A stretch of 64,000 nucleotides of DNA. Origin: Roseivirga misakiensis. GTDB lineage: Bacteria > Bacteroidota > Bacteroidia > Cytophagales > Cyclobacteriaceae. Of the stretch, positions 1-64,000 are shown in pieces; position 1 is the stretch's first letter; every line of letters starts with the position of its first letter. The notes beneath the pieces were generated by a model. It was given only the letters and a program-made list of their open reading frames with translations, did no database searches and was not told the origin of the DNA. Location of the stretch: assembly GCF_001747105.1 (NCBI RefSeq), contig NZ_MDGQ01000004.1, positions 186,001-250,000 on the forward strand, given 5' to 3'. A program made the translations under genes and the position numbers.

Positions 1-421
1 TTTCTGCCTGACTGTTTACCAACCGCACACCTCGGCTAGTTTTAATGAAGATTGAATCCATGGTATGAAAAAAGAATTCATGGCCGCCTTGAATCGCATT
101 GGGACCAACCTTTTTTAAACTGATCTTACGAAACAAACTAGACGTCTGGTAATCATACATGTATATAGCATGAGCGTGCCTACCATAAAATACTAGATAC
201 TCTTTACCATCAATTTTTGATGATTTTAAACCTTGGAAGTTTAAAAAATCAGCTTCATTGTCCAGTGAGAATTTTTTTATTCCACCATCAACAATTGTGA
301 TTGAAGCATTTTCCAGATCGGAATTCTCTCTTTCAATATTATCACGCTTTCCACACGCACAAACAATGAAGAAACAAAGCAATAAAATGCAGCGAGTTTG
401 GTGAAGAAGTTTTGCTTTCAT
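1..421 (-). CDS. Lipoprotein, DUF4221-like (partial, 3' end outside window)
   Basis: The reading frame starts at an ATG at 421 and stays open to base 1, giving about 140 N-terminal residues; the C-terminal part lies outside the window. The N-terminus is a lipoprotein signal peptide: Lys, a hydrophobic stretch, then a Cys-rich lipobox (VCACGK). The rest matches the protein encoded at 500-1744 block by block: both contain IVDGGI, then F-Y-x-R-x-A-H-A-I-Y, then GPNA(I/V)Q, then HTMDSIF in the same order and spacing. It is therefore a tandem paralogue. The family is probably the DUF4221 / beta-propeller-like lipoproteins of Bacteroidota; its function is unknown to me. Confidence 0.75.
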   Translation of the reverse strand, partial: MKAKLLHQTRCILLLCFFIVCACGKRDNIERENSDLENASITIVDGGIKKFSLDNEADFLNFQGLKSSKIDGKEYLVFYGRHAHAIYMYDYQTSSLFRKISLKKVGPNAIQGGHEFFFHTMDSIFIKTSRGVRLVNSQAE

Positions 422-499
422 AATGAATAGACTTTCCAGAGAAAAACACTCACTATTAATTTAGTTAAAAAAATTAAATCGCATGATGCGATAAACCTG

Positions 500-1744
500 C
501 TACCTATTTAATTGAAATAGCCTAAACTGTACCTCATCTTCATTGTCTTGATCCAGAACTCTAAAATGGATACCTCTATTTGTTACGAAAACGTGTCGAT
601 TCATTGGTATGCCCAACTCGAGTTCAGCAACTGGTAAGTCATAATAAATGAGTTCCTCAGTTTCCAAATCAAGCACGATTAAAGTGGCACCTGTAACTTC
701 TGGTTTTGGTCTATCCGATCCCTCCACAATCTTTGGCTTTGTCTCATGATAAAGAACCCTATAGATAAATTTACCATCAGGCGACATCAAAGTATTCTTA
801 AACTGAGGGTCTTGCTTAGGATTCTCAATAGCCTGCATTCCATTTTTGAAGCGTTCAATTGACCTAACATTGGCGTAAGAGGCATAATCCGCAACCTCGA
901 TATCAGGAACACCTGCATAAATCCTTTTCACAAGTTCTCCATCACGAAAGGCATAAATAGTATCGGAGATCAGGTGACTCGCAAACAAGTACTGATCATT
1001 CTTAGAGAAAAACCTTTTATTATTCATCGTAAGTTTTCCTTGTTTGCTTCTTTCCGTCTTCACTCGTTTTACCTCATCATAATCACTAAAAATTAATTCC
1101 GAAGCTAAAAATTCATCCTCTAGCCGATCATTCTCAAAATCAAAAATGACCCTTTCCTTAGACTTGACTTGATACAGTATGAATTCTGTTGGTAAAGAGA
1201 TTTCTCCATTATTATAAGTAGAGGCAAAATCGAAATTTGGCTTAGGACTGTCAAACCTCGGTATCTCATCCTTATTACCCAACTTTTTCTTTTGAAGCAC
1301 CTCGCCATTGCTATCGATTAAGTATATCCCAAATGGAAGTCCATTAAAAAATATTGAATCCATCGTGTGATAGAAATAGGAAAAAACAAATTGAGTTTGA
1401 ACCGCATTAGGGCCTTCTTTGTCCATTTCAGTTTTCTTTACTAACTCACCAGTAACGGCATCATATAAATAAATGGCATGCGCGTTTCTTGAATAAAAAG
1501 TTACTAAATCTTTATTGTTGAGATTGATTCCTCGTAGTTGCTGTAGTAATTGAAAATTAGCTTCAAGATCTAGTTTCAGTGTTACTATACCACCATCAAC
1601 TATCTTAAGTTGAACCTCCTCTTCAGGTTGATCGGTCTCCGTAGCGATAGCACCATCGGACTTCTTATTTGAACATGAAAAAATGGATGCTAATAAAAGG
1701 AATACTAATCCTAGAAACGAAATTCTTGATTTTGCCGCGTTCAT
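500..1744 (-). CDS. Lipoprotein, DUF4221-like, probable beta-propeller
   Basis: A protein of about 414 residues starting with a lipoprotein signal peptide (MNAAKSRISFLGLV..., lipobox SIFSC). I chose the ATG at 1744 over the upstream frame because it puts the signal peptide at the N-terminus and is preceded by AGAAAGG. The body is rich in short beta-strand-like segments with repeated motifs such as LYDAVTGELV and LIDSNGEVL, as in WD/NHL-like propellers that read out a value per blade. It is the paralogue of the truncated gene downstream at 1-421. It should be anchored in the periplasm or at the outer membrane. The function is unknown; DUF4221 is my best guess at the family. Confidence 0.75.
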   Translation of the reverse strand: MNAAKSRISFLGLVFLLLASIFSCSNKKSDGAIATETDQPEEEVQLKIVDGGIVTLKLDLEANFQLLQQLRGINLNNKDLVTFYSRNAHAIYLYDAVTGELVKKTEMDKEGPNAVQTQFVFSYFYHTMDSIFFNGLPFGIYLIDSNGEVLQKKKLGNKDEIPRFDSPKPNFDFASTYNNGEISLPTEFILYQVKSKERVIFDFENDRLEDEFLASELIFSDYDEVKRVKTERSKQGKLTMNNKRFFSKNDQYLFASHLISDTIYAFRDGELVKRIYAGVPDIEVADYASYANVRSIERFKNGMQAIENPKQDPQFKNTLMSPDGKFIYRVLYHETKPKIVEGSDRPKPEVTGATLIVLDLETEELIYYDLPVAELELGIPMNRHVFVTNRGIHFRVLDQDNEDEVQFRLFQLNR

Positions 1745-1820
1745 TGACCTTTCTATTTTACCTGAAGTAAAAAACGTCAAAAAGGAATTACAAAACTAAA
1801 AAGTTAATTATAGTTAATCA

Positions 1821-2567
1821 TTAGAAGCCCAGCTGCGCCACTACAGCTGCCGAAGCGCCAAGAATTGAAATAGAGAAGCGTTTCCAATCCAGTTTATGAT
1901 GTGGGTCTGACTCTATGAAAATAGTCGTGGAGATTTGAAGGAAACTACCCGCCACGATTGCAAAAAAGATAATTAAATAGCTATCTGGGAACCAATCCGA
2001 GTGCCCAAAAAATTCAGAAAAGAACAAACCTAATGGAGAGGCTAATGCGAATACTAACAAGAGCAAGACTGCCTTTTTTGTATTCTTTAACTGTGCCACT
2101 AGCAAGGCCATTAAGGCAAAAGCAGCAGGAATTTTATGCATTACAATTCCCAAAAGTATTTTTGGTGAACTACCATGACTATAAACCGAATCAGGGCTAT
2201 GATTCGAATGAATAGAATCTGTCATAATGCTACCTTCCAAAAAAGAGTGTAGCCCAAGCGCAATCAAGAGAGAAGAAATTGAGTAGCCACCATGCTTGTG
2301 CACATGACCATGCTCCACGCCGTTAGAAAAGTTTTCTAGTACTTTTTGCAAGAAAAAACCAATTAGAATGTACAATCCGAGGCTAAAAGGATTCTCATCG
2401 CTCAGAAACAAATCTGGGATGATATGAATCACCGTCATTGAAAAAAGATAGGCACCAGCAAAAACAAGGAAATAGCTTATTCGCTGCTCACTAAAAGACT
2501 TTGTTCTGGTCAAAAGTAACCCAGGTATGGCTACACTTAAGAACAATATGAGCGCGTTAATTATCAT
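1821..2567 (-). CDS. ZIP family divalent metal transporter
   Basis: About 248 residues with roughly eight hydrophobic segments and a His-rich cytoplasmic loop (HGHVHKHGG, near residue 85) typical of ZIP (ZRT/IRT-like) zinc/iron importers. The transmembrane metal motifs are visible but altered: LHSFLEGS in the TM4 position and HKIPAAF in the TM5 position, where canonical ZIPs have HNxxDG and HExPHE. This pattern fits a Bacteroidota ZIP subfamily. The ATG at 2567 is preferred: the reading frame extends to a TTG at 2600, but that adds a Cys-rich stretch before the first membrane helix. The substrate cannot be told from sequence. Confidence 0.85.
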   Translation of the reverse strand: MIINALILFLSVAIPGLLLTRTKSFSEQRISYFLVFAGAYLFSMTVIHIIPDLFLSDENPFSLGLYILIGFFLQKVLENFSNGVEHGHVHKHGGYSISSLLIALGLHSFLEGSIMTDSIHSNHSPDSVYSHGSSPKILLGIVMHKIPAAFALMALLVAQLKNTKKAVLLLLVFALASPLGLFFSEFFGHSDWFPDSYLIIFFAIVAGSFLQISTTIFIESDPHHKLDWKRFSISILGASAAVVAQLGF

Positions 2568-2647
2568 TTTGAATTGCCAATTTTTGCAACAGGATTGCAA
2601 ATATCGGAAAGAAAATGATTTTTAACTAAGAAAGGTTCCAAACGCAC

Positions 2648-3673
2648 CTAAGAATCTCCGACGATTTTTTCCTTTAGTCCTGGCGATACATAGGTCACCA
2701 AGTCTTCATTCTCATCAGCATAAATAAAGTAAGCCTCTAAAGACGGGTCACTTTCAATCAGTGAAATACTCTCTTCAAGGCCCAGAACCATGCAGGCAGT
2801 GGCATACCCATCGGCGAGCATACAGCTAGGTGCCAAAACTATAGCGCTCAGCAAAGTTTGCATTTTGGGAAATCCAGTCACTGGATTGATCGTATGCGCA
2901 ACCTTTTCTCCATTATCCAAGACTCTAAAGTTTCTGTAATTCCCTGAAGCTGCTAAACCTTTATCATCTAAATAAATGGCATCAAACAAATTGCCACGTC
3001 TAGTTTCGTCAGGTACCTCAATACCAATTTTCCAAATAGTCCCTTCCAGATTTCTACCCTTCGCTCTGACTTCCCCACCGATTTCTACCATATAATTATT
3101 GATTCCGACTGAAGCCAACCAATCGGCCACAACATCGATAGCCTGGCCTTTGGCAATTGCGGAAAAGTTCAGCTTTACTTCAGGAATCATTTTCTTGGCT
3201 CCATTCTGATCGAATGCTATCTTTTCAAAACCGACCAAAGATTTCAGAGAATCGACTTTTGCAGAGTCCAAAATCAGGGTTTTACCATCCCCGAAGCCCC
3301 AAGCGTCAATCAATAAGCCAATGGTAGGGTCAAAAGCGCCTTCAGAAGCCTTAAAAACCTGACGACTAGCCTCTAAGACCTGGTAGAAATATGGAGAATT
3401 AAAAGAAACCTCTCCTGTTTGGTTGAAAGTTGAAATTTCAGAGTCCGGTATATAGGTAGAAAGCGATTGATTAAAGTCACGCAGGAGCGAATCTATTTCC
3501 TTTTTGAAGCTTCTATTTTTAGCGTCTAAATATTTGATGTTGTAACCAATAGTCCCCATGGTGATACCTTTTACATATACCTCCTTGGGCTGACCTTCGC
3601 GATACTTCCAAACTACAAAGATCGCGATCATCAATACCAACAAATAAACTCTAGATCTAGTATTCTTATCCAT
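2648..3673 (-). CDS. apbE: FAD:protein FMN transferase (ApbE)
   Basis: 341 residues with one N-terminal membrane anchor (VYLLVLMIAIFVVW) followed by an ApbE domain in the periplasm. ApbE moves FMN from FAD onto Thr/Ser of target flavoproteins such as Na+-NQR and RNF subunits. Recognisable blocks are TMGTIGY near residue 40, the FDPTIG block, FSAIAKGQAIDVVADWL (nucleotide site), the IGGEVRAKG strand, HTINPVTG and ADGYATA near the C-terminus (metal site). The start is the ATG at 3673; a TTG two codons upstream is possible. No obvious flavinylation substrate is encoded in the window. Confidence 0.93.
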   Translation of the reverse strand: MDKNTRSRVYLLVLMIAIFVVWKYREGQPKEVYVKGITMGTIGYNIKYLDAKNRSFKKEIDSLLRDFNQSLSTYIPDSEISTFNQTGEVSFNSPYFYQVLEASRQVFKASEGAFDPTIGLLIDAWGFGDGKTLILDSAKVDSLKSLVGFEKIAFDQNGAKKMIPEVKLNFSAIAKGQAIDVVADWLASVGINNYMVEIGGEVRAKGRNLEGTIWKIGIEVPDETRRGNLFDAIYLDDKGLAASGNYRNFRVLDNGEKVAHTINPVTGFPKMQTLLSAIVLAPSCMLADGYATACMVLGLEESISLIESDPSLEAYFIYADENEDLVTYVSPGLKEKIVGDS

Positions 3674-3792
3674 AGCCAATTAATTACTGTAAAGATAGCT
3701 CAAAAGTGGGCGCTGTACACACACGGAATATTAAACTTGCTCTAAGAAAGCATCATCCCTTTGAATCTTTTATCTTGTAAAAAAATTCTAGC

Positions 3793-4821
3793 ATGCGTGA
3801 GGATTACTTGAGTGCGAGCGATGACGACTTAAATCCTATTGAAAAGGACATTGATAGAGCTTTAAGACCCTTAAGTTTTGACGATTTTACTGGGCAACAG
3901 AAGATTGTCGATAACGTGAAGGTCTTTGTAGAGGCTGCTAAACAAAGAGCCGAACCGTTGGATCATGTACTACTTCATGGCCCTCCAGGTCTCGGAAAAA
4001 CAACACTATCTCACATCATTGCCAACGAATTAGGGTCTGAAATCAAAGTAACTTCAGGACCAGTACTTGATAAGCCAAGTGATTTGGCAGGATTGCTCAC
4101 CAACCTTGAAGAGGGCGATGTACTCTTCATAGACGAAATCCATCGGCTTAACCCAATCGTTGAGGAATACCTTTACTCGGCTATGGAAGACTACAAAATC
4201 GACATTATGCTCGATTCTGGACCCAATGCTAGAACAGTCCAAATTAGTTTGAATCCGTTTACCCTTATTGGCGCCACAACGCGATCTGGTTTATTAACGT
4301 CTCCACTTCGGGCACGATTCGGGATCAATGCTAGGCTAGAATATTACGACTCTAAACTTTTGACGCTCATCGTCGAGCGATCCTCTGATATTCTAAACAC
4401 TCCTATAAAAGAAAATGCGGCATTTGAAATTGCGCGCAGAAGCAGGGGCACTCCTAGAATAGCGAATAACCTATTAAGAAGAACGCGAGATTTCGCCCAG
4501 ATAAAAGGCACTGGAACTATTACATTGGAAATTAGCCAATTAGCCTTGGATGCCTTGGATGTAGACTCTCATGGTTTGGACGAAATGGACAACCGCATTC
4601 TTTCTACGATCATAGAAAAATTCAAAGGTGGTCCAGTTGGGATATCGACCATTGCTACAGCCGTAAGCGAAGAAGCAGAAACTATTGAAGAGGTATATGA
4701 GCCATTCTTAATTCAGGAAGGATTTCTGAAAAGAACCTCTCGCGGAAGAGAAGCCACAGACTTGGCCTACGACCATTTGAAATTGAAAAGACCTGGAAAT
4801 ACGGGGACGCTATTTGGTTAA
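3793..4821 (+). CDS. ruvB: Holliday junction branch migration helicase RuvB
   Basis: 342 residues, the usual length. RuvB is the hexameric AAA+ motor that drives branch migration of RuvA-bound Holliday junctions. Visible motifs: Walker A GPPGLGKT (residues 63-70), Walker B DEIH (114-117), sensor 1 GATTR (about 160-164), arginine finger in LRARFG (about 172-177), and a C-terminal winged helix (GPVGISTIA...). The stop codon overlaps the start of queG (TAATG), so the two genes are translationally coupled. Confidence 0.98.
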
Positions 4822-5756
4822 TGAACAACCAAATTTCAAATAATACCCGCTTAGTAAAAGCCACAGCCCAAAAACTCGGTTTTGATTTTTGTGGGATTTC
4901 AAAGGCGGAGTTTCTTGCTGAAGAAGCACCAAGGCTTGAAAACTGGCTAAAACGTGGTGCTCACGGAAAAATGAGCTACATGGAAAACCACTTCGATAAG
5001 CGCCTTGATCCGACTAAACTAGTACCCGGTGCCAAAAGTGTGGTTTCCTTACTTTACAATTACTACCCAGAATCAGATTTATCGGCCGAGGAGCCCTCTA
5101 ATTATAAAATAGCTAAATATGCCTATGGTACGGACTACCATTTTGTGATTAAGGATAAGCTCAAAACCTTTCTACAAGAGTTGAATTCAGAAATTGGAGC
5201 CATTGATGGGCGGGTTTTCGTAGATTCGGCACCAGTAATGGAGCGACAATGGGCGGAAAAATCGGGACTGGGCTGGATTGGCAAGAACACTCTTTTGATC
5301 AATAAAAATCAAGGCAGTTTCTTTTTTCTAGCTGAATTAATAATCGATCTGGAACTGGAAGTAGATGGCCCAATTAAGGATTATTGCGGCACCTGTACCA
5401 AATGCATAGATTCCTGTCCTACAGATGCTATTACACCCTATGAACTAGATGCGAGTAAATGTATTTCTTACCTCACCATAGAGCTAAAGGATAATATCCC
5501 GCAAGAGTTTGAAAATAAAATGGAAGGTTGGGCCTTTGGCTGTGACATCTGTCAGGATGTATGCCCATGGAATCGCTTTTCAAAAAAGCATTCTGAGCCA
5601 GCATTTTCTCCGAAAAAGGAGCTGATTGAATTATTTAACAATAATTGGCAAGATTTAACAGATGAAGTTTTTAGGGTGGTTTTTAAAGGATCGGCTGTGA
5701 AAAGAACGAAAATGAGTGGTCTAAAAAGGAACTTAGACTTCCTTAAAAAAAGTTAA
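4821..5756 (+). CDS. queG: Epoxyqueuosine reductase QueG
   Basis: 311 residues. QueG reduces epoxyqueuosine to queuosine in tRNA, using cobalamin and two [4Fe-4S] clusters. The N-terminal half carries the cobalamin-binding region and the catalytic Asp in VDSAPVMER (about 135). The ferredoxin-like half shows the cluster cysteines at about 189/192/195/199 ([11 protein letters not shown]) and 241/244/248 (CDICQDVC). The start ATG overlaps the ruvB stop by one base; no ribosome binding site is needed if translation is coupled. Confidence 0.97.
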
Positions 5757-5780
5757 GCCCATCATTTCTGACGGGCTGGT
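5756..5780 (+). terminator. Probable terminator after queG
   Basis: Stem AGCCC / GGGCT with inner TCA/TGA pairing and one mismatch, starting at the queG stop codon and followed by a short GGTTTA. The T-run is weak, so this is only a moderate call. It separates queG from the opposing small gene at 5793-5981. Confidence 0.45.
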
Positions 5781-5792
5781 TTAATGATCTGG

Positions 5793-5981
5793 TTATGGCG
5801 CTAACACGAATTGACGGTCTATAATGGGCCCATAAACCTGCCCAAAATGAGTGTAACACCAGTTTTTAAGCTCTTTCAACTCATCTTCAACGAGTGACTT
5901 GATTGCTTTTCTTAACTCTCTCTCAAATAATCTTTTGTCAAAACTAACCTTTGAGAGGATAAGCTTGAAATACTCCAACAT
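5793..5981 (-). CDS. Conserved-looking small protein, 62 aa
   Basis: A small reading frame with an ATG at 5981 and a TAA at 5793, filling the gap between queG and the BatD-like gene on the opposite strand. The product is amphipathic and helical: FERELRKAIKSLVEDELKELKNW, with regular charge spacing, then a short hydrophobic tail (YGPIIDRQFVLAP). There is no signal peptide. From memory, similar 60-65 residue proteins occur in Cytophagales, but I cannot verify that here. The function is unknown. The codon content looks like that of the neighbouring genes, which supports a real gene. Confidence 0.6.
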   Translation of the reverse strand: MLEYFKLILSKVSFDKRLFERELRKAIKSLVEDELKELKNWCYTHFGQVYGPIIDRQFVLAP

Positions 5982-6127
5982 GTTAAGAACTTTTAGGGTT
6001 ATGTATCTAATATCCGGTTAAGGACGTACCATTGATACGAACGAATTACACCAATGGTTATTCTCTTTTAAAAATGAATCTATCTTTGACATAGATTTTC
6101 AAAAGGAACTGAAAATAAGAAATAATA

Positions 6128-7576
6128 ATGAGAAAGTCCAGCCATATTTTATCAACCTTACTAATGGTATTCATGACCTTGCCTGTCTTGCAAGCACAAG
6201 AGTTATCGGTACAATTAGGCAAGGATGAGGTAGGGCTCAATGAGCTTTTTACGATTACGGTTACACTACAAAACGGTAGCATAAAGAGCTACTCAGATTT
6301 CCCAGATATTGAAGGGTTTGCGAAGCGTGGCGTTTCTTCAAGTAGCAAAACCAATATCGTTAATGGACAAATTTCTTCCTCACAGAGTATTATTCAACGC
6401 TACCTACCTTTAGAGGAAGGAACCTATACGCTCCCTGATTTTAGTCTTGAGGTAAACGGAAAGACAGTTAGTTCCAAGGGAAAGCCCATTAAGATCGGTC
6501 CGCCGGTACAAAGAAATACTCGAAGAGGTAGACGCGACCCTTTTGGAAACCTTTTTGGCAGAGATGAACGCGGTGCCAGCACAACAGAATTTGTAGATGT
6601 TAAAGAAGACGCATTCTTAGCCTTAGTTACAGATAAAGACGAAGTGTATGTGGGCGAAGGCTTTACAGCAACCTTTGCCTTTTACGTAGCCGATGCCAAC
6701 CGAGCCCCTCTTCAATTTTATGAAGCAGGGAAGCAATTGTCAAACATTCTGAAAGATCTAAAACCAGAAAACTGCTGGGAAGAGAATTTTAACATCGAAA
6801 ACATCTATGGTGAAAAAGTAAACATCAATGGAAAAACTTACACGCGTTATAAGATTTACCAAGCAGCATTTTTCCCGCTAAACCTAGAGCCCGTTGTTTT
6901 CCCATCAGTACCTTTTGAAATGATAAAATATCGGGTGGCTAAATCTCCATCTTTCTTTGGCAGAGATCGGCAGGAAGATTTCAAAACTTTCAACACCACC
7001 GAAAAAGTCGTAAAAGTGAAGGCTTTACCTCCTCACCCACTCAAAGATGCGGTTGCGGTCGGTGAGTTTGAGTTGGATGAGAAAGTTGATAAGAACACTG
7101 TGGCCACTGGTGAAAGCTTTGAGTACAACTTCAATATTTATGGAGAAGGAAATATTTCTAGTATTCCTGATTTAAAAATACCTTCTACCAAGGATATCGA
7201 TATTTACCCGCCGAACATTAGCCAAGACGTGAACAAAGGTGGAGGACGCGTTACAGGATCAAAAAAGTATAGCTATTATGGTATACCAAATGAGCCTGGA
7301 TCATACGACCTAGAAGATTACTTCAGCTGGGTTTACTTTGACCCAAAGAAAGGCGTTTATGACACGCTTAGATCGGAAGTCAAATTGACCGTGACCGGGG
7401 AAAGCAAAAAGAACGTTTCTATTTCTTCTAGTGACTTGGGTTCTTTTTATGACAATATCGATTTGGCAGGAAACAAACTCCAGAAGCTAAAAGAGGATAA
7501 TGCAGCTCAAATTATTGCCAATATTCTAATTATCGCTATGTTAGTAGCCGCTGGATTTATGTTCTTCAAGAAATAG
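6128..7576 (+). CDS. BatD-like oxygen-tolerance protein
   Basis: 482 residues with a Sec signal peptide (ending LPVLQAQ), Ig-like repeats (first: [20 protein letters not shown]) and a single C-terminal membrane helix ([21 protein letters not shown]). This is the architecture of BatD, which is placed in the periplasm and anchored by its C-terminus; in Bacteroides fragilis the Bat operon contributes to aerotolerance. Here the gene stands alone, with no BatA/B/C/E or MoxR neighbour, so it may be one of the extra BatD copies Bacteroidota often carry. The arginine-rich linker [13 protein letters not shown] (around 135) is notable. Confidence 0.85.
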
Positions 7577-7623
7577 GTTATTCCCTATCCGAAGAATCAA
7601 AATCTGGGGTAAAAATCTCAAAA

Positions 7624-8700
7624 ATGGGGAGCTCTTTCGGTAAGATTTTCAAAATTCATACCTATGGCGAAAGTCATGGTCCAGCACTTGGTGTCGTTAT
7701 AGAAGGTTGTCCCGCAGGACTTAACATCGATGAGTCTTTTATTCAAGCCGAATTAGATCGACGTAAACCAGGTCAGTCAAAAATCACCACCCAACGACGG
7801 GAAGCAGATGGTTTTGAAATACTCTCTGGCGTTTTTGAAGGAAAATCTACGGGCACACCCATCAGCATACTGATCAGAAATCAAGATCAAAAGAGTAAAG
7901 ACTATTCTCACATTGCTGATAAATTTCGTCCATCACACGCAGACTATACATTTCAGGCCAAATATGGCATAAGAGATTATCGTGGTGGTGGAAGAAGTTC
8001 TGCTAGAGAAACAGTAGCACGAGTTGCCGCAGGTGCTATCGCTAAGCTTTTACTTCAGCATTATGGTATTACCTGCCAATCCTACGTCTCTCAAGTAGGA
8101 GCCCTAAAATTAGAAAAAGATTACACTGAACTGGACCTTAGTAAAACTGAAGACAACATCTTAAGGTGTCCTGATCCAGAAATAGCTGAGGCAATGATTT
8201 CCCTTATTGATGAAACCAGAAAAAACCGAGATACCATCGGTGGAATTATTACGGGGGTAATCAAGGGCACACCTGCGGGATTAGGAGAGCCTGTTTTTGA
8301 TAAACTACATGCCGAACTTGGCAAAGCTATGCTGAGCATCAATGCAGTGAAGGGTTTTGAGTATGGAAGTGGTTTTGAAGGCGTCAAACTAAACGGCTCT
8401 GAGCACAACGATGCCTTTTATAAAGAAGGAGAAGAAGTAAAAACTCGGACCAACCATTCTGGTGGTGTACAAGGAGGTATATCCAACGGCCAAGATATTT
8501 ACTTTAATGTCGCCTTCAAGCCAGTCGCGACGATAATGATGGACCAAGAAAGCATCAATGAAGACGGAGACAGCGTTACAGTCTCAGGAAAAGGCCGTCA
8601 CGATCCTTGTGTAGTACCTAGAGCTGTGCCTATCGTTGAAGCAATGTCAGCTTTGGTTATTGCCGATTATTTGCTAATTAGCAAGGCTAATCGATTGTAA
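7624..8700 (+). CDS. aroC: Chorismate synthase
   Basis: 358 residues, the normal size. The enzyme converts EPSP to chorismate, the last step of the shikimate pathway, using reduced FMN without net redox change. Signature blocks: YGESHG near residue 13 (general acid His), [23 protein letters not shown] and [14 protein letters not shown] near the C-terminus. The gene lies 47 bases after the BatD-like gene and 20 bases before the symporter gene, so co-transcription with the latter is likely. Confidence 0.98.
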
Positions 8701-8720
8701 TTAAATCCAATTTCTCAGTT

Positions 8721-10115
8721 ATGAAAAAACTTCCGCTTCATGTAAAAATCATGATTGGACTCCTTGCCGGTATCATTTGGGCATTCGCTTCAAGTGCTTT
8801 AGGCTGGAATCAGTTCACCATCGACTGGATCGATCCATTCGGTCAGATATTCATACGAATGCTGAAATACATAGCTGTGCCATTGGTACTATTTTCAATC
8901 ATTAGCGGTATTTCTGGTCTAAAAGACATGTCCAAACTAGGCCGAATGGGCGGAAAAACCCTCGGTTTCTATTTAGTGACAACGGTAACTGCCGTAGGTA
9001 TAGGGTTACTCTTGGTAAACATAATTCAACCAGGCGCTTTAGTCGATGAAGATTCCAGAATAAAGAATCGATTAAGCTATGAAAGTTGGGCCAATTCTAA
9101 TGGCGTAGAGATTCTAGATGGGAAAAACTTTACGAATGATCCAACTTACTCGAGTTACGATCGCGCAGCAGAAATGACCGAGGAGCAAAAGAAAATGGTA
9201 GCCGATAAACAAGCGGCGGCGATGGCCAATAAGGATGCTGGACCGATGAAGTTCTTGATCGATATGGTGCCTCAAAACATTGTAACGTCTCTGGGAAATG
9301 ATAAACTGATGCTACAGGTGATCTTCTTTGGCATCTTCTTCGGTATATGTATGGCTGCTTTACCCGATGAAAAAGTAGCAGGCCTTTCGTCCTTTATCAA
9401 TGGTGCCAATGAGGTATTTCTCAAAATGGTTGACTATGTAATGAAAGCCGCACCGTTTTTCGTTTTCTGTTTGCTTGCCGGAGTTGTTGCGAAAATGGCT
9501 GATACTCCAGCAGAAGTGATCGAAATATTTAAAGGACTCGCTACGTATTCGGTAACGCTAACCATCGGTTTACTTTTCCTCATTTTTGTATTCTATCCAA
9601 TGATTGTTCGACTATTCGTGAAGTCATTGAAGTATAAAAAATTCTTTAAGAAAATCAGCCCAGCTCAATTAATGGCTTTTTCTACCAGTTCAAGTGCCGC
9701 TGCACTGCCTGTTACCATGGAGTGTGTTGAAGATAACTTGGGTGTATCTAAAAACGTGTCGAGTTTTGTATTGCCGATTGGTGCTACAGTGAATATGGAC
9801 GGAACAAGCTTGTACCAGGCCGTTGCGGTAGTATTTATGGCTCAACTCCATATGGTTGATTTAAGCGTGACCCAACAGTTAACCATTGTATTAACAGCTA
9901 CACTGGCCTCAATTGGTAGTGCCGCAGTACCGAGCGCAGGTTTGGTAATGATGGTAGTTGTACTTCAATCGGTAGGGCTAAACCCAGCTTGGATCGCTAT
10001 TATTTTCCCAGTTGATAGAATACTCGATATGCTCAGAACTGTAGTGAATGTTACGGGTGATGCTACTGTGGCTACAATAGTGGCAAAAACTGAAGGAGAA
10101 TTATCGGAAGACTAA
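8721..10115 (+). CDS. Dicarboxylate/amino acid:cation symporter (DAACS family)
   Basis: 464 residues with about eight transmembrane helices. The GltP/GltT-type core is clear: FSTSSSAAALPVTMECVE (HP1 serine-rich loop, near 320), LPIGATVNMDGTSLYQ (TM7 NMDGT cation/substrate motif) and the re-entrant HP2 segment SIGSAAVPSAG. Such carriers import glutamate, aspartate or C4-dicarboxylates with Na+ or H+. An extended polar loop at about 115-170, rich in Glu, Lys and Ala, is longer than in E. coli GltP. The exact substrate is not readable from sequence. Confidence 0.93.
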   Translation: MKKLPLHVKIMIGLLAGIIWAFASSALGWNQFTIDWIDPFGQIFIRMLKYIAVPLVLFSIISGISGLKDMSKLGRMGGKTLGFYLVTTVTAVGIGLLLVNIIQPGALVDEDSRIKNRLSYESWANSNGVEILDGKNFTNDPTYSSYDRAAEMTEEQKKMVADKQAAAMANKDAGPMKFLIDMVPQNIVTSLGNDKLMLQVIFFGIFFGICMAALPDEKVAGLSSFINGANEVFLKMVDYVMKAAPFFVFCLLAGVVAKMADTPAEVIEIFKGLATYSVTLTIGLLFLIFVFYPMIVRLFVKSLKYKKFFKKISPAQLMAFSTSSSAAALPVTMECVEDNLGVSKNVSSFVLPIGATVNMDGTSLYQAVAVVFMAQLHMVDLSVTQQLTIVLTATLASIGSAAVPSAGLVMMVVVLQSVGLNPAWIAIIFPVDRILDMLRTVVNVTGDATVATIVAKTEGELSED

Positions 10116-10127
10116 GAACTTATCGGC

Positions 10128-10135
10128 TACCTTTG
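10128..10135 (+). promoter_or_regulatory. -7 box TACCTTTG (nfu promoter)
   Basis: An exact match to the Bacteroidota -7 element TAnnTTTG, 27 bases before the start of the NifU-like gene. No clear TTG -33 element is seen at the usual spacing. This suggests the NifU-like gene has its own promoter rather than depending only on read-through. Confidence 0.55.
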
Positions 10136-10162
10136 TAGTTAAGTAATTCAAAATTCAGAAAA

Positions 10163-10732
10163 ATGAGAGCTGTTAGTATATACATGGAAGCCAACCCCAA
10201 TCCAAACTCCATGAAGTTCGTAGCGAATTTTATGTTGTTACAGGATGGCATTAGCTTCGATTATCCCAATGTAACTGCTGCTGCCGACTCTCCTTTGGCA
10301 CAAGCATTATTTGAGTTACCACATGTAGAACGTGTCTTTTACATGAGCAACTTTGTAACGGTAACAAAAGCTGAAGGAGTAGATTGGATTGAAATCCAGG
10401 ATGGCATCAGGGATTTAATCAAAGGTTATTTAGAGCAAGAAAAACCACTCATTTTAGAGGAGTTGGACAAAGACCCTCTCTTTGACGAAAATGACTCTGA
10501 AGTGGTGAAAAAGATAAAAGGAATCCTAGATGAGTACATCAGACCAGCCGTTGAGCAAGATGGTGGAGCGATCGGCTTTGCATCTTTTGAAGAAGGGGTT
10601 GTGAAAGTAAACTTACAAGGTTCTTGTAGCGGTTGCCCTGCATCTGCTGTCACCTTAAAATCAGGAATTGAAAACCTCTTAAAAAGAATGCTACCAAATG
10701 ATGTTACTGAGGTAGTTGCCGAAGGCGTTTAA
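10163..10732 (+). CDS. NifU-like Fe-S cluster scaffold (Nfu)
   Basis: 189 residues with an N-terminal Nfu_N domain (MEANPNPNSMKFV, residues 8-20) and a C-terminal NifU domain (IRPAVEQDGGAIGF...) with the cluster cysteines C155 and C158 in SCSGCPAS. Nfu proteins carry and hand on [4Fe-4S] clusters to apo-enzymes. In this window QueG would be a possible client. The gene is followed by a strong terminator, so it ends its transcription unit. Confidence 0.95.
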   Translation: MRAVSIYMEANPNPNSMKFVANFMLLQDGISFDYPNVTAAADSPLAQALFELPHVERVFYMSNFVTVTKAEGVDWIEIQDGIRDLIKGYLEQEKPLILEELDKDPLFDENDSEVVKKIKGILDEYIRPAVEQDGGAIGFASFEEGVVKVNLQGSCSGCPASAVTLKSGIENLLKRMLPNDVTEVVAEGV

Positions 10733-10756
10733 ACCTGGTCATAAAGCATTAAGAAG

Positions 10757-10788
10757 CCACTCTATTTCATTGATAGAGTGGTTTTTTT
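10757..10788 (+). terminator. Rho-independent terminator after nfu
   Basis: A perfect 8-bp stem CCACTCTA / TAGAGTGG with a 9-base loop, followed by seven T residues. A textbook intrinsic terminator that isolates nfu from pfkA. Confidence 0.92.
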
Positions 10789-10799
10789 ATGTTACCTAT

Positions 10800-10814
10800 C
10801 AAACGATTGCATAA
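10800..10814 (+). promoter_or_regulatory. LacI-type operator candidate upstream of pfkA
   Basis: The dyad CAAACGATTG (10800-10809) with its central CG and flank CATAA matches the site upstream of the ROK kinase over 14 identical bases (AAACGATTGCATAA), and one strand of it (TGCAATCGTTTGAT) differs by one base from the site upstream of the GH31 gene. It lies about 50 bases upstream of the pfkA -7 box. That position, upstream of the -33 region, fits activation better than blocking. Confidence 0.6.
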
Positions 10815-10855
10815 CAATCAAAGAAACAATCAGACGCACTTCAGATTCAAAACCT

Positions 10856-10863
10856 TAAATTTG
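10856..10863 (+). promoter_or_regulatory. -7 box TAAATTTG (pfkA promoter)
   Basis: An exact TAnnTTTG match 19 bases before the pfkA start codon, so the expected leader is only about 10-15 bases. No convincing -33 TTG is visible. Confidence 0.55.
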
Positions 10864-10882
10864 ATTAATTACTCAACTGACT

Positions 10883-11866
10883 ATGGCTTCGACTATCAAG
10901 AGAATCGGCGTTTTAACTTCCGGAGGTGATGCCCCAGGCATGAATGCAGCGGTAAGAGCTGTTGTAAGAGCCTGTATCTATTATGACATCGAAGTTTTTG
11001 GTGTTTATAAGGGTTATGATGGCTTGATAAATGCCAATATCAAGCAACTCTATGTGCGTTCGGTGTCCAATATTCTAAGCAGAGGTGGTACCTTTTTATT
11101 GACCGCAAGAAGCGAGGAATTCCGTACGAAAGAGGGCCGCGAAAAAGCTTACGAAAACTTTAAGAAATTCGATTTAGATGCCTTAGTCGTGATTGGTGGC
11201 GATGGTTCTTTTACTGGAGCCAACATATTCAGCCAAGAGTTTGACGTTCCTGTGATCGGCATTCCTGGAACTATTGACAATGATTTAGCAGGTACAGATT
11301 TTACCATTGGCTTCGATACGGCTTGTAATACGGCTCGTGAGGCTATCGATAAAATTAGAGATACAGCATCTTCTCATGAGCGCCTTTTCTTTGTAGAAGT
11401 TATGGGCAGAGATGCGGGTTTTATTGCTGTTAACTCCGCTATTGGTGGTGGTGCAGTGGCAATGGTCGTCCCTGAACACAACTGGACAATTGATGCGCTG
11501 ATCAAGCGATTAAGAAAAGGGGCTGCCAATAAAAAAGCATCCAACGTTGTGGTCATTGCCGAAGGCTGCCAATTGGGCAATGCCTACGAAGTGGCCGATG
11601 CAGTTAAAAAGGAGTTGGGCTATTTTGATATCAGAGTAACCGTATTAGGCCACTTACAAAGAGGCGGCTCGCCTACCACTATGGACAGAGTACTAGCCAG
11701 TAGGCTCGGTGTTGCTGCGGTTGAAGGACTCCGACATGGAGAATCTAAAGTAATGGTGGGTATGATAAACAATGAAATTGCCTATACCCCAATCGGTCAA
11801 GCGATAAAAACAGAAAAACGCCTCGGTGCCGAGGAATTTAGAATCGCTAAGATTCTATCGATATAA
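10883..11866 (+). CDS. pfkA: ATP-dependent 6-phosphofructokinase
   Basis: 327 residues, the bacterial PfkA length. It phosphorylates fructose 6-phosphate to fructose 1,6-bisphosphate, the committed step of glycolysis. Motifs: GGDAPGMNAAVR (14-25, ATP site), GGDGSFTGA (phosphate loop; Gly after GDGS favours ATP use), PGTIDNDL with the catalytic Asp (near 128), and MGRDAGF. It is convergent with fbaA across a shared terminator, placing two successive glycolytic steps side by side. It is preceded by a LacI-type operator candidate. Confidence 0.97.
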   Translation: MASTIKRIGVLTSGGDAPGMNAAVRAVVRACIYYDIEVFGVYKGYDGLINANIKQLYVRSVSNILSRGGTFLLTARSEEFRTKEGREKAYENFKKFDLDALVVIGGDGSFTGANIFSQEFDVPVIGIPGTIDNDLAGTDFTIGFDTACNTAREAIDKIRDTASSHERLFFVEVMGRDAGFIAVNSAIGGGAVAMVVPEHNWTIDALIKRLRKGAANKKASNVVVIAEGCQLGNAYEVADAVKKELGYFDIRVTVLGHLQRGGSPTTMDRVLASRLGVAAVEGLRHGESKVMVGMINNEIAYTPIGQAIKTEKRLGAEEFRIAKILSI

Positions 11867-11868
11867 AA

Positions 11869-11890
11869 AAAGGAGGCCAAAGCCTCCTTT
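11869..11890. terminator. Bidirectional terminator between pfkA and fbaA
   Basis: The inverted repeat AAAGGAGGC / GCCTCCTTT with a 4-base loop is flanked by A-rich sequence on one side and T-rich on the other, so it can end transcription of both convergent genes. Confidence 0.88.
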
Positions 11891-11912
11891 CTATTTTAAA
11901 ATCTGATTGATC

Positions 11913-12977
11913 TTAATTTCTGTTCATAGCATTCAATTCCTCAAATGCCTGTTCCAATCTTTTCACGATACTTTCTTCGCCTTTTCTTAACCAAACTCTC
12001 GGATCGTAATACTTCTTGTTTGGTGCATCTTCGCTTTCAGGGTTACCGATCTGTGCTTGAAGGTAGCCCTTCTTGTCGTTGTAATAAGCATGAATACCAT
12101 CCCAACAAGCCCACTGAATATCGGTATCGATATTCATCTTAATAGAACCATAAGAAGTAGCTTCAGCAATCTTTTCTGGTTCAGAACCAGACCCACCGTG
12201 GAATACAAAGAATACTGGCTTTTCTTCCGTACCAAATTTTTCCTGAATGTAAACCTGCGAATCTTTTAGAATTGATGGCCTTAGTTCTACATTTCCTGGC
12301 TTGTAAACCCCGTGAACATTACCAAAAGAGGCAGCAACAGTAAAGATATCTCCTACTTGTCTCAAAGCATCCCATGCTTGAGCTACTTCCTCTGGCTGAG
12401 TATACAGTCTGTCAGAATCTACATCAGTATTGTCTACACCATCTTCTTCACCACCAGTAATTCCAAGCTCAATTTCGATACCCATTTCCATGGCATTCAT
12501 TCGCTTAAAGTACTCACAGCTTATTTCAATATTTTCTTCTAGGGTCTCTTCAGAAAGGTCGAGCATATGTGTACTAAACAAAGGCTGACCGTTCTTTTTG
12601 TAAAAAGCTTCACCCGCATCGAGCAAACCGTCAATCCATGGAAGTAATTTTTTGGCTGCATGATCGGTATGTAAGATTACTGGAACACCATAATGTTCAG
12701 CCATTTGATGTACATGCATGGCGCCTGAAATAGCACCTTGAATAGAGGCATTATAATCTGTATTATCCAACGACTTCCCAGCGTAAAAAGCAGCTCCACT
12801 TACCGAAAACTGAATCATTACTGGCGAATTCACCTTTTTTGCCACTTCCAATACCGAGTTAATGGTATTAGTACCAATCACATTGATTGCTGGCATTGCA
12901 AATTCGTTTTCCTTAGCGTAGTTGAGGCAGTCTTTAAGCTCTTGACCATAAAGTACACCGCTTCTGAATTTTCCCAT
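11913..12977 (-). CDS. fbaA: Fructose-bisphosphate aldolase, class II
   Basis: 354 residues from the ATG at 12977 (MGKFRSGVLYG); the frame extends 27 codons further up, but that stretch is Cys/Arg-rich and unlike the family. Class II aldolases cleave fructose 1,6-bisphosphate to DHAP and glyceraldehyde 3-phosphate using Zn2+. Visible: VILHTDHAAKKLLPW with metal/catalytic His and Asp (near 105-112), EIELGITGGEEDGVDN, and the phosphate loop FVFHGGSGS. It belongs to the E. coli FbaA-like subclass. Transcribed toward pfkA. Confidence 0.97.
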   Translation of the reverse strand: MGKFRSGVLYGQELKDCLNYAKENEFAMPAINVIGTNTINSVLEVAKKVNSPVMIQFSVSGAAFYAGKSLDNTDYNASIQGAISGAMHVHQMAEHYGVPVILHTDHAAKKLLPWIDGLLDAGEAFYKKNGQPLFSTHMLDLSEETLEENIEISCEYFKRMNAMEMGIEIELGITGGEEDGVDNTDVDSDRLYTQPEEVAQAWDALRQVGDIFTVAASFGNVHGVYKPGNVELRPSILKDSQVYIQEKFGTEEKPVFFVFHGGSGSEPEKIAEATSYGSIKMNIDTDIQWACWDGIHAYYNDKKGYLQAQIGNPESEDAPNKKYYDPRVWLRKGEESIVKRLEQAFEELNAMNRN

Positions 12978-13078
12978 GTTATATCTAGTGTTTGAGATTC
13001 TAATTTGTTTGCAAAGAAAAGAAAATTTCCGTTTCCAAAATATAGCGTAGCAATGCAATTACCGAAGGGCCTAAAACA

Positions 13079-13106
13079 TGTATAGCGCAACGAGTTGCGC
13101 TATACA
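13079..13106. repeat. Perfect 13-bp inverted repeat with 2-base spacer
   Basis: TGTATAGCGCAAC, then GA, then GTTGCGCTATACA: a 28-base perfect dyad about 100 bases upstream of the fbaA start. No T-run follows, so it is not a normal terminator, and a 2-base loop is too tight for an RNA hairpin without opening base pairs. A dimeric repressor/activator site or a cruciform-prone element is more likely. Confidence 0.85.
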
Positions 13107-13272
13107 TTAAGTAAACTATAATAGAAATGGAGGAAATTACTGACAACAACTGAAATAGGGCTGATGATTTTAAGAACAAAAGCCTATTTGTACTTGTTGA
13201 CTGAATGAAAGTAGTGATTTAAAAAATAATTATCAATCTAAGTGCCTTAGCACCAGTATACTACGCCAATAT

Positions 13273-13286
13273 TGCAATCGATTGAA
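13273..13286. promoter_or_regulatory. LacI-type operator candidate (autoregulatory)
   Basis: TGCAATCGATTGAA with the perfect palindrome CAATCGATTG at 13275-13284, about 130 bases upstream of the LacI-family gene. It shares TGCAAWCGWTTG with the sites at pfkA and GH31. The likely role is autoregulation by the LacI-family protein. Confidence 0.5.
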
Positions 13287-13411
13287 ACAGCCAATACTCT
13301 CGATATGGGTATAAAAAATAATTTTTAAAATATTTTGTAAATCATGGCATAGTCAAAAGATATGGGCATATTTAAAATCAGTTTCAATAGATTATTCCAG
13401 AGGCAGCAATC

Positions 13412-14437
13412 ATGAAAAGTGGGCAGGTAACGATCAAGGATATAGCGAAGGAATTGAACATTTCATGTTCGACAGTTTCAAGAGCTTTAAAGGATTTTCC
13501 CGGCATCAGCCCTACCACGCGTAAATCGGTCGTTGAACTAGCCAAAAAGTATAATTATCGCCCAAATGCGATTGCCCTAAGCCTAAGAAATCAAAAAACC
13601 AACGTCATCGGCGTGGTAATTCCTGAAACCGTCCATTTTTTCTTTTCAACAGTCATTAGCGGTATAGAAGATGCGGCCATGAAAGAAGGGTATAATGTGA
13701 TGATATGCCAGTCTAACGAAAAGTACGAAAGAGAAGCAGACAGCATAGACGCATTAATGGGCGCCAGAGTAGATGGTCTTCTAGTTTCTATTTCCAGAGA
13801 AACGGCTGATTTAGCCCATTTGAAGAAAGTAGTTGACGAAGGAACACCGATGGTATTTTTCGATCGGTTAGTAGAAGGAATGAATGCATCGAGCGTAATT
13901 GTGGACGATTACCAAGGTGCCTATGACGCTGTAGAACATTTGATCAAACAAGGTTGCAAGCATATTGTACACCTATCTGGTCCTGATAATCTTATCATCG
14001 CTAGAAAAAGAAAAGAGGGATATCTTTCTGCCCTAGAAGATTACCAAATCCCTTTCACGGAAGAATACATAGTAGAGTGCCGCAATGGGTCTGAAATTGA
14101 AGCAGAAAAGGCCATGTCAGATTTGCTCAAGAGTAGTATTAAGATCGATGGCGTATTTGCCAACAATGATTTAGCAGGATTGGGCGCCATTAGTGCGGTA
14201 AAAAAGGCAGGAAAATCAATTCCGAAAGACATTGCCATAGTCGGTTTTAGCAACTGGCAATTTTCTTCATTGATCAACCCAGGACTTTCTAGTATTTCTC
14301 AACCAGGCTATGAAATGGGCTGTGAAGCTGCCAAGCTAATTTTAGAAGAAATTAACGCGAAAGAAAAGGGCAAAAGTCAGATCAAAATCCTTGATACTGA
14401 GCTAATCGTGCGAGATTCATCCAAGCGCTTACATTAA
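13412..14437 (+). CDS. LacI-family transcriptional regulator
   Basis: 341 residues. The N-terminal HTH (TIKDIAKELNISCSTVSRAL, about 7-26) and hinge helix (NYRPNAIALSLR, about 49-60) are classical, followed by a periplasmic-binding-protein-like effector domain (IGVVIPE..., VDGLLVS, DNDLAG-like NNDLAGLGA). It lies directly before the GH31-GH13-MFS genes and so most likely senses a sugar such as maltose, glucose or a sugar phosphate. The candidate operator CAAWCGWTTG is found upstream of itself, the GH31 gene, pfkA and the ROK kinase. Confidence 0.95.
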   Translation: MKSGQVTIKDIAKELNISCSTVSRALKDFPGISPTTRKSVVELAKKYNYRPNAIALSLRNQKTNVIGVVIPETVHFFFSTVISGIEDAAMKEGYNVMICQSNEKYEREADSIDALMGARVDGLLVSISRETADLAHLKKVVDEGTPMVFFDRLVEGMNASSVIVDDYQGAYDAVEHLIKQGCKHIVHLSGPDNLIIARKRKEGYLSALEDYQIPFTEEYIVECRNGSEIEAEKAMSDLLKSSIKIDGVFANNDLAGLGAISAVKKAGKSIPKDIAIVGFSNWQFSSLINPGLSSISQPGYEMGCEAAKLILEEINAKEKGKSQIKILDTELIVRDSSKRLH

Positions 14438-14451
14438 TTCCAGAAATATCT

Positions 14452-14480
14452 TTTGCATTGCAAACGTTTGATTTGCATTG
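14452..14480 (+). promoter_or_regulatory. LacI-type operator flanked by direct repeats, upstream of GH31
   Basis: The perfect palindrome CAAACGTTTG (14461-14470) sits between two copies of TTTGCATTG (14452-14460 and 14472-14480) that are exactly 20 bases apart. The centre differs by one base from the pfkA site on its reverse strand. It lies about 130 bases upstream of the GH31 start and just after the LacI gene. Confidence 0.65.
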
Positions 14481-14597
14481 AATAGAAGAAAGCCACTTTC
14501 TACCCACCTTATGGCGGTATATGGGTTTATTTGCTGCACTTTTTTAGCTAATATAGAAGTCGCTTAGTCAAGTAAATAATACGGGAATACACCATTC

Positions 14598-17003
14598 ATG
14601 AACTTCAAGAACGAATCCATCAGTGCCATAACTGAGCTATCGGTAAAAGAAAATATAGCAAGCGGAAAAGCAGGCAAATACAGCTTCAAACTCACAGCTT
14701 ACACCCCGAAAATCATACGCGTACAAGTATCGAAATATGAGGTTTTCGAAGAGTATCCTTTTTCGGTAGTTCTTGAGCCACAGCAACCAGCGGTTAAAAC
14801 GACTGAAAATGAATCCCACCTAGATTTTAACACTGAACATATTCACGCAAAAGTTCAAAAGAACCCTTTCAGACTAAGCTTTTATAATAATTCTGGTGAT
14901 TTACTCAATGCAGATGATCCAAGTTTTGGTGTGAGTTGGTTAGGGGAAGAAGTCACAAACTACAAAGCCCTTGCTTCTGACGAAATATTTCTCGGTATGG
15001 GTGAAAAAGGCGGGGGATTGAATCGAAGAGGTTCGTCTTTTGACAATTGGAACTCCGACGCCTTTGGGTTTAATAATGACACCGACCCACTTTATGTTTC
15101 TACTCCTTTTTTCATTGGCGTAAGAGAAGGAAAACCGTATGGAATATTTCTGGACAATACGCACAAATCACACTTCAATTTTGGTACATCAAACAATGAT
15201 CGTTTTAGCTACTTCAGCGCCGAAAGTGGTGATTTAAATTATTATTTCATTCAAGGCGATCACGTAAATGAAGTCATTACAGAGTATACAAAGCTGACAG
15301 GTGCCATGCATATGCCGCCCAAATGGAGCCTTGGTTTTCAGCAATGTAGATACAGCTATTATCCCGATCATGAAGTCTACAACGTAGCCGATACATTTAG
15401 AGAAAAGCAGATTCCTGCTGATGTGATCTACCTAGATATACACTACATGAAGGACTATATGGCCTTCACTTTTGACAATGAAAGGTTTCCAAACCCAAAG
15501 GCACTCATTGATAAACTGACTTCACAAGGTTTTAAAGTAGTTGTCATTTTAGATCCAGGAATCGCTACTAAAAAAGGCTATGGTACATACGATCGTGGAG
15601 TCGAAAAAGACGTCTTTATCAAATACCCAGATGGAACACCATTTGAGGCAAGCGTTTGGCCTGGAAATAGCCACTTTACAGATTTTACTTCGAAAAAAGG
15701 TAGAGACTGGTGGGCAGACGAATTGAAGTTCTATACTGATCTAGGATTAGAAGGCTTTTGGAATGACATGAACGAACCAGCTTGTTGGGGTCAAGACATT
15801 CCTAACATGATCGAGTTCGATTATGACGGTCAGGAAGTGAGCCATAAGAAAGCGAGGAATGTTTACGGCTTTCAAATGGTAAGAGCGACTTTCGAAGGCG
15901 CCAAAAAACACATCGGCAACAAGCGACCTTTCACGCTAACACGGTCAGGTTTTTCGGGCGTTCAACGCTACTCAGCCGTCTGGACGGGCGACAATGTTGC
16001 CGGAGATGACCATATGCTACTTGGCGTAAGACTCGTCAATAGTTTGGGAATGGCCGGCGTGCCTGTAGCTGGCTATGACGTAGGTGGATTTGTAGACGAA
16101 AGCAGTCCGCAATTATTTGCCCGATGGCTTGCCGTAGCTACTTTTGCCCCATTCTTTAGGGTGCACAGCATGGTCAATGTAAGAGACTCAGAACCTTGGG
16201 CCTATGGCGAAGAGGTGGAAGAAATTGCTAGAAATTACATCAACCTTAGGTATAAAATGATGCCATACCTTTATAGTTTGTTCTTTAAGGCGCATCAAAA
16301 TGGCACACCTATAAACAAATCACTCGCGGTAGATTATACCAATGATCATGAGATTTACCATGGAAATGCACAGAACGAATTCACACTGGGCGACTGGTTA
16401 TTAGTTTGCCCAACGACAACCACGCAAGAATATGCCAAAATTTATATTCCTGAAGGTAATTGGTATCGGTTTTTCACCGACGAAGTAGTAGCTGGTGGTC
16501 AGCATTATGTGGTTGAAACGAGCATGGAAGATTTGCCAGTTTACGCGAAAGAAGGAGCCATTATACCTTTGCAAAACGTGGTACAAAACACCAAAGAAGT
16601 GCATGATGGGGAATTAAAGTTGCACGTCTACTTCGGTCATGTAAAAAGCAGCCAGAATTATTTTGAAGACGACGGTGAAACTTACGCTTTTGAAGATGGC
16701 AATTATTACAAACGAGATATCAACTTCGATGGCGAGCAAAATTCGCTGGTTCTAGATGATAAAGAAGGAGCCTTTACCTCTACCTTCAAAAACCTGAAGG
16801 TTTACTTGCATGGGTTTGAAGCGACCGAATTTGAAATCAATGGAGTAGCTGCTTCATTGCAGCAAGAAGATATTAGATTGATCGATCCAATCACTGAATT
16901 TGATCCACTTCCTCAACGAGATAAAAAGGATTACCTGATCCGAGGAGTCAAATTCTTAACAACAGAATTTATAGATTCAGAAATTAGAATAAAATGGAGT
17001 TAA
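14598..17003 (+). CDS. GH31 alpha-glucosidase
   Basis: 801 residues with no signal peptide, so likely cytoplasmic. GH31 enzymes release glucose from the non-reducing end of maltose and oligosaccharides. Domains: N-terminal beta-sandwich (1-230), TIM barrel (about 240-590) and C-terminal beta domains. The nucleophile Asp is in GFWNDMNEP (near 392), the acid/base Asp in WTGDN (near 460); the substrate-binding QCRYSYYP, VIYLDIHYM and RVHSM blocks are present. Its stop codon overlaps the frame of the next gene. It is likely co-transcribed with GH13 and MFS under LacI-family control. Confidence 0.95.
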   Translation: MNFKNESISAITELSVKENIASGKAGKYSFKLTAYTPKIIRVQVSKYEVFEEYPFSVVLEPQQPAVKTTENESHLDFNTEHIHAKVQKNPFRLSFYNNSGDLLNADDPSFGVSWLGEEVTNYKALASDEIFLGMGEKGGGLNRRGSSFDNWNSDAFGFNNDTDPLYVSTPFFIGVREGKPYGIFLDNTHKSHFNFGTSNNDRFSYFSAESGDLNYYFIQGDHVNEVITEYTKLTGAMHMPPKWSLGFQQCRYSYYPDHEVYNVADTFREKQIPADVIYLDIHYMKDYMAFTFDNERFPNPKALIDKLTSQGFKVVVILDPGIATKKGYGTYDRGVEKDVFIKYPDGTPFEASVWPGNSHFTDFTSKKGRDWWADELKFYTDLGLEGFWNDMNEPACWGQDIPNMIEFDYDGQEVSHKKARNVYGFQMVRATFEGAKKHIGNKRPFTLTRSGFSGVQRYSAVWTGDNVAGDDHMLLGVRLVNSLGMAGVPVAGYDVGGFVDESSPQLFARWLAVATFAPFFRVHSMVNVRDSEPWAYGEEVEEIARNYINLRYKMMPYLYSLFFKAHQNGTPINKSLAVDYTNDHEIYHGNAQNEFTLGDWLLVCPTTTTQEYAKIYIPEGNWYRFFTDEVVAGGQHYVVETSMEDLPVYAKEGAIIPLQNVVQNTKEVHDGELKLHVYFGHVKSSQNYFEDDGETYAFEDGNYYKRDINFDGEQNSLVLDDKEGAFTSTFKNLKVYLHGFEATEFEINGVAASLQQEDIRLIDPITEFDPLPQRDKKDYLIRGVKFLTTEFIDSEIRIKWS

Positions 17004-17005
17004 AC

Positions 17006-18370
17006 ATGAAAATGAAAAACTACTTGGCTTTAGGGCTACTAAGCCTTTTTCTTTTTTCCTGTGGTAGCGAGAAAAAAGAACCTGTTGAAGAGGTTGCTAA
17101 AATCGCCAGCAACGTAAAACACCCGGAATGGAGTAAAGATGCTGTGATCTATGAGGTAAATATTCGCCAGCATACACAAGAAGGCACTTTCAATGCATTC
17201 GCAAAAGACATTCCTCGGTTAAAGAAAATGGGTATAGACATTCTTTGGTTGATGCCGATCCACCCAATTGGTGAAAAGAATAGAAAAGGAACCGAAGGTA
17301 GCTACTATGCTGTGAAAGATTATAAGGCCATTAATCCAGCTTTTGGAACGGAGGAGGACTTTAGGAATTTGGTAAAAACGGCGCATGATAATGGGATGAA
17401 AGTCTTAATTGATTGGGTAGCCAATCACACGGCTTGGGACCATGTTTGGACTGAGACAAATCCTGAGTTCTATACTAAAAATGAAGCAGGTGAATTTATG
17501 CCACCTGTAGAGGACTGGGAAGACGTAATTGATCTAGATTACTCTAATAATGAATTGAGAGCCGCCATGACCGATGCCCTGAAATACTGGGTGGCAGAAT
17601 TCGATATTGATGGTTACCGATGCGATGTAGCTGGTATGGTGCCTACTGACTTTTGGAATGGCATAAGGCAACAACTCGATGAAATTAAACCCGTCTTTAT
17701 GCTCGCCGAAGGTGAAGAAACCGAGCTGCATGTCGATGCGTTTGACATGACCTATTCGTGGGAATTAATGCACCTTATGCGCAAAGTAGCTGCTGGTGAA
17801 GAAGATTTACAGGCCATAAAAGATATGTATGCGCGAGACTTTGCGCGCTACCCTGAAGGCTATTACAAAATGAACATAATCACCAATCATGACGAAAATA
17901 GTTGGAATGGTACGGCTGAAGAATTCTTCGGAGAAGCACAAGAGGCTTGGTTCATTTTTGCAGCGACCACTTACGGTATGCCTCTGGTTTATTCTGGCCA
18001 AGAGGCGAATAATACAAAACGGCTTAAATTCTTCGAAAAAGACCCAATCGATTGGTCTGGGGGCTACAAATTCAGTTCTATTTATACCGCGCTTTTCAAT
18101 GGAAAAACTCGAAATCCGGCACTTTGGAATGGCGATTTCGGTGGCACGCTAGAATGGGTAAAAACTACAGCTGATGATAAGATTCTTGCCTTTAAAAGAG
18201 TAAAAGGAGATAGAATGGTGCTCTCAATCATCAACTTCAGCGATGAAAAAGTAGAATTTGAAATAGATCAAGAATATCTGGCTATGCAGCGAATCTTTGG
18301 CGGTGGTGCAATTACAGTGACTAAGGAACAAGTGATAGCCCCTTACCGATACAAAGTCTACACTAAATAA
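17006..18370 (+). CDS. GH13 alpha-amylase family lipoprotein
   Basis: About 454 residues with a lipoprotein signal (LGLLSLFLFSCGSEKK), so attached to a membrane, probably exposed to the periplasm or surface. The GH13 barrel is clear: DWVANHT (region I), DGYRCDVAGM with the nucleophile Asp (II), MLAEGEE with the acid/base Glu (III) and TNHDENSW with the third Asp (IV). The likely substrates are starch or malto-oligosaccharides. I chose the ATG at 17006 because GGAG stands 6 bases before it; an ATG at 16994 overlaps the GH31 stop and is an alternative. It feeds sugars to the downstream transporter. Confidence 0.93.
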   Translation: MKMKNYLALGLLSLFLFSCGSEKKEPVEEVAKIASNVKHPEWSKDAVIYEVNIRQHTQEGTFNAFAKDIPRLKKMGIDILWLMPIHPIGEKNRKGTEGSYYAVKDYKAINPAFGTEEDFRNLVKTAHDNGMKVLIDWVANHTAWDHVWTETNPEFYTKNEAGEFMPPVEDWEDVIDLDYSNNELRAAMTDALKYWVAEFDIDGYRCDVAGMVPTDFWNGIRQQLDEIKPVFMLAEGEETELHVDAFDMTYSWELMHLMRKVAAGEEDLQAIKDMYARDFARYPEGYYKMNIITNHDENSWNGTAEEFFGEAQEAWFIFAATTYGMPLVYSGQEANNTKRLKFFEKDPIDWSGGYKFSSIYTALFNGKTRNPALWNGDFGGTLEWVKTTADDKILAFKRVKGDRMVLSIINFSDEKVEFEIDQEYLAMQRIFGGGAITVTKEQVIAPYRYKVYTK

Positions 18371-18376
18371 ATCCAT

Positions 18377-19861
18377 ATGAATAAGAAGCCTCGTCTTAGT
18401 TTTTTACAAATCTGGAACATGAGTTTCGGATTTCTGGGTATACAAATGGGCTTTGCACTGCAAAATGCCAATACCTCCAGAATATTTGAAACCTTAGGTG
18501 CAGACACCGAAAACTTGGCTGTTTATTGGCTCGCAGCCCCCATTACTGGGTTAATTATGCAGCCAATTATCGGTTATTATTCTGATCGGACTTGGAGCCC
18601 CAAATGGGGAAGACGACGGCCTTACTTTGCCTTTGGAGCAATTGCAGCCACTATAGCCCTATTTCTAATGCCTAACTCTCATACATTATGGATGGCAGTT
18701 GGTGTTTTATGGATAATGGATGCCTCCATCAACGTTACTATGGAGCCTTTTCGTGCTTTTGTTGGTGACTTACTTCCCGACGAGCAACGGACTTCTGGTT
18801 TTGCCATGCAAAGCTTTTTTATTGGTATTGGTGCTTTAGTGGCCTCTTTCATGCCTTGGATTTTTACCAACTGGTTTAACATTCCAAATACCGATCCCGA
18901 CGGCGGGATTCCTCCTTCAGTCAAGTATGCTTTTTATGTTGGTGGTATTATGTACCTGATCACGGTACTATGGACGGTTTTCACCACAAAAGAGTACCCA
19001 CCGGAAGAAGATGAGCACCACGATGTACCCGCAATGGATGCTAGCGAAGAAGGAACTTATGTTGCCAAATTCAATCGCGTGGGTTTAATTCTTCTCAGTA
19101 TTGGTATCGCATTTTCGCTTTTCGTCTACTTCATGGAAATCGATGTGAAACTCCACATCCTAGGCGGTGGCTTTGCCTTCTTTGGATTAATTCATTTGTT
19201 GGGCAGTCGATTGGTTCATGTAAAGAAAACCTCCACAGCGCTCGTACATATTGTCAAAGACTTTAACTCAATGCCAAATACTATGATTCAATTGGCAGTT
19301 GTTCAGTTCTTTTCATGGTTTGCCCTATTTTCAATGTGGATTTTCTGTACGCCAGCTGTCACCTCGCACATTTATGGAACTACAGATACAGCTAGTGCAG
19401 CCTATAATGAGGGGGCCAATATGGTCAGCAACCTTTTTGGTGGCTATAATGGAATTGCCGCTATCGCTGCCATTTTTATTCCTCTAATTGCTAGGAAAAC
19501 GAGTCGAAAAATGACCCATCTCATTGCGCTTTGTTGTGGGGGAATTGGTCTAATTTCAATTTATTTCATTTCAGAACCCCAAATGCTATGGCTCAGTATG
19601 ATTGGCGTGGGAATAGCTTGGGCCAGTATCCTTTCCGTACCATATGCCATCCTGTCTGGAGCACTTCCGTCTGATAAAATGGGTTACTACATGGGTGTTT
19701 TTAACTTTTTTGTGGTGATACCACAAATTGTAGCAGCGTCATTGTTAGGCTTCATTTTAAATACTTTTCTAGGTGGTCAAACAGTATTAATACTAGTAGT
19801 AGGTGGGGTATCTATGATATTGTCAGGATTCTTAACACTTCGAGTAAAAGACACACAATAG
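18377..19861 (+). CDS. MFS sugar transporter (SLC45/GPH-like)
   Basis: 494 residues and about twelve membrane helices. The N-terminal half (FLGIQMGFALQNANTSRIFETLG, then SDRTWSPKWGRRRPY) matches the sucrose/maltose:H+ symporters of the SLC45/GPH type, with the MFS signature D-R-x-x-x-x-x-G-R-R-R-P between helices 2 and 3. It starts 6 bases after the GH13 gene and is ended by a terminator, so it closes the operon. Its role is most likely import of maltose or maltodextrin across the inner membrane. Confidence 0.93.
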   Translation: MNKKPRLSFLQIWNMSFGFLGIQMGFALQNANTSRIFETLGADTENLAVYWLAAPITGLIMQPIIGYYSDRTWSPKWGRRRPYFAFGAIAATIALFLMPNSHTLWMAVGVLWIMDASINVTMEPFRAFVGDLLPDEQRTSGFAMQSFFIGIGALVASFMPWIFTNWFNIPNTDPDGGIPPSVKYAFYVGGIMYLITVLWTVFTTKEYPPEEDEHHDVPAMDASEEGTYVAKFNRVGLILLSIGIAFSLFVYFMEIDVKLHILGGGFAFFGLIHLLGSRLVHVKKTSTALVHIVKDFNSMPNTMIQLAVVQFFSWFALFSMWIFCTPAVTSHIYGTTDTASAAYNEGANMVSNLFGGYNGIAAIAAIFIPLIARKTSRKMTHLIALCCGGIGLISIYFISEPQMLWLSMIGVGIAWASILSVPYAILSGALPSDKMGYYMGVFNFFVVIPQIVAASLLGFILNTFLGGQTVLILVVGGVSMILSGFLTLRVKDTQ

Positions 19862-19885
19862 GTAATCATTCAAGGAATCAATATT

Positions 19886-19917
19886 AAAGCAGCTCAACAG
19901 CTGCTTTTTCTTTTTAT
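19886..19917 (+). terminator. Rho-independent terminator after the sugar operon
   Basis: The stem AAAGCAGCT / AGCTGCTTT with a CAAC loop is followed by TTCTTTTT. It separates the MFS gene from the peptidase gene. Confidence 0.92.
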
Positions 19918-19939
19918 ATTAAAAGTTTGAATCCGACTC

Positions 19940-21409
19940 ATGAAGAAACCATTATTAGTAACTGCTCTATTTGGTATTTTGCTTTTAGCATCCACCACGC
20001 AAAACCAGCCTTTAAGTACTGTTTTCGAAAAGATCAACCAAGAGGTGCTCGCCAATTCCAAGGCTTATGAGACACTGAAAGAAGCTACCGCTACAATAGG
20101 CCATCGCTTAACAGGATCAGCAAATGGCGCCAAAGCGGAGGAGTTCACCTACAACCTTTTAAAGTCATATGGCTTTGAAAATACTAAATATGCCCCGTTT
20201 GAAGTAGAGACTTGGATGCGTGGAGATATTGAGGTGCAAATTGGAGACCTCAATAAAAACGGTTTAGAAACTTACTCAGCTGTAAGCCTTGCCCACTCTC
20301 CAGTATCTGCCAATGTTGAGCTCGAAATCGTTGATATGGGTAATGGTTTGGAAGCCGATTATGCGGCAAAGCCTAATGCGGTAAAAGGCAAAATAGCGCT
20401 TGTTTATATCGGTATACTACCAAACTCACCAAAGGGGACTTCTAACCTCCACCGTTCTGAAAAAACAGCACTCGCTACTGAAAATGGTGCAAAAGGAATC
20501 ATCATTATTAACCAAGTTGATGGTGGTGTTTTACTTACAGGCACCGCATCGGTCACCGGAGGACTCATCGAAATTCCTGCTGTTTGTATTGGTAAAGAAG
20601 ATGGCTTAGCGCTCAAAGAGGAGTTGAAAAATCAACGAAAGCGAGCAAAAATTCAAATGACAAACACTTCTGACCAGATTAAAGCACGAAATGTAATTGC
20701 CACTATAGAAGGCTCTGAGTTTCCGAACGAAAAGATCATAGTCGGTGGGCACTTGGATTCTTGGGACCTTGCATCAGGGGCAATTGACAATGGGATTGGT
20801 TCTTTCGCCGTGCTAGATATGGCCCGAACGTTCAAGGCATTGAATTTGAAGCCCAAAAGAACCGTTGAGTTTATCATGTTTATGGGCGAGGAACAAGGCC
20901 TACTTGGATCGCGGGCTTATGTAGACGCCGCATTGAAAGATGGCTCAATTGATCAAATAAAGTATGTCATGAACCAAGACATGTCGGGTAATCCGGTTGG
21001 GTTTAACGCTGGAGGAAGACCAGAAGCAGAGGCTTTCTTTGCTGAAGTAGGTTCTCAGATAAAAGCGATAGATTCTGTGGCTTTCAAAAACTCGAATAGG
21101 AATAGTGCGGGATTGCATAGCGATCATCAGTCGTTTATGATCCAAGGAGTGCCTTATGTTGCGCCAAACTCCAACCTAGACAGATCGATTTACGGTTGCT
21201 ATCACTCAGATTGCGATGATTTTAACCTTGTCAATGAAGAGCACATACGTAATAACGTCAGGTTTTCATCAATGATGCTGTATGCATTGGCCAACGCCGA
21301 GACCATTCCTGCAAAAAGATTGTCTGATGCTGAAACCAAGGCATTTTTAGAGGGGAATGGTTTAAAATTAAAGCTCCAAATCGGTGGAGATTGGCGCTGG
21401 GACAACTAA
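19940..21409 (+). CDS. M28 family zinc metallopeptidase
   Basis: 489 residues with a Sec-type signal sequence (first ~20 residues). Layout: N-terminal part of the catalytic fold, an inserted PA (protease-associated) domain around 130-240, then the M28 zinc site: GGHLDSWD (first His/Asp), AIDNGIGS (bridging Asp), MGEEQGLLGS (catalytic Glu-Glu), NQDMSGN (Asp) and CYHSDCDD (last His). Such enzymes are secreted aminopeptidases or carboxypeptidases. It overlaps the next gene if that gene begins at its GTG codon. Confidence 0.95.
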   Translation: MKKPLLVTALFGILLLASTTQNQPLSTVFEKINQEVLANSKAYETLKEATATIGHRLTGSANGAKAEEFTYNLLKSYGFENTKYAPFEVETWMRGDIEVQIGDLNKNGLETYSAVSLAHSPVSANVELEIVDMGNGLEADYAAKPNAVKGKIALVYIGILPNSPKGTSNLHRSEKTALATENGAKGIIIINQVDGGVLLTGTASVTGGLIEIPAVCIGKEDGLALKEELKNQRKRAKIQMTNTSDQIKARNVIATIEGSEFPNEKIIVGGHLDSWDLASGAIDNGIGSFAVLDMARTFKALNLKPKRTVEFIMFMGEEQGLLGSRAYVDAALKDGSIDQIKYVMNQDMSGNPVGFNAGGRPEAEAFFAEVGSQIKAIDSVAFKNSNRNSAGLHSDHQSFMIQGVPYVAPNSNLDRSIYGCYHSDCDDFNLVNEEHIRNNVRFSSMMLYALANAETIPAKRLSDAETKAFLEGNGLKLKLQIGGDWRWDN

Positions 21410-22160
21410 AACTTTGGACCTTTTAGATTTACTTATTCTTTTCGGTATCGGCCTCTTGGCTGGAGTAATCAACACGCTTGCAGGTGGCGGATCACTGCTA
21501 ACACTTCCCATTTTAATATTTATGGGCCTCCCTCCCGTTGTAGCCAATGCCACGAATAGGATTGGGATTTTTTTCAATGGGATTTTCGCTATTCAAGGCT
21601 TTAGAAGTAAAGGTGCCACAATCGATCGGTATGGCATTGGTCTGGGAATCGCCGCTTTTTTTGGGGCCATCTTGGGGTCTTACATTGCCATTGAGGTTAA
21701 AGGAGAAACATTCAACAAAATCCTCGCAGGCGTTATCGTCCTTATTGTAGCTTATATGCTTTTCGGAAAAAAGAATACAGCCTCGGTAGAAGAAAGAACG
21801 GATCGAAAAACACAAATCATCGGTCTGATCACTTTCTTTTTTATCGGAATTTATGGCGGCTTCATCCAGGCCGGCGTTGGCTATCTTATCATGGCCGCGC
21901 TAACATTTGTCAACAGATTTTCTTTACTCAAAACCAATATCATTAAGGTAATTATCGTGCCTATTTACACGATCGCGTCGATCGGTATTTTTATCTACAA
22001 CGATTTAATTAATTGGGAACTGGGCCTTGCCTTAGCTGTGGGAAGTTCCTTTGGAGGCTGGTTAACAAGCCGATGGAGTACCAAAATAGAGGAGAAATAC
22101 GTTCGATATTTCGTGATGTTCACGGCGATCGGCTTTGCAATAAAACTCTCATTCTTTTAA
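21384..22160 (+). CDS. TSUP family permease (TauE/SafE-like)
   Basis: 258 residues (or 248 from a TTG at 21414), about eight membrane helices in two similar halves. The first half has LLAGVINTLAGGGSLLTLPILIF and NATNRI; the second FIGIYGGFIQAGVGYLIM. These are the TSUP/DUF81 repeats, which export or import sulfite, sulfoacetate or other organosulfur anions. The start is uncertain: the GTG at 21384 overlaps the M28 stop by 26 bases, while the TTG at 21414 gives a shorter, more family-like N-terminus. The substrate is unknown. Confidence 0.88.
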   Translation: MEIGAGTTKTLDLLDLLILFGIGLLAGVINTLAGGGSLLTLPILIFMGLPPVVANATNRIGIFFNGIFAIQGFRSKGATIDRYGIGLGIAAFFGAILGSYIAIEVKGETFNKILAGVIVLIVAYMLFGKKNTASVEERTDRKTQIIGLITFFFIGIYGGFIQAGVGYLIMAALTFVNRFSLLKTNIIKVIIVPIYTIASIGIFIYNDLINWELGLALAVGSSFGGWLTSRWSTKIEEKYVRYFVMFTAIGFAIKLSFF

Positions 22161-22224
22161 GCCGTACTAAAAGTTATTCTTTTCACTAGATTCAAATTGA
22201 ATCAAAGCCTTTTTACCTTACAAT

Positions 22225-22806
22225 ATGGATGAGCTAGTCGACGGACTGAAACAATCATTTTACAATTACATTTCCCCTTCGGAATCCGATATCTCGAAAT
22301 TTGTAGCCCCATGGACTCATTTCGAGACAGAGAAAAACTCCATCATTACTAAAGTGGGGCAAGTTGAGCCTTATTTTTACTATATCCATAAAGGCTTGGT
22401 TCGGGGGTACTTTTTGAAAGAAGGCGTGGAATATAATATGGGCTTTTCGTATGATGGAGAATACAGTGGGGTTTACGACTCATTTATTACGCAACAACCT
22501 TCTACTTGGACACTCGAATCAATTACTGATACTCGCGGGTTAAAAATTACTTACAGTGACTTGATGTTGCTGCTGGACGAACATAAGTTAATGGAGCGGT
22601 GGATGAGATTATTTTATCAAAAAGTGCTTGTGGGCTTCGGTATATTTACGAAAAGCATTCTAGCCGATACGGCAGAAGAAAGATATAGTCGATTAATAAA
22701 ACAGAGCCCTCATGTGTTGCAAATGATCCCCCAGAAACACTTAGCTTCCTATTTAGGTATGACCCCGGAAACATTTTCTAGGATGAGAAAAAGGGTAAGA
22801 GATTAA
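22225..22806 (+). CDS. Crp/Fnr family transcriptional regulator
   Basis: 193 residues: an N-terminal cyclic-nucleotide-binding-like beta barrel (about 25-115) and a C-terminal winged helix with the recognition segment IPQKHLASYLGMTPETFSRMRK (about 165-187). The cAMP-binding Arg/Ser pair is not evident, as in most Bacteroidota members, so the ligand is unknown. The neighbouring DinB-like gene starts 68 bases later on the same strand. Confidence 0.88.
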   Translation: MDELVDGLKQSFYNYISPSESDISKFVAPWTHFETEKNSIITKVGQVEPYFYYIHKGLVRGYFLKEGVEYNMGFSYDGEYSGVYDSFITQQPSTWTLESITDTRGLKITYSDLMLLLDEHKLMERWMRLFYQKVLVGFGIFTKSILADTAEERYSRLIKQSPHVLQMIPQKHLASYLGMTPETFSRMRKRVRD

Positions 22807-22873
22807 TTTCTTGATACAGATCAATTTGCGAGAGAAAAACAATTTAGAACTTTGGAGTACAAACTGAAATATC

Positions 22874-23452
22874 ATGGTCATAACATCAAAAGAACACATA
22901 TCTAATTCAAAAAAAGGCGTCGATAACTTGCTCTATGAGGTCAGATCGTTACTGGAAGACGTTGATGAAAGAAGCCTCAATATGCCTGAGAACATCAATA
23001 AGTGGAGCATTCTACAATGCTTAAAGCATATGTCTTTTGCGATAGAGGTTTACAATAAGAACATTAAGGAGGCTCTTGACTCGGGTCGGCACAAGGTACC
23101 TGCCCCAAATTTTAAGTCTCATTGGAAAGGAGATATGTTTACTAAAATGATCTCCCCTAAGCCTAATGGGGAGGTTTCTCGTCCAATGCGCACGTTCAGC
23201 TCCATGAACCCTGTTCAGATATTGAATCCTGAAATTGTTGTGAATGAGTTTTTTACGCTATACGAGGAATTTGGGGCATTAATTGAACGTTCAGCCGAAT
23301 ACAACTTGAATAGCATAAAAATCAATACCGCTTTAGGCCCATTGGTAAAGCTAAGACTAGGCGATGCCTATAGGTTTGTTATCGGTCATGCGGAAAGGCA
23401 TTTGGTCCAACTTAAAAGAATTAAGGCCAGTCTAAATCAAGTCGCTGCTTAA
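22874..23452 (+). CDS. DinB-like four-helix-bundle protein
   Basis: 192 residues with the DinB/YfiT fold signature: N-terminal helix, INKWSILQCLKHM (His near 52) and C-terminal IGHAERHLVQL, giving the three His residues that bind a divalent metal. Some members act as thiol (bacillithiol/mycothiol) S-transferases, others have no known function. The central stretch TFSSMNPVQILNP is typical of the DinB_2 subgroup. Directly downstream of the Crp-like regulator, so possibly co-regulated. Confidence 0.82.
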   Translation: MVITSKEHISNSKKGVDNLLYEVRSLLEDVDERSLNMPENINKWSILQCLKHMSFAIEVYNKNIKEALDSGRHKVPAPNFKSHWKGDMFTKMISPKPNGEVSRPMRTFSSMNPVQILNPEIVVNEFFTLYEEFGALIERSAEYNLNSIKINTALGPLVKLRLGDAYRFVIGHAERHLVQLKRIKASLNQVAA

Positions 23453-23474
23453 TTGACTAAATTGAACAGCGTTT

Positions 23475-23681
23475 ATGTCATCGGCAGAAAAAAACAAATC
23501 AGAAGAAGAAGAGGAATCTTACCCTAGGCGAAGGGGTTTCGGCAGTATTGGTACTGGCATAGCCATAGGTGTCGGGATTGGTGTCGCTATAGATAACATT
23601 GCTATAGGAGCAAGTGTCGGCATCGCGATGGGAATTGGATTCGAACTGATCAATAGAAAAAGGAGAGATAGCCAAACCTAA
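23475..23681 (+). CDS. Small glycine-zipper protein
   Basis: 68 residues: a charged N-terminus (EEEEESYPRRR), then about 35 residues in which Gly recurs every second to fourth position (GTGIAIGVGIGVAIDN and IAIGASVGIAMGIG), then a basic tail (NRKRRDS). That is the pattern of glycine-zipper membrane hairpins that insert or oligomerise in a bilayer. The start ATG is 23 bases after the DinB gene. I do not recognise a named family; a role cannot be assigned. Confidence 0.6.
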   Translation: MSSAEKNKSEEEEESYPRRRGFGSIGTGIAIGVGIGVAIDNIAIGASVGIAMGIGFELINRKRRDSQT

Positions 23682-23771
23682 GCTTTGTAAGCTGGCCTTT
23701 CCATACCTCAAAAGCATTCTAAAACCTTGTCACTATCAAAATCAAGTCTTAACTGGTTGAATAAGAAGGGT

Positions 23772-23779
23772 TAATTTTG
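23772..23779 (+). promoter_or_regulatory. -7 box TAATTTTG abutting the next start codon
   Basis: An exact TAnnTTTG element ending 5 bases before a TTG and 11 bases before a GTG, both in frame with the phosphodiesterase-fold gene. The transcript would have essentially no leader. Confidence 0.5.
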
Positions 23780-23784
23780 CATTT

Positions 23785-24624
23785 TTGAGCGTGCGTCTAT
23801 TATTCACATCCATACTTTTCTTTCTAATAATCCTTGGGCCTCAAAGTCAAGCCCAAGAAACTGTGGAAGTAGTGTCCTTTAACATTCGTTACGGTACTCC
23901 TGGAGATGGTGTTAATAAATGGAAAAGTCGTCGTGATCGAGTTTTCAGCATATTTAAAAAATATCGCGATGGCATTATTGCTACACAGGAAGCATTGCCC
24001 TTACAGATAGAGCAAATTCTAGATCAAGTGCCGCAATTAGACGTAGTTTATAGATCTAGAACAGAAAAAGATGGCGCTGGGGAATCGAATGCCATTTTCT
24101 ACAACAAGAAAAAATGGAAACTTATAGATCACGAAACTTTCTGGCTATCGAATACACCTAGCCAACCGGCTTCTAAAAGTTGGGGGAATACTCTCCCGAG
24201 AATCAGCACAATGGTTGTTTTTGAGAACATAGCCACTGGCAAACAAGTCAAAATCTTGAACACTCACCTCGATCGTCAATCTAATAATAGTCGCATTAGG
24301 AGTGTAGAGCTAATTCTAAGAAAACTAATGACCGAGTCAGAAGAAATGCCGAAGATATTACTCGGTGATTTTAATACCCGAGTGGAAGACAATATCATCT
24401 CTAGAGTAAAGGAATTTTTCGATGATACTTATACTGGTGACGAACTTGAAGGCTGCACATTTCACGGCTGGAATGGTGGCAGCCACTGTTCAAGAATAGA
24501 TTATATTTTCTACGAAAACTCGCCGAATTTATCTTTAGTCGATTTTAAAATAGATCGGTGGAAAAGTAAGCAGCTTTACCCTTCAGATCACTATCCTCTG
24601 GTAGCTACTTTCAAGCTCAACTAG
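23785..24624 (+). CDS. Endonuclease/exonuclease/phosphatase family protein, secreted
   Basis: 279 residues with a signal peptide (LLFTSILFFLIILGPQSQAQ), so periplasmic or exported. The EEP fold motifs are VSFNIRYGT (Asn), ATQEAL (metal Glu, near 63), HLDRQSNN (His/Asp), LLGDFNTR (Asp-Asn) and SDHYPLVATF (catalytic Asp-His at the end). Substrates of such secreted members include DNA, phospholipids and phosphodiesters. The start is TTG at 23785 or GTG at 23791; there is no ATG upstream in frame. Its end overlaps the convergent EamA gene by 8 bases. Confidence 0.92.
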   Translation: MSVRLLFTSILFFLIILGPQSQAQETVEVVSFNIRYGTPGDGVNKWKSRRDRVFSIFKKYRDGIIATQEALPLQIEQILDQVPQLDVVYRSRTEKDGAGESNAIFYNKKKWKLIDHETFWLSNTPSQPASKSWGNTLPRISTMVVFENIATGKQVKILNTHLDRQSNNSRIRSVELILRKLMTESEEMPKILLGDFNTRVEDNIISRVKEFFDDTYTGDELEGCTFHGWNGGSHCSRIDYIFYENSPNLSLVDFKIDRWKSKQLYPSDHYPLVATFKLN

Positions 24625-25504
24625 CTTTCTTTTTTCTGTTCGTTATAAAAACTCCTAGCAGTATTGCGCCCATACCGCCTATCTGACCGGAAGTAAGCGT
24701 TTCTCCATCCAATAAACCCCATGCTATGGCTACAATAGGAATTAGGTATGTCACCATGCTAGTGAAAATTGGCGTGGTGATCTGAACTAGTCGATTGAAT
24801 AATATCAGAGCAATGGATGTACTCATAACACCGAGTAAACTGATATACCCTAGCGCATCCCAAGCACCGGGTGTTGTTGAGAGTTTGGTCGTAAAATCGG
24901 TGCCAAAAAACAGATAAGCTGCTGCTAAAGGTCCCACAAGCAAAATACTGACTCCCGTGATGACTACTGCATTCAAATCGGCCAGATAATATTTGATGAA
25001 ATTCAAATTTAGGCCATAACACATGGTGGCCAACACTATGAAAACTGCATAGATATTAAAGCTGGACAAACCGGCATTGCTCCCTGCGGTCAGCAGTATG
25101 GCAGTCCCTAAAAAGGCCAGAAATATGCCCAAATACATCGTTTTTTGAAACTTCTGCTTGAAGAACACCGCACCGACAATCAAAACGAAAATCGGTGTCA
25201 AACCATTCATAACTCCAGTAACACCACTATCTAATTGGGTTTGACCAAGTGCAAAAAGAAATGCTGGAATAAAGCTACCGAGTAGTCCAATGCCAAATAG
25301 TAATTTGATGTGTCTTTTGGATAGTTTTCTGAGTTTAGGGACACTCAACGGAAGCAGAAATATACAAGCCGCTAAAATTCTCAGTGCACCAACTTCTCCC
25401 GCATTATAAACCGCTAAACCTCGCTTGATCAAAATAAAAGATGAACCCCACACAAGGGCCAAAATGATAAGAATTGTCCAAGCAAGAACCCTAGTGTTTT
25501 TCAT
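24617..25504 (-). CDS. EamA/DMT family transporter
   Basis: 295 residues with ten predicted membrane helices in two EamA repeats (first: ALVWGSSFILIKRG; second begins near 150 with YGLNLNFIKYYL). The drug/metabolite transporter superfamily mostly exports amino acids, nucleosides or other small metabolites. A basic C-terminus (NRKKKAS) follows the last helix. The ATG at 25504 is the first in frame. The gene is convergent with the EEP gene. Confidence 0.9.
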   Translation of the reverse strand: MKNTRVLAWTILIILALVWGSSFILIKRGLAVYNAGEVGALRILAACIFLLPLSVPKLRKLSKRHIKLLFGIGLLGSFIPAFLFALGQTQLDSGVTGVMNGLTPIFVLIVGAVFFKQKFQKTMYLGIFLAFLGTAILLTAGSNAGLSSFNIYAVFIVLATMCYGLNLNFIKYYLADLNAVVITGVSILLVGPLAAAYLFFGTDFTTKLSTTPGAWDALGYISLLGVMSTSIALILFNRLVQITTPIFTSMVTYLIPIVAIAWGLLDGETLTSGQIGGMGAILLGVFITNRKKKAS

Positions 25505-25559
25505 GATTAGTCGAAAAAATGTGACAGCAATATTTCAATTGTCCTTAGCCAACAAGAAA

Positions 25560-26555
25560 TTAAACCAAAGCGTTCACTCCGTCGAAAACCACTGAGATTT
25601 CATCGAGTAGATCAAAAATTTCTTGCGGATTTTGTGACTCTACAAGTTTGGTTCTATAAGGTTTGAAATCACGGAATCCTCTGAAATAATTCGTGTAATG
25701 CCTTCTCATTTCAAAGATACCTTGGCGCTCACCCTTCCACTCTAAACTGAAAGAAAGGTGCTTTTTTGCCACCGCTACTCTTTCTGTGAGCGAAGGTGGT
25801 GCAAGAGTCTCACCCGTGTTCATGAAATGCTTTATTTCATTAAATATCCACGGATATCCAATGGAAGCACGTCCGATCATGATGCCATCTACCCCATAGG
25901 TATTCTTATACTCTAGTGCCTTTTGAGGTGAATCTATATCACCATTACCAAAAATTGGTATATGTATGTCAGGGTGATTTTTCACTTCCCTAATCATTGT
26001 CCAATCTGCCTCACCTTTATACATCTGCTGTCGCGTACGGCCATGTATCGATAAAGCTTGGATACCTACATCCTGCAATCTTTTCGCCACCTCAACAATT
26101 TGGATGGTGCTATCATCCCAACCCAATCGCGTCTTCACAGTCACTGGTAGGCTAACTTGCTTCACTATTTCATCTGTCATTTGTTGCATTTTGGGTAAAT
26201 CCAACAAAATTCCAGCACCAGCACCTTTGCATGCTACCTTTTTCACTGGGCAGCCGTAGTTTATATCTACTATTTCCGGGTTTGCTCCCTCAGCGATTTC
26301 CGCTGCTTGACGCATAGATTCTATTTTATCTCCAAAAATCTGAATCCCAATCGGGCGCTCATAATCATAAATATCCAGTTTCTGGACACTCTTGTGCGCA
26401 TTCCTGATCAGCCCTTCTGAAGAAATAAATTCTGTATACATCAAATCAGCACCGTTTTCTTTGCATACCGCTCTAAATGGAGGATCACTCACATCTTCCA
26501 TCGGTGCTAATAATAATGGGAAGTCTCCCAGCTCTATGTTTCCTATCTTAACCAA
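25560..26555 (-). CDS. dusB: tRNA-dihydrouridine synthase (DusB-type)
   Basis: 331 residues. It reduces uridine to dihydrouridine in the tRNA D-loop with FMN and NADPH. Motifs: LAPMEDVSDPPFR near residue 16, NYGCPVKKV with the catalytic Cys in GCPVKK(V)ACKGAGAG (near 100-112), TVKTRLGWD, IHGRTRQQMY, GNGDI and IGRASIGYPWIF. The start is a TTG (MVKIGNIELG...), which matches the known N-terminus of the family; no ATG is available upstream. It diverges from the CPBP gene across a perfect palindrome. Confidence 0.95.
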   Translation of the reverse strand: MVKIGNIELGDFPLLLAPMEDVSDPPFRAVCKENGADLMYTEFISSEGLIRNAHKSVQKLDIYDYERPIGIQIFGDKIESMRQAAEIAEGANPEIVDINYGCPVKKVACKGAGAGILLDLPKMQQMTDEIVKQVSLPVTVKTRLGWDDSTIQIVEVAKRLQDVGIQALSIHGRTRQQMYKGEADWTMIREVKNHPDIHIPIFGNGDIDSPQKALEYKNTYGVDGIMIGRASIGYPWIFNEIKHFMNTGETLAPPSLTERVAVAKKHLSFSLEWKGERQGIFEMRRHYTNYFRGFRDFKPYRTKLVESQNPQEIFDLLDEISVVFDGVNALV

Positions 26556-26570
26556 ACCCTATTCGAAAAT

Positions 26571-26588
26571 TCGCGTAAATTTACGCGA
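26571..26588. promoter_or_regulatory. 18-bp perfect palindrome between dusB and CPBP genes
   Basis: TCGCGTAAATTTACGCGA reads identically on both strands. It fills half of the 35-base gap between the divergent genes and ends two bases before the CPBP start codon. Its centre contains TAAATTTA, a degenerate -7 box in both directions, so it may be both a divergent promoter and an operator. Confidence 0.75.
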
Positions 26589-26590
26589 TT

Positions 26591-27541
26591 ATGGCGAGAA
26601 TCGACAAGGGAATAGACCTTACAGGAGGAAGAACTGAATTATCCTCTTTTTTAATCGTGCTGGGCTTCGTAATGATTGGCTTTTTTGTTGGCCAATTCGT
26701 TGGTGCAATAGCCGCAATAGTCTTTGCGCTCATTAATGGTGCGCCGGCTGAAGTATTAACAGAAAATCCAAACGCTTTATATGACTATTTAGGATTAGGA
26801 GAGGTTCTCACTACACAAGCTTCATATACCCTATTCTTTACGTTTATCACGCCATATGTGTACATAAGGGCTATTGCTCGTAAAAATCTCAATGCTTTAT
26901 CAAACGAAAGTGGGGTACAGTTGCCACTTGTTTTGGCTACCGTAGTTGGTACATTCTGTTTTCTATTCTTAAACGCATATTTCATCGAGTGGAATGCCAA
27001 TATCAAGTTCCCAGAATTTATGTCTGGCTTTGAAGATTGGGCGCGCGATCTAGAAGATCAGCTGGCAGAGTCGACAGAAAAATTCACCAACTTTCAAAAT
27101 TTCACACAGTTCCTATTCGGTTTTGTAGTGATCGCCATATTACCTGGAATTGGAGAAGAGCTTCTTTTTAGAGGTGTCTTACAGAATAGTTTACACCGCT
27201 GGACAAAAAATGCCCATGTTGCCATTTGGGTTTCAGCCTTTATTTTCGGTGCCATTCATTTACAATTTTATGGTTTAGTGCCACGTATGCTACTGGGAGC
27301 CGTTTTCGGATATCTCTACTTTTGGTCTGGCAATATTTGGTATCCAATCATCTCTCATATCGCAAATAATGGGTTTGCCGTAATTGCGGTCTATTATTCA
27401 CAAGTAGATGATACCGCTCCAAACTTAGATGATACAGAGGCCTTTCCGATTGGGCTGCAGATCGGTGGTTCGTTGATCTTTTTTGCTTTTATGTTCTTCT
27501 TTAGAAATCACTACATTAAACAAAAAGAGACTATTGAGTAG
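26591..27541 (+). CDS. CPBP family intramembrane glutamic endopeptidase
   Basis: 316 residues and about eight membrane helices. The CPBP (CAAX protease/bacteriocin-processing, Abi/Rce1-like) motifs are visible: GEELLFRGVLQ with EExxxR (about 186-194), FGAIHLQFYGLVPRMLLGAVFGYLYFW (F-G-x-x-H), and SHIANNGFAV (H-x-x-x-N). Eukaryotic Rce1 cleaves prenylated CAAX proteins; bacterial members take part in bacteriocin self-immunity or membrane protein turnover. It overlaps the DUF2007-like gene at its 3' end. Confidence 0.9.
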   Translation: MARIDKGIDLTGGRTELSSFLIVLGFVMIGFFVGQFVGAIAAIVFALINGAPAEVLTENPNALYDYLGLGEVLTTQASYTLFFTFITPYVYIRAIARKNLNALSNESGVQLPLVLATVVGTFCFLFLNAYFIEWNANIKFPEFMSGFEDWARDLEDQLAESTEKFTNFQNFTQFLFGFVVIAILPGIGEELLFRGVLQNSLHRWTKNAHVAIWVSAFIFGAIHLQFYGLVPRMLLGAVFGYLYFWSGNIWYPIISHIANNGFAVIAVYYSQVDDTAPNLDDTEAFPIGLQIGGSLIFFAFMFFFRNHYIKQKETIE

Positions 27542-27746
27542 CTGGCAAACCGTATTTAAGAGTCCTAGTTGGCATCAAGCTGAAATAGTGAAAGATATAT
27601 TGGTGAATTCTGGGCTTCAAGCTATCGTTTTTAATAAGCAAGATCATGCCTATAAACTTGGGATGGTCACCGTAATGGTAAACCCGGATTCAGTAATGCC
27701 GGCTATAAAGATTATCTCTGAAGAAATAAATTTCGATAATGAATAA
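27534..27746 (+). CDS. DUF2007-like small protein
   Basis: About 70 residues starting at a TTG (SSWQTVFKSPSWHQAEIVKDIL) that overlaps the CPBP stop by 8 bases. The frame is open further upstream, but the family starts near WQTVFK. The pattern (A-E-I-V-x-x-x-L, then AIVFNKQDHAYKLG, then V-N-P-D) matches the DUF2007 putative signal-transducing or prolipoprotein-linked family, whose biochemistry is unknown. It overlaps cdsA by 8 bases, so all three genes are coupled. Confidence 0.8.
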   Translation: MSSWQTVFKSPSWHQAEIVKDILVNSGLQAIVFNKQDHAYKLGMVTVMVNPDSVMPAIKIISEEINFDNE

Positions 27747-28551
27747 TTTAGCCACTCGCGCAATTACCGCACTTATTGGAGTAGCTATTATTATCGGAGC
27801 GATCGTTTATGACTATAGATCATTTGCTCTTGTATTTCTACTAATCGCGATTCTAGCGTTGAACGAATTTTATGGGTTGTTGAAATCAAGTGGTGCCCGA
27901 CCTTTTAGAATATGGGGGCTAATACTCGGGTTAGTACTTTATTTACTCACTTTTGCCAACTGGACAGATGATTTGATCAAGGAATATTTATACGCAATTC
28001 CTGTTATGATTGGCTCCCTATTTATACTTCCGCTCTTGAGAAGTGACAAACAGAACAAGGCAAATTCAGTTGGACTTTCCATTTTGGGCGTACTCTATAT
28101 AGCCATACCTTTTTGCCTAGTCATACCGATCGCTTTTATAGATGGCACCTTTAGTTACCAGTTAATCTTAGGTATTTTATTCGCTCAATGGGCAAACGAT
28201 ACTGGGGCATATTTTACTGGAAAAAGCATCGGGAAAACAAAACTTTACGAAAGCATATCGCCCAATAAGACTTGGGAAGGAGCCATTGGCGGCCTGTTTA
28301 CAGCGATCGGTATACTTGCAATTTTTGGGATATACTTCGATCAGTTAAGTAGTATTGAGTGGATTGGTCTTGCAGTGGTCGTTAGCGTTTTTGGTACTAT
28401 TGGCGACCTTGTAGAATCTTATTTTAAAAGGAAATTAGCGATCAAAGATTCTGGGAGTACTTTACCAGGTCATGGAGGATTTTTAGATCGTTTTGATGGA
28501 CTAATTTTAGCACTACCTTTCGCTTTTATCTATCTACTGATCATCCAGTGA
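27739..28551 (+). CDS. cdsA: Phosphatidate cytidylyltransferase
   Basis: 270 residues, multi-pass inner membrane enzyme that makes CDP-diacylglycerol from CTP and phosphatidate. The CDS signature is complete near the C-terminus: SPNKTWEGAIGG and KDSGSTLPGHGGFLDRFDG (S-x-x-K-R-x-x-x-x-K-D-x-x-x-x-x-P-G-H-G-G-x-x-D-R-x-D). It supplies phospholipid synthesis; the phosphatidylserine decarboxylase gene follows 1.4 kb downstream. Confidence 0.96.
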   Translation: MNNLATRAITALIGVAIIIGAIVYDYRSFALVFLLIAILALNEFYGLLKSSGARPFRIWGLILGLVLYLLTFANWTDDLIKEYLYAIPVMIGSLFILPLLRSDKQNKANSVGLSILGVLYIAIPFCLVIPIAFIDGTFSYQLILGILFAQWANDTGAYFTGKSIGKTKLYESISPNKTWEGAIGGLFTAIGILAIFGIYFDQLSSIEWIGLAVVVSVFGTIGDLVESYFKRKLAIKDSGSTLPGHGGFLDRFDGLILALPFAFIYLLIIQ

Positions 28552-28672
28552 AACATCTTATCCTTCTATCAGTTAAACACTTAGTCAATTAATAAGTAAA
28601 GTGATCAATAGGAAGCTGTATTAACTGAAATTGAAATCGTTTGTATAGTAGATAATTAGATAAAAAAATACT

Positions 28673-28680
28673 TAATTTTG
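28673..28680 (+). promoter_or_regulatory. -7 box TAATTTTG (glutamate dehydrogenase promoter)
   Basis: Exact TAnnTTTG match 30 bases before the start codon, inside a 160-base non-coding gap. A weak LacI-like half-match AAATCGTTTG lies upstream at 28634-28643. Confidence 0.5.
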
Positions 28681-28710
28681 GCTCAGACTTAAATCAACAA
28701 TAAGTTCCCT

Positions 28711-29988
28711 ATGGGTTACATTGAACCGGCTCCGATAAAGGACAAGGCAAATCCTTTCGAGTCAATGATGTCTAGATTTAATATTGCGACTGAAGCACTA
28801 GGTTTAGACGAGCAAGTTTACAACGTTTTAAAATCTCCCTCCAAACAAGTTTCTGTTTCACTTCCTGTCACCATGGACGACGGGTCTATCAAAGTATTTG
28901 AAGGTCACCGTGTGATCCATTCGAATATTTTAGGTCCCTCTAAAGGCGGTGTTCGCTATGCGATGGATGTTAATATAGACGAGGTTAAAGCTCTTGCTGC
29001 TTGGATGACTTGGAAATGTGCGGTAGTCGATATTCCTTATGGAGGTGCTAAAGGTGGCATTAAGTGTAATCCTAGAGAAATGTCTGCTGGTGAAATCGAA
29101 AGGTTAACCAGAGCTTACACGCAGTCAATGACAGGTGTATTTGGACCTGACAGAGACATTCCTGCTCCAGACATGGGAACTGGTCCTAGAGAAATGGCTT
29201 GGATGATGGATGAATACTCCAGGTCCATGGGAACGACAGTTAACGCTGTTGTAACTGGAAAGCCTCTTGTATTAGGTGGTTCTTTGGGAAGAGTTGAAGC
29301 AACTGGCCGTGGAGTGATGGTTTCCGCGCTTGCAGCCATGGAAAAATTGAAAATCAACCCTTATCACGCTTCTATAGCTGTGCAAGGGTTCGGTAATGTA
29401 GGTTCTTATGCTGCTCTACTCCTAACTGAGCGCGGTTGTAGTATTACGGCAATCAGTGATATTTCAGGAGCTTACCATAACGACAATGGCATTGATATCC
29501 GAAGTGCTATCGATTATAGAAATTCTAATAACGGGACTCTTGAAGGCTTCGATGGTGCGGAATTAATGGAAGATCCGAACGAGCTACTTACACTTGATGT
29601 AGACGTTTTAGTACCAGCAGCCGTAGAAGATGTTATCCATTCAGGTAATGTCGACAATGTGAAAGCAAAACTGATTGTTGAGGGTGCCAATGGGCCTACT
29701 TCTGCTGAGGCAGATGACATTATCAATAAAAAAGGAATAATGGTAGCCCCAGATATTCTGGCTAACGCAGGGGGGGTGACCGTTTCTTACTTTGAATGGG
29801 TACAAAACAGGCTAGGTTACAAATGGACCAGAGAGCGTGTAAACAGAAGATCGGACAGGATTATGAAAGATGCCTTCGATAAAGTTTATGGAGCATCTCT
29901 AAAATATAAAGTACCTATGCGAATTGCTGCTTATATTGTGGCGATTGACAAAGTCTCCGAGACTTACAAGTTCAGAGGTGGCTACTAA
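28711..29988 (+). CDS. Glu/Leu/Phe/Val dehydrogenase
   Basis: 425 residues, the hexameric NAD(P)-dependent glutamate dehydrogenase fold. Blocks: GPSKGGVRYAMDVN, MTWKCAVVDIPYGGAKGG with the catalytic Lys, GPDRDIPAPDMGT, and the Rossmann glycines in VQGFGNVGSYAA (near 228). Either glutamate or branched-chain amino acid oxidative deamination is possible; the motif set fits glutamate dehydrogenase best. It forms a two-gene unit with psd 9 bases downstream. Confidence 0.93.
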   Translation: MGYIEPAPIKDKANPFESMMSRFNIATEALGLDEQVYNVLKSPSKQVSVSLPVTMDDGSIKVFEGHRVIHSNILGPSKGGVRYAMDVNIDEVKALAAWMTWKCAVVDIPYGGAKGGIKCNPREMSAGEIERLTRAYTQSMTGVFGPDRDIPAPDMGTGPREMAWMMDEYSRSMGTTVNAVVTGKPLVLGGSLGRVEATGRGVMVSALAAMEKLKINPYHASIAVQGFGNVGSYAALLLTERGCSITAISDISGAYHNDNGIDIRSAIDYRNSNNGTLEGFDGAELMEDPNELLTLDVDVLVPAAVEDVIHSGNVDNVKAKLIVEGANGPTSAEADDIINKKGIMVAPDILANAGGVTVSYFEWVQNRLGYKWTRERVNRRSDRIMKDAFDKVYGASLKYKVPMRIAAYIVAIDKVSETYKFRGGY

Positions 29989-29997
29989 TAGAGACTA

Positions 29998-30663
29998 ATG
30001 ATTAAAATTCATAAAGAGGGAAGAGTACTATTATTAGTACTCTTTCTTGTTCTAATAGCTTCCTTAACTGGCCTTCTTTATCTCGTAGAAGTTTCACAAG
30101 AAGTATTTTGGGCTGTCATTGGATTCGAATCCCTTGTTTTCCTTTTCTTCTTACAATTCTTCCGCAATCCCAAGCGAAAAACGGTACTCAACGATAAGTT
30201 GGTCATCGCACCAGCCGATGGAAAAGTGGTAGTGGTAGAAAACACACCCGAAAATGAATACTTTAAAGGTGAGGAACGAATTCAGGTTTCAATATTCATG
30301 TCTCCTTTAAATGTTCATGTGAACCGAAACCCAGTCACAGGACTCATCAAGTATTTCAAATATCACCCTGGAAAATACCTATTTGCTTGGCACCCCAAAT
30401 CAAGCACCGAAAATGAGCGAACATCCGTCGTCTATGAAATTCATAAAGGTGTAGAAATCTTGGTGAGGCAGATTGCAGGAGCTGCCGCAAGGCGGATTAA
30501 ATGGTACATAGATGAAAACCAAAGCGTGATTCAGGGTAAAGAATTCGGCTTTATCAAATTTGGCTCACGGGTAGACTTATTTCTACCTGTTGGAACAAAA
30601 ATAAACGTTCAAAAAGGCCAAAAAACGGTTGGTGGTCAGACAGTAATTGCGGAATTAGATTAG
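29998..30663 (+). CDS. psd: Phosphatidylserine decarboxylase family protein
   Basis: 221 residues, the short form. It is made as a proenzyme that cleaves itself before a Ser to create the pyruvoyl group; here the site is GSRVD (near 198-202), preceded by FGFIKF, matching the short (archaeal/Bacteroidota) subfamily. Other blocks: VIAPADGKVV, FMSPLNVHVNR and YHPGKYLFAWHPKSSTENER. Two N-terminal membrane helices anchor it. It makes phosphatidylethanolamine and shares a lipid theme with cdsA. Its end overlaps the convergent fRMsr gene by 9 bases. Confidence 0.93.
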   Translation: MIKIHKEGRVLLLVLFLVLIASLTGLLYLVEVSQEVFWAVIGFESLVFLFFLQFFRNPKRKTVLNDKLVIAPADGKVVVVENTPENEYFKGEERIQVSIFMSPLNVHVNRNPVTGLIKYFKYHPGKYLFAWHPKSSTENERTSVVYEIHKGVEILVRQIAGAAARRIKWYIDENQSVIQGKEFGFIKFGSRVDLFLPVGTKINVQKGQKTVGGQTVIAELD

Positions 30664-31137
30664 TTTTTCTACTATTCTCATTAATCGTTCTAAATGTGCT
30701 CGATCAATATCATCGAAATCATTTAGGGCATCAGAATCAACGTCTAGAATTAACTCGACTTTCCCATCTTTGAAAGCAGGCAATACAATTTCCGATTTGG
30801 AATCAGAACTACACGCAATATGACCAGGGAACTCATCAACATTATCCACTAAAATAGTTTCTCCCTGATCCCAACTTGTACCACAAACACCCTTTCCCTT
30901 CATAATTCTGGTACAAGCAATAGGTCCTTGAAAAGGCCCAAGCACAAGTTGATCTTCTTTTACTAGATAAAACCCTACCCAGAAAAAGTCCATCCCGTAC
31001 TTAAGCGCAGCAGCAATATTTGCTAGGTTAGCCGTTAAATCAGGCTCGCCTGTTACAAGCGCTTCTATTTGCGGAATTAGCGTTTCGTATTTCTCTGCTT
31101 TAGTCCCGCTATCCTTAATGATTAATTCTTCTGCCAT
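30655..31137 (-). CDS. msrC: Free methionine-(R)-sulfoxide reductase (fRMsr, GAF domain)
   Basis: 160 residues, a single GAF domain. The three reactive cysteines are at 75 (IACTR), 85 (GVCGTSW) and 109 (HIACSSDSKSEIVLP), with the same spacing as in E. coli fRMsr (Cys84/94/118). The enzyme reduces free methionine-R-sulfoxide, using thioredoxin. The motif DSKSEIVLP closes the active site. It follows the ribD gene on the same strand with 10 bases between them. Confidence 0.94.
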   Translation of the reverse strand: MAEELIIKDSGTKAEKYETLIPQIEALVTGEPDLTANLANIAAALKYGMDFFWVGFYLVKEDQLVLGPFQGPIACTRIMKGKGVCGTSWDQGETILVDNVDEFPGHIACSSDSKSEIVLPAFKDGKVELILDVDSDALNDFDDIDRAHLERLMRIVEKLI

Positions 31138-31147
31138 AATGTTTAAG

Positions 31148-32194
31148 CTAACTTTTTAGTAATTCAGAAGGTTCCGAGTTTCGGTAAAAATCCAAAGTAT
31201 CTTCTTCGATGGGTATCGTTTTAAAACTCTTTCTATTAATGATCGGTGCCTTTATACCCGATGTAAAGGTCTTCGGTGCGGTAAAAACACGAGCTTCGTC
31301 CCAAAGGTTAAGGTTGATAAACGAGTCTAACAACCCACTTCCACCTTCTATGATTATCGATTGAATTTTTCTATCGTTCAAATCCCTCAATATAAAGTTG
31401 ACGTAGTCCGAACTATCCACTTTGATGTAGGATAGGTTAGTGGCCTCGTGATCCTCTAATTCATTATAAACCAGTGTTGGCTGTTGGCCATCAAATAGAT
31501 TCAGGTCTTTAGAAAGCTGCAATTTCTTATCTATGACCACACGGACAGGATCTTTGCCCTCCCAGCCCCTAACATTCAATCTGGGGTTATCATATTTAGC
31601 GGTGTTCGTACCCACCATAATGGCGTCTTCATGCGCTCGCCATTGATGTACTAATGCGCGAGATGCAGAACCGCTAATCCATTTAGAATCAAAGTTATCG
31701 CGGGCTACGAAACCATCGGCAGTTTGTGCCCATTTTAAAATCACATAAGGCCTTTTCTTTTCAAGGGCCGTAAAAAACCTGATGTTCATCGCCCTACATT
31801 CCTCTTCCAGTATCCCAACCTCAACCGCTATTCCGGCTTCTTTCATTTTCGCGATGCCTTGCCCACCGACCAAAGGATTATTATCTACCGTACCGATGAC
31901 GACTTGTTTTAGACCTTTACTTATGAGTAAATCGGCACAAGGTGGAGTCTTTCCATGGTGGGAGCACGGTTCGAGGGTAACGAAAGCAGTTGCCTCAGGC
32001 AATATCTTTTCATTTTCCACACTTCTTATAGCCATTACTTCTGCATGCGCTTGTCCATAAGGTTGGGTAAAACCTTCTCCGATAATCTGGTCATTATGCA
32101 CAATGACACACCCCACCATCGGATTAGGACTGGTAGTCCCTCGACCAAGTTCAGCGAGCTCAAGAGCCCTGCGCATGTATTTTATCTTGTCCAT
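31148..32194 (-). CDS. ribD: Bifunctional riboflavin deaminase/reductase RibD
   Basis: 348 residues: an N-terminal CMP/dCMP deaminase-like zinc domain (HAEVMAI with the zinc His-Glu near 50, PCSHHGKTPPCADLL with two zinc Cys) and a C-terminal DHFR-like reductase domain (from about 150; IIEGGSGLLDSF). It carries out steps two and three of riboflavin synthesis, feeding FMN to ApbE, QueG and DusB. The ATG at 32194 is first in frame; the minus-strand upstream bases hold a near -7 TAACTTGC. Confidence 0.96.
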   Translation of the reverse strand: MDKIKYMRRALELAELGRGTTSPNPMVGCVIVHNDQIIGEGFTQPYGQAHAEVMAIRSVENEKILPEATAFVTLEPCSHHGKTPPCADLLISKGLKQVVIGTVDNNPLVGGQGIAKMKEAGIAVEVGILEEECRAMNIRFFTALEKKRPYVILKWAQTADGFVARDNFDSKWISGSASRALVHQWRAHEDAIMVGTNTAKYDNPRLNVRGWEGKDPVRVVIDKKLQLSKDLNLFDGQQPTLVYNELEDHEATNLSYIKVDSSDYVNFILRDLNDRKIQSIIIEGGSGLLDSFINLNLWDEARVFTAPKTFTSGIKAPIINRKSFKTIPIEEDTLDFYRNSEPSELLKS

Positions 32195-32253
32195 GTAGAT
32201 AATTGGCCTTGCAAGTTAGGCAAAGGCGGGAATTAATTCACTTATTTTGTGTG

Positions 32254-33102
32254 ATGCAAAAGGCGAAATCAAAAAACCTTTTATTAGAAATTCAAGAGCG
32301 ATTAGAAGCCATTTATGGAGATCGGGAGAGTCTGTCCATAGCCAAGCATTATTTGCTCGATCGCCATGATGTTAATGCCATTGATTTAACCCTCAACAAA
32401 GAAATAACCTTTCTAGCGGCTCAGTTTGAAAATGACCTTAACGCTTTATCAAAAGGCGTACCTTATCAGCATGTAGTAGGTTTTACATATTTCCTTAACC
32501 ATAAATTTGAAACCAACGCCAATGCATTAATTCCTCGGCCAGAAACTGAGGAACTCGTAGACTGGATCATTAAAGGTAGCCTAACTCCTAATCCAGTCAT
32601 TCTAGACATCGGTACTGGTACTGGTTGTATACCTATTAGCCTTAAACTTGCCTTAGCGAATAGCTCTTGCACTGGTTTTGATGTGTCCTTAGAAGCTTTG
32701 GAGCTTGCCCTAAAAAATGCCAAAAATCTGCGTGCCGAAGTTAACTTCGAAAGTCACGATATTCTTCAAGAGGATTTGAAACAAGGTGAATATGACATTA
32801 TTGTGAGCAACCCGCCTTATATACCTCAAATGGAGAAATCGAATATGCATGAAAACGTAACTGCTCATGAACCGGAGATAGCGCTTTTCGTGCCTGATAA
32901 CGATCCCTTGCTATTCTATCGAAACATTGCCGAAAAGTCGCTCTTTGGTTTGAAAAAAGGTGGCCATCTCTATTTCGAGATTCATGAGAATTATGGCCTC
33001 AAGACACAAAAACTATTGGTAGACCTGGGTTATTCAGCAGTTACGTTGAAAAAAGATCTTCAGGGAAAGGATAGAATGATAAGCGCACAAAAATCAAGTT
33101 AA
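32254..33102 (+). CDS. prmC: Release factor glutamine N5-methyltransferase PrmC
   Basis: About 282 residues from the ATG at 32254; the frame runs back to a TTG but that part is not family-like. PrmC methylates the Gln of the GGQ motif in release factors RF1 and RF2. Visible: N-terminal helical domain (VPYQHVVGFTYF, PRPETEELVDW), SAM site DIGTGTGCIPISL (about 112-124), and the catalytic NPPYIP. It diverges from ribD and is followed at 4 bases by the hydrolase gene. A degenerate -7 TATTTTG stands 4 bases before the start. Confidence 0.96.
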   Translation: MQKAKSKNLLLEIQERLEAIYGDRESLSIAKHYLLDRHDVNAIDLTLNKEITFLAAQFENDLNALSKGVPYQHVVGFTYFLNHKFETNANALIPRPETEELVDWIIKGSLTPNPVILDIGTGTGCIPISLKLALANSSCTGFDVSLEALELALKNAKNLRAEVNFESHDILQEDLKQGEYDIIVSNPPYIPQMEKSNMHENVTAHEPEIALFVPDNDPLLFYRNIAEKSLFGLKKGGHLYFEIHENYGLKTQKLLVDLGYSAVTLKKDLQGKDRMISAQKSS

Positions 33103-33106
33103 TACG

Positions 33107-33790
33107 ATGAAAGAGCCCTTAATACTACTTCATGGAGCAATCGGAGGAATAACGACGCTTGAGGGTCTAAAGAACGCCATGGAGCTTCATTTTGATATTT
33201 ACAGTTTCAACTTTTCCGGGCATGGGAAGGCCGAGTTTTCTAGTAAAGGCTTTGGTATTGAAGTCTTTGCCGATGAATTATCTGAATTTATCAGGGAAAA
33301 CAACTTGATCAAACCCAAAATATTTGGGTACAGCATGGGAGGTTATGTGGCACTTTTTCTGGCATCAACCCAACCCAGTTTAATCGGTAAAATTGCTACG
33401 CTGGGTACTAAATTCAATTGGAATCCGCAAAGCGCAGCTTTAGAATCTTCTCGCCTGGAGCCTGAAGTCATGAAAGAAAAAATTCCAGCCTATACCGATT
33501 ATTTAATCAAGACACACGGCTATAAATGGGATGAACTAGTCATAAAAACGGCCCAAATGATGGTAGAACTTGGAGATTTCCCTCTTTTAAGTTCAGCTCA
33601 GTTAGAAAAAATAGAATGTGATGTGCGCATTATGAGAGGCGATCAGGACACAATGGTAGCGGCGGAAGAATCACAAAATGCTGCAAGAGGCATTTCAGCG
33701 GCAAGTTATTTTGAATTGCCCAATACAAAACACCCTATCGAAAAAGTAGACGGTAGCTTACTAGCCAAAGAACTCTTAAGCTTCTTTTAA
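33107..33790 (+). CDS. Alpha/beta hydrolase
   Basis: 227 residues, cytoplasmic. The nucleophile elbow is GYSMGGY (Ser near 79), the oxyanion strand LILLHGAIGG is at 6-15, the acid lies in RIMRGDQDTMV (Asp near 182) and the catalytic His in NTKHPIEKV (about 209-212). The order of the triad and the size fit the MenH/BioH-like esterase group. The real substrate cannot be told. It begins 4 bases after prmC, so likely in the same operon. Confidence 0.88.
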   Translation: MKEPLILLHGAIGGITTLEGLKNAMELHFDIYSFNFSGHGKAEFSSKGFGIEVFADELSEFIRENNLIKPKIFGYSMGGYVALFLASTQPSLIGKIATLGTKFNWNPQSAALESSRLEPEVMKEKIPAYTDYLIKTHGYKWDELVIKTAQMMVELGDFPLLSSAQLEKIECDVRIMRGDQDTMVAAEESQNAARGISAASYFELPNTKHPIEKVDGSLLAKELLSFF

Positions 33791-33810
33791 GTCACTTCTG
33801 ACCTTGATTT

Positions 33811-33870
33811 CTACTATTTTATTAGAAGTTCTACTATCTGTATAGTTTTTCTACTATATTTATAGTAGAC
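33811..33870. promoter_or_regulatory. Three 20-bp operator units upstream of the BlaI-type gene
   Basis: The sequence CTACTAT begins at 33811, 33831 and 33851, exactly 20 bases (two helical turns) apart. Unit 3 is a perfect dyad, CTACTATA-TT-TATAGTAG (33851-33868). Unit 2 has ACTAT-CTGT-ATAGT (33833-33846). Unit 1 is a weaker dyad. BlaI/MecI dimers bind inverted repeats, so this is the likely autoregulatory site, ending 14 bases before the blaI-type start codon. Confidence 0.78.
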
Positions 33871-33884
33871 ATAATTTAATCCTT

Positions 33885-34253
33885 ATGAAAGAACTGACTA
33901 AGGCAGAAGAAAAGGTGATGCAAATTCTCTGGGGGCTTGAAAAGGCTTTTACAAGAGAAATACTAGAGCAGTTTCATGCTGACAAACCGAGCTATACTAC
34001 CGTAGCCACTGTGCTTTCGGTATTGGAACAAAAAGGATTTGTGGCCAATGAAATGCTCGGTAACAGCAAAAGATATTACCCGCTAATTAGCAAAGCCAAG
34101 TATAGTGACTTTGCCATGTCCAATGTGATGGGGAAGTATTTTGAAGGATCACTAAGTCGAGTCGTTTCTTTCTTTGCCGATCGTGAAAAGCTAGACATTA
34201 ACGAGCTAGATGCTATTATTAGAATTCTGGAAGAGAAAAAAGAGGAGGACTAA
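33885..34253 (+). CDS. BlaI/MecI/CopY family repressor
   Basis: 122 residues. A winged-helix DNA-binding half with LTKAEEKVMQILWGLEKAFTREIL and the recognition region KPSYTTVATVLSVLEQKGFV (about 33-52), then a dimerisation helix pair. In the Bla/Mec system this repressor is cleaved when the M56 sensor protease fires. It ends on the same base where the M56 gene starts (34253), so the two are translationally coupled. Confidence 0.94.
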   Translation: MKELTKAEEKVMQILWGLEKAFTREILEQFHADKPSYTTVATVLSVLEQKGFVANEMLGNSKRYYPLISKAKYSDFAMSNVMGKYFEGSLSRVVSFFADREKLDINELDAIIRILEEKKEED

Positions 34254-35953
34254 TGCTAACCGATCTATTTATTTGGAGCCTTAAGGTAAGCTTATTCTTT
34301 ACCTTGATCTATGGAAGCTACTGGCTGCTTTTTAGAAATAATACACGTTTTCAGTTTCGTAGAACAGTGCTACTCCTGAGCCTTGTTATAGCTTCGGTGA
34401 TTCCGCTATTGAAAATTGAAATTCCAATTAGCGAACAGCACCCATTACATGTTTCTATCCCTGAAATTCAGCCTCTTTCTAATCAAAAACCTGCACTAGA
34501 TCCTCCATTTGAAAATACAATAGTGGAATTGGCTCCTACTACCAAATCAACAATCTATTGGCCAGAGATTCTGATCACCATTTACGCCATCGGTCTTTTG
34601 GCCTCACTTACCCTAATGCTTATTGAGTTATTCAGACTTGCCTATTGGTACTATATGGGTGCTCGTCGAAGGGATATTCAAAGCAATGTTATAACGCATA
34701 AAAACATTAAATACCCTTTTTCTTTCTGGAAATGGATTTTTGTTCCTCAAGGAACAGATTATGACCAAGAGATTTGGGACATCATAGAAAAACACGAAAG
34801 CGCACATTTAACCCAAGGTCACTCTTTAGACATGGTTTTCTGTGGTATTTCTCAGTGCCTGCTATGGTACAACCCGATTATACATTTGTTCCAAAAGGAA
34901 CTCAAGGGAAATCATGAAGCCCTTGCCGATCGGCATGTGCTTAAATTCACTGACTTTAATACCTACGCAAAGGCACTTTTATCTGTGAGTGTTAATGCAA
35001 ATGCCATGTCTTTAGGACATTCTTTCGCCCTTGTTTCCACACTCTCGAAAAGACTGAAAATCATGAAACGTAAAAAAACACGCTTTGCCAAAACGGTGTC
35101 GTCCACCCTATTTTTAGTACTGCTAACGCTAACAATTGGTAGCATAAATGCACTACACGGGCAGGAAACTGAGGAACAAGCTCGGGCAAAAGTCGCCGAA
35201 AAAATGAGCAGAGGTGCATTTAGCTTTTTGTACTTTAATAAGCTTACCGTCAAACATGAAAAGATACTTAATAAGCTCAAAGCCGATAACCCTGGCAAAG
35301 TGATTTCCTTTCGATATTTAGCCAACGATAGATACCAAGAATACTTAGCGGCATATCAACCAGATCAAGAAACACTGTTTTTTGATAGATTAACAGAATC
35401 AGAGCAGGAAGAAATTTTTAGGATTGCCAAACAGGATACTACGCTCAAGAACATAACCTTCAAGTCAGATTTGACCTCTAAATATTCCTTTGGGTTTGAC
35501 GACTTTGTGAAATTTGGAGAAGAGGCTGTAAAGACCAAAAACAAGTACATTGTAATGTATGAGTCACTCCCTAAAAAGATGATTTCAGACCAACCTATTT
35601 ATGAGGCCTCCCAAGTAGATAAACTTCCAGAACCGATCGGAGGACTCTTGAATTTCGAAAAATCCATTGCCTTGGATGCTGAACTCCCCAAAGACATTGA
35701 TAAAACGCTCTTGCCAAAAACCATTGACTATGTATTGGTTGTGAATGGAGGCAATAACATTTCAGAACTTAATTTAATCACAGACATTAAGGAGGACAAT
35801 GAAGAAATCGATAAGATTTATAAGTTCATGGGTACGCTTCACAATGAAATATTAGAAAAGATCAGAGCTTATTATCCTTGGAAAAGAGGCATAAAGGATG
35901 GCAAAGAAGTAAGGGTTAGAATAAAAATTGCCATCCCAACTCGATATATGTAG
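34253..35953 (+). CDS. M56 family (BlaR1-like) membrane protease with periplasmic C-terminal domain
   Basis: 566 residues. Four membrane helices with a zinc-metalloprotease site HESAH (about 180-184, within KHESAHLTQGHSLD) and the downstream EALADR Glu; this is the BlaR1/MecR1 M56 pattern, which cleaves its partner repressor. A basic segment (KIMKRKKTRFAKT) precedes the last helix. The C-terminal half (from about 300) is a large periplasmic part without the SxxK/KTG motifs of penicillin-binding domains; its end (LPEPIGGLLNFEKSI ... VRVRIKIAIP) resembles a diverged TonB C-terminal domain. The signal sensed is unknown. Confidence 0.92.
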   Translation: MLTDLFIWSLKVSLFFTLIYGSYWLLFRNNTRFQFRRTVLLLSLVIASVIPLLKIEIPISEQHPLHVSIPEIQPLSNQKPALDPPFENTIVELAPTTKSTIYWPEILITIYAIGLLASLTLMLIELFRLAYWYYMGARRRDIQSNVITHKNIKYPFSFWKWIFVPQGTDYDQEIWDIIEKHESAHLTQGHSLDMVFCGISQCLLWYNPIIHLFQKELKGNHEALADRHVLKFTDFNTYAKALLSVSVNANAMSLGHSFALVSTLSKRLKIMKRKKTRFAKTVSSTLFLVLLTLTIGSINALHGQETEEQARAKVAEKMSRGAFSFLYFNKLTVKHEKILNKLKADNPGKVISFRYLANDRYQEYLAAYQPDQETLFFDRLTESEQEEIFRIAKQDTTLKNITFKSDLTSKYSFGFDDFVKFGEEAVKTKNKYIVMYESLPKKMISDQPIYEASQVDKLPEPIGGLLNFEKSIALDAELPKDIDKTLLPKTIDYVLVVNGGNNISELNLITDIKEDNEEIDKIYKFMGTLHNEILEKIRAYYPWKRGIKDGKEVRVRIKIAIPTRYM

Positions 35954-35982
35954 CACAAAATCTACTGTCGAATTATGCCATG

Positions 35983-36014
35983 GTCAGCTCTTAAATGGGC
36001 TGACTATTTTTATT
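35983..36014 (+). terminator. Terminator after the M56 gene
   Basis: The stem GTCAGCTC / GGGCTGAC (one G-T pair) with the loop TTAAAT is followed by TATTTTTATTT. It separates the M56 gene from the convergent TPK-like gene. Confidence 0.8.
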
Positions 36015-36662
36015 TCAGTGATAAATATCCGTCTGCACATCTTCTACAACCCAGAGCGGTTTATTATTTGTCCAGAGCTTTACTTTTCCGCTAACCTGAG
36101 AGGTTAATTCTATCGGTTCTAGTAAAATCTCGTTTTGCCAGTCTGCAAAAAATCCCTCTGAACTAAAGAAAGTATTTTGAGCAACTGGATGTATCCCAAA
36201 TAAACGCCCAGCCGTTACCCACTTTTCAAATTTCCCATGAGGTTCAAAAACCCACTTTTTATCATTGTAATAAATGACGGTGTCGATTGTTTCTATGTAT
36301 TCTTTAGCCAAATCTAAGGCGCGAGAATCATAGAGTTTAGCTACCACATTTACAGCTGTATGCTTTTGGTCGTTTAAAAATATATAGGCGCAACTCAATA
36401 AGTCGGGAGACTCAAAACCTAACAATTGGACAGGTGATTGAGGTTTAAGCTTGGGTTTTAATTCCTCAATATCATCAAACTGAGCAACGACAACATCTAT
36501 TTTGATGCCCCAAGTCAAAACCTCATTTAAGGCATATTTTGTGACAATAATAGTTGGGCTCCACTCCAGCAGTAAATCGATAAACTCAGTGCTTAGCGAA
36601 GTAGCATCGTCAATTAGAAGTGCAGGTTCCTGCTCGTCTCTTACAATATGGTGTGATGACAT
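36015..36662 (-). CDS. Thiamine pyrophosphokinase homologue lacking the catalytic motifs
   Basis: 215 residues from the ATG at 36662 (MSSHHIVRDEQEPALL...), two bases after the ROK stop codon, so it is translationally coupled to that gene. By eye the order of strands and the N-terminus match bacterial thiamine diphosphokinases of Bacteroidota. But the Mg-binding GDFD is VAQFD, the DKTDLEKA block is GFESPDLLS, and the T-N-L block near 120 is absent. If the alignment is right, it would not form a normal TPK site. It may be a non-catalytic paralogue or may bind another ligand. It should be read as homologous in fold, not in activity. Confidence 0.75.
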   Translation of the reverse strand: MSSHHIVRDEQEPALLIDDATSLSTEFIDLLLEWSPTIIVTKYALNEVLTWGIKIDVVVAQFDDIEELKPKLKPQSPVQLLGFESPDLLSCAYIFLNDQKHTAVNVVAKLYDSRALDLAKEYIETIDTVIYYNDKKWVFEPHGKFEKWVTAGRLFGIHPVAQNTFFSSEGFFADWQNEILLEPIELTSQVSGKVKLWTNNKPLWVVEDVQTDIYH

Positions 36663-36664
36663 AA

Positions 36665-37663
36665 CTAAATGGCACGTGCCTGTTGTGGCACTTGAATTGC
36701 CCCATTTTGCACAATTTCGCTCCAAACAAGCGCACTTGCACCTAAAACGGCTGCATTTCTATCCATTAATTCTGACAAGCGAATGTTAATCTTACCCTTA
36801 TAGCCAGGATAAAGATATTCGTTGAAAGATTTCATTGTAGGTTTTACCAAAATATCTCCTGCTTTTGCCAAGCCGCCAAAAAGGAATATAGCTTCTGGGC
36901 TTGTCACTGCTGCTGCGTCTGCGAGTTTTAATCCAAGAATATCTGAAGTGTACTCATAAGCCTCCAGTGCGATAGGATCGCCCGCCAGTGCCATTTCAGT
37001 AATCTTTTTTGCCGTAAGCGATTCATAGGTATAAGAACGTAGCGGCGTTTCATCGTTATTGGTAGCCAAGAGTTTAAAGACAGTTCTTTTGATACCCGAA
37101 GCGGAAGCATAAGTCTCCAAACATCCACGTTTACCGCAGTTACATTCTCTACCATCAGGGTAAACGTTGGTATGCCCAAGTTCTCCTGCTAACCCATCGT
37201 GGCCATAAATAAGCTTTCCTCTAGTCACAAGTCCAGACCCTAAGCCTGTTCCTAAAGTCACGACTATAAAGTCGTTCAAATCCTTCGCCCCTCCGAAAAC
37301 TTTTTCACCAATAGCCGCAGCATTCGCATCGTTTGTCAAGACCATCGGTAAATCATAATAGGCCTTGAACATATCGATAAATGGCACTATACCCTTCCAA
37401 TTTAGGTTAGGTGCATGTTCGATCGTCCCTTTATAGTAATTACCGTTTGGTGCACCGATACCGATACCCAAAATTTCGAAAGATTCGTGAACTTGATTCA
37501 GACCATCGTTGATGGCCGTGCTCAAAGCGTCTAAAAAAGGTTTGATTTCTAAATGGGTATAGGTCGGTATGGAGCCTTCCATTAAGACGTTTCCGTCAAC
37601 GTCGCTCAAACCAAATTTGGTGAACGTTCCTCCTATATCTATACCAATTGCTGTTTCCCTCAT
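36665..37663 (-). CDS. ROK family kinase, probable glucokinase
   Basis: 332 residues. ATP motif IGIDIGGTFTKFG (6-18), catalytic TNDAN with Asp112, GTGLGSG (138-144), and the ROK zinc motif GHDGLAGELGH...CNCGKRGCLE (Cys 174, 176 and 181, His164). With glucose-handling Glu161-His164 present, glucokinase is most likely; fructose or N-acetylmannosamine are alternatives. A LacI-type operator candidate lies about 140 bases upstream and matches the pfkA site, linking it to the maltose/glycolysis block. Confidence 0.92.
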   Translation of the reverse strand: MRETAIGIDIGGTFTKFGLSDVDGNVLMEGSIPTYTHLEIKPFLDALSTAINDGLNQVHESFEILGIGIGAPNGNYYKGTIEHAPNLNWKGIVPFIDMFKAYYDLPMVLTNDANAAAIGEKVFGGAKDLNDFIVVTLGTGLGSGLVTRGKLIYGHDGLAGELGHTNVYPDGRECNCGKRGCLETYASASGIKRTVFKLLATNNDETPLRSYTYESLTAKKITEMALAGDPIALEAYEYTSDILGLKLADAAAVTSPEAIFLFGGLAKAGDILVKPTMKSFNEYLYPGYKGKINIRLSELMDRNAAVLGASALVWSEIVQNGAIQVPQQARAI

Positions 37664-37800
37664 GGCTCTTTTTGTCGGGATCAGATATTTCTAACTCCTA
37701 ATTACTAGCCTAAAAACGTATTAAAGGGTCATTTTTAGGCAACTAGAACGAATATCCACAATCTGTAGCCATAAACTCTTACAAGGGTTTCAATATCTCT

Positions 37801-37816
37801 GTAAACGATTGCATAA
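37801..37816 (-). promoter_or_regulatory. LacI-type operator candidate upstream of the ROK kinase
   Basis: AAACGATTGCATAA at 37803-37816 is identical over 14 bases to the site at 10801-10814 upstream of pfkA. It sits in a 279-base gap whose other content is the TonB-gene terminator. Confidence 0.6.
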
Positions 37817-37895
37817 ATCGAGGCAACGTTAAAACTAAAAGCATAATTATTAGCCTGAGATAGCCTGGTGGGTATAATGGGAGAAGAAAAAGTAA

Positions 37896-37932
37896 AAAGA
37901 GTAGCCTCCCTTTAATTGGAAAACTACTCTTT
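37896..37932 (-). terminator. Terminator of the TonB receptor gene
   Basis: The inverted repeat AAAGAGTAG / CTACTCTTT, 11 bases beyond the receptor stop codon. On the minus strand the stem is followed by TTTACTTTTTCTTC, giving a T-rich tail. Confidence 0.82.
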
Positions 37933-37942
37933 CTAAATAGGT

Positions 37943-40561
37943 TTAAAATGACAATCCTACTGACAACAAGAAGTTGGTACCAGCTTGCGGATAAAAGTAA
38001 TTCTCTCTGACTTCAAAGTTCGCTCCACCGAAGTACCCGAAAGTGTATCCGTTTGACTCATACTCGTGATTAAGGATATTATTAACCAATAAATTCACAG
38101 AAACCGTCTTAATCAACTCCGTGGTAAAACTATAGTTTACCCGTAAATCATTGACGAAGAAGGCATCAATCTTACGATTATCATTGGAAGTGTTATCCAA
38201 AAATTGCTCCCCCACATATTTCGATAATAGGCTTACTTCTAAACCTAAAGTCGGTCTGAAGGCCAATTGGCTACCAGCCACTATGCTTGGCGAGAAACTA
38301 ATATCAGTATCTTCAAACGTAGTTCGTACCTCATTGAATTCGTCAAATGCAGGCCCAAAATCGAATATGATTTCATCAAAAGATTGAATTCTATTTTGGC
38401 TAAAAGCCACGTTTCCAGACCAGAAAAGTCCTTTAGTCAATCTGGTGGTACCAGAAAGTTCTATTCCCATTCGATAACTATCAGGTACGTTGGTTCTAAT
38501 TCCTGCACCAACGTCATTTACTTCTCCTGTGAGTACCAACTGATTTTTGTAGTCCATTAAATAACCGTTAATCTCAATAGCACCGTTAGCCGTTTGACGC
38601 TTATAGCCGATCTCTAGGTTATTGAGTGTTTCGTGTTCTGGGTTAACTCCAGGGGCTGCATCTATAATATCAGACCTATTTGGCTCCTTGTTACCCACTG
38701 CAAAAGATGCATAAAGATTTGACGAGCCGTTCAGCTGATAGATTGCACCAAGTTTTGGATTGAAAAAGTTAAATTCTCTATCAAAATCTATCGGTCTAAG
38801 GTCATTATCTATTCCTACACCGGTGTAATCGACTCTTCGGTATTGTAAATCACCAAAGAGATTTAGTTTACCATTAGCTTGATAGTTCATCTTAAAGTAA
38901 GAGTTGAAATCAAACTTCTCTGAACGACTCTCATAATACCGTTCTCTTATGTCGTTATCTCCAGCAAACCTTGCCCAAATAACTTCACCAAAGTGATCGC
39001 CGATGTACTCATTAATTGATCCCCCAAACGTCGCATCAATCTTTCCAGAAGAATAATTCAGGTCATAGACAATACCGTAAAAGTCGTTGTCAAGCCACCT
39101 TCTTCTAATCAAGTCCGTTTGAGTTCTTTGAGCAATAGCCTCAACGATTACATTGTTAGCTCCGTCTCTTAATGTATCTCCAGCACTATTCAGGACAGGA
39201 TTAAAAACAAACTCTGGGTCGTTCTCAAAATTGTTAAGAAAGTCAGAGTTGAAATACCCAAATTCAGAATTTACTCCGTCACTCGACAAAGTATCTCTTT
39301 GATACACAATGTTGTCGAAACCATAATCTGAATAATCGTCGCCTGTGCGAAACTCCTCGAAAAACCCTGCACCCTTAGTATAGTGAGCGGATACATTTAA
39401 GTTCCATTCGCTATTAAAACTATGATTTACGTGCAATTGATAGTGATCTTGTCCGTAGTCATCCACTTGATTGTCATACTCGTAAAAGTTATAGCTACGG
39501 CCAGAATTCCTCAAGTTTTCTGCTTGAGCAGGTGTAAATCCGTTATTCGCGATAACCGCCTCAATTCCTGCGGCATCATTTCTAAGTCGAGCCTCAGGCG
39601 TACCATACCAGCTCTGGTACGTTACCTCCGCACCACCAAACGTAATGAATTTAACACTCGTGTTTTTGCCAAAATAGCCCCCTGATAAGTAATAGGATTG
39701 TAGATCTGAAGAGGCTCTATCGACAAAACCGTCAGATGTAATCTGTGATAAACGACCTTCAAAAGCCCATTTGTCTTTTAGTAATCCTGTAGAAAATATC
39801 GCATTGTATTTCTGGGTATTGAATGACCCTACACTCGTATTCACCTCAGCTCTTGCTTCTTGGCTTAGGCCATTGGTCAAAATATTGATCGAACCCCCAA
39901 AAGCTCCAGCGCCATTGGTTGATGTTCCCACGCCTCGTTGTACTTGAATATCTGCCGCAGAAGTAGCAAAGTCTGGTGTGTTTACCCAGAAAACTCCCTG
40001 CGATTCGGAATCATTAACCGGAATACCATTAATTGTGACATTAATTCTGGTCGGATCGCTACCCCTAATTCTAATACCTGTATAGCCAATTCCAGCGCCG
40101 GCATCAGAGGTCGTTACGACAGAAGGCGTCCAGTTCAATAGAAAAGGTAAATCTTGTCCTAAGTTCTGTTTTCTAATCTCTTCGGCACTCACATTCGTGT
40201 AAGTAGTTGGTGTTTTCTCGGTTGCCCGAGTACCAGTTACGATCACATCATCTAAACTGGTAGTACTGACTTCAAGCGCGATAGATAAATCTAAATTACC
40301 GTTAAGATCAATCACATTTTCATAGCGTTTAAAGCCAACCATGTAGGCGATAAGTTTGTACTTACCAGCCTTCAAGTCATTAAAGGAAAACTCACCCTTG
40401 GCATTGGTTGGCTGCCCGAAAGTCGTTTCGAAAAGCACCACGCTTACGCCTTGCAAGACCTCGCCATTGGTAGCATCCTTTACTGTTCCTTTGATGGTGT
40501 ATTGTGCAAATACACTCCATCCCGTCAGCAACAGGGCTGACATCATTACTAATTTTCTCAT
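37943..40561 (-). CDS. TonB-dependent receptor, probably for thiamine-type ligands
   Basis: 872 residues: signal peptide (to VFAQ), carboxypeptidase-D regulatory-like N-terminal domain (YTIKGTVKDATNGEVLQGV...), plug domain with NGIPVNDSESQGVFW, and a 22-strand beta barrel ending in SVGLSF, with a C-terminal aromatic Phe. A TPP aptamer precedes the gene directly, so it is likely the outer membrane receptor for thiamine or TPP (the Omr1-like type in Bacteroidota). It has its own promoter and terminator. No SusD partner is seen. Confidence 0.92.
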   Translation of the reverse strand: MRKLVMMSALLLTGWSVFAQYTIKGTVKDATNGEVLQGVSVVLFETTFGQPTNAKGEFSFNDLKAGKYKLIAYMVGFKRYENVIDLNGNLDLSIALEVSTTSLDDVIVTGTRATEKTPTTYTNVSAEEIRKQNLGQDLPFLLNWTPSVVTTSDAGAGIGYTGIRIRGSDPTRINVTINGIPVNDSESQGVFWVNTPDFATSAADIQVQRGVGTSTNGAGAFGGSINILTNGLSQEARAEVNTSVGSFNTQKYNAIFSTGLLKDKWAFEGRLSQITSDGFVDRASSDLQSYYLSGGYFGKNTSVKFITFGGAEVTYQSWYGTPEARLRNDAAGIEAVIANNGFTPAQAENLRNSGRSYNFYEYDNQVDDYGQDHYQLHVNHSFNSEWNLNVSAHYTKGAGFFEEFRTGDDYSDYGFDNIVYQRDTLSSDGVNSEFGYFNSDFLNNFENDPEFVFNPVLNSAGDTLRDGANNVIVEAIAQRTQTDLIRRRWLDNDFYGIVYDLNYSSGKIDATFGGSINEYIGDHFGEVIWARFAGDNDIRERYYESRSEKFDFNSYFKMNYQANGKLNLFGDLQYRRVDYTGVGIDNDLRPIDFDREFNFFNPKLGAIYQLNGSSNLYASFAVGNKEPNRSDIIDAAPGVNPEHETLNNLEIGYKRQTANGAIEINGYLMDYKNQLVLTGEVNDVGAGIRTNVPDSYRMGIELSGTTRLTKGLFWSGNVAFSQNRIQSFDEIIFDFGPAFDEFNEVRTTFEDTDISFSPSIVAGSQLAFRPTLGLEVSLLSKYVGEQFLDNTSNDNRKIDAFFVNDLRVNYSFTTELIKTVSVNLLVNNILNHEYESNGYTFGYFGGANFEVRENYFYPQAGTNFLLSVGLSF

Positions 40562-40624
40562 TACTTAATTTAAAATGGTCAAACTTGGAAGTGCTAAAGG
40601 GGAGCACTCCCTACAATTGTTTAA

Positions 40625-40720
40625 CATACCTCCCTGCGGCAGCATTATCTGCATCAGGTTCAATGGGTATAATCTCAGCCTGTATTTAATCTCGACTAGT
40701 CGAGTAAAGGCACCCCCTAT
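40625..40720 (-). ncRNA. TPP riboswitch (THI element)
   Basis: On the minus strand the conserved TPP aptamer blocks appear in order: GGGGGTGCC, an optional P3a hairpin (CTCGACTAGTCGAG, 14-bp palindrome), GGCTGAGA (40673-40680), ACCC, TTGAACCTGATGCAGATAATGC, and GCAGGGA. The aptamer ends about 60 bases before the receptor start codon. Downstream, CTCCCC can pair either with GGGAG (nearby) or with the GGGAGG of the aptamer end, a possible switch. Confidence 0.96.
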
Positions 40721-40726
40721 TGCGTG

Positions 40727-40734
40727 CAAAGTTA
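40727..40734 (-). promoter_or_regulatory. -7 box TAACTTTG (riboswitch/TonB promoter)
   Basis: An exact TAnnTTTG match on the minus strand. Transcription would begin near 40721, right at the first aptamer base. A second possible box TACTTTTG is at 40740-40747. Confidence 0.6.
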
Positions 40735-40755
40735 ATGATCAAAAGTAGATTTCCA

Positions 40756-41265
40756 CTAAATGACTTCACTTATGGCTTTAATAGATTGCCGAAGTCTGTA
40801 CTCTGGTGAACCTTGAACTACCTTAAAGCTTACGTTCGCTTCGACTAGCTCTTGGTGATATATATCAAATAAACGGCCTCTATCATTCGGGCTTTCCCTT
40901 AATGGATCATCCTCGTAGGGAATATCTGGCGACGTAAGTAGATAAAAATCAGCCAAATTCATTTGCAGTAATTGGAGAATGAAGGGATCACAATTACCGT
41001 ACTTAAATTCACTCCAAACTTTTATCACAAAGAGATCAGTATCTAAAATCAGCCTTTCATTGGCTCGTTTCCGATAGATCTTTTCACTTTCAAGTTGCCC
41101 TTTAGCGATCGTAAGCAAGTCTTCTTGTCGATAAGGTCGGCCTAAATCCGTCAGGAATTCCCTTGAATACTCTGGCACACTCACGGTACCATAATATGTG
41201 GCCAGGGTTTGGGCCAACGTCGATTTTCCAGTGCTTTCTGGACCAACAATAGCGATAGTGATCAT
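40756..41265 (-). CDS. NadR-like AAA ATPase / kinase
   Basis: 169 residues with the Walker A GPESTGKSTLAQTL (8-21) and LILDTDLFVIKVW (Walker B-like), and a LID-like region PYEDDPLRESPNDRGRLF (about 114-131). This is the ribosylnicotinamide-kinase-type domain of NadR. It overlaps the permease gene by one base (TAATG) and so likely traps a nucleoside brought in by it, by phosphorylation. Its substrate may be nicotinamide riboside or thiamine. Confidence 0.87.
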   Translation of the reverse strand: MITIAIVGPESTGKSTLAQTLATYYGTVSVPEYSREFLTDLGRPYRQEDLLTIAKGQLESEKIYRKRANERLILDTDLFVIKVWSEFKYGNCDPFILQLLQMNLADFYLLTSPDIPYEDDPLRESPNDRGRLFDIYHQELVEANVSFKVVQGSPEYRLRQSIKAISEVI

Positions 41266-41900
41266 TAGCTATTCAGTGTCATTGTTTTTTTCCAGGCACG
41301 ATAACCCGCGATCGCCATACCGATGTATATGAAATACAAGAGCGAATAAAAATATAGTTCTTTATAAAAATAAATGCCCGTTGCCAATACGTTGACCACA
41401 AACCAATAATACCAGTTGTCGATTTTTTTTCTAGCCGTAAGCCACATGCCTGTAACACTCAAAATTGAGGTTGTACTATCCCAATATGGTAAAGCTGGCG
41501 GTTCTACCCCTTCGAACTGACTAGGTATAGCGAGGAGTAATTTTCCGAATACAAAAACGCCTACAATAGTCAGTACAAACATGATCAGCATTTGCTGTGT
41601 ACTCGAATGGGTAATAATGACTTCCTTTTTGGTGGTATCCTTTGGCCTACTCCAATACACCCAACCATAAATATTTAGCACTAGAAAGAAGATGTGCAGC
41701 AAAAAATCGCCATACAATCTGGCCTGCCAGAAAACCACAAACGAGACTAATACGTAAAGGATGCCGAATGGCCAAGTCCAAATACTCTCCTTAATGAGAA
41801 AGTAAACGGCAAGTAAACCAAAGAGGAATCCGGCAATTCCCCACAAGTCCATGCTTAGCGCCGTAGATACAATTTGATCCCAAATCTCGTTGAACTGCAT
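41265..41900 (-). CDS. pnuC: PnuC/PnuT family vitamin permease
   Basis: About 211 residues with seven membrane helices and the family motifs WGIAGFLFGLLAVYFLIKE, WPFGI, LLHIFFLVLNIYGWVYW (W-x-x-W) and YYWFVVNVLATGIYF. PnuC carries nicotinamide riboside; the PnuT branch carries thiamine. Proximity to the TPP riboswitch suggests PnuT. The start is the ATG at 41900, 5 bases after an exact -7 box; the upstream GTG at 41933 would lie before the promoter. Confidence 0.9.
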   Translation of the reverse strand: MQFNEIWDQIVSTALSMDLWGIAGFLFGLLAVYFLIKESIWTWPFGILYVLVSFVVFWQARLYGDFLLHIFFLVLNIYGWVYWSRPKDTTKKEVIITHSSTQQMLIMFVLTIVGVFVFGKLLLAIPSQFEGVEPPALPYWDSTTSILSVTGMWLTARKKIDNWYYWFVVNVLATGIYFYKELYFYSLLYFIYIGMAIAGYRAWKKTMTLNS

Positions 41901-41905
41901 AGCGC

Positions 41906-41913
41906 CAAAGATA
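41906..41913 (-). promoter_or_regulatory. -7 box TATCTTTG abutting the PnuC start
   Basis: An exact TAnnTTTG match on the minus strand with only GCGCT between it and the ATG. The expected mRNA begins at or near the start codon (leaderless). Confidence 0.62.
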
Positions 41914-41948
41914 TGATTAATTGATATATTCACTCAGAAGAATTTAAT

Positions 41949-42476
41949 ATGGAAATGTACAAAGCGGTGATCATTCTAGTGATTTTGATGGTCATCTTCC
42001 CATTGGCTACATCTGCACAAGAAACCAGCTATAATTTAGAAACCGAAAGTATTTCTAAAAGAGTAGATAAAATCCTAAATGGGCCTATTACCAAGGAAGG
42101 GCTAAAGAAAATGCCGTATAAGGTATGGTTCAACACCAACTATAAAACCTACATAGTTGATACAAAAACCCTAAAAAACATCAAGAGACGTAAGCTAAAA
42201 GACTTAAAGATTCTTGCTTTTATGGGTACTTGGTGCCACGACAGCAATCGCGAGATCCCTAGACTGATCAGAGTTTGTGAAGAATTGGGAATAGCCGATC
42301 AGCTTGAACTATATGCATTAGACGTAGATAAGACAAGCGTGGCAGGAAGAGAAAGTGGTTTTAACATAAGGAAAACTCCCACCATAATCTTTATGCTAGA
42401 AGGAAAAGAGATTGCCCGGATTTTAGAAGAACCAAAGGTATCTTTTGAACAAGACCTTGAAAAAATATTGAAGTAA
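41949..42476 (+). CDS. Thioredoxin-like protein with one active-site Cys
   Basis: 175 residues with a signal peptide (AVIILVILMVIFPLATSAQ), so periplasmic. The thioredoxin fold is seen: ILAFMGTWCHDSNREIPRL (active site C-H-D-S, near 95), ALDVDKTS and the cis-Pro in IRKTPTIIFM. The second Cys of CxxC is Ser, so it cannot make the normal intramolecular disulphide. This suggests a monothiol isomerase, chaperone or binding role. It is followed 1 base later by the aminotransferase gene. Confidence 0.85.
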   Translation: MEMYKAVIILVILMVIFPLATSAQETSYNLETESISKRVDKILNGPITKEGLKKMPYKVWFNTNYKTYIVDTKTLKNIKRRKLKDLKILAFMGTWCHDSNREIPRLIRVCEELGIADQLELYALDVDKTSVAGRESGFNIRKTPTIIFMLEGKEIARILEEPKVSFEQDLEKILK

Positions 42477-42477
42477 G

Positions 42478-43644
42478 ATGATCACCAATCAAAAGCATTT
42501 ATTCAACCTTCCCGACGACATTACCTATTTGAACTGTAGCTATATGTCGCCCATGCTCAAATCTGTTGCACAAATTGGGGTAGAGGCCATTTATTCGAAA
42601 GACGATCCAAGTACGAATAAACCAGAAGACTTCTTCAATAATACAAGCGGACTGCGAGCGCAATTTGCCCAACTTATTGACGCCCCATCTGAGCGATCTT
42701 GTGCGATTACACCATCCGTTTCCTACGCCCTAGCAAATGTGGCCAAAAACCTTAAAGCTGGAAAAGGTGATAACATCGTCATCGCAGACGAACAATTCCC
42801 GAGTAATTTCTATGCGTGGGATACTTTGTCCAAAGAGAAAGGGATAGCATTGAAGGTGGTTTCAGCGCCAGACTTAACCACAGGGAGAGGTCAAAAATGG
42901 AATGAACTGATATTAGAAGCCATTGATAGTAACACAAAAATGGTGGCTACTGGCCATGTACACTGGGCCGATGGAACCAAATTTGATTTGAAGGCTATCC
43001 GAAAACGTGCCGATGAAGTAGGGGCCATACTCGTTATTGATGGTACGCAATCTATTGGGGCACTTCCCTTTAGTGTAAAAGAATTTAGACCTGATGCCGT
43101 GGTAGCAGCTGGCTACAAGTGGATGATGGGGCCGTATGCCTCTGGCGTATCTTATTTTGGCGAGTATTTTCAAGACGGCTCTCCCATCGAGAATAACTGG
43201 ATGAATAGGCTCAATAGTGAGGATTTTGGTAACCTCATTAATTACCAAGAGCAATATCAGCCTGGGTCTATCAGATACGAGGTCGGAGAAAGTGCCAATT
43301 TTATTTTGACCCCAATGCTGACAAAAGCCATTGCTCAAGTAAATGAATGGGGACAGGAAAATATTCAGGATTACTGTCGAGAAATGACCACACCTTATAT
43401 CAATGAATTGGTTAATCTGGGTGTAATCATAGAAGATAGTAGTTTCAGAGGCGAGCACCTATTCGGCTTACGACTACCTGACCACATGGACATGGAAGAT
43501 ATGAAACGTAGGTTTGCCGAGCAGCGGATATTTGTGTCCATCAGAGGAAATTCCATTCGAATCTCGCCGAATGTCTACAATGATGCGTCCGACTTGGAAA
43601 GATTAGTAGATACTTTCAAGGTTTTGGATCATTCACATGCTTAA
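42478..43644 (+). CDS. Class V aminotransferase (PLP-dependent)
   Basis: 388 residues of the aspartate aminotransferase fold type I. The PLP lysine is in AAGYKWMMGPY (near 217), the cofactor-clamp segments are VIDGTQSIGALPF and GHVHWADGTKFDL, and RISPNVYND is the C-terminal Arg block. It may be a cysteine-desulfurase-like or kynureninase-like enzyme; I cannot choose between them. It overlaps DoxX by 8 bases. Confidence 0.88.
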   Translation: MITNQKHLFNLPDDITYLNCSYMSPMLKSVAQIGVEAIYSKDDPSTNKPEDFFNNTSGLRAQFAQLIDAPSERSCAITPSVSYALANVAKNLKAGKGDNIVIADEQFPSNFYAWDTLSKEKGIALKVVSAPDLTTGRGQKWNELILEAIDSNTKMVATGHVHWADGTKFDLKAIRKRADEVGAILVIDGTQSIGALPFSVKEFRPDAVVAAGYKWMMGPYASGVSYFGEYFQDGSPIENNWMNRLNSEDFGNLINYQEQYQPGSIRYEVGESANFILTPMLTKAIAQVNEWGQENIQDYCREMTTPYINELVNLGVIIEDSSFRGEHLFGLRLPDHMDMEDMKRRFAEQRIFVSIRGNSIRISPNVYNDASDLERLVDTFKVLDHSHA

Positions 43645-44050
43645 TCATACAGTAGTTGCCTTTTTTGCAAGGGTCTTACTTGGCGTTATATTTTTAATGC
43701 AGGGGATTGGTAAGGTCTTCACTTGGGGTCTCGACGGTGTTTATAATAGCTTTAAACCCTACGAAGATACATTTCTACCCAAATTCTCGATTGTATTTGC
43801 AGCTTACTACACGTCATATGCGGAGCTTATCTGCGGCGCCTTGCTCATTATAGGACTTTTTAAAAACTATGCCCTTTATGCGCTGGCCTTGGTACTTCTA
43901 ATCGTATCATTTGGACATGGTTTAACCTCCCCAATCTGGGATATGAGCCACGTGATGTGGCGTAGTATGCTGCTAATTTTCTTGTTGGTGATTCCGCAAG
44001 AATGGGATAAGTGGCAAATAGAAAGCCTTATCCGAAAAGAAAAATCTTAG
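43637..44050 (+). CDS. DoxX family membrane protein
   Basis: 137 residues with four membrane helices. The DoxX pattern is FFARVLLGVIFLMQGIGKVFTW near the N-terminus and AYYTSYAELICGALLIIGLFKNYA in the second helix pair. Functions proposed for the family include quinone-linked sulfur or thiol oxidation. The start overlaps the aminotransferase end, so the two are coupled. Confidence 0.88.
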   Translation: MLNHTVVAFFARVLLGVIFLMQGIGKVFTWGLDGVYNSFKPYEDTFLPKFSIVFAAYYTSYAELICGALLIIGLFKNYALYALALVLLIVSFGHGLTSPIWDMSHVMWRSMLLIFLLVIPQEWDKWQIESLIRKEKS

Positions 44051-44141
44051 TCTTTTAATCATTTCGCGGCTAGCAACATTCAAGGCTAAACCGATACAAA
44101 TTATTTCGGCAACAAGGTTTTTAAGATTCGAATCATCTACG

Positions 44142-44149
44142 TACTTTTG
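44142..44149 (+). promoter_or_regulatory. -7 box TACTTTTG (guaB promoter)
   Basis: Exact TAnnTTTG match 29 bases before guaB, in the non-coding gap after the DoxX gene. Confidence 0.55.
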
Positions 44150-44178
44150 TCCCGCAAATAATAAAACAATTATTTGCC

Positions 44179-45648
44179 ATGCCCCAAGATCAATCCAAAT
44201 TCCTTTTCGAAGCACTCACCTACGACGATGTGCTTCTTCTCCCAGCTTATTCAGAAGTTTTACCAAGAGATACTAACACAAAAACGTGGTTAACTAAGAA
44301 TATTCAACTGAATATTCCATTAGTATCAGCCGCCATGGATACTGTTACTGAGCACAAATTGGCTATTGCCATGGCGCTAGAAGGTGGACTTGGCTTCATT
44401 CATAAAAACATGACTGTGGAGCAACAAGCCTTACAAGTTAGAAAGGTAAAGCGTTCTCAAAGTGGAATGATCCTGGACCCAGTCACTTTGCATGTAGATA
44501 GCACTGCTATGGAAGCTGAGCGTATGATGCGCGAAAATAAAATTGGCGGAATTCCAGTAGTAGATGGTGATGGCGTCTTGATTGGTATAGTGACTAACCG
44601 CGACATGCGCTTTATCAAAAACATGAAAAAGCCTGTTCGGGAAATCATGACTAAAGAAAACCTTATCACGGGCAAAATGGGGATTAGTCTTGATGACGCT
44701 GAAGGAGTTCTTCAAGAATATAAAATTGAAAAACTTCCGATCACGGATGAAAACGGGAAGTTAACAGGGTTGATTACTTATAAAGATATTCTTAAGAATC
44801 GAGATAGGCCTAATGCCTGTAAAGATCAGTTTGGCAGGTTAAGAGTAGGTGCTGCGGTAGGTGTAACACCTGATATTGAAGATAGAATTGCTGCCCTAAT
44901 CAAGGCTGGTGTAGACGTCGTAAGTATCGACACAGCGCACGGCCATTCTAAAGGGGTAATTGATACAGCCAAAAAAATTAAAGCTGCTTATCCAGACTTA
45001 GATGTTATCGTTGGTAATGTTGCCACTGCGGAAGCCGCAAAAGCTCTAGTGGAAGCTGGCGCTGATGCGATTAAGGTAGGTGTAGGACCCGGTAGTATTT
45101 GTACAACAAGAATTATTGCAGGCGTAGGAATGCCACAGCTTTCTGCGGTATATGAATGTGCCAAAGCCGTTAAAGGTTCTGGTGTTCCAATTATTGCTGA
45201 TGGCGGTATTCGCTATTCCGGCGATGTTGTGAAGGCAATTGCTGGCGGTGCTAGTACTATTATGATTGGCTCATTGTTAGCTGGTTCTGAAGAGGCACCA
45301 GGAGAAGTTATCCTATACGAAGGCCGAAAGTTTAAGTCTTACAGAGGAATGGGTTCTGTTGAAGCCATGGAAGATGGTTCTAAAGACCGTTACTTCCAAG
45401 ATGCCGAAGACGACATTAAGAAATTAGTGCCAGAAGGAATCGTCGGTCGCGTGCCTTTCAAAGGTTTAGTACAAGAAGTACTGTATCAGTTGGTTGGCGG
45501 ACTACAAGCTGGTATGGGTTACTGTGGTGCTGGAACCATAGAAAAAATGCAAGAAGCCAAGTTTGTAAAAATCACTGGAGCAGGAGCCAAAGAAAGCCAT
45601 CCACACGATATTTTCATTACTAGAGAAGCGCCTAACTACAGCCGATAA
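44179..45648 (+). CDS. guaB: Inosine-5'-monophosphate dehydrogenase
   Basis: 489 residues, the typical length. It oxidises IMP to XMP with NAD+, the first committed step of GMP synthesis. The catalytic barrel is split by a pair of CBS domains (about 95-210); the active-site loop is [12 protein letters not shown] with the nucleophilic Cys near 305, and the flap is [10 protein letters not shown]. The N-terminal [18 protein letters not shown] is conserved. An upstream -7 box gives it its own promoter. Confidence 0.98.
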
Positions 45649-45691
45649 ATTCATAGATAGCAGCTGTCAAAAAGTGTACGCAAGCCATTAA

Positions 45692-46576
45692 ATGAGAAGA
45701 ATAATTGAGTCGAAAAGCGGTGTCAGTAACGAAGTATTAATCATATTGATTGGTAGCATTCATGGCAACGAGAAAGAAGGTGTCAAAGCTATAGAGAGAA
45801 CCTTCAAAAGACTTAATAGCGGTAGTTTCGAAATCAATGGAAAGGTTATTGGAATTGCCGGAAATTTGAAGGCCATTCAGGAGCAAAAACGCTTTATTGA
45901 CCATGATTTGAACCGTTGCTGGACGGATGAGCACATTCAAAAATGCTTATCCAATACTGGTAAATTAGTCAACGAAGACAAAGAGCTTGTAGAACTGTAC
46001 CACCTGATTAATGAAGTGATTTCAGAAGATTATCAGCAGAAATATGTTATTGATTTGCATACAACTTCAGCTGATAATGGCAATTTCTTAGTCTATCCAG
46101 GAAAAGTCGACGATTCTACAATAGCCAAACAGTTAGGTCTCCCGATGATCACCAATTTGGACGATTACTTGGAAGGCACGACACTCTTGAAGTATTACTC
46201 TTCGGATGATGTTGTTTCATTTGCCTTCGAAGGCGGACAAATAGGCTCAGCCAAAGCGATTGATATTCATGCCGAGGGAATTTGGCAATTACTCCAGCTT
46301 TCGGGCATAATTCCACTGACAGATCAGCCAAAACCACTCATTGATCCAAGCGAAAATCTACCTTCTTTACTCCGAGTTATTTACCGACATGGAGTTAAAA
46401 TTAATGATGGTTTTAAAATGAATGAAGGCTTTGAGAGTTTCCAGTCGGTTCAGAAAGGTGAACCATTAGCTACAGACAAAAACGGCTCGATATGCGCTCC
46501 CGTTGATGGTCGAATTTTCATGCCACTTTATCAGTCTGCTGGTGATGACGGATTCTTCATCGTAGAAGAAATCTGA
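45692..46576 (+). CDS. Succinylglutamate desuccinylase/aspartoacylase family (M14-like)
   Basis: 294 residues. The zinc site is in GSIHGNEKEG (His and Glu, about 17-26) and VIDLHTTSADNGNF (His, near 121); the substrate loop has DLNRCW. The C-terminal domain has the beta-structured region with QKGEPLATDKNGSICAPVDG, found in AstE/AspA-like deacylases. It hydrolyses an N-acyl amino acid or similar amide; the substrate is unknown. It ends at a strong terminator. Confidence 0.88.
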   Translation: MRRIIESKSGVSNEVLIILIGSIHGNEKEGVKAIERTFKRLNSGSFEINGKVIGIAGNLKAIQEQKRFIDHDLNRCWTDEHIQKCLSNTGKLVNEDKELVELYHLINEVISEDYQQKYVIDLHTTSADNGNFLVYPGKVDDSTIAKQLGLPMITNLDDYLEGTTLLKYYSSDDVVSFAFEGGQIGSAKAIDIHAEGIWQLLQLSGIIPLTDQPKPLIDPSENLPSLLRVIYRHGVKINDGFKMNEGFESFQSVQKGEPLATDKNGSICAPVDGRIFMPLYQSAGDDGFFIVEEI

Positions 46577-46604
46577 TATGCTCAGTCAAAAAAAATTAGC
46601 CAAA

Positions 46605-46642
46605 AAAAAGAAGCCCCTCAGATATCTGAAGGGCTTCTTTTT
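46605..46642. terminator. Bidirectional terminator between the deacylase and secDF genes
   Basis: A 12-bp inverted repeat (AAAAAGAAGCCC / GGGCTTCTTTTT) around an inner palindrome TCAGATATCTGA. T-runs lie on both sides, so it ends both convergent units. Confidence 0.93.
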
Positions 46643-46660
46643 ATAAATGATTAAGGATTA

Positions 46661-49600
46661 TTACCCTTGCTGTGCAGTCGCTTCTGCTTTGGCGGATGCT
46701 CTTGCTCTCGCCGCTTCTTTTTCCTTATCAGCAGCTGCACCTAAAGTTTTCTTAGTCAAGTCAACTACAATTGGTGTTGCCACAAAAACTGAAGAGTAAG
46801 TACCTACAAGGATACCAATCAATAAGGCAAAAGAGAAGCCTCTTAACACCTCACCACCAAAGATGAACAATACAAGTACCACAATTAAAGTGGTCATTGA
46901 TGTGATTAATGTTCTACTAATGGTTGAATTGATAGACTCATTGAATGTACCAATTAAGTCCTTCGATCCTTTCAATTGTAAGTTTTCACGAATACGGTCA
47001 AATACTACCACGGTATCATTTATGGAGTAACCAATGATAGTTAATAGGGCTGCAATGAATACTTGGTCGATTTCGAAACTGATACCAAACCATCCGATAA
47101 TTGCGAAAGCAGAAAGCACAATAAACGCATCATGTACCAAGGCTACAATCGCACCAAGAGAGAACTGCCATCTACGGAATCGGATAAGGATGTATAGGAA
47201 TATCGCGATAATCGCTAAACCGAAAGATTGGTAAGAGGACTTCTTAATGTCATCGGCAATAGTAGCACCAACTTTAGAAGAACCTACAATTGTAAACTCA
47301 CCTCCATCTGGTTCTAACTTGCCATCAACGAAAGTTTTACCCGTAGCCGAAGCTAATCCAGCTACTAATGCACCTCTTACTTCATCATCTGCAGCAGTAG
47401 ATTCCTCCTCCACTTTGTAAGATGTTGTAATCTTAAGCACATTACTTGAATTGTATTCCTTCACTTCAACTCCCGACTCACTAAAAGTACCAGTAGCAAG
47501 GGCCGCCTTCATTTCTGATGCCACCATCGGCTCGTCAAAGTTCACTACGTATGATCTACCTCCTTTAAAGTCTACACCTAATCTTAGGCTACTTGTTGTT
47601 AGGGCTACAATACCCACACCAATCACGATAGTAGAAATCATATAAGCCAATCGACGTTTTGCTAAGAAATCGAAGTTGATATTTCTTAACCAACCTTTCG
47701 AGAATGGCGTTTCGAAGGAAATTTTACTGTCATTACCTTTCTTAGTCATGTAGGTTACGATCACTCTCGTGATGAAAACCGCTGAGAAGAAAGAACAGAT
47801 AATACCGATCATTAAGGTGACAGCAAATCCTTTTACAGGACCTTGACCTAATGAATAAAGGATAACACCCGTCAAGAATGTTGTCACGTTCGCATCTATA
47901 ATAGAGCTGTATGCCTTTTTATAACCAGAACTAATCGCTTGGAGCATCGGCACCCCATTTCTTAATTCTTCCCTGATTCTTTCAAATATCAGTACGTTGG
48001 CATCAATTGACATACCGATCGTTAATACAATACCTGCAATACCAGGAAGTGTTAATGCAGCACCAAGGTTGGCCAAGATTCCCATGATAAAGAATACGTT
48101 GAACAACAAAGCGACATTGGCAACCACACCACCTTTAGCGTAGTAAGCAATCATAAACACTACCACAATCAGTAACCCTACTAGAATAGATGAGATACCT
48201 TGTTTCTGCGCTTCAATACCCAGCGTAGGTCCTACTACGGCCTCTTCTACAATTCTGGTGGGTGCAGGAAGTGAACCTGCTTTTAGAATATTTGATAAAT
48301 CATCGGCTTCTTCTGGTGTGAAGTTTCCACTGATTTGAGAGTTACCATTAGCAATCTCTTGATTTACATTTGGCGCAGTATAAACATAGTTATCTAGTAC
48401 AATCGCGATTTGTCTATTGATATTAGCACCAGTTAAATTTTTCCATTTCTTAGACCCTAGTGCGTTCATTTGCATGCTTACAGCAGGTCTTGCTCTCTCA
48501 TCTAAGCTTTGGCGTGCATCAGTGATAACTTCACCAGTCAAAGGCGCTTCGCCTCGAGTAGACTTGATTGCATAAAGTTGAAGGATTTCAGAGTTTTCCT
48601 CCTCAGCTTTTACACTCCACTTAAATGAAAGGTTATTCGGAATCAGCTGGGCAATTTTCTCGTTTTTCAGGATTGTATTAATCTTTCCAGTGTCCGCCAT
48701 GTTGTAGTAGAACCCGGCAAGACCTTGATAATTCTGTCTTAATGAAATAAAGCTTGAAACACCAGGTGTTTGCGTAGCCGTAGAGTCATTAGACAAGCTA
48801 TCCGCTTGTTGAGCAAGTTGTGCTTCAAGGGTATTATCGGCATCGCCATCGGCTGGCTTTAATTCTGTGCTTAAATCAGTAGTAGCAACCGTTGCTGCTT
48901 CTTTCTCTAATTTTAATAACTCATCGTTAATAATTCTCAAAGTAGAATTAATCTCCTGCTCTCTGTATACCTCCCAAAACTCAAGTTTTGCAACACCCTG
49001 AAGTAGTTTTCTCACCCTTTGTGGGTTATCTACACCTGGAAGCTCAATTTGAATTCTACCAGTACCTTGAAGTCGCTGGATATTTGGTTGAGAAGTACCA
49101 AAACGGTCAACTCTTGTTCTTAAAATTTGGAAAGCACGATCAATCGATTGATCAACTTCTTCTCCAATGAGGCTCATTACCTCGTCGTTTGAAGATTCAA
49201 ATGTGATCTTTCCTTTGTTAGCCGCATTAGCGAAGATATTGCTTAGTCTTCCACCTGGGCTTAATTCGTTGTAGGCATCTTGGAATAAAGATGTGAACGG
49301 CGCTTGGCTATTTCTTTGACGCTCTAGCGCTAAGTCGATCGCTTTAAGAAAATCTGGGTCTTGACTGTTTCCAGAAAGTCCCTTAATTATTTCTACTGGC
49401 GATACTTCTAGCGTAACGTGCATACCGCCTTGAAGGTCAAGTCCAAGGTTTAATTCGATATCCTTGATTTCTTTGTAAGTAAACTCTGCACCTAAAATAT
49501 TCAGTACAGGTTCCATCCAAATAGAATCAAGGTATGCTTGCTTCTTTGTTTGATCAATTACCCCATTTTCGTCTGTAGAGTATTCAATCGCATCTGCTTG

Positions 49601-49693
49601 AATACCTCTAGAATAGAAGGTAATAGACAAGTAGTACAAGCAGAGCATTGTAATAATGACGGTCAGAAAGACAATCGTATTCTTATTTTTCAT
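46661..49693 (-). CDS. secDF: Protein translocase SecDF (fused SecD and SecF)
   Basis: 1010 residues. SecD part (1 to about 640) with DLQGGMHVTLEVSP (D1), the P1 periplasmic domain of about 400 residues, and NVLIFERIREELRNG (TM4, D5-D6); SecF part (about 680-1000) with GVDFKGGRSYVVNF and DTVVVFDRIRENL. The fusion of both subunits is common in Bacteroidota. It uses the proton gradient to pull proteins through SecYEG. The C-terminus is Ala/Lys-rich (EAARARASAKAEATAQ). Confidence 0.97.
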   Translation of the reverse strand: MKNKNTIVFLTVIITMLCLYYLSITFYSRGIQADAIEYSTDENGVIDQTKKQAYLDSIWMEPVLNILGAEFTYKEIKDIELNLGLDLQGGMHVTLEVSPVEIIKGLSGNSQDPDFLKAIDLALERQRNSQAPFTSLFQDAYNELSPGGRLSNIFANAANKGKITFESSNDEVMSLIGEEVDQSIDRAFQILRTRVDRFGTSQPNIQRLQGTGRIQIELPGVDNPQRVRKLLQGVAKLEFWEVYREQEINSTLRIINDELLKLEKEAATVATTDLSTELKPADGDADNTLEAQLAQQADSLSNDSTATQTPGVSSFISLRQNYQGLAGFYYNMADTGKINTILKNEKIAQLIPNNLSFKWSVKAEEENSEILQLYAIKSTRGEAPLTGEVITDARQSLDERARPAVSMQMNALGSKKWKNLTGANINRQIAIVLDNYVYTAPNVNQEIANGNSQISGNFTPEEADDLSNILKAGSLPAPTRIVEEAVVGPTLGIEAQKQGISSILVGLLIVVVFMIAYYAKGGVVANVALLFNVFFIMGILANLGAALTLPGIAGIVLTIGMSIDANVLIFERIREELRNGVPMLQAISSGYKKAYSSIIDANVTTFLTGVILYSLGQGPVKGFAVTLMIGIICSFFSAVFITRVIVTYMTKKGNDSKISFETPFSKGWLRNINFDFLAKRRLAYMISTIVIGVGIVALTTSSLRLGVDFKGGRSYVVNFDEPMVASEMKAALATGTFSESGVEVKEYNSSNVLKITTSYKVEEESTAADDEVRGALVAGLASATGKTFVDGKLEPDGGEFTIVGSSKVGATIADDIKKSSYQSFGLAIIAIFLYILIRFRRWQFSLGAIVALVHDAFIVLSAFAIIGWFGISFEIDQVFIAALLTIIGYSINDTVVVFDRIRENLQLKGSKDLIGTFNESINSTISRTLITSMTTLIVVLVLFIFGGEVLRGFSFALLIGILVGTYSSVFVATPIVVDLTKKTLGAAADKEKEAARARASAKAEATAQQG

Positions 49694-49786
49694 TAGTGAT
49701 ATATAGATTATTCAAAAAGATTTTAACTGTATTGGCGCCGTGAAAGCGCTAAGCGTGCGGTTCCTGACAGAACCAATGTGGCCTAA

Positions 49787-50152
49787 CTATGGCGCGTTAG
49801 GGGATTGTATATTCCGAAATAAGGTTCGGTAATGTGGGGAATCGTGCAGGGAAATTTCAGGAAGAAAAACTCTTTTCTCTTCTTTTTCTCGAATCACTTC
49901 TCCGATAAAAACAGCTTGAAAAGGCTCAATTTGAAGAATATTAGCAGGTAATAATACCTGAGTAGTCAATGAATAAACTACATCCTGATCTGGCTTGTCA
50001 TTGCTTTCCTCTTCTGTAGATTCAATTTGTTCGCATATCTGCGTACAATGGTAATCCACAATTTCTTGCGACACCACAAACACCGCCACTAAAATCCCCA
50101 TCAGGAAGAAAAGTGATTTTTTGATATTCGATATTTGAATCGGGCTTTTCAT
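49787..50152 (-). CDS. Small exported protein of unknown function
   Basis: 121 residues. One N-terminal membrane segment (SLFFLMGILVAVFVVSQEIV), then a short Cys pair (YHCTQICEQ) and a beta-rich domain (VVYSLTTQVLLPANILQIEPF, then EKRVFLPEISLH, and RTLFRNIQSP). No family recognised. It is the last gene of the minus-strand run and is followed by about 90 non-coding bases with no clear terminator. Confidence 0.7.
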   Translation of the reverse strand: MKSPIQISNIKKSLFFLMGILVAVFVVSQEIVDYHCTQICEQIESTEEESNDKPDQDVVYSLTTQVLLPANILQIEPFQAVFIGEVIREKEEKRVFLPEISLHDSPHYRTLFRNIQSPNAP

Positions 50153-50189
50153 TCAGCGGCACGAATTTACTAAATCGATCGAAGAAACA

Positions 50190-50816
50190 TCACTGTTGCT
50201 CGATTATTTTGCTGTCAATGAGGCTTCTAATGACCATTAATGCCTTGTCAAAGTCCTTGTTGTTCGGTACCACTAAGTCGGCCTCCTCCTTGTAAGGCGC
50301 AATGTATTTATGGTAAGAAGGCATAATATGATTCTCGTATTTGTAAAGAACGTCATCTGCATCATAACCTCTTTCTTCTCTATCTCGCTTGAGCCTTCTT
50401 TGTAGTTTGATGTAATCTTTCGCGTCGATAAATACTTTGAGATCGATAAGTTCAGAAATCTTCTGGTAATGAAATATAAAAATTCCCTCGACCAAGATGA
50501 CTGGTGCCGATTTTCGAACTAGTTTTTGGGGTTCTACATCCGGATTATTGAAGGTATATTCGAGCTTTTCTACGGCTTTACCTTCGCTTAAAGCGCGTAA
50601 ATCACTCGCAAAATGCTCATAATCGATCGATTCAGGCCGATCGAAATTCAACTCGCCGTTCTTATCAACCAATTGGTATTCTCTTGGCCGGTAGTAATCA
50701 TCTTGCGAAATGCAAGTCACATATCGACCATCAAACCCACTGAGTAGCTCTTTTAAGAATCGAGTCTTACCAGAACCACTACCCCCTGTTATACCAATTA
50801 TGAATGGTTTCTCCAT
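50190..50816 (-). CDS. udk: Uridine kinase
   Basis: 208 residues. P-loop GITGGSGSGKT (8-18), SQDDYYRP (substrate loop), IDYEHF, ILVEGIFIFHY and RRLKRDREERGYD (LID region). Phosphorylates uridine and cytidine in the pyrimidine salvage pathway. It has an exact -7 box 4 bases before the ATG, so it may also be expressed apart from the operon. Confidence 0.95.
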   Translation of the reverse strand: MEKPFIIGITGGSGSGKTRFLKELLSGFDGRYVTCISQDDYYRPREYQLVDKNGELNFDRPESIDYEHFASDLRALSEGKAVEKLEYTFNNPDVEPQKLVRKSAPVILVEGIFIFHYQKISELIDLKVFIDAKDYIKLQRRLKRDREERGYDADDVLYKYENHIMPSYHKYIAPYKEEADLVVPNNKDFDKALMVIRSLIDSKIIEQQ

Positions 50817-50820
50817 GGTG

Positions 50821-50828
50821 CAAAAATA
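50821..50828 (-). promoter_or_regulatory. -7 box TATTTTTG abutting the udk start
   Basis: Exact TAnnTTTG match on the minus strand, with only CACC before the ATG. It predicts a leaderless udk transcript. Confidence 0.58.
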
Positions 50829-50841
50829 GAAAGCTTAGAGA

Positions 50842-51417
50842 TTAATTTAGCGCATTTAAATGTTGAGCCAGCTTTTCGACTGATCTTTTTCTGTGGCTCA
50901 TAGTATTCTTAATATCAGCAGAAAGCTGGGCGAAAGTACGATCATAGCCTTCTGGAATGAAAATAGGGTCATAGCCGAATCCATCCACACCCGTCATCTC
51001 GGGGGCAATATGGCCTTTTATGATGCCTTCGAATTGCTTAACCCCAGAGGTATCGATGTAGGTTACCACCGCTCTGAATTGTGCTTGGCGATCGGCATGT
51101 CCATTGAGTTCTTCTAGAACCTTAGCCATATTTTTAGGCGCGTTTCTATCTCCCGCATAATGTGCCGTATGTACACCAGGCCTTCCCGCTAAACTTTGGA
51201 CTTCTAATCCTGAGTCATCAGAGAAAATTGGCATTTGAAATCGTTCGTAAAGATATTCTGCCTTTTCAAGTGAATTTTCTTCCAAAGTCTCGTGGGTCTC
51301 AGGCAATTCTCCTTCAAATCCAATGTCCTTGAGGGAAACTATCTCAAACCGATCACCAAGTATCTGGCGGACCTCTTCCAGTTTGTGCGCGTTATTAGTC
51401 GCAAAACAGAGTTTCAT
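50842..51417 (-). CDS. rdgB: dITP/XTP pyrophosphatase (RdgB/HAM1)
   Basis: 191 residues. N-terminal FATNNAHKLEEVR (substrate loop), SDDSGLEVQSLAGRPGVHTAHYAGD, GFGYDPIF and MSHRKRSVEKL, matching the family throughout. Hydrolyses dITP, XTP and other abnormal purine nucleotides, so keeping them out of DNA and RNA. It sits 25 bases upstream of udk in the same run. Confidence 0.96.
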   Translation of the reverse strand: MKLCFATNNAHKLEEVRQILGDRFEIVSLKDIGFEGELPETHETLEENSLEKAEYLYERFQMPIFSDDSGLEVQSLAGRPGVHTAHYAGDRNAPKNMAKVLEELNGHADRQAQFRAVVTYIDTSGVKQFEGIIKGHIAPEMTGVDGFGYDPIFIPEGYDRTFAQLSADIKNTMSHRKRSVEKLAQHLNALN

Positions 51418-51437
51418 GGTAAAGTGTCTATTAAAGC

Positions 51438-51923
51438 TTAGAAGCGGATGTCCGTCACTCGAACTTCAAAGAGTAGCACCGAGTTTGGCGGAATAAGTAA
51501 GCCTTGTCTGTTGGTGCCGTAGCCCAAACGTGATGGAATTAAAAAGGTAGCGACAGAGCCAACTTTCAGTTTTCTTAAACCGATATCCCATCCCTGGATC
51601 ACGTTTCCTCGCCCAATAACTACAGAAAATGCGTCTCCTCCCTCAGAGGTGTCAAATTGAGTTCCATCTAAAAGGGTCCCCGTGTAGTGCACAAAAACTG
51701 TAGCGCCAAAGTCAGGATTATCGCCCGTTCCTTCTTGCTGAATGATGTAGCGAAGACCGCTCTCCTCGTCTACTTCCGCCGTTAGATTGTTTTCCGCCAA
51801 GTAATCGTTAATCAAGGCAATATCAATTTCTAGTTGCTCTGCTTCATCAAATACATTATCCGAATCACATGAAACGGAGCACAGAACAATTACTGCTGTA
51901 AAAATGTATGCTAATCTCTTCAT
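51438..51923 (-). CDS. FKBP-type peptidyl-prolyl isomerase, lipoprotein
   Basis: 161 residues: lipoprotein signal (IVLCSVSC), a linker helix, then an FKBP domain (from about 60): VFVHYTGTLLDGTQFDTS, VIQGWDIGLRKLKVGS, PSRLGYGTN and LLFEVRVTDI. The usual active-site residues (Tyr, Asp, Phe, Trp) are present. Periplasmic folding helper. Its ATG follows the stop codon of the previous FKBP gene directly; the two proteins may work as a pair. Confidence 0.9.
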   Translation of the reverse strand: MKRLAYIFTAVIVLCSVSCDSDNVFDEAEQLEIDIALINDYLAENNLTAEVDEESGLRYIIQQEGTGDNPDFGATVFVHYTGTLLDGTQFDTSEGGDAFSVVIGRGNVIQGWDIGLRKLKVGSVATFLIPSRLGYGTNRQGLLIPPNSVLLFEVRVTDIRF

Positions 51924-52796
51924 TTACTTAATGTCTACTAGTTCAATATCAAAAACCAAAACAGTGTTAGGCGGTACCTCAGCACCTTTCCCTCTGGTAT
52001 CGTAACCGTATGCCGAAGGTACAAATAATGTGCCTCTTGCTCCTTTACTAAACTTTTGAAGCCCAATATTCCATCCCTGAATTATGCCTCTAGTGCCAAG
52101 CTCGAAACCATACGGCACATAGGTTCTTCTATCGCTGTACTGATTATTGGCTCTGGCTACGTCTTCTCGACTTGTATCAACCACGAAACCATCTAACCTC
52201 GTGAGCGTGTAGTTTACAAAAACATTGTCTCCAGGCTTTGGAAACTGGCCATCTCCTTCTTGCGAAATTACATAATAGACGCCTTCTTCAGTGGAATTGG
52301 CTTCTAAATTATTCTTAACGATGTAATCATTAATTAATTTCTCATCTGTTTCCGCTTGTTCTTTAGTAAGTCGCTCTAGAATGATCGATTCGTTCTCGAT
52401 TTCGTCCACTCTGATGTTCCAAGTAACTAGTCTACTGGTATCCATTCTTGGAGACATCGGCATTTGGATCATTCGCCCGTATTCTCCCAAAGACATTTGG
52501 ACCTGGACACTATCGCCTGCACCACATAGATTTAGTGCTTCGCTAAGCTTAGGCGGAGTACCTGTATAGGGGTTTAGATAAATTCCGTCTTTACTTGACT
52601 CATAAATGAGAGAATCTCCCAAATAATGGCTCATTTTTACTTTCATTAAGTCTCCGACCTTCGGCTTTTCTCCTTCAAGTTGATCGACATATCGAAAACC
52701 TAAGCCTGATTCTAGCTGTGTGAATTCGGGTGTCTTATTACAGCCAAAAATGACGCCTAAGACCAATAAAAAACAGCACGTTAACCTCCTACTCAT
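51924..52796 (-). CDS. FKBP-type peptidyl-prolyl isomerase, two-domain lipoprotein
   Basis: 290 residues with a lipoprotein signal (LVLGVIFGCNK). Two FKBP-like halves: a degenerate first (to about 140, KMSHYLGDSLIYES, GAGDSVQVQMSL) and a full second (about 160-290, VFVNYTLTRLDGFVVDTS, IIQGWNIGLQKFS, PSAYGYDTRG). This is reminiscent of GldI-type periplasmic isomerases of gliding Bacteroidota, but I cannot confirm that role. It overlaps the nrnA stop by 4 bases. Confidence 0.85.
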   Translation of the reverse strand: MSRRLTCCFLLVLGVIFGCNKTPEFTQLESGLGFRYVDQLEGEKPKVGDLMKVKMSHYLGDSLIYESSKDGIYLNPYTGTPPKLSEALNLCGAGDSVQVQMSLGEYGRMIQMPMSPRMDTSRLVTWNIRVDEIENESIILERLTKEQAETDEKLINDYIVKNNLEANSTEEGVYYVISQEGDGQFPKPGDNVFVNYTLTRLDGFVVDTSREDVARANNQYSDRRTYVPYGFELGTRGIIQGWNIGLQKFSKGARGTLFVPSAYGYDTRGKGAEVPPNTVLVFDIELVDIK

Positions 52797-53818
52797 ACCT
52801 TTTTGTATTCTTCTTGCAAGCCTTCTTTATACTCTTCGATAGCCGTTTTAAATAAATCTACCGCTTCGGCAAGTGATGTTTCCACTTTGCCTCCGGCAGC
52901 ATTTCTATGGCCTCCTCCGTTGAAGAATCTGCCAGCCATTTCGTTGGCCGGAAATTCACCAATTGATCGAAGAGAAATTTTTATACCGTCGTCTGCTTCT
53001 TTAAACAATGCAGCGAGGGTAATACCCTCAATAGATAGGGCATAATTTACTAAACCTTCAGTGTCTCCTGTTTTTGAGTTGTACTGCCTTAGCTCCTCTT
53101 GTGAAAGAGCGAAAAAAGCAACACGTTTATCCATGAGCACCTCCAGATTTTGGTTGAGTGCATAACCCAAGAATCGTAAACGGTCTACAGAATTCTTATC
53201 ATAGATGTTCTTTGAAATTCTGCTATTGTCTGCACCATGTGCGATAAGTTTAGAAACTACTTCATGCACATTTTGAGTCGTGTTTGGGTGTCTGAATCCA
53301 CCAGTATCTGTGAGAATTCCAGCATAAAGGCATTCGGCTATATCCTTATCTATAAGATTTTCATCTCCCAAGGCTATAATAAGCTCATAACACAACTCAC
53401 AAGTAGCAGCCGCACCTGTATTCCACAATCGGAAGTCTGCAAAATCTTCTGGATCTAGGTGATGGTCCACATTAATTTTAAAGCCTTTAGCCGACCTCAC
53501 CATTTCACCGAGTACATTGATTCGGCTTAAGACAGAAAAGTCGAGTGTCATAATTATGTCGGCCTTTTCCATCAATTCCTCGCATTTGGCATGTGCCTCG
53601 TCCGAGTAAATTAGAACATCATCGTTGCCTTTCATCCAATGAAGAAAAGCTGGGTATTCAGAAGGTGTAATTACTTGTACTCGATGCCCTTTTTTGATCA
53701 GGTAGTTGGCCATACCTAGGGAAGATCCCAAGGCGTCGGCATCAGGTTTATGATGCGTTGTAATTACTATTTTGCTCGGATTGTTGAGCTGGGTTTTTAG
53801 TAAGTCTATATCTTCCAT
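52793..53818 (-). CDS. DHH-family phosphoesterase (NrnA-like)
   Basis: 341 residues from the ATG at 53818; the frame extends ten codons further up. The DHH motifs are HHKPDADALGSSLG (about 23-36), TLDFSVLSR, NVDHHLDPEDF and ILTDTGGFRHPNT; the DHHA1 domain ends with FNGGGHRNAAGG. NrnA degrades nanoRNAs and also 3'-phosphoadenosine 5'-phosphate. It is the first gene of the minus-strand run ending at 49787. Confidence 0.94.
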   Translation of the reverse strand: MEDIDLLKTQLNNPSKIVITTHHKPDADALGSSLGMANYLIKKGHRVQVITPSEYPAFLHWMKGNDDVLIYSDEAHAKCEELMEKADIIMTLDFSVLSRINVLGEMVRSAKGFKINVDHHLDPEDFADFRLWNTGAAATCELCYELIIALGDENLIDKDIAECLYAGILTDTGGFRHPNTTQNVHEVVSKLIAHGADNSRISKNIYDKNSVDRLRFLGYALNQNLEVLMDKRVAFFALSQEELRQYNSKTGDTEGLVNYALSIEGITLAALFKEADDGIKISLRSIGEFPANEMAGRFFNGGGHRNAAGGKVETSLAEAVDLFKTAIEEYKEGLQEEYKKV

Positions 53819-53966
53819 GCAACAGTTGCGACCGAAGCCGATTGTCAAAGAATCGGCAAAGTTGTCAAGAAATCACATACCAAACAATCAAAGGCTTATT
53901 GATTATCAGAATATTAAGTCATCGAAAGATTCATATTAGAGCCATATCATTTTTAAAATTATCCCC

Positions 53967-53974
53967 TATTTTTG
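53967..53974 (+). promoter_or_regulatory. -7 box TATTTTTG (ndk promoter)
   Basis: Exact TAnnTTTG match 36 bases before the ndk start codon, in the 190-base gap between the divergent nrnA and ndk genes. Confidence 0.55.
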
Positions 53975-54010
53975 CGCTCGAATTTTAAAAAAGGAACTAT
54001 ATATAAAGTT

Positions 54011-54430
54011 ATGGCAACTAACAGAACATTCACAATGATTAAGCCTGATGCAGTAGCAGACGGCAACATTGGAGGGATCTTAAAAATGATCGAAGAAGCG
54101 GGTTTTAAAATCATTGCAATGAAATATACTAGACTGACTAATGAGTTGGCTGGTAAATTCTATGAAGTGCATAAAGAAAGACCTTTTTATGGTGAGCTTG
54201 TAGAGTACATGTCTTCTGGACCTATTGTGGCTGCAATTCTTGAAAAAGACAACGCGGTTGAAGACTTCAGAACTTTAATTGGTGCTACTAATCCAGCAGA
54301 CGCTGCTGAAGGAACTATTCGTAAAATATATGCTAAGTCGATTGGAGAAAACGCCGTTCACGGTTCTGACTCTGACGAAAACGCGGCTATCGAAGGAAAC
54401 TTCTATTTCTCTATGTCTGAGAGATTCTAA
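54011..54430 (+). CDS. ndk: Nucleoside diphosphate kinase
   Basis: 139 residues from the ATG at 54011; the frame extends 13 codons upstream but that part is not family-like. Passes phosphate from ATP to nucleoside diphosphates through a phospho-His. Seen: [17 protein letters not shown] (8-24), [17 protein letters not shown], and the active His in [14 protein letters not shown] (near 117). Followed by a strong terminator. Confidence 0.96.
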
Positions 54431-54449
54431 GTTTTCGAGAATTGAATTT

Positions 54450-54474
54450 AAAGCGGCTTATGGCCGCTTTTTTT
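54450..54474 (+). terminator. Rho-independent terminator after ndk
   Basis: Stem AAAGCGGC / GCCGCTTT with the loop TTATG, followed by TTTT. It also lies at the convergent end of the next gene. Confidence 0.92.
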
Positions 54475-54495
54475 ATGCCCAAAACTTAGCCAAAC

Positions 54496-55959
54496 CTAAT
54501 TTTTGGTACCAGCGGCCAATTGAAACTGTGATTCTAGACTTGTTTCCATTGATAGATTCGACCTGATTGGGTCTGAAATTTTAGCTACTGGATACTTTTT
54601 CTCATAACCTTCCCAAAAAGAAGCGTTATAGTGCTGATTGTAGTCGAACAATACATTAGTCCAAACATTAACAAAGCTTTTGCTTAACGGTACGTTCGAG
54701 ATTTCAGAGATTGGTTCAGTTACGGTAATTTCCGCAATTGATGAATAGGGTGTAGTCGTATTCAATTCTTCATCTATGAAGATAAACTCATGCTTTCTAG
54801 AAACCTTATCGACTTGCCATTTTCCATCATTCTCTTTATAAACGATGTTTACTTGGTAACCAAAGTGTTTAAGAGCTTGAGACTTGAAACTACAAATATG
54901 CCTTCTGAAATCATTCTCAACTCCAAGTGAGATAGATTTGACGGCGAGACTTTCTTTATCAATCCTAATTGACCCACTCAAGATATCTGACCGCATAATT
55001 CTCTTATTTGATGTTCTCATAGAAGCAACCTTCGCCACACTTAGCGCGGGTCTCTTCGGTCTGAAATTTATCAAGTAATCCCAGTCACCTTCCTCATTAG
55101 GAACCTCAAGGAGGTCATAAATGTATTTTCCGAAATGACTTTTTCGCAAGAATAAATCAAGGTCTAAGATCAAGTCTTTGTCCAGCGTGCTCAGTGGACC
55201 ACCTTCACTATTAGCCAATACACCATGCTTTGATTGGTCTATATTACGACGAGATTCGTGAATCAAGACAGTATTATCAGTTGTAGGGATATGCCCAAAA
55301 TGATCATGAAACCTATTGTTTGCATAAACCTCCTCGTAAAAATCGTCTACACTACCCATCATAATGCCCTCAGCGCTGTTGCCTAGTGGCACTATAGACC
55401 AATAGCCGGCTTTACTCTTACTTGGCTTCCCGCTGTAGCCCTTTTGTGTAAAGGTCACTGCGGCATCAACAAAACGTATATCTAGTCCATTTTCGGTCAC
55501 TCTTTCTCGATAATAGGCATCATAAGTAAAAGACTCTGTTCTATAGTTAATTGGAATTCGAGATATGACCTCCTTCAATAAATCCTTTGGCTTTAGCTTA
55601 TTATCGTCCGACACTAATACTGCTCCTAAATCGATAGCCTCTCTTGCCAATTCAATCTGATTGTTTTCTTCGCTGGACAAACTGCTGACGTCAATTTCCA
55701 AAGCCTGATACCCCAGACATCTAACTATTAATGTGCTTTCCGATTCTTGTTCTCCTACGTTTAGGCTGAACTCTCCCATTTCATCGGCAATGGTGCCTTG
55801 ATTAACTCCCTTCAGTTTAATAGTCGCAAATGGTATGACTTGTCCACTCTCTTTTTCCCTAATTACTCCTTTTATCGTTCGTACACTTTGAGCAAAGAGA
55901 TCGGTCTGTAACAAGCCAAAGAAAACTAACAGGAAATAGAATTTGGTAAGGGGTCTCAT
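54496..55959 (-). CDS. Carboxypeptidase-regulatory-domain protein, exported
   Basis: About 487 residues from the ATG at 55959. Signal peptide (FYFLLVFFGLLQTDLFAQ), then a CarboxypepD_reg-like domain (TIKGVIREKESGQVIPFATIKLKG, about 22-100, ending IDLGAVLVSDD), then a large beta-rich domain (DAYYRERVTENG...) as found in many surface or outer-membrane associated Bacteroidota proteins. It is not a TonB receptor: there is no plug or barrel end. The function is unknown. Confidence 0.82.
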   Translation of the reverse strand: MRPLTKFYFLLVFFGLLQTDLFAQSVRTIKGVIREKESGQVIPFATIKLKGVNQGTIADEMGEFSLNVGEQESESTLIVRCLGYQALEIDVSSLSSEENNQIELAREAIDLGAVLVSDDNKLKPKDLLKEVISRIPINYRTESFTYDAYYRERVTENGLDIRFVDAAVTFTQKGYSGKPSKSKAGYWSIVPLGNSAEGIMMGSVDDFYEEVYANNRFHDHFGHIPTTDNTVLIHESRRNIDQSKHGVLANSEGGPLSTLDKDLILDLDLFLRKSHFGKYIYDLLEVPNEEGDWDYLINFRPKRPALSVAKVASMRTSNKRIMRSDILSGSIRIDKESLAVKSISLGVENDFRRHICSFKSQALKHFGYQVNIVYKENDGKWQVDKVSRKHEFIFIDEELNTTTPYSSIAEITVTEPISEISNVPLSKSFVNVWTNVLFDYNQHYNASFWEGYEKKYPVAKISDPIRSNLSMETSLESQFQLAAGTKN

Positions 55960-56000
55960 TTTTAAAAAAATCAAGTTTTTGCCTTGACTAGTGTGACAAC

Positions 56001-57035
56001 TTAAGATTTAGCTCCCCTTATCCATTTAGGTAAAATCAACGCGCCGATCAATAGGTAGGGATAATAGCTTAACAATCGCCAGATGAGCAAACATATAAAA
56101 GTGTAGTCCTTTAGATAGTCCTCGAAAAACAACGGAAATATAAGTTCTGCCGCACCTGCATTTCCCGGAGCAGGCGAGACAAGCAAGACGATCCACATGA
56201 TTAAATGCCTTCCAAGTAAAATACCCTGATCCATTAAAGTTGGCTCCGCGAAACCCGAAACTAATCCGTTCAGCACACTATATTTTAGTATCCAAACTAG
56301 ATAGGTTATGCCCAAAATCGTCAGCCAAAACTTTACAGATTTCCCTTTCAGAATTTGAGAAACTAGCAACAAGTCATCAGCCTGCTTTAAAACTGTTAGA
56401 CGCCATTTTTTAAGCCATTTCAGATTCATTACCCAAGCAGTTAATCTTCTGATCGCTTTTGGAAAAAGTAATACCGCCGAGAGCATAAAAGAGGTATAGA
56501 CGGCGATTAAAGCATAACTGAGCCAAAATAAAGACCTAATACTTTGGCCCAAGTTATTTGTCGCTGCTGTGCTATCGGGTAAAACAGCACCATTGGAAAT
56601 GAGTATGGCTAAAGGTGATGCGGTGAGAAAAAAGAGATTATCGAAAGTGGCTAACAGTAAAGTATAAGCCAGCGCTGTACCAAACGAGAGCTTTTCCCTA
56701 AACATAATGTAAACGAGCACCCCTGTGGCGCCTAAAACGGGCGGTGTAACAGCTATGGCAAACTCCCACAAAAAGATGATCCGAATGGCGCTTGCCCAAA
56801 ACACAGACTTCTTGGACAAAAACTTTAGCCTCGCCATGTTCACGAGGTCTTTTGATAGCAACACAAAGACGCTTACTACCAAGGCAATGGGACTTATATC
56901 CTTGATAAGGCCTAGAGTTTCGACATTGAGGCGATCATCGGTAATGGCAAGTGCCACTACTATACCAAGGCCAATAATGACAGGTATCCAGACACTACGA
57001 ACATTTAATGTTTTCAGTGCCTTTTCAGAATCCAT
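56001..57035 (-). CDS. YbhN/UPF0104-like membrane protein (LPG synthase TM family)
   Basis: 344 residues with about eight membrane helices. Motifs of the lysylphosphatidylglycerol-synthase transmembrane (DUF2159/UPF0104) group: WEFAIAVTPPVLGATG (about 90-105) and SPAPGNAGAAELIF (near 290), the two conserved Pro/Gly loops. The family flips or transfers lipids. It begins 5 bases after the scpA stop codon, so it is co-transcribed with scpA. Confidence 0.88.
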   Translation of the reverse strand: MDSEKALKTLNVRSVWIPVIIGLGIVVALAITDDRLNVETLGLIKDISPIALVVSVFVLLSKDLVNMARLKFLSKKSVFWASAIRIIFLWEFAIAVTPPVLGATGVLVYIMFREKLSFGTALAYTLLLATFDNLFFLTASPLAILISNGAVLPDSTAATNNLGQSIRSLFWLSYALIAVYTSFMLSAVLLFPKAIRRLTAWVMNLKWLKKWRLTVLKQADDLLLVSQILKGKSVKFWLTILGITYLVWILKYSVLNGLVSGFAEPTLMDQGILLGRHLIMWIVLLVSPAPGNAGAAELIFPLFFEDYLKDYTFICLLIWRLLSYYPYLLIGALILPKWIRGAKS

Positions 57036-57040
57036 AAGAA

Positions 57041-57790
57041 TTAATCAACGAGTTCTTCTTCGATCTTCTCAATCCAAAAATTATTGAATCCTTCACCCAA
57101 ATGCATGGTAATCTGGCGCATTTGAAGAAGATCTAAAATGGATAGGAAGTTGAAAATTACAACGATCTTTTCTGGAGCTAGTGCAATAAGCTCGGTAAAT
57201 GAAAGACGCGGAGTTTCTATCAGTCGGTTCAATACATAGGCTCGCTGAGTAGCAATGGTATATGGATATTGTACCACTTTGTGCGTCGGTTTATTGAGTT
57301 CGTATTCATGACGCTCCAAAACTTTTTGGAATACCTTTAATAGCTTGTATAAGTCAATATCCTGAAGTTCGGATTCAACATTATTGGTCTCCGCTAGCTT
57401 CTTTAACTCCTTTACAACATTCCCTCGTCTTTCCTTCAACAAGCGATCACCCTCCATTTGACTCAGCTCCTCGATGACAGACTTGTACTTTTTGTATTCC
57501 AATAAATGCTTGACCAATTCTTCACGTGGATCAATTTCCTCTCCTGTTTCGTCCAAAACAGGCCTTGGCAACAAGAGCTTGGCCTTAATCCGCATGAGTG
57601 TAGCCGCAACTAAAATAAATTCGCTCGCGACCTCCACATTCATTTTTTCTAAATGCTGTAAGTAGTCTAGAAAGTCTTTTGTGATTTTATTGATCGGAAT
57701 ATCATGAATGTCCAGTTCATCTCTTTGAATGAAGAAAAGAAGGAGATCAAAGGGGCCTTCGAAAAGTGGAAGTTTTATCTCGAAACTCAA
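57041..57790 (-). CDS. scpA: Segregation and condensation protein A
   Basis: About 249 residues. Start: TTG at 57790 giving (M)SFEIKLPLFEGPFDLLLFFIQ, the standard N-terminus; an earlier TTG at 57814 is possible. ScpA is the kleisin that bridges the two SMC heads. The helical N-domain, the linker with acidic stretches and the C-terminal winged helix (LSFTELIALAPEKIVVIFNFLSILDLLQM) are visible. ScpB is not in the window. Confidence 0.94.
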   Translation of the reverse strand: MSFEIKLPLFEGPFDLLLFFIQRDELDIHDIPINKITKDFLDYLQHLEKMNVEVASEFILVAATLMRIKAKLLLPRPVLDETGEEIDPREELVKHLLEYKKYKSVIEELSQMEGDRLLKERRGNVVKELKKLAETNNVESELQDIDLYKLLKVFQKVLERHEYELNKPTHKVVQYPYTIATQRAYVLNRLIETPRLSFTELIALAPEKIVVIFNFLSILDLLQMRQITMHLGEGFNNFWIEKIEEELVD

Positions 57791-57861
57791 GGATAAAGAA
57801 CTGATTTCAATCAAATATATAGAGAATGGACAAATCTCTCATTTCGACCCAAAATTATTTT

Positions 57862-57869
57862 TAATTTTG
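57862..57869 (+). promoter_or_regulatory. -7 box TAATTTTG (dxs promoter)
   Basis: Exact TAnnTTTG match 70 bases before dxs, within the gap shared with divergent scpA. It predicts a leader of about 60 bases. Confidence 0.55.
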
Positions 57870-57939
57870 TGCACAGATATAAAACTATGTCAAACATTCG
57901 ACACTCAAGTGTTGTTGTTTAGGCACTAGTTCAGAAAAA

Positions 57940-59874
57940 ATGTTAATACAGCCCGGACCTCTTCTCTCTAAAATTGATTCTCCAGCAGATTTAAAGGAAT
58001 TAGACCAAGCACAACTTGTTGAGGTTTGTGATGAACTCCGTCAATTTATTGTAGATAATGTCTCTGTTTACGGAGGTCATTTCGGGGCATCGTTGGGCGT
58101 AGTTGAATTGACCGTCGCGTTACATTACATTTTCGATACACCAAAAGATCAATTGGTTTGGGACGTAGGTCATCAGGCTTATGGACACAAAATTTTAACC
58201 GGTAGAAGAGACAACTTCCACACAAATCGTATCTACAAAGGACTTTCTGGATTTCCGAAAAGAAAAGAGAGCAATTACGATACTTTTGGTGTAGGGCACT
58301 CCTCTACATCTATTTCCGCTGCATTGGGTATGGCTATCGCTAACCAGTACAAGAAGGATGACAGACAGCATATTGCCGTAATTGGCGATGGTGCCATGAC
58401 GGGAGGGTTGGCTTTCGAGGGAATGAATCACGCTGGTGTTTCAAATTCGAATTTGCTGATTATCCTGAACGATAATTGCATGTCGATTGATCCTAATGTA
58501 GGGGCATTAAAAGATTACCTCACTGACGTAACTACCTCACATACTTACAATCGCGTAAAGGACGATGTATGGAAGTTACTGAGTAAGTTCTCCAAGTTCG
58601 GTAAAAGCGCCCAAGAGGTTGTTTCAAAGGTTGAAAACTCGATTAAGTCGCTCCTATTAAAGCAGAGTAATCTCTTCGAGTCATTGAACCTAAGATATTT
58701 TGGACCGGTAGATGGGCATGACGTTCACCATTTAACCAATGTGCTGAACGACTTAAAAGATATTCCTGGCCCTAAAATTCTTCACTGCGTTACTGTTAAA
58801 GGTAAAGGCTATAAACCTGCCGAAGAGGGAAATGCTACAAAATGGCATGCACCTGGTAAGTTTGACAAGGTCACTGGTGAAGTCTTCAAAAAAGTACCAG
58901 ACGCGCCTCAAGCACCTAAATATCAAGATGTCTTTGGTCATACGCTCGTTGAGTTGGCTGAAAAAAACAAAAAAATAATGGGGATTACCCCAGCCATGCC
59001 TTCTGGTTCTTCCATGAACATAATGATGAAGGCTATGCCAGACCGCGCTTTTGATGTCGGTATTGCTGAGCAACACGCCGTTACTTTTTCTGCAGGACTA
59101 GCTACGCAAGGTCTAATGCCTTTCTGTAACATCTACAGCACGTTTATGCAGCGTGCGTTTGATCAAGTGGTTCATGATGTTTGTACGCAAAACTTAACGG
59201 TCAATTTCTGCTTGGATAGAGCTGGTTTTGCCGGCGCTGATGGACCTACTCATCATGGTGCCTATGATATTGCTTACATGCGATGTATCCCGAATATGAT
59301 CGTGGCTGCACCGATGAACGAGGCAGAACTCAGGAATCTGATGTACACTGCACAATTACCTCGAGATGGCCAAGCATTTACTATCCGTTACCCAAGAGGG
59401 CAAGGTGTAATGCCAGATTGGCGAACTGATATGCAAAAAGTAGCTATCGGAACGGGCAGAAAAATATCTGACGGTGAAGATGTAGCCATCTTAACCATTG
59501 GTCATATTGGAAATTATGCCATCGATGCAAAAGCCAAGCTTGCAGAAGAAGGTTTAGTCCCGGCACATTACGACATGAGGTTCGTGAAACCGCTTGATGA
59601 GGAGCTATTGCATGATATTTTCAGAAACTTCAAGAAAGTGGTGACTGTTGAAGATGGCTGTATTATGGGTGGGTTCGGCTCTGCTGTACTTGAATTTATG
59701 GCCGAAAATGGCTACGGTGCTCAAGTGGTAAGACTTGGAATTCCAGATGACTTTATAGAGCATGGTACACAAGAGCAGTTACATGCCGAATGTGGGTTCG
59801 ATGCCGAGCATATTGCCTTGAAAGTCCGCGAAATGGTGGGTGCAAAAACACCGAGCAGCACTTCTGCTAATTAA
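57940..59874 (+). CDS. dxs: 1-deoxy-D-xylulose-5-phosphate synthase
   Basis: 644 residues, normal length. Joins pyruvate and glyceraldehyde 3-phosphate, first step of the MEP isoprenoid pathway, with thiamine diphosphate. ThDP motif VIGDGAMTGGLAFEGMN...NDN (about 148-180), YFGPVDGHDVHHL, GIAEQHAVTFSAGLA and DRAGFAGADGPTHHG. The enzyme depends on TPP, so it is a consumer of the vitamin imported by the riboswitch-controlled system. The end overlaps a convergent small gene by 4 bases. Confidence 0.98.
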   Translation: MLIQPGPLLSKIDSPADLKELDQAQLVEVCDELRQFIVDNVSVYGGHFGASLGVVELTVALHYIFDTPKDQLVWDVGHQAYGHKILTGRRDNFHTNRIYKGLSGFPKRKESNYDTFGVGHSSTSISAALGMAIANQYKKDDRQHIAVIGDGAMTGGLAFEGMNHAGVSNSNLLIILNDNCMSIDPNVGALKDYLTDVTTSHTYNRVKDDVWKLLSKFSKFGKSAQEVVSKVENSIKSLLLKQSNLFESLNLRYFGPVDGHDVHHLTNVLNDLKDIPGPKILHCVTVKGKGYKPAEEGNATKWHAPGKFDKVTGEVFKKVPDAPQAPKYQDVFGHTLVELAEKNKKIMGITPAMPSGSSMNIMMKAMPDRAFDVGIAEQHAVTFSAGLATQGLMPFCNIYSTFMQRAFDQVVHDVCTQNLTVNFCLDRAGFAGADGPTHHGAYDIAYMRCIPNMIVAAPMNEAELRNLMYTAQLPRDGQAFTIRYPRGQGVMPDWRTDMQKVAIGTGRKISDGEDVAILTIGHIGNYAIDAKAKLAEEGLVPAHYDMRFVKPLDEELLHDIFRNFKKVVTVEDGCIMGGFGSAVLEFMAENGYGAQVVRLGIPDDFIEHGTQEQLHAECGFDAEHIALKVREMVGAKTPSSTSAN

Positions 59875-60101
59875 TATCTTCTTTTCAGAGAAAACTTTCT
59901 TCTTTTCCTTTGCGATAGCTTGAGGTAAATCAAGGACCCTACTATTGGTATAAACAGCAACAGCAACAGGCTAAGGAGCCTCTCTAAAGCGCTCCCGTCA
60001 CGCTTTACAAATACGTACATCGCATAAGCCAATACAAGAATGTGCACTATCATGAGTAACTGATAAGGCAGTAAAGAACTATCTGCTAGAAAGAAATCCA
60101 T
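59871..60101 (-). CDS. Small membrane protein, PLDc_N-like
   Basis: 76 residues with two membrane helices (LLMIVHILVLAYAMYVFV and LLSLLLLLFIPIVGSLIYL) and a strongly basic tail (QRKRRKFSLKRRY). The second helix with F-I-P-x-x-G-x-x-I-Y matches the PLDc_N domain found before cardiolipin synthases, here alone. The ATG overlaps the trxA stop (TAATG), so translation is coupled. A role cannot be assigned. Confidence 0.72.
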   Translation of the reverse strand: MDFFLADSSLLPYQLLMIVHILVLAYAMYVFVKRDGSALERLLSLLLLLFIPIVGSLIYLKLSQRKRRKFSLKRRY

Positions 60102-60418
60102 TAAGACGCTTTTTCTATCATATTGGTCAAGTCTCTTTTTGTCAATACGCCTGCCCTGTTTTCAAGGATTTTTCCATTCTTAAATAGGATCAAGGTCGGT
60201 ATACTTCGTACACCAAAACGCTGCGCTATGGGTTGGTTTTTATCAACATCGATTTTTATGACCTTGACCTTATCACCCATTTCTTGGGCCACCTCTTTTA
60301 GAACTGGCGCCATCATTTGACAAGGCCCACACCAATCCGCATAGAAATCTACAAGTACGGGTGTTTCCTGATCTACGAGTTGCTCAAACTTTCCTTTCAT
60401 TACTTTAAAATTATGCAT
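60101..60418 (-). CDS. trxA: Thioredoxin
   Basis: 105 residues with the active site YADWCGPCQMM (Cys 30 and 33), the conserved Asp of FYADW and the cis-Pro in SIPTLILF. Reduces disulphides of many proteins, including the fRMsr of this window. The ATG at 60418 has GTAGG eight bases before it; a second ATG at 60400 is possible. Confidence 0.96.
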   Translation of the reverse strand: MHNFKVMKGKFEQLVDQETPVLVDFYADWCGPCQMMAPVLKEVAQEMGDKVKVIKIDVDKNQPIAQRFGVRSIPTLILFKNGKILENRAGVLTKRDLTNMIEKAS

Positions 60419-60482
60419 TCTTAAAACCTACTATTTGTTTTAATTGTTCCCTATTTTCGACAAGCTTTATTTCAAGCCAGAC

Positions 60483-61271
60483 ATGAACGAATACGACTTT
60501 ACCGATCCACTAACATTTTTGGCTTTGACAGGGCTAATGTTTTTAATGGTCGTGTTTAGGTACACCCTAGTTGCAGGAATTTTTTATGTCATATTCTACA
60601 TAATCGACCCGAAGAGCTTTCGCAATCGCAAGGTCCATAAGCCAACAAAAGACAAGAAACAGTACCGAAGAGAAATACTTTGGTCCACCTTAACCTCACT
60701 ATTTTTTGCAGTGGCTGGTGCTGGCATGGTAGTACTCTGGCAAAAAGGATATACTGCTATTTATGAAGATGTAAATGACTATGGTTGGTGGTGGTTGCCC
60801 GTTAGCTTTCTAATTGCTGCTTTAATCCATGAAACGTACTACTACTGGCTTCACAGATGGATGCATAAGCCGCAAGTTTATCGATTGATTCATAAAGTCC
60901 ATCATGACAGCCATATTACATCACCATGGACATCCTTCTCTTTTCATCCTGGTGAAGGCATACTCCAATCAGTGATCATACCAGTAGTCATTTTGTTCTT
61001 ACCGATGCATTACTGGACAATCGTCACGTTACTCACTTTTATGACGTTAACAAGTGCTATCAATCATTCTAATGTAGAAATCTACCCGAAGGGGTTCCAT
61101 AAACATTGGCTAGGTAAATGGATGATTGGAGCAACTCATCACAGCCTACATCATACTCAGTATCGTTTTAATTTCGGTCTGTATTTTACCTTTTGGGACA
61201 AGTGGATGAATACAGAAAGTGATAAATACCCCAAAGACTTCGAGAGGCATACCAACTCAAGTAATTCATAG
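60483..61271 (+). CDS. Fatty acid hydroxylase / sterol desaturase family
   Basis: About 262 residues from the ATG at 60483; a TTG further up extends the frame. Four to five membrane helices and the three di-iron His boxes HETYYYWLHRWMH, HKVHHDSH and HHSLHHTQY. Such enzymes hydroxylate sterols, carotenoids, sphingolipids or fatty acids; the substrate here is unknown. It diverges from trxA. Confidence 0.9.
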   Translation: MNEYDFTDPLTFLALTGLMFLMVVFRYTLVAGIFYVIFYIIDPKSFRNRKVHKPTKDKKQYRREILWSTLTSLFFAVAGAGMVVLWQKGYTAIYEDVNDYGWWWLPVSFLIAALIHETYYYWLHRWMHKPQVYRLIHKVHHDSHITSPWTSFSFHPGEGILQSVIIPVVILFLPMHYWTIVTLLTFMTLTSAINHSNVEIYPKGFHKHWLGKWMIGATHHSLHHTQYRFNFGLYFTFWDKWMNTESDKYPKDFERHTNSSNS

Positions 61272-61386
61272 AGATCGAAAAGTATTTGTTTCTAAAAAGA
61301 GAATATATTTAATTTGTTAAAATCCAACGAGTAGTTTTAGGTCGTATTTGGATTAAAACAGGTCTTAAATCTCAAAAGAAACAATT

Positions 61387-62004
61387 ATGAAATTTATAAA
61401 ATTAATATCAATTACGGTACTAAGTCTTGGGTTGTTCGGTCACAATCCAAAGCACGACGCGATCATTCTTACAGCAGAAGGTGGGGCGGTTAGCTCAATG
61501 ACCACTGAGTACTATCAAAGGCGAGCAACAAACGATCATCAACTGGATACTCCTGATGGAGGTAAGCTTACTTTGTTCACCGTCCAAACGAATAGAAGAC
61601 AAACAGACATCGTGCTTTCTAAAACCAACCCTCAAGGCAACGAAGAATGGGTGAAATACTATGGTGGTAAGGGATACGATTACGCCAGTGACTTAATCGC
61701 TACCCGCGATGGCGGTTATCTCATCTTGGGTGAGACTAGCTCCTATGGTAATGGCAACAATGATATCTACCTGGTAAAAATAACTGAACTCGGTGTGAAG
61801 CAATGGCAAAACACCTTTGGTGATAGATACAATGAGTATGGCAAATCTGTGCGGGAGACTGAATACGGGTATTATATTTCTGGCACCCGCCAAGATTGTA
61901 GTGCTGACTCAGACGATCCTACACCCGATTGTCTTACCTTAAAACTGATCATAAAAACTGACCAAAAAGGTAAGGAACTCTATAAAGGAGATGTAGCTAA
62001 ATAA
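61387..62004 (+). CDS. Secreted repeat-containing protein, unknown function
   Basis: 205 residues with a signal-like N-terminus (LISITVLSLGLFG). A repeat of the type W-V-K-Y-Y-G-G-K-G-Y-D-Y-A, DGGYLILGET, and then WQNTFGDRYNEYGKSVRETEYGYYISGT, seen in secreted Bacteroidota proteins with beta-propeller-like blades. It is shorter than typical members and lacks a T9SS C-terminal sorting domain. The function is unknown. Confidence 0.72.
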   Translation: MKFIKLISITVLSLGLFGHNPKHDAIILTAEGGAVSSMTTEYYQRRATNDHQLDTPDGGKLTLFTVQTNRRQTDIVLSKTNPQGNEEWVKYYGGKGYDYASDLIATRDGGYLILGETSSYGNGNNDIYLVKITELGVKQWQNTFGDRYNEYGKSVRETEYGYYISGTRQDCSADSDDPTPDCLTLKLIIKTDQKGKELYKGDVAK

Positions 62005-62009
62005 AACAC

Positions 62010-62046
62010 AAAGACTGGAGAGCGCATTTGTACTCTCCAGTCTTTT
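62010..62046. terminator. Bidirectional terminator after the secreted protein
   Basis: A 13-bp perfect stem AAAGACTGGAGAG / CTCTCCAGTCTTT with a 10-base loop and TTTTGTTTT after it. It ends both the plus-strand gene and the minus-strand ABC permease. Confidence 0.93.
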
Positions 62047-62067
62047 GTTTTAGCATCATAACGTAAG

Positions 62068-64000
62068 CTACTCATAGCGTAATGAATCCACCGGATTGGC
62101 TCTTGCAGCTCTCGCCGTTTGAAAGCTAACGGTGGCCAAAGCGATTAACATGACCAAAGCAGATGGTACGGCAAATATGTACCAGTACAGATCAATCCTA
62201 AAGGCAAAGCCACTCAGCCATTGGTTCATTCCATAGTAAGACAATGGAATGGCTAAAAGCACGGCCACTAGGATCAATTTCAAAAAATCGACTGACAGCA
62301 GTTTTAAAATACTCGGAACGGATGCCCCCAAAACTTTTCTCACACCGATCTCTTTTATCCTTTTTGAAGTCATAAAGGCGGCAAGTCCGAATAAGCCCAA
62401 ACATGCCACTAAAATCGCAAGCCCCGAGAAAATAGTGAATACACTTCCGAACTGGCGATCAGCTGCATATTGTTCTTCAAAACTGTCATCTAAGAAAAAG
62501 TACTCAAAAGGATTTCCAGGAAAAAACTCTAACCATTTCTCCTCAGCCAATTGAATTACTTGTTGTGTATTAGCAGCATTATATTTGATCGAATAGTAGT
62601 TATTCGCATTTGGAATAAGTCTGAAGATTAATTTATCATAATCTTCTTTGAGAGAATTATGATGGTAGTCTTCCAACACTCCGATCACCGTGTAGATATT
62701 TCCCCAAAAGAATATTCGCTGATTTAGTGCATCCTCAGGGCTCTCAAAACCAAAATCCTTAACAGCCGATCGAGAAAAGAGGATTTTCGATTCTTCATCG
62801 CCAAACTCCTCAGAGAAGGTTCTACCCGCAATAATTTTAAGATCGAAAGTTTCTACATACTCATAGCCAAAACCAAGGACTCTATACTGTTTCCCTTCGC
62901 TATCAGGAGCTCCTTCTCTTCTAATTCCTCCGGCATTCCAACCAACCTCTCGCCCTGGAACAACGGTACTAACAACTACATTTTCAATGTTCGCATTGGC
63001 CTCCAAAACATCATTAAAAGCTGTTAATTTCTCCGAGTATGTGGAATCTAGTACAAGTGGTCCATTGATCACAAGGGTCTGGTTTATATCGACCCCTAAG
63101 TCTTGATTTCTCATATAAGAAATCTGTTCGTAAACTGTATATGTTCCAATGATTAATCCAATGGATGCCATAAACTGAAAAACCACTAAGCCTTTGCGTA
63201 ACCAAGCACCCCCAGAATTACTCATACTTCCGCCTTTCAAAGTATCAATGGGCTTGTAAGAGGAAAGCACAAATGCCGGATACATTCCTGATAAGAAGGT
63301 TCCTACCAAAAACAACGTGGCCAACCCGATCCAAAAACCTTGTTGAGTGAATAATGCTAAAGTCATTGGCTGATCTGCCAATCTAGAAAAGCTCGGTATT
63401 ACTAAAACTACGATGCCAAAGGCAAGGGCAACCGCAAATAGATTGATCAATAAGGACTCTGTTAAGAACTGACGAATTAATTGACCCTTCTGAGAACCTA
63501 AAACTTTTCTCAAACCTACTTCACGAGCGCGCTCCATCGATTTCGCTGTGGCCAGATTAACGTAGTTTACCCACGCGATCAGTATGATAAAAAATGAAAT
63601 ACCTAACAACGCATAAACAGAATCTCCATCGCCGTTTACTTCTGCTTCACCAATGAAGTTTGAGTATAAATGAATATCGCGCATAGGCTGTAGCTCAAAA
63701 TCCATCCACGTATCAGCATTACGCATTTCCTCTCCCCATCTTTCATCAATAAACTTGTCGATTTTTGCCGTAAATTCTTCAGGGTCTGTCCCTTCAGTGA
63801 GCTCTATATAATTGAAATACCCATCCCAATACCAAACTGTATTTAAGTTACCATCTTCATCATTAGCCTCTTGATTTGCCCATGAAACCAAAATATCGAA
63901 TTTGAAATGTGTGTTATCCGGTGCATCAGCAAAAACAGCGGCAATATTAACAGACTGCTCTCGGTTAAACATAAGGGATTGGCCTACTACATCCGTTCTG
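62068..64000 (-). CDS. ABC transporter permease, MacB/FtsX type (partial, 5' end outside window)
   Basis: At least 644 residues; the frame is open to the last base of the window and no start is seen, so the N-terminal part is missing. An inner periplasmic MacB_PCD segment (DVVGQSLMFNREQSVNIAAVFADAPDNTHFKF) is followed by an FtsX core (ARRVGLRKVLGSQKGQLIRQFL), a second periplasmic part, and a second FtsX core (KEIGVRKVLGASVPSILKLLS). This is the duplicated Bacteroidota permease of the MacB/LolCE-like type, usually paired with an ATPase. Its export substrate is unknown. Confidence 0.92.
   Translation of the reverse strand, partial: RTDVVGQSLMFNREQSVNIAAVFADAPDNTHFKFDILVSWANQEANDEDGNLNTVWYWDGYFNYIELTEGTDPEEFTAKIDKFIDERWGEEMRNADTWMDFELQPMRDIHLYSNFIGEAEVNGDGDSVYALLGISFFIILIAWVNYVNLATAKSMERAREVGLRKVLGSQKGQLIRQFLTESLLINLFAVALAFGIVVLVIPSFSRLADQPMTLALFTQQGFWIGLATLFLVGTFLSGMYPAFVLSSYKPIDTLKGGSMSNSGGAWLRKGLVVFQFMASIGLIIGTYTVYEQISYMRNQDLGVDINQTLVINGPLVLDSTYSEKLTAFNDVLEANANIENVVVSTVVPGREVGWNAGGIRREGAPDSEGKQYRVLGFGYEYVETFDLKIIAGRTFSEEFGDEESKILFSRSAVKDFGFESPEDALNQRIFFWGNIYTVIGVLEDYHHNSLKEDYDKLIFRLIPNANNYYSIKYNAANTQQVIQLAEEKWLEFFPGNPFEYFFLDDSFEEQYAADRQFGSVFTIFSGLAILVACLGLFGLAAFMTSKRIKEIGVRKVLGASVPSILKLLSVDFLKLILVAVLLAIPLSYYGMNQWLSGFAFRIDLYWYIFAVPSALVMLIALATVSFQTARAARANPVDSLRYE

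Follow-up and report, generated by a model that had tools for sequence, protein, structure and literature searches.

A candidate LacI-type operator family linking alpha-glucan use and central carbon metabolism in Roseivirga

Does one regulator tie the breakdown of alpha-glucans to central glycolysis in Roseivirga misakiensis? The question is raised by a 64,000-nucleotide stretch of its genome (hereafter, the window), in which pfkA, encoding an ATP-dependent 6-phosphofructokinase of 327 aa (10883–11866, plus strand; TIGR02482 430 bits, cut-off 371), is followed by fba, encoding a class II fructose-bisphosphate aldolase (11913–12977, minus strand, start codon chosen from the sequence; NF006628 542 bits, cut-off 297), and by the gene for LacI-1, a LacI-family regulator of 341 aa with PF00356 and Peripla_BP domains (13412–14437, plus strand). 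Downstream on the same strand lie the first gene of an alpha-glucan operon, encoding a GH31 alpha-glucosidase-like enzyme (14598–17003; PF01055 391 bits), a gene for a GH13 alpha-amylase family enzyme (16994–18370; PF00128), and one for an MFS transporter, probably for sugar (18377–19861; PF07690; GPH_sucrose 112 bits, far under the cut-off of 511); a ROK-family glucokinase-like kinase is encoded at 36665–37663 on the minus strand (PF00480; TIGR00744 241 bits, just below the cut-off of 260). A sequence-only reading of the window had described three cores with a central CG and a fourth copy before the ROK gene. We found the three exactly as written, CAAACGATTG at 10800–10809, CAATCGATTG at 13275–13284, and CAAACGTTTG at 14461–14470, and once strand-matched they were identical (TGCAAWCGWTTG), as claimed; the ROK copy was present with one mismatch (37802–37813, minus strand, TGCAATCGTTTA).

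Scoring with the full 14-mer TGCAAWCGWTTGCA at a threshold of at least 12/14 yielded five matches in the window and none for the reversed control. All five lay outside genes, which agrees with the intergenic placement proposed earlier; approximately 8.6% of the window falls outside ATG-initiated open reading frames of at least 100 aa. The matches precede pfkA (TGCAATCGTTTGAT on the minus strand, 10798–10811, 12/14), lacI, in the intergenic region shared with the divergent fba (TGCAATCGATTGAA, 13273–13286, plus strand, 13/14; about 300 bp from the fba ATG), GH31, in the lacI-GH31 gap (TGCAAACGTTTGAT, 14459–14472, plus strand, 12/14), the ROK gene (TGCAATCGTTTACA, 37800–37813, minus strand, 13/14), and the glutamate dehydrogenase gene gdhA. 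The last of these, a weaker site 65 bp before its gene (TGAAATCGTTTGTA, 28632–28645, plus strand, 12/14), was absent from the sequence-only reading. By simple short-core counts, the family signal within the window was weak: the 10-base core with at most one mismatch was matched 15 times where shuffles averaged 9.79, and 9 of 100 shuffles had as many; for the 12-mer, two mismatches being tolerated, the figures were 25 and 22.93; and two exact cores lay inside genes, at 18045 and 49141.

Such counts, barely or not above the window shuffles, would suit an origin of the sites by chance or base composition, as would the poor conservation of the sites at icd and gdhA and a one-mismatch excess that does not follow LacI. 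At the genome scale, this explanation becomes extremely improbable: the exact 12-mer returned 17 strand matches in the R. misakiensis genome against 0 in the reversed control, the same control, run on both strands of 19 genomes, gave 0–1 matches for each strand, and phylogenetic footprinting showed the sites at pfkA, glgP, lacI, and ROK to be kept in relatives, where a lack of conservation had been named beforehand as grounds for abandoning the idea. The 17 matches occupy 15 distinct places, 12 of them intergenic (binomial p ~5e-11). Exact strand matches numbered 8–25 per genome in the 15 LacI-bearing members of the genus and 1–7 in the four LacI-less ones, genome sizes being variable. The intergenic share of exact places, determined for exact sites only and in 10 of the 19 genomes (G002, whose sites were partly fetched, and eight others were left out), was 66/78 in six LacI-bearing genomes vs 5/14 in the four LacI-less genomes (Fisher p 0.0003), in which exact places were few and 9/14 fell within genes. 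When one mismatch was allowed, the 90 matches against 39 in the control for R. misakiensis were much like the 79 against 36 for LacI-less G011; because of this resemblance, one-mismatch counts do not track LacI, the reversed control must be regarded as imperfect, and we rejected these counts as a separator of LacI-bearing and LacI-less genomes.

The candidate readers of the motif are two, as the R. misakiensis genome carries a paralogue, LacI-2, in addition to LacI-1 of the window. LacI-1 possesses the helix-turn-helix and ligand-binding domains of the family (PF00356 44 bits, cut-off 27; PF00532 and PF13377 above cut-off), and the recognition helices of the two paralogues, SCSTVSRAL and SPSTVSRAL, are almost identical. 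An operator that is a palindrome with a central CG is a known trait of the LacI family. A phmmer search of the PDB identified CcpA, the catabolite control protein A of Firmicutes, as the closest solved relative of LacI-1. LacI-1 nevertheless scored well below the equivalog cut-offs for CcpA (TIGR01481, 197.3 bits, cut-off 442.35), Cra/FruR (NF008452, 134.9 against 385), CytR (223 against 436), PurR (196 against 501), and RbsR (208 against 382). At the positions of Y89, Y295, and R303, which we take to be the HPr-Ser-P contact residues of CcpA, LacI-1 has E92, Y300, and K308, so that two of the three contacts differ and only the tyrosine of Y295 is kept.

Across the genus, the pfkA site was found 65–73 bp before the ATG in all 15 LacI-bearing genomes, R. 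misakiensis included, and was missing in all four congeners without any LacI gene. The latter form two lineages, one adjoining G006, which has LacI-2 (support 100), and the other adjoining G004, which has LacI-1 (support 98). The site is found where a single paralogue is missing: it is retained in G006 and G010, which lack LacI-1, and in G004, which lacks LacI-2 and shows a perfect 14/14 match. Since congeners without LacI-1 or without LacI-2 keep the pfkA site, its reader cannot be assigned to the LacI protein of the window alone; LacI-1 as the only reader is rejected by G006 and G010, and LacI-2 as the only reader is weakened by G004. The proposal that one LacI-type regulator joins alpha-glucan breakdown to glycolysis thus stands in part, in that a single intergenic, conserved operator family does link these genes, whereas the single regulator gives way to two LacI genes, either of which can be missing while the pfkA site is kept.

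A division of labor could be imagined, in which LacI-1 serves only as a local alpha-glucan regulator of lacI, GH31, the SusC-like gene, and GH13, and LacI-2, recognizing a similar motif, is responsible for the sites at pfkA, glgP, ROK, and pckA. The position of LacI-1 beside the glucan operon, its sites before itself and GH31, and the persistence of the pfkA site and others in G006 and G010 would fit this division, but G004, with LacI-1 as its only paralogue, carries sites at pckA, lacI, and GH31 as well as its perfect pfkA site, and in R. misakiensis a palindromic TGCAAWCGWTTGCA-like candidate operator lies near lacI-1 and none was found near the LacI-2 gene. We therefore consider the division unlikely.

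The conserved sites span several central pathways (pfkA 15/19, glgP 13/13, ROK 5/5, pckA 17/18, and pdhC 8/19), and further sites occur at ald, sdaA, SusC-like, and GH13 genes, at a conserved microprotein gene, and at others, so that the scope set by the sequence-only reading proved too narrow. Among the other LacI-1 genomes of the genus, 11/12 have a 13/14 site before lacI-1, with a weaker one in G008, and 11/12 (not G002) have a 12–13/14 site between lacI and GH31. The ROK site, at 12–13/14, was present in all five relatives for which the ROK start was found (eight stretches fetched), and the glgP site in all 13 genomes having the gene. The pdhC site was kept in 8/19 genomes only, and one of these eight, that of G006, lacks the central CG. 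Three candidates did not hold as firm members: icd, with a site in R. misakiensis, for which 16/18 other genomes scored at most 10 and two scored 11 at a similar distance; gdhA, the site of which was kept in 1/7 relatives and which is probably not a core target; and pgi, the site of which overlaps the first codons of yraN and so does not provide clean evidence.

Dependence on the regulators differed between targets, as the pfkA site tracks the LacI genes and the pckA site does not. Of the 18 genomes having pckA, 17 carry the latter (12–14/14, 23–28 bp before the ATG), and the four LacI-less genomes are all among them; in 7/18 of these upstream regions the reversed control itself reached 12. 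LacI-less G014 additionally keeps sites at ald and fhs. A one-regulator scheme does not explain the pckA site in LacI-less genomes. Might the motif then be read by a protein outside the LacI family, its association with LacI being incidental? The sites kept at pckA, and in G014 at ald and fhs, in genomes without a PF00356 match speak in this direction, together with the one-mismatch excess of LacI-less G011 over the reversed control, which is as large as that of R. misakiensis. However, the genomes that lack the pfkA site are precisely the four without LacI genes, which belong to two lineages, the exact places in those genomes are few and mostly genic (9/14), and the motif is of the palindromic, central-CG kind known for LacI-family operators and stands upstream of lacI-1. 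These observations render a wholly non-LacI reader improbable; another protein of this kind might also act alongside LacI control.

The placement of the sites relative to the promoter offered a clue to the sign of control. Spacing was measured from the site centre to the -7 box, with the consensus taken from PMC6847099 and G or A accepted as the last base; TAnnTTTG has a base rate of 0.0017 per intergenic position and strand. In R. misakiensis, the centre of the pfkA site lies 51 bp before the predicted -7 box TAAATTTG (10856–10863, plus strand; identified by sequence and from the spacing table). This distance was 50–52 bp in 14 of the 15 LacI-bearing congeners. In G004 the box stands at 63 bp; in G006 the box at 50 bp is inexact, and the exact one is found at 36 bp. 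For glgP it was 49–52 bp in 13/13 genomes, and for pdhC 72–73 bp in 7/8, four of the eight pdhC promoters carrying a further box at 40–45 bp. An exact -7 box was absent at many other site-gene pairs; at GH31, a 50-bp spacing was seen in 3/13 loci, one of the three inexact, and the R. misakiensis locus could not be anchored. The pfkA and glgP sites hence occupy an activator position, and the nearly fixed distance supports the earlier suggestion of activation at pfkA. The pckA, ald, and sdaA sites adjoin the core promoter, a repressor position.

Taken together, we regard it as likely, judging from sequence comparisons, that TGCAAWCGWTTGCA is the operator of a CcpA/Cra-like, LacI-type global carbon-metabolism regulator system in Roseivirga, read by LacI-1 and most likely also by LacI-2. 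When sugar is available, the regulator bound approximately 63 bp before the start site would activate pfkA and glgP, and pdhC might be activated from a position more distal by roughly two turns of the helix. Binding would lead to repression at pckA, the alanine dehydrogenase and serine dehydratase genes, and the conserved microprotein gene, where the core promoter is overlapped or directly adjoined by the operator. GH31, GH13, the SusC-like receptor, lacI-1, and the ROK kinase would belong to the same regulon and may be either activated or repressed. The periplasmic-binding-protein-like domain probably binds the effector, most likely a sugar or a sugar phosphate. A more speculative, though by no means negligible, scenario is that this carbon switch of the CcpA/Cra type arose inside the Bacteroidota, its ancestor being a LacI protein with local control of alpha-glucan genes. 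Two paralogues sharing one operator would, from about -63, activate glycolysis and the breakdown of glycogen, and would repress gluconeogenesis and amino-acid catabolism, while a third, LacI-independent reader would recognize this palindrome at pckA, ald, and fhs. In species that shed the glucan genes, the regulators and activator sites would have disappeared and the repressor-position sites would have stayed.

The cre site of CcpA is a palindrome with a central CG, and the Roseivirga motif is cre-like. To our knowledge, how polysaccharide use is coordinated with central metabolism in non-gut Bacteroidota is poorly known; that gap would be filled, if true, by a LacI-type regulon that spans glycolysis and gluconeogenesis as well as glucan breakdown and a glucokinase-like gene. 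Probably, the Roseivirga regulon resembles the LacI-type global carbon regulators known in other bacterial groups. CcpA exerts dual control and can activate when its site lies upstream of the promoter (see the discussion in PMC6882875), and we propose a similar duality for the Roseivirga operator family; CcpA differs in phylum and sigma factor, and LacI-1 falls under its equivalog cut-off. Cra/FruR of Enterobacteria, which belongs to the LacI family and globally regulates central carbon genes (PMC4052901), represses glycolytic genes and activates gluconeogenesis, whereas the Roseivirga site geometry suggests the reverse. In Bifidobacterium breve, the two LacI-type regulators AraQ and MalR1 have overlapping targets in the use of starch-like sugars and in central metabolism and have been deduced to act as activators of central genes and as repressors of uptake genes (PMC6882875); their host belongs to Actinobacteria, and the likeness to the Roseivirga pair is drawn at the level of the regulon. 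PckR, GapR, and GluR of Alphaproteobacteria, global LacI-type central carbon regulators predicted by comparative genomics (PMC4052901), belong to other lineages and are likened to the Roseivirga system by role. Within the phylum, the available sections of PMC3878776 describe SusR for starch use and the Crp-family BT4338 for multiple sugars in Bacteroides, both from protein families other than LacI, and list Bacteroides LacI regulators for hexuronates and mannuronate. The accessible portions of the open-access literature yielded no LacI regulon of central metabolism for Roseivirga, Cytophagales, or Bacteroidota, a weak indication of absence.

The genus provides a natural experiment, as congeners without the regulators occur in two lineages and the pfkA operator is lacking in both, and a distance of 51 bp, almost constant, between the site and the Bacteroidota -7 box may constitute a testable activation rule for an unusual sigma factor. 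Outside the genus, the pfkA site was not found in the same place in the 18 pfkA upstream regions scored from 20 outgroup stretches fetched: the best score was 8–11 in 17/18, including G024 with 11 at 60 bp, and G021 reached 13 at 286 bp before a pfkA start codon that is doubtful. These 18 regions thus give no support to the idea that the pfkA wiring has a single origin throughout the order. G019, from another genus, does have a 12–13/14 site between lacI and GH31.

Searching the window sequence confirmed the three central-CG sites that the sequence-only reading had placed before pfkA (10800-10809), the LacI gene (13275-13284) and GH31 (14461-14470), and their extension to a 14-base palindrome, TGCAAWCGWTTGCA, gave a far cleaner signal. 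At a threshold of at least 12/14, the palindrome matched five times in the window, always in intergenic DNA, before pfkA (10798), lacI (13273), GH31 (14459), gdhA (28632) and ROK (37800), and the reversed pattern, our control, had no match in the window at the same threshold. Looser motif searches of the window yielded counts barely or not above those of shuffles. Across the 4.45 Mb of our own genome, the exact form TGCAAWCGWTTG occurred 17 times strand-wise against 0 for the control, and 12 of its 15 distinct places were intergenic by a fixed ORF rule, under which approximately 8.6% of the window lies outside ORFs. The curated model cut-offs were reached by pfkA and fba, the latter divergent from lacI and sharing an upstream region with it. 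The encoded regulator (LacI-1) displayed a LacI HTH and a sugar-binding domain, scored below the curated cut-offs for CcpA, Cra, CytR, PurR and RbsR, and is followed downstream by GH31, GH13 and an MFS transporter; the distant gene encodes a ROK kinase, near the glucokinase model with a score just under its cut-off. Among named relatives, those nearest to LacI-1 were mostly Roseivirga entries, which is why the genus is taken to be Roseivirga. Between the site and lacI-1 (13300-13360), an A/T-rich stretch carries a AAAATATTTTG-like motif, and similar AAAAATTTTG stretches recur in congeners.

Outside the window, exact sites in our own genome precede genes for serine dehydratase/hemE, a SusC-like receptor and a sodium:solute symporter, as well as the putatively named glgP, sdhC, arginase, pyruvate dehydrogenase E2 and microprotein genes. 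Pfam matches backed the serine dehydratase, TonB-dependent receptor and symporter; glgP, sdhC, hemE, arginase and pyruvate dehydrogenase E2 are what we take the others to be from their sequences. In relatives, exact sites precede SusC-like, GH13, alanine dehydrogenase, pckA, acetyl-CoA synthetase and formate-tetrahydrofolate ligase genes, with Pfam backing for GH13, alanine dehydrogenase and the two synthetase/ligase assignments. The conserved microprotein, approximately 50 aa long with a HQRVSVRDIIENHYRK-like end, is encoded behind a 14/14 palindrome at locus L009 1501-1745 in our own genome (G000:C4:120677) and also at L066, L100, L116 and L152; its own-genome copy had no Pfam match.

Our survey of the genus (19 genomes, own included) revealed that a LacI-domain match was absent from four (G003, G005, G011 and G014). 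G006 carried only LacI-2, the paralogue of LacI-1, G010 carried LacI-2 with another LacI-type gene, G004 carried LacI-1 only, and the remaining twelve carried both, LacI-2 being just a fragment in the incomplete G017. Within 300 bp upstream of pfkA, a 12-14/14 match lay 65-73 bp before the ATG in all 15 LacI-bearing genomes; in all four LacI-less genomes, the best scores in that region were 8-11, at other positions, and the reversed control scored 9-10 in all 19. In a tree of pfkA and icd proteins, G003, G005 and G014 adjoined G006 and G011 adjoined G004, so the absence of the pfkA site accompanies the absence of LacI in two lineages. Of the exact places, 66 of 78 were intergenic in six LacI-bearing genomes for which every site was fetched (G000, G001, G004, G006, G010 and G018), and 5 of 14 were intergenic across the four genomes lacking LacI. 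The glgP site (11-13/14, 71-87 bp before the ATG; control 9-11) was present in all 13 genomes with the gene, and glgP was absent from six of the 19, including all four LacI-less ones, so the losses of glycogen use and of the regulators may be coupled. The ROK site was kept in all five relatives in which the gene start was found (eight stretches fetched), and the pdhC site in 8/19, the G006 copy being without the central CG. Conservation did not support icd or gdhA as targets.

The pfkA site was retained both in genomes with LacI-2 without LacI-1 and in the sole genome with LacI-1 without LacI-2. The recognition helices of the paralogues differ at a single position, C or P, and the simplest reading is that both would bind the same operator, in the manner of AraQ and MalR1 of Bifidobacterium (PMC6882875). 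LacI-1 has a site upstream of its own gene; no site was found within the LacI-2 locus read in our own genome (L031), and in G006 a 12/14 match precedes LacI-2 by approximately 550 bp but falls within a doubtful ORF (L055). In G010 (locus L164), fba lies directly next to an M28-peptidase-like gene, looking as though the intervening lacI-GH31-GH13-transporter block had dropped out, and the fba-side operator is still kept.

Other observations do not fit LacI dependence. The pckA site was present in 17 of the 18 genomes with pckA (exception G008), including all four LacI-less ones, and the reversed control was also high there (12/14 in 7/18). In LacI-less G014, pckA, ald and fhs each retained an exact site (L080, L081 and L082), the pfkA site of this genome being gone. 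With one mismatch allowed, LacI-less G011 had 79 matches versus 36 for the control, similar to our own genome (90 versus 39). Either some of these sites have another reader, or another constraint holds them.

In Bacteroidota promoters, the -7 box TANNTTTG has its first base at -12 (PMC6847099). The pfkA site centre lay 51-52 bp upstream of that base in 13 of the 15 LacI-bearing genomes; G004 had its box at 63 bp, and in G006 the exact box was at 36 bp and the one at 50 bp was inexact, the box of G010 and the 50-bp box of G006 ending in A. Spacing at glgP was 51 bp in 11/13 (49 and 52 in the others; three boxes end in A), and at pdhC 72-73 bp in 7/8 (69 in G006), with an extra box at 40-45 bp in 4/8. 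Chance is an unlikely source of this common spacing, because TAnnTTTG occurs at 0.17% of intergenic positions per strand. The site centre would lie near -63.5, and two turns further upstream at pdhC, placements resembling the class I activator positions known for CRP. A location of CcpA upstream of -35 is among the matters discussed in PMC6882875. At pckA, the box starts 13 or 30 bp before the site centre (12/14 genomes); it follows the centre by 18-19 bp at ald (5/5) and 17 bp at serine dehydratase (2/2), and its first base lies 7 bp after the centre at the microprotein gene (5/5), all of which are candidate repressor positions. For many other site-gene pairs no exact box was found, and a 50-bp spacing occurred in just three of the 13 GH31 loci given. 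Because of this site-to-box geometry, glycolysis and glycogen breakdown are predicted to be activated and gluconeogenic and amino-acid genes repressed, a sign of control similar to that of CcpA and opposite to that of Cra.

LacI-type proteins with global control over central carbon metabolism have been established or predicted in Firmicutes, Gamma- and Alphaproteobacteria (PMC4052901) and Bifidobacterium (PMC6882875), and the LacI regulators given for Bacteroides in the relevant portion of PMC3878776 are local; no global LacI regulon of central carbon metabolism in Bacteroidota was found in the open-access literature searched. The pfkA site was not found in place among 18 upstreams scored outside the genus, and G019, from another genus, kept the site before lacI as well as the one between lacI and GH31. 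Together, these observations suggest that, within Roseivirga, glycolysis came under the control of what had been a local glucan regulator.
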